DNA of 7,395 nucleotides. Origin: Clostridia bacterium. GTDB lineage: Bacteria > Bacillota_A > Clostridia > Lachnospirales > Lachnospiraceae. Below, in pieces: positions 1 to 7,395 of the stretch; the first letter of the stretch is position 1; each line of letters starts with the position of its first letter. Made by a program: the position numbers and the translations under genes. A model generated the notes under the pieces. The model did no database searches and was not told where the DNA came from. It was given only the letters and a program-made list of their open reading frames with translations. The stretch lies in assembly GCA_012515365.1 (NCBI GenBank), contig JAAYYM010000510.1, forward strand, positions 1-7,395. The letters run 5' to 3'.

Positions 1-482
1 AATGAATAGGGTAAAAAATCATAGTAGGCATCAAGAAAAACAAAAGGAATAGTAAGTGACTCAAATTGTTTCAGATCTTCCGGTGCCAACTCAGTTGCAA
101 GAATAATAATCCCGGAACTAGCATAGTTGGTCAATTTGCTGAGAATGTGGTGTATCGAGGTTGTACGCAAATCAAAAGAATCAACAATTACTCCATATCC
201 AGCCTTCCCCGCCTGGCTAATGATTCCATCTATATAATCATTGACGAAGAGGAAGTGATCAGGATTGAGAATGTTGCCATGCTTTACAATCTTGGCAAAA
301 GTCAGCTCTTTGTTTTGCTTGGTGATATTTAACGTTGCAGCGCTATATCCATATTGTTCTGCAATCGTAAAGATTTTTTTGCATGTCTCAGGGCTTGCTG
401 CACTTTTGCCCCGTAGTACCAAGGAGACAGTAGATGGAGATACCCCTGCAAGGTTCGCAATATCAATCAAACGAGCTTTCAT
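1..482 (-). CDS. LacI-family transcriptional regulator, N-terminal part (runs off left edge)
   Basis: Reading the minus strand from the ATG at 482-480 gives 160 intact codons that continue past the window edge. Residues about 4-25 form a LacI-type helix-turn-helix (DIANLAGVSPSTVSLVL), followed by the start of the periplasmic-binding-protein-like effector domain (FAKIVKHGNILN at about 62-73, YIDGI at 83-87, ATEL at 129-132, FVFLDAYY at 147-154). The usual hinge signature (PN..AR.L) after the HTH is not recognisable; residues 46-61 read YSAATLNITKQNKELT. The protein is a paralogue of the regulator at 2261-3289, with roughly 40% identity by eye over the visible effector domain. It is divergent from dhaL, the usual place for a local regulator. 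No good ribosome binding site precedes the ATG, and the best promoter predicts a leaderless transcript. An in-frame GTG two codons upstream (488-486) is an alternative start. The family binds DNA as a dimer and responds to a sugar-like ligand; the ligand is unknown here. Confidence 0.93.
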   Translation of the reverse strand, partial: MKARLIDIANLAGVSPSTVSLVLRGKSAASPETCKKIFTIAEQYGYSAATLNITKQNKELTFAKIVKHGNILNPDHFLFVNDYIDGIISQAGKAGYGVIVDSFDLRTTSIHHILSKLTNYASSGIIILATELAPEDLKQFESLTIPFVFLDAYYDFLPYS

Positions 483-488
483 GCTCAC

Positions 489-517
489 ACTATACCGATA
501 ATCATTCCCTGAAACAA
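489..517 (-). promoter_or_regulatory. Putative promoter of the left LacI-family gene
   Basis: On the minus strand a -35-like TTGTTT (517-512), a 17-bp spacer and a near-consensus -10 TATAGT (494-489) are seen. The -10 ends six bases before the ATG at 482, so transcription would start at or next to the start codon and the mRNA would have little or no leader. The -35 is weak, so this is a sequence-based prediction. Confidence 0.45.
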
Positions 518-525
518 CAATGATT
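500..525. promoter_or_regulatory. Inverted repeat, possible operator in the divergent promoter region
   Basis: AATCATT (500-506) and AATGATT (519-525) are perfect inverted 7-mers separated by 12 bp. They span the -35 and spacer of the putative promoter for the left LacI gene, which suits autoregulation. The repeat does not have the compact central-CG form of classical LacI/GalR operators, and the region is AT-rich, so chance is possible. Confidence 0.3.
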
Positions 526-557
526 TTTTAAATTTACTAAATATTTTACTAGATTTC

Positions 558-586
558 TTGTGAAATTTATAGCTCTATCGTATACT
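558..586 (+). promoter_or_regulatory. Putative promoter of dhaL and the DapA-family gene
   Basis: TTGTGA (558-563), a 17-bp spacer and TATACT (581-586) form a good sigma-70-type promoter, placing the start near 593 with a leader of about 29 nt containing the dhaL ribosome binding site. Upstream are two TACTA repeats (535-539 and 547-551). The block TTTCTTGTGA (554-563) recurs exactly in the promoter at 3411-3439, suggesting shared control. Confidence 0.6.
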
Positions 587-621
587 GACTGTATCCATTG
601 AAATAAAAGGAGAACATAGGC

Positions 622-1251
622 ATGGAAAAGATGGGGTCGGCAGAAATTATAAAAATGCTTGGGCATGTAGCACAAGCAATGAAGGATAAGCGCCAATATC
701 TTATAGAACTGGACAGTACCATCGGTGATGGTGATCTTGGGATTACAATGGAAAAAGGGTTTGAGGCTGCTTATACCTATGCCAAGGATAATCAAAGCTT
801 GAAACCAGGGGATTTGCTTATGCGCTGTGGAATGCAGATTGTGAAAGTTGCTCCATCTACCATGGGAACACTGATGGGTACCGGATTCATGCGGGGAGGC
901 AAAATGCTTTCAGGCAAGGATATTCTGGTTTCTCAAGACCTTGCCGTGTTTTTTGAAGGATTTCTTCAAGGTGTACTGGAGCGAGGAAAGGCAAAACAAG
1001 GGGATAAAACCATTGTAGACATTCTGTTTCCGATTGTCGAAGCAATGAAAGCCTATCAGGGAACAGATTGCAAGGCTGTCTTGGAAGAAGGAGTATTGGG
1101 TGCCTACAGAGGATTGGAAGCCGAAAAGGGCATGATGAGTCAACACGGGAAGGCGGCAGTATTCAGGGAAAAGACGCTCCAGATGACGGATCCTGGTAGT
1201 ATGGCTGTCGTTATATTGATAGAAGCTTGTCGCGATAGTGCGCACAATTAG
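622..1251 (+). CDS. dhaL: Dihydroxyacetone kinase subunit DhaL (DAK2 domain)
   Basis: The 209-residue protein has the full length of a stand-alone DhaL, the nucleotide-binding subunit that works with DhaK to phosphorylate dihydroxyacetone or a related short ketose in the cytoplasm. Visible DAK2 signatures: ELDSTIGDGDLG at 29-40 with D31, D36 and D38 in the positions that hold the Mg-nucleotide in the family; APSTMGTLMGT at 77-87 in place of the usual glycine-rich GGASGPLYGT; RGKAKQGDKT at 121-130; and DPGS at 190-193. Two differences stand out: the histidine that usually follows GDGD is L39, and the GGASG loop reads APSTMG, so substrate or phosphoryl donor may differ from the E. coli enzyme. 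A strong Shine-Dalgarno (AAGGAGAA, 607-614) supports the ATG at 622. The next gene begins 19 bp after the stop. No DhaM is visible; the DhaK partner is probably the gene starting at 7299. Whether the nucleotide is ATP or tightly bound ADP rephosphorylated by DhaM cannot be decided here. Confidence 0.9.
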   Translation: MEKMGSAEIIKMLGHVAQAMKDKRQYLIELDSTIGDGDLGITMEKGFEAAYTYAKDNQSLKPGDLLMRCGMQIVKVAPSTMGTLMGTGFMRGGKMLSGKDILVSQDLAVFFEGFLQGVLERGKAKQGDKTIVDILFPIVEAMKAYQGTDCKAVLEEGVLGAYRGLEAEKGMMSQHGKAAVFREKTLQMTDPGSMAVVILIEACRDSAHN

Positions 1252-1256
1252 TACAT

Positions 1257-1262
1257 GGGAGG
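1257..1262 (+). promoter_or_regulatory. Ribosome binding site deciding the start of the DapA-family gene
   Basis: GGGAGG lies 8 nt before the ATG at 1271. It favours that start over the in-frame GTG at 1238, which would overlap the end of dhaL, has no comparable site, and would add eleven residues before the conserved N-terminus. Confidence 0.7.
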
Positions 1263-1270
1263 ATGTGAAT

Positions 1271-2167
1271 ATGGTGAAAATGTATGGTGTCATTACTGCA
1301 ATGGTTACCCCATTTACAGATGAGGACAAGGTAGATGTTGCTACGCTCAATGCATATACCGACTATTTGATTGAGAATGGGGTTCATTGCCTCTATCCCT
1401 GTGGGACAACCGGTGAAATGTTGAAAATGGATGTTGCAGAACGTAAATTGGTTGCAGAGACAGTGCTCAAACGTGCTGCAGGCAGAGTTCCCGTGTTTAT
1501 TCATGTAGGTGCTATGACTACGAAAGATACTGTAGAGCTAGCCCGTCATGCCGAGCTCATCGGTGCTGCCGGCATTGGTGTCGTTACTCCTCAATTCTTT
1601 ACTGTCAATGATCGGGAAATGGAAGAATTCTATGTAACTGTGGCCAACGCAGTCTCGAAGGATTTCTCGGTATACATTTATAGCATTCCTCAGTGTGCAG
1701 CGAATGATGTGCGTCCCGAAATTGTTGATCGCATCGTAAAACGCGCCAAAAATGTGGTAGGTGTAAAATACAGTTACGCTGATTATTTGCGTGTTAAGAA
1801 TTATTTGCTTTGCAATGAGGGAAATTTCGATGTAGTAGTAGGCCCGGACAGGCTGTTTCTTCCTGCTTTGGCGATGGGGTGCGTTGGTACTGTATCCGGG
1901 TGTTCGAACTGTGGACCCGAACCATTCGTCAGAGTATATGATGCCTTTATGAAAAGGGATATTGCAGCGGCTAGAATTGCGCAGAACCAGGCAAATGAGC
2001 TTTGCGAGTTAACACTGAGTGGCGCAAATATGGCAATCTTCAAAGCGGCGATGTACTACAACGGCCTTCCTTTTGGCCATATGCGGGCTCCTGCATTGGA
2101 CCTTACAGCTTCGGAGACCAATTCGTTAATCGAAAAACTTATTGCGTACCAAAAAAAGTGGAAGTGA
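1271..2167 (+). CDS. DapA/N-acetylneuraminate lyase family class I aldolase or dehydratase
   Basis: This 298-residue protein is a TIM-barrel Schiff-base lyase of the dihydrodipicolinate synthase / N-acetylneuraminate lyase / 2-keto-3-deoxy-acid aldolase superfamily. From the N-terminus: GVITAMVTPF at 6-15; the phosphate-loop-like GTTGE at 45-49 that binds the 2-oxo-acid carboxylate; the catalytic tyrosine in YSIP (Y137, equivalent to YNxP); the Schiff-base lysine in GVKYS (K166); and GTVSGCSN at 206-213. The family makes or breaks bonds at pyruvate, or dehydrates sugar acids. A lysine-biosynthetic role is unlikely because the gene sits between dhaL and a LacI regulator in a catabolic cluster; a 2-oxo-3-deoxy acid substrate is more plausible. 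The protein has many cysteines (40, 44, 142, 181, 204, 211, 214, 245), several near the barrel core. The precise reaction is not assignable from motifs. It is the second gene of a unit with dhaL and is followed at once by a strong hairpin. Confidence 0.9.
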   Translation: MVKMYGVITAMVTPFTDEDKVDVATLNAYTDYLIENGVHCLYPCGTTGEMLKMDVAERKLVAETVLKRAAGRVPVFIHVGAMTTKDTVELARHAELIGAAGIGVVTPQFFTVNDREMEEFYVTVANAVSKDFSVYIYSIPQCAANDVRPEIVDRIVKRAKNVVGVKYSYADYLRVKNYLLCNEGNFDVVVGPDRLFLPALAMGCVGTVSGCSNCGPEPFVRVYDAFMKRDIAAARIAQNQANELCELTLSGANMAIFKAAMYYNGLPFGHMRAPALDLTASETNSLIEKLIAYQKKWK

Positions 2168-2173
2168 TGAGTA

Positions 2174-2204
2174 ATTTCGGCCGGAGTTTTATTCCGGCCG
2201 AAAT
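2174..2204 (+). terminator. Strong hairpin after the DapA-family gene
   Basis: A perfect 12-bp stem (ATTTCGGCCGGA at 2174-2185 with TCCGGCCGAAAT at 2193-2204) encloses a 7-nt loop and starts 7 nt after the stop codon. There is no clean T-tract after it (GTTCCTGTTTCTC follows), so it may be an imperfect terminator or a 3' stabiliser that lets some transcription continue into the regulator at 2261. Confidence 0.65.
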
Positions 2205-2234
2205 GTTCCTGTTTCTCAATGGAAGAAGACATGG

Positions 2235-2240
2235 TATAGT
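2235..2240 (+). promoter_or_regulatory. Possible -10 element for the second LacI-family gene
   Basis: TATAGT, identical to the -10 proposed for the left LacI gene, lies 20 bp before the TTG start. A start near 2247 would leave a very short leader holding the ribosome binding site. The best -35 at 17-bp spacing (TTTCTC, 2212-2217) is poor, so an own promoter is only suggested; read-through from dhaL is the alternative. Confidence 0.35.
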
Positions 2241-2248
2241 TCTCTTTC

Positions 2249-2256
2249 GAGGAGAA
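2249..2256 (+). promoter_or_regulatory. Ribosome binding site supporting a TTG start
   Basis: GAGGAGAA precedes TTG at 2261 by 4 nt. An in-frame TAG at 2237-2239 excludes any earlier start, and the ATG at 2256-2258 is out of frame, so TTG is the only start that keeps the whole helix-turn-helix. Confidence 0.75.
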
Positions 2257-2260
2257 TGTT

Positions 2261-3289
2261 TTGGGTAAGATCACAAGCAAAGAAATTGCCAGACTTGCTG
2301 GAGTGTCAGTATCTACTGTATCAATTGTACTGAACAGCAAGGCTGGGGTAGGTGAGGAGACTCGGAAACGGGTTTTAGATATTTTGGCTTCGTATGGGAT
2401 TTTCCCTAAATCCAGCGGATACATGCCTTCTCGCGGTGTAATCAGATTTTGTAAAATTGTAAAACATGGCCATATCATCAATGATCGACACAACGTATTC
2501 ATAAGTGAGTACATCGACGGTGTGATCGATGAGGCAAAAAGTGTTGATTTGTCAGTCGAAGTTGCGACATATCAAAATGTACCAATTTCTGAAGTTGTGC
2601 AAGATTTAGCAAAATCTCCAAATATTACCGGTTGCATTTTGCTCTCTACCGAGTTGTCTGAGGAAGATTTGTCCCAGTTTGCCTCGCTTCCAATACAACA
2701 TGTTTTCTTGGATGCTATTTATCCGTATGCGAAAGGCTCGTTTGTGACAATGGATAATGCAGGTATGGTTTATGAAGCGATTCGCTACCTGCATGAATGC
2801 GGCCACAAGAGAATTGGTATGTTCACTTCCAGCGGATGCAGCAATTTCCATGCAAGAGAAGAGGCTTTTCTTGATTCACTGAAGAAACTTGCTTTGCCTC
2901 GAGATGACCGATACATCATTCCTGTTCAGAGCACTCATCAAGGCTCGTATGAGGATACCAAAGCATTTCTCATGCAAAACTCATCCGAAATATTACCCAC
3001 GGCTTTTTTTGCTTGTAATGATATTGTTGCTATCGGGGCAATTCGAGCTCTCCAGGAATGTGGGTATGATGTTCCAACCAGAATTTCTGTAATTGGTTTT
3101 GATGATCTTCCTATCTCATCCCTCTTATCCCCGGCATTGACTACGTTATCAGTTCCGAAGCTTGCACTTGGAAGCCTGGCGGTCCGGGTCTTGTTGGATG
3201 AAAGGGATTCTATTGGTGTGATAGCATCACGAAAATCCGTGCTTGGCGGCACCTTGATTCATCGATCCAGCGTAGCGTTGCCAGGTTGA
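2261..3289 (+). CDS. LacI-family transcriptional regulator
   Basis: The complete 342-residue protein has the normal LacI/GalR length. Residues 4-25 are the helix-turn-helix (KEIARLAGVSVSTVSIVL). The hinge region 46-64 (GIFPKSSGYMPSRGVIRFC) lacks the canonical PN..AR.L helix. The effector domain runs from about 65, with KIVKHGHIIN (65-74), YIDGVID (84-90), STEL (129-132), VFLDAIYPY (148-156), TMDNAG (163-168), a FFACND block (249-254) that resembles the family's ALFCANDxxA motif, and VIGFDDLPIS (277-286). It is a paralogue of the regulator at the left edge. Lying between the dhaL unit and the RraA/TTT unit, it probably controls one or both, responding to the imported acid or a breakdown product. 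Starts with TTG and is followed by a strong intrinsic terminator, so it forms its own unit or the end of the dhaL unit. Confidence 0.95.
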   Translation: MGKITSKEIARLAGVSVSTVSIVLNSKAGVGEETRKRVLDILASYGIFPKSSGYMPSRGVIRFCKIVKHGHIINDRHNVFISEYIDGVIDEAKSVDLSVEVATYQNVPISEVVQDLAKSPNITGCILLSTELSEEDLSQFASLPIQHVFLDAIYPYAKGSFVTMDNAGMVYEAIRYLHECGHKRIGMFTSSGCSNFHAREEAFLDSLKKLALPRDDRYIIPVQSTHQGSYEDTKAFLMQNSSEILPTAFFACNDIVAIGAIRALQECGYDVPTRISVIGFDDLPISSLLSPALTTLSVPKLALGSLAVRVLLDERDSIGVIASRKSVLGGTLIHRSSVALPG

Positions 3290-3307
3290 GTCGTATTTTA
3301 TTGTGTT

Positions 3308-3333
3308 GCCTCCTTTGCCAGGAGGCTTTTTTT
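3308..3333 (+). terminator. Rho-independent terminator after the second LacI-family gene
   Basis: Perfect 7-bp GC-rich stem GCCTCCT (3308-3314) / AGGAGGC (3320-3326), a 5-nt loop, then seven T (3327-3333). It begins 18 bp after the TGA and separates the regulator from the RraA/TTT operon. Confidence 0.93.
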
Positions 3334-3410
3334 GTATCGATTCTACTCAAATTCATTAACTGTGGTAAAAGAACGTGTTAAAAATACTAGAAATTTAATA
3401 AATAATTTTC

Positions 3411-3439
3411 TTGTGATTTAAGAAAAGTAGAGGTATCAT
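3411..3439 (+). promoter_or_regulatory. Putative promoter of the RraA-tctCBA-dhaK operon
   Basis: TTGTGA (3411-3416), a 17-bp spacer and TATCAT (3434-3439) predict a start near 3446, giving a leader of about 16 nt. The block TTTCTTGTGA (3407-3416) and an upstream TACTAGA (3385-3391) both recur before dhaL. TTTTCTT/AAGAAAA inverted arms (3406-3412 and 3420-3426) overlap the -35 and are a possible operator. Confidence 0.6.
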
Positions 3440-3461
3440 AGAGACAAAGAGAGGAAAAAAA

Positions 3462-4208
3462 GTGCTTTCACATGCAGATCTACTAAAACTCAAGCGCTGG
3501 AACACCCCAACTATTTATAATGGATGGGAGGCAATCACCAAGAAGGATCGGCTTGAAGTCCGTTGCAACCGGGAGGAAACACGGGATTTCATGCCTCAAA
3601 TGGGGTCGATGATCGGCTATGCAGTTACTTTGACATTTGAACCAAGTAAAAAAGAACATTTTCATGACAATGAGCGTGTTTGGTCGGAGTATCGCGAATA
3701 TATTGCATCAGTACCGGGACCCAAGATTGTAGTTTTGCAAGATTTGGATTCACCCCACCAGATAATTGGCTCATTCTGGGGCGAGGTGTGTTCAAATATG
3801 CATAAAGCCTTGGGTTGCGTCGGAACCATTACCGATGGAGCTATCAGGGATATGGATGAAATGACCAATGCAGGTTTCAAGGCGATCGCAAGACGTCTTT
3901 GTGTTGGCCATGCCTATTCCATCCCTGTCGCTTGGAATCTTCCTGTTAAGGTTTTTGGTTGTACTATCAATCCTGGTGATTTGATACATGCAGATAAACA
4001 TGGCTTCTTGGTTATTCCTGAGGAAGAACAAAATCATATTGTCGAAGCTGCTTCCTACATGGATGCAAACGAATGCCTCACGACTATTGGTGCAGCCAGA
4101 CAAAGTTCTGGTAAAACATATCCACAAATTCTGGAAGCTTTAAATCAAGCCAATAGTGAGTTCTCTCGTAATACCAGTGTTTTTAAGAAGCGTTTGGGCC
4201 TTAACTGA
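3462..4208 (+). CDS. RraA-family class II aldolase-like protein
   Basis: The 248-residue protein resembles the RraA / 4-hydroxy-4-methyl-2-oxoglutarate aldolase family, whose enzymatic members are metal-dependent pyruvate aldolases that also decarboxylate oxaloacetate. Visible signatures: NTPTIYNGW (14-22) at the N-terminus, FWGEV (105-109), GCVGTITDGAIRD (118-130) with the family's Arg-Asp pair R129-D130 and E133 giving RD-x2-E, and NPGDLIHADKHGFLVIP (170-186). Retention of R129, D130 and E133 argues for an active metal-dependent lyase rather than the RNase E-inhibiting RraA, which is also shorter (about 160 residues). It starts with GTG at 3462 behind GAGAGGA (3449-3455). As first gene of the transporter operon it likely acts on the imported compound or a derivative, cleaving a 4-hydroxy-2-oxo acid or decarboxylating a 2-oxo diacid. 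The older label 'dimethylmenaquinone methyltransferase' for such proteins should not be trusted. A 58-bp gap with a small 5-bp hairpin (4222-4235) leads to tctC. Confidence 0.88.
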   Translation: MLSHADLLKLKRWNTPTIYNGWEAITKKDRLEVRCNREETRDFMPQMGSMIGYAVTLTFEPSKKEHFHDNERVWSEYREYIASVPGPKIVVLQDLDSPHQIIGSFWGEVCSNMHKALGCVGTITDGAIRDMDEMTNAGFKAIARRLCVGHAYSIPVAWNLPVKVFGCTINPGDLIHADKHGFLVIPEEEQNHIVEAASYMDANECLTTIGAARQSSGKTYPQILEALNQANSEFSRNTSVFKKRLGLN

Positions 4209-4266
4209 ATTGGGTTTCTCTAGAGCGTAGGCTCTGAAGAATTATACAACAAGAGGAGAAAAGAAC

Positions 4267-5229
4267 ATGAAGAAGACCTTGTTCATTCTGATGATGGTCG
4301 CTTTGGTAGCTACCTCTGTATTTGCGCAAGCAACTGCGGAAGCTCCAAAATTCCCGACCAAGCAAATCAACATCGTTGTCGGCGCATCTGCTGGCGGCAC
4401 GTCTGATGTTGTCACGCGTTTTCTGGCAAAAGATGTTGAGACTCAATTGGGAGTACCCGTTGTAGTTACCAACAAGCCCGGTGGGTCCTGTTCTGTTGCC
4501 TTTGAATACATGGCAGCACAAAAACCTGATGGCTATAATATGATGTACATGCCTGTTGAGTCAGCGATGGTTAAGCCTCTTGGGTTGACAAATCTGGAAC
4601 CTTCCTCCATCCGTTACATCGGTCTCGCAATGTATCTTCCTGCAACAGTGACGGTTAACAAGAATGCTCCTTGGAATACTTTTGAAGAATTAATCAAGTA
4701 TGCAAAGGCCAATCCTGGAAAAGTAACCGTAGGAAATTCTGGTACTGGTTCAATCTGGCACTTTGCGGCTGCCGGTATTGAGCAGGCAACTGGCGTTAAG
4801 TTCAACCACGTTCCATTTGATGGTGGTGCAGCTGCTGCAACTGCTGTCATGGGTGGACACATTGATGTAGCAACTGTAGCTCCTGGTGAGGTTCTCACGG
4901 GTGTCCAAGGTGGAAACCTCAAGGTTCTCGCCATTGTAGATAACAACAGATCTGTTCTTTACCCGAACGTACCTTCTTTCAAGGAACTGGGGTATGATGT
5001 CAAGATTCTTGGTTGGGGTGCTTTTGGAGTTCCTGCCAATACTCCTGATGACATCGTCAAGACGCTCGAATCTGCATTTGCCAAGGCTATCCAGAGTCAA
5101 GGTTTCAAGGACCTCTGCACTAAGTACGGCCTTACCCAAGGATATTTGAATGCTGCTGAAGCTCAGACTTTTGCCGAAGCCCAGGCTGCATGGTATCAGA
5201 CTGAAATTCCCAAGTTTAAACTGAGATAA
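4267..5229 (+). CDS. tctC: TTT-family periplasmic solute-binding protein (TctC/Bug receptor)
   Basis: The 320-residue protein is the extracytoplasmic receptor of a tripartite tricarboxylate transporter. A signal peptide covers residues 1-20 (KK, then a hydrophobic core, VFA before the likely cleavage at A20/Q21), with no lipobox cysteine, so the mature protein should be free in a periplasm. Bug-family signatures: INIVVGASAGGTSDVVTR (34-51, the ligand-carboxylate binding loop region), NKPGG (69-73), VGNSGTGS (155-162), HVPFDGG (181-187) followed by GGHIDV (196-201), and YPNVPSFKELGYD (232-244). Family members bind carboxylates (tricarboxylates, dicarboxylates, aromatic acids, sugar acids); the ligand here is not predictable by motif. 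The Shine-Dalgarno AGAGGAG (4252-4258) is strong. A hairpin right after the gene may keep its mRNA level above that of tctB and tctA, as receptors are needed in excess. Confidence 0.95.
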   Translation: MKKTLFILMMVALVATSVFAQATAEAPKFPTKQINIVVGASAGGTSDVVTRFLAKDVETQLGVPVVVTNKPGGSCSVAFEYMAAQKPDGYNMMYMPVESAMVKPLGLTNLEPSSIRYIGLAMYLPATVTVNKNAPWNTFEELIKYAKANPGKVTVGNSGTGSIWHFAAAGIEQATGVKFNHVPFDGGAAAATAVMGGHIDVATVAPGEVLTGVQGGNLKVLAIVDNNRSVLYPNVPSFKELGYDVKILGWGAFGVPANTPDDIVKTLESAFAKAIQSQGFKDLCTKYGLTQGYLNAAEAQTFAEAQAAWYQTEIPKFKLR

Positions 5230-5244
5230 TTACGTAACTTAAGA

Positions 5245-5270
5245 GTGGGCCATTATTTTTAATGGCCCAC
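5245..5270 (+). terminator. Hairpin after tctC, likely partial terminator or mRNA stabiliser
   Basis: An 11-bp perfect stem (GTGGGCCATTA at 5245-5255 with TAATGGCCCAC at 5260-5270) closes a TTTT loop, 16 nt after the tctC stop. No T-tract follows, so full termination is unlikely. Placed between receptor and membrane subunits, it most likely protects the upstream mRNA or reduces read-through. Confidence 0.6.
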
Positions 5271-5290
5271 ATTCTACTGTTGTTTGAAAT

Positions 5291-5309
5291 GAAATGTAAA
5301 GAACATTTC
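5291..5309 (+). other. Second small hairpin in the tctC-tctB spacer
   Basis: GAAATGT (5291-5297) pairs with ACATTTC (5303-5309) around a 5-nt loop. It is weaker and AT-rich, 20 bp after the first hairpin and 20 bp before the tctB ribosome binding site. A role in setting tctB/tctA expression is possible but unproven. Confidence 0.3.
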
Positions 5310-5338
5310 CCAAGGTCTAGAGTCTATCTGGAGGTCGC

Positions 5339-5773
5339 ATGAATAAGGCAGGCTTGGTTTTTGTTGGCATTAGCATTGCCGTAGCAGTTTTTTTTATGAT
5401 ACCCGCATTTTCCATGCCGGGAGGCTCTGTAGATGGAGCTCCAGGTCCGGGTTATTTCCCCATTATTCTATCAGTCATAGTAATAATTTTAGCAATTATT
5501 CAAGGCATTTTTTATTTACGGGAAGATAAAAAGTCATTTGATCAAGATGAAACACAGAGAAAAAACAAGCCAATGCTTTTTATTGTCTGCATTGCAACGC
5601 TTGTTTATACAATCCTTTTTATGTTCATCCCTTTTATACCATTAACAATTGTTGCTGTTGGTTTTCTTAATTGGTTGTTCGGAAAGAAATGGATACCAAA
5701 TCTCATTTTTTCTGTAGCTTTCACCATGATTATCTATGTGATATTCAGCAAATTTCTGCATGTCATGCTGTAA
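5339..5773 (+). CDS. tctB: TTT small membrane subunit TctB
   Basis: The 144-residue inner-membrane protein has the size and four-helix layout of TctB: hydrophobic spans at about 5-24, 40-60, 79-97 and 100-140 (the last probably two helices), with a charged cytoplasmic-type loop at 61-77 (REDKKSFDQDETQRKNK). The family signature GPGYFP lies at 36-41. TctB supports the large subunit TctA; its exact role in transport is poorly known in the family. GGAGG (5330-5334) precedes the ATG by 4 nt. The 109-bp spacer from tctC contains two hairpins; tctA follows after only 13 bp, indicating co-translation with it. Confidence 0.88.
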   Translation: MNKAGLVFVGISIAVAVFFMIPAFSMPGGSVDGAPGPGYFPIILSVIVIILAIIQGIFYLREDKKSFDQDETQRKNKPMLFIVCIATLVYTILFMFIPFIPLTIVAVGFLNWLFGKKWIPNLIFSVAFTMIIYVIFSKFLHVML

Positions 5774-5786
5774 TAAGGAGTAACAT

Positions 5787-7280
5787 ATGGATTGGCTTTC
5801 TGCATTTGCTGGTGTATTCCGGCCTGATGTGTTTTTTTATCTTGTTGTGGGTGTAGTATCAGGCGCATTCATAGGAACTATGCCTGGTCTCACTGCTACG
5901 ATGGCTGTTGCTGTACTGACTCCCATTTCTTTCTGGCTGGAACCAGCATGCGGTTTTGCTATGTTGATCGGTGTATACAACTCAGCCATTTGGTCTGGAG
6001 GAATATCAGCAATTCTTATCAATACCCCTGGTACGCCTGCTTCCATGGCTTCTACATTTGATGGTTATAAGCTCTCTCAGAAGGGTTATTCGGGTTTGGC
6101 ACTGAATATCAATACCATCTGGTCTGTGTTTGGTGGATTAGTGAGCACTGTCTGTCTAGCAACTTTCTCATTTCCTTTGGCATCATTTGCACTAAAGTTT
6201 GGTCCTTCAGAATTTGCGGTAGTAGCGTTATTCGGACTCACCATGATGGTAAGTGTGTCGGGAACTTCCCCTGTCAAAGGTTTGCTTGTTGGTTTTCTCG
6301 GTCTTCTTCTTTCTACCGTTGGACTCGAGACAATCCATGCATATAAGCGGTATACATTTGGACAGGCAGGCTTGTTGGATGGATTGAACTTTGTAGCAGT
6401 CATGATTGGCCTTTTTGGTGTAGGGGAAATACTCTATCAGATTTATACTACTGAACGTGATGCCCCGTCGATGAAAGCAGAAGTTAAGACTAAGAAACAA
6501 ATGCCTTCCTTAAAGTTGTTAGGGAAATTGTTCCCGAAAAACCTTTTTGCATCTGCAATATCAGTAATCATAGGCGCAATTCCTGGTGCTGGAGGTGATA
6601 TTGCTTCCATCATCTGTTGGGGACAGGCAAAACGTACCAGTAAGCATCCCGAAGAATACGGAGAAGGTTCAGTAGAAGGACTCTCTGTTACGTGTACAGC
6701 AAATAATGCTGTCATCGGTGGAGCTATGACAACGATGCTCTCGTTGGGAATACCTGGTGACTCAGTTACTGCAATCCTAATCGGATCCTTAATGATGTAT
6801 GGGATGACTCCTGGACCTATGCTGTTCATTGAGAACCGTCCCTTTGTTTTAACGTTGATTGCGCAAATGGTAATAGCCAACCTAGCAATACTCGCATTTG
6901 GACTCACTACGAGTAAGATTTATCCAAAGATGTTGGCAATAAAGAAAACATCGCTCTGGGTTGTAGTCTTGTTCTTCTGTTTTGTTGGCGCATATGCAAT
7001 CAACAACTCGTATGTAGATCTTATTGCCATGGCTGTATTCGGAATTGTTGGGTTCTGTTTCAAAATGCTCGATCTTCCTAATGGTCCATTCATTCTTGGT
7101 TTGTTGCTCGGTAAACTGCTTGAGGCGAACTTGAGAAGGACCTTGGCTATGACAATGGGTTCCTATGCAATTTTCTTTACCAGTCCCATCAACGTAGTTC
7201 TTCTGCTTATCACGGTTTTATCATTGTTCCTGCCCACATTCAATAAGTGGAGAAAAGCACGGAAAGCCAGTTCAAACTGA
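5787..7280 (+). CDS. tctA: TTT large membrane subunit TctA
   Basis: The 497-residue polytopic membrane protein matches the usual TctA length of about 500 and its many hydrophobic spans. Family signatures: GTMPGLTATM (30-39) near the N-terminus, NTPGTPASM (79-87), GAIPGAGGDIAS (263-274) in the second half, and SLGIPGDSVTAIL (319-331). The two PG-containing motifs mark the repeated halves of the fold that form the translocation core; transport in this family is driven by an ion gradient rather than ATP. Residues 221-250 form a hydrophilic central loop between the halves. AAGGAG (5775-5780) precedes the ATG by 6 nt. dhaK starts 18 bp after the stop, which ties transport to ketose phosphorylation in one operon. 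Confidence 0.95.
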   Translation: MDWLSAFAGVFRPDVFFYLVVGVVSGAFIGTMPGLTATMAVAVLTPISFWLEPACGFAMLIGVYNSAIWSGGISAILINTPGTPASMASTFDGYKLSQKGYSGLALNINTIWSVFGGLVSTVCLATFSFPLASFALKFGPSEFAVVALFGLTMMVSVSGTSPVKGLLVGFLGLLLSTVGLETIHAYKRYTFGQAGLLDGLNFVAVMIGLFGVGEILYQIYTTERDAPSMKAEVKTKKQMPSLKLLGKLFPKNLFASAISVIIGAIPGAGGDIASIICWGQAKRTSKHPEEYGEGSVEGLSVTCTANNAVIGGAMTTMLSLGIPGDSVTAILIGSLMMYGMTPGPMLFIENRPFVLTLIAQMVIANLAILAFGLTTSKIYPKMLAIKKTSLWVVVLFFCFVGAYAINNSYVDLIAMAVFGIVGFCFKMLDLPNGPFILGLLLGKLLEANLRRTLAMTMGSYAIFFTSPINVVLLLITVLSLFLPTFNKWRKARKASSN

Positions 7281-7298
7281 TATATTGAGGTAATAAAA

Positions 7299-7395
7299 GT
7301 GAAAAAATTTGTAAATAATCCTGTTGATTTTGTTGATGAAATGCTTGAGGGAATTCTATCTGCACATCCTGACCAGCTTGCATCTTGTGCAGGCT
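7299..7395 (+). CDS. dhaK: Dihydroxyacetone kinase subunit DhaK, N-terminal start (runs off right edge)
   Basis: From a GTG at 7299, 32 codons are visible before the edge. They read KKFVNNPVDFVDEMLEGIL and continue SAHPDQL, which matches the start of DhaK/DAK1 proteins (E. coli type: KKLIND..DVLDEQL.G...AHP). GAGG (7287-7290) lies 8 nt before the GTG, and the gene begins 18 bp after tctA. DhaK is the substrate-binding subunit that holds the ketose covalently through a histidine; that histidine and the GGGSGHEP motif lie beyond the window. It is the natural partner of DhaL at 622-1251. The short visible length limits certainty, but the presence of dhaL in the cluster supports the call. Confidence 0.82.
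   Translation, partial: MKKFVNNPVDFVDEMLEGILSAHPDQLASCAG

Follow-up and report, generated by a model that had tools for sequence, protein, structure and literature searches.

A predicted hydroxylated-acid catabolic cluster with the genes for the DhaL and DhaK kinase subunits at opposite ends

One question raised by this locus is whether a dhaL gene and a dhaK gene at opposite ends of a cluster for acid uptake and cleavage encode the two subunits of one kinase, and in which pathway such a kinase would act. The whole stretch of 7,395 nt that was analysed is hereafter named the window. In it, dhaL is followed by genes for a DapA-family lyase, a LacI regulator, an RraA-like protein and TctC-TctB-TctA, and by the start of dhaK (Table 1). 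Profile searches gave scores above the Pfam cut-offs for Dak2, DHDPS, LacI, RraA-like, TctC, TctB and TctA, in agreement with the intervening genes listed in an earlier note (DapA-family, RraA-family and a full transporter), to which the LacI gene has to be added. The split of the kinase genes described there was also confirmed, the dhaL stop and the dhaK start being 6.05 kb apart. TctA, TctB and TctC are all present, which identifies a tripartite tricarboxylate transporter (TTT), a family presented in PMC5812351. The Rfam scan of the window gave no match at gathering scores.

Table 1. Features of the window and the evidence for each.
Feature	Position	Strand	Evidence or remark
LacI-family regulator 1, truncated at window end, divergent from dhaL	3..488	-	Pfam LacI 45.9 bits
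ATTTA-N-TAAAT, candidate operator 5' of dhaL	532..542	.	one of two in the window
Promoter-like TTGTGA-17-TATACT 5' of dhaL	558..586	+	equal spacing and TATACT also before dhaL in L038/L039
dhaL, nucleotide-binding kinase subunit, GDGDLG variant	622..1251	+	Dak2 131 bits (cut-off 27)
DapA-family lyase; clade motifs Y-x-Y-x-I-P-Q and G-x-K-Y-S	1271..2167	+	DHDPS 187 bits; homologues support start
14-bp hairpin directly 3' of dapA	2174..2204	+	
LacI-family regulator 2	2261..3289	+	Pfam LacI; relatives between dapA and rraA in L038, L039, L012
Intrinsic terminator-like hairpin and T run 3' of lacI2	3308..3326	+	-12.2 kcal/mol, z -2.9
ATTTA-N-TAAAT, candidate operator 5' of rraA	3393..3403	.	
Promoter-like TTGTGA-17-TATCAT 5' of rraA	3411..3439	+	
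RraA-like protein (HMG/CHA aldolase superfamily)	3462..4208	+	PF03737 78.7 bits
tctC, solute-binding protein	4267..5229	+	PF03401 169 bits
tctB, small membrane subunit	5339..5773	+	PF07331 73 bits
tctA, large membrane subunit	5787..7280	+	PF01970 450 bits
dhaK, first 32 codons, truncated at window end	7299..7395	+	TIGR02363 24 bits

The window DhaL scored 134.5 with TIGR02365 (cut-off 138.3) and 79 bits against structure 3pnl. The 32 residues encoded from position 7299 gave no Pfam match and a weak one to the NCBIfam DhaK model TIGR02363 (model positions 1-29, E 1.8e-5), well short of its cut-off because the gene is cut. The DhaK frames of loci L001, L002 and L003 begin with residues 74%, 61% and 53% identical to these, respectively (loci searched jointly, matches assigned to loci by coordinates). 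The earlier note had asked whether dhaK is complete past position 7395, and this was read in two orthologous operons, L038 (G500:C111) and L039 (G537:C24), where dhaK is a complete gene of 336 codons. The L039 protein matched Dak1 with 397 bits and aligned over its full length with 3ct4, 1uoe, 4lrx and 1oi2. GSGH, NYSGD and GIHGEPG are retained in both proteins, the last of them, which we take to be the substrate-binding histidine motif, in alignment with solved DhaK structures. Hence, the window frame very probably runs into a Dak1 domain.

All eight genes recur in L038 and L039 in the order seen in the window, with identities of 58–59% for DhaL, 71–73% for DapA, 76% for RraA, 74–76% for TctC and 74–77% for TctA. 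This indicates that the arrangement is neither a product of chance nor a misassembly, and the cluster is spirochaete-like. In the order of G500, a DhaK search at E 1e-130 matched seven of 223 genomes; only those of the L038/L039 operons exceeded 90% identity, the other five being at 64–65%. The gene after dhaK in both operons encodes an HpaI-family aldolase and the following one a D-2-hydroxyacid dehydrogenase; thus, of the followers considered in the earlier note, a dehydrogenase is present and dhaM is not.

The separated genes are probably transcribed as two units, dhaL-dapA-lacI2 and rraA-tctCBA-dhaK. ATTTA-N-TAAAT, which was spotted before being tested statistically, occurs twice in the window against 0.04 expected, and when the two promoter regions were aligned locally, 10 of 1000 shuffles did equally well or better. 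The terminator-like hairpin after lacI2 was equalled by 2 of 200 shuffles, while the terminator scan of the whole window showed no excess (6 found, 6.6 expected). The matching promoter-like sites and the common candidate operator suggest that the two subunit genes are likely co-expressed. The candidate operator was not found upstream in L012, L013, L040 or L047. Five intergenic regions of the window showed no CG-centred palindrome of the form tested, and the 18-bp palindrome common to L038 and L039 before rraA was not detected in the window even with 3 mismatches allowed. A 16-bp consensus palindrome proposed from relatives, TAGTAAAATTTTACTA, fits L012, L047, L060 and the lacI side of L001 with 2–3 mismatches, but not the window dhaL promoter, L046 or the dhaK side of L001. 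Both window regulators matched one and the same LacI protein of L012 (43% for the first, 46% for the second).

Do the separated subunits belong together? G500 and G537 each contain one Dak1 match, which is the operon DhaK, and two Dak2 matches, namely the operon DhaL and an open frame of 619–620 aa (FakA-like by eye in G500), so that the operon DhaL is their only stand-alone Dak2 match (genome completeness is not given and gaps are possible). A second dhaKLM set, named beforehand as an observation that would speak against the pairing, was not found in these two genomes. The DhaK and DhaL trees are similar, with moderate support. Taken together with the matching promoter-like sites, these data argue that DhaL and DhaK are very probably partners.

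The frequency of such splits was surveyed in 198 genomes from the phylum of G003 (Treponema), 37 of which contain any Dak1. For 40 of 47 Dak1 matches (gene pieces counted) a same-strand Dak2 lies no more than 500 bp away, which bears out the usual adjacency of dhaK and dhaL; two have it at 3.1 and 3.9 kb, four have none on the contig and one is the second piece of a frame-broken gene. For this count 43 of 71 Dak2 rows were used, the 28 with open frames of at least 503 aa (FakA-like size) being excluded, and none of the latter lies on the contig of a Dak1 match. The split is thus rare but not unique. The separated subunits of the window caution against pairing kinase subunits by adjacency alone.

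As in the DhaKLM systems of E. coli and Lactococcus lactis, two subunits, DhaK and DhaL, are encoded, but in the window their genes are 6 kb apart and probably in different units. The DhaL signature also differs (GDGDLG-x-TM instead of GDADHG-x-NM in E. coli). Furthermore, speaking against a PTS-dependent DhaKLM, the DhaM domain (EIIA-man) was found in none of eight related genomes, compared with 5 of 14 control genomes (completeness is not given and gaps are possible). Since DhaM was not found, the phosphoryl donor would probably be ATP. GDGDLG was considered as proof of ATP use and dropped, because the DhaM-less genomes of L024-L026 carry the HG-x-NM form.

In the window DapA-family protein the Schiff-base lysine and the catalytic tyrosine are present (alignment with 5afd and 2ehh). 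Both residues, which we take to be the NAL/DHDPS catalytic ones, are kept in the 13 DapA proteins aligned, whereas all 13 lack the IPSR arginine of DHDPS, presumably the substrate-binding one. IPSR of 2ehh aligns with IPQC in the window protein, and the glutamine is invariant in the clade members. Judged by its residues, the protein belongs to the class I pyruvate lyase superfamily (DHDPS/NAL/KDG aldolase), a family of which GaaC is presumably a member. A function as 4-hydroxy-tetrahydrodipicolinate synthase (DapA proper) is not supported, given the TIGR00674 score (163, cut-off 206) and the missing arginine. The 2-keto-3-deoxygluconate aldolase model NF040954 gave 123 (cut-off 390). The family includes dehydratases, and the 5-dehydro-4-deoxyglucarate dehydratase model gave 88 bits; yet we consider it most improbable that the protein is a dehydratase or another class I lyase, with HpaI or RraA supplying the pyruvate, since neither HpaI nor RraA was found in the stretches from Klebsiella and Proteus described below.

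There is, in our estimation, an even chance that the cluster serves the catabolism of a hydroxylated acid, with cleavage of a 2-oxo-3-deoxy acid to pyruvate and an aldose followed by phosphorylation by DhaKL. TctABC, by its family, would import the acid, which would be a 2-oxo-3-deoxy sugar acid or be converted to one; the D-2-hydroxyacid dehydrogenase next door in L038/L039 could oxidise C2. The DapA-family lyase would release pyruvate together with a short aldose, for which glyceraldehyde is the likeliest candidate. The kinase, whose pairing is strongly supported, may then phosphorylate this aldose, and RraA and HpaI may be class II aldolases with an accessory role on related or epimeric acids. 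In the pathway of PMC5488244, a non-phosphorylated 2-keto-3-deoxy acid is likewise cleaved to pyruvate and glyceraldehyde, but there GaaD reduces glyceraldehyde to glycerol, whereas phosphorylation by DhaKL is proposed here.

The earlier note had speculated that a branched acid releases pyruvate plus dihydroxyacetone. The RraA-superfamily HMG/CHA aldolases, which give a ketone product, offer a precedent for RraA splitting a 4-hydroxy-4-(hydroxymethyl)-2-oxo acid in this way for DhaKL to phosphorylate the dihydroxyacetone. The Arg-Asp pair of the HMG/CHA aldolase chain 3noj (HMG, 4-hydroxy-4-methyl-2-oxoglutarate) is kept in the window RraA, and RraA relatives at 76–80% identity are conserved together with DapA in L012, L013, L038 and L039. 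However, Asp102 of 3noj aligns with Glu in the window protein, L012 and L013 lack DhaKL nearby, and RraA is absent from the fetched DapA-DhaKL stretches of Klebsiella, Proteus, L023-L026, L041 and L046. Assignment to the HMG/CHA aldolase equivalogs was rejected (NF006731, 52 against 179; TIGR02798, 47 against 304.5). The Tct-DapA-RraA cluster of L013, without DhaKL, contains a KduD-type SDR (339.4, marginally above the cut-off of 338.85), the one direct substrate hint, which points to straight-chain 2-keto-3-deoxygluconate chemistry. With RraA missing from the fetched stretches of most DapA-DhaKL loci, a straight-chain 2-oxo-3-deoxy acid expected to give an aldose such as glyceraldehyde, and this hint, the branched-acid route was not upheld and appears very unlikely.

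The full gene set recurs in L038 and L039. Among 16 spirochaete loci chosen by DapA, the fetched stretch contains TctA in 13 and DhaK with DhaL in eight (in G581 the contig edge leaves a 34-residue end of DhaK); two of the eight contigs without DhaKL measure only 4.9 and 7.6 kb. DhaK-DhaL-DapA are consecutive at L041, L046, L047 and L052, across two phyla. On a Klebsiella michiganensis plasmid typed as conjugative they are contiguous and accompanied by an MFS carrier. A Proteus mirabilis record also has the three genes contiguous, together with TctCBA and, adjoining DapA on the opposite strand, a threonine-dehydratase-like gene (by eye). This last gene, like the eight DapA loci whose fetched stretch has no DhaKL, counts against the reading proposed here. 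DhaK-DhaL-DapA is thus a recurring module, and acid transporter, aldolases and DhaKL are a recurring neighbourhood.

These loci also bear on a reading in which two unrelated functions share one cluster, Tct-DapA-RraA serving an acid and DhaKL salvaging dihydroxyacetone or a sugar. DapA and Tct occur without DhaKL in the fetched stretches of G305, G230, G558, G213, G150, G003 and G759; Dak1 lies elsewhere in the genome in G305, G230, G558 (a lone Dak1 away from the DapA locus, with no Dak2 match), G003 and G150, and DhaKL is found in sugar-ABC operons without DapA. Against this stand the consecutive genes in two phyla and the presence of DhaKL at half of the DapA loci though few genomes of the phylum have Dak1, a comparison with no matched chance control. 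We regard two unrelated functions as quite unlikely.

Plasmid searches matched 355 records with DhaL (five examined), 299 with the L039 DhaK and three with the Klebsiella DapA (the P. mirabilis one examined), and none with RraA at E 1e-30. RraA had no match in PHROGs, and scans of viral contigs with RraA and with DhaL gave no relatives. Megablast of the Klebsiella stretch against E. coli genomes gave no match; its DapA matched 0 of 369 genomes in a class-level search around G004, which had no positive control and is uninformative. We tentatively propose, at somewhat less than even confidence, an undescribed, horizontally spread module of a DapA-clade lyase, a DhaM-free DhaKL and an interchangeable carrier (TTT, MFS or other), with the lyase acting first and the kinase second on a non-phosphorylated 2-oxo-3-deoxy sugar acid, and with the subunit genes at opposite cluster ends in one spirochaete lineage.

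A tetrose or pentose may be the kinase substrate instead, if a C7 or C8 2-oxo-3-deoxy acid (e.g. 3-deoxy-heptulosonate or Kdo) is cleaved and the product is phosphorylated as its ketose, as a tetrose is in L-erythrulose kinase pathways. Those pathways, in tetritol and apionate catabolism, share with L023-L026 a DhaK-family kinase and an RpiB-type isomerase; to our knowledge they include neither a DapA lyase nor a Tct transporter. L023-L026 add FucI-like and RpiB genes to the DapA clade and DhaKL, the L024 RpiB giving 98 bits with the erythrulose-4-phosphate isomerase model (cut-off 240) but 132 with general RpiB. Against the glyceraldehyde reading, these FucI-like and RpiB proteins would fit a C4 or C5 sugar better. 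YhcH adjoins DapA in L024-L027 and Klebsiella, which may suggest a cyclic keto-acid. In the trees, the window DhaL and the DhaK of its relatives cluster with subunit pairs encoded in sugar-ABC operons (ABC genes of L001-L003 recognised by eye), but DhaK and DhaL of L024-L026 fall in a clade apart from the window type, and none of the clusters of the window, L038, L039 and P. mirabilis has a recognised isomerase. The tetrose or pentose version is judged unlikely.

As judged from titles and abstract openings, the literature search found no description of this gene set. The collection searched has no paper with both 'tripartite tricarboxylate transporter' and 'dihydroxyacetone kinase', and no substrate is known to us for any DapA relative found here. 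If lyase-first cleavage followed by DhaKL is correct, DhaK-type kinases would gain a role downstream of pyruvate lyases, the TTT family would be linked to sugar acids, and a portable module would be defined in spirochaetes and two enterobacteria, on a conjugative-type plasmid in one of them, its substrate being directly testable with four purified proteins.

Seven complete genes and two cut genes were identified in the window with Pfam and NCBIfam. The dhaK start scored weakly because only a short fragment is present; it matched the starts of the DhaK frames of L001, L002 and L003, loci with sugar-ABC operons (ABC genes judged by eye), at 74%, 61% and 53%, respectively (hits placed on the loci by coordinates).

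Genes of the window and the basis of their assignment
Feature	Positions	Strand	Basis
LacI-family gene, cut, divergent from dhaL	3-488	minus	Pfam/NCBIfam
dhaL	622-1251		Pfam/NCBIfam
DapA-family gene (dapA)	1271-2167		Pfam/NCBIfam
second LacI gene (lacI2)	2261-3289		Pfam/NCBIfam
RraA-like gene (rraA)	3462-4208		Pfam/NCBIfam
tctC	4267-5229		Pfam/NCBIfam
tctB	5339-5773		Pfam/NCBIfam
tctA	5787-7280		Pfam/NCBIfam
dhaK, first 32 codons, cut by window end	7299-7395		weak 24-bit score and relatives

The earlier note had described dhaL and dhaK as split around DapA, RraA and Tct genes and had proposed a search for this neighbourhood in other genomes. At E 1e-40, the RraA query matched five of 392 genomes from the phylum to which G003 (a Treponema) belongs. 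The DapA query matched seven of 139 genomes from the G305 family, picked because a close RraA is present in G305 (E 1e-90), and nine of the 390 genomes of the order of G003 (E 1e-85). Flanking sequence was fetched for each of the 16 DapA matches, and at two of them, L038 (genome G500) and L039 (genome G537), the whole set was found and the window cluster was reproduced gene for gene, which confirms the gene order. The split arrangement is real, and its gene content and conservation are demonstrated. In both loci dhaK is followed by an HpaI-family aldolase and then a D-2-hydroxyacid dehydrogenase. The two DhaK proteins are 94% identical, so these loci represent little more than one independent case.

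The frequency of the split was surveyed in 198 genomes of the phylum (Dak1 cut-off E 1e-20, gene pieces counted; of 71 Dak2 rows, 43 were counted and 28, whose open frames reach at least 503 aa, were excluded). Dak1 was present in 37 genomes, with 47 matches in total. For forty of these, a same-strand Dak2 lay no more than 500 bp away, bearing out the expectation that dhaK and dhaL are normally adjacent; four had no Dak2 on the contig, one was the second fragment of a broken gene, and two had Dak2 3.1 and 3.9 kb off (L060 and L059) in clusters unlike that of the window. The split is rare, not unprecedented. In these two spirochaete loci dhaK and dhaL lie 3-4 kb apart, with sugar-ABC genes and an FGGY-like kinase in L060 (7690-12287) and TIM-barrel and aldolase-like genes in L059 (4920-10449), as judged by eye.

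Pfam searches of G500 and G537 (completeness not given) returned one Dak1 match each, the operon copy, and two Dak2 matches each, the operon copy and a 619-620 aa open frame, which in G500 is FakA-like by eye. Within the available sequence of both genomes the pairing of DhaK with DhaL is exclusive. No DhaM was found: its mark, the EIIA-man domain, was detected in none of the eight related genomes searched (completeness not given) and was recovered in 5 of 14 control genomes, including E. coli and L. lactis. The operon DhaL (window, L038, L039) and DhaK (L038, L039; the window DhaK was too short to include) both fell beside the adjacent pairs of L001 and L002, with moderate support (80/84 and 80/85, respectively); both trees drew long-branch warnings, for branches elsewhere. 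The subunit trees are broadly congruent, and their placement beside adjacent pairs suggests that the split derived from an originally adjacent pair.

A terminator-like hairpin 3' of lacI2 (3308-3326) makes it likely that dhaL-dapA-lacI2 and rraA-tctCBA-dhaK are separate transcripts. In both start regions, ATTTA-N-TAAAT precedes a TTGTGA hexamer that is separated by 17 bases from TATACT or TATCAT. The ATTTA-N-TAAAT motif was spotted before its test; ATTTA-N1/2-TAAAT occurs just twice in the window, at 532 and 3393 (0.04 expected; largest count 1 in 200 shuffles). TATACT also ends the dhaL promoters of L038 and L039, and their rraA promoters end in TATCAT or TATCCT. Three of these four promoters have the exact element and L038 dhaL has a variant; the element was not found upstream in L012, L013, L040 and L047. 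Plain alignment of the two start regions of the window was equalled or bettered by 10 of 1000 shuffles, and promoter-consensus (18 sites, 15.9 expected) and terminator-consensus (6 sites, 6.6 expected) scans of the window gave no overall excess. We infer a scheme in which the two units share these candidate sites. A strong 14-bp hairpin directly 3' of dapA (2174-2204) possibly limits read-through into lacI2.

Among the 16 tabulated spirochaete loci, picked by DapA, TctA lay within the fetched stretch at 13 (missing at G428, G581 and G528). DhaK and DhaL were both present at eight (G448, G414, G432, G349, G500, G537, G581 and G528), the G581 DhaK amounting to 34 terminal residues at the edge of its contig. 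In G581 and G528, DhaK-DhaL-DapA are consecutive, with no Tct in the stretch. DhaKL was not in the fetched stretch at the other eight (G305, G230, G428, G558, G213, G150, G003 and G759); the DapA contigs of G428 and G558 measure 4.9 and 7.6 kb. Dak1 was found elsewhere in the genome in at least G305, G230, G558, G003 and G150; the Dak2 search of G558 gave no match. Among the tabulated loci, RraA accompanied DapA only in L012, L013, L038 and L039. Outside the spirochaetes, a K. michiganensis plasmid typed as conjugative (NZ_CP106839.1; L047, 7186-12984) carries a metabolic island of LacI, DhaK-DhaL-DapA-MFS and YhcH, and a 4.08-Mb Proteus mirabilis record filed among plasmids carries TctC-TctB-TctA-DhaK-DhaL-DapA by our own gene calls, with a threonine-dehydratase-like gene adjoining DapA on the opposite strand. 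These two clusters were reached through DhaL and then DapA queries and are not independent counts.

For all reactions, the substrate and the phosphoryl donor we rely on prediction. All 13 aligned DapA proteins keep the Lys and Tyr aligned with the catalytic residues of NAL/DHDPS and show Y-x-I-P-Q at the position of IPSR in 2ehh, which means that the window DapA is not the lysine-pathway enzyme. The window RraA keeps the Arg-Asp pair of 3noj but has Glu in place of Asp102. For the L039 HpaI the best matches, none reaching its cut-off, were the 4-hydroxy-2-oxoheptanedioate, 2-dehydro-3-deoxyglucarate and 2-keto-3-deoxy-L-rhamnonate aldolases. The dehydrogenase after dhaK belongs to the D-2-hydroxyacid type (phosphoglycerate, glyoxylate/hydroxypyruvate), has 5tx7 as its closest match and passes no equivalog cut-off. 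The DapA-family lyase would cleave a 2-oxo-3-deoxy acid to pyruvate and an aldose, which for a C6 acid would be glyceraldehyde. The minimal Klebsiella and Proteus sets (carrier, DapA, DhaK, DhaL) suggest that this product is the substrate of the DhaKL kinase; dihydroxyacetone as product, as proposed earlier, would require a branched acid. The component families are all already known; the titles and abstract starts of the literature searched, which takes in a minority of subscription papers, gave no description of this gene set.

Several other loci combine related genes. L023-L026 hold a FucI-like isomerase, DhaK, DhaL and RpiB with TctCBA, HpaI and DapA (YhcH also in L024-L026); they are probably a C4/C5 variant of the module and may handle a longer sugar. 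L012/L028 and L013 hold a KduD-like SDR, TctCBA, HIT, a xylose-isomerase-like TIM barrel, a 2-hydroxyacid dehydrogenase, DapA and RraA, with no DhaKL nearby, possibly a Tct cluster for 5-keto/2-keto-3-deoxygluconate. The KduD-like SDR of L013 scored barely above the KduD model cut-off (339.4 vs 338.85) and is the only direct pointer to chemistry of 2-keto-3-deoxygluconate. In another spirochaete genome, not among the tabulated loci (L014, 9270-11820), RraA (61%) adjoins a distant DapA (25%) and a gene read by eye as an HpaI-type aldolase. Finally, E. coli plasmid NZ_CP027125.1 (L049, 7225-13059) carries two neighbouring DhaK-DhaL pairs in opposite orientation, one of them of the GDGDLG type of the window and followed by an HPr-family protein beside PTS and class II aldolase genes.
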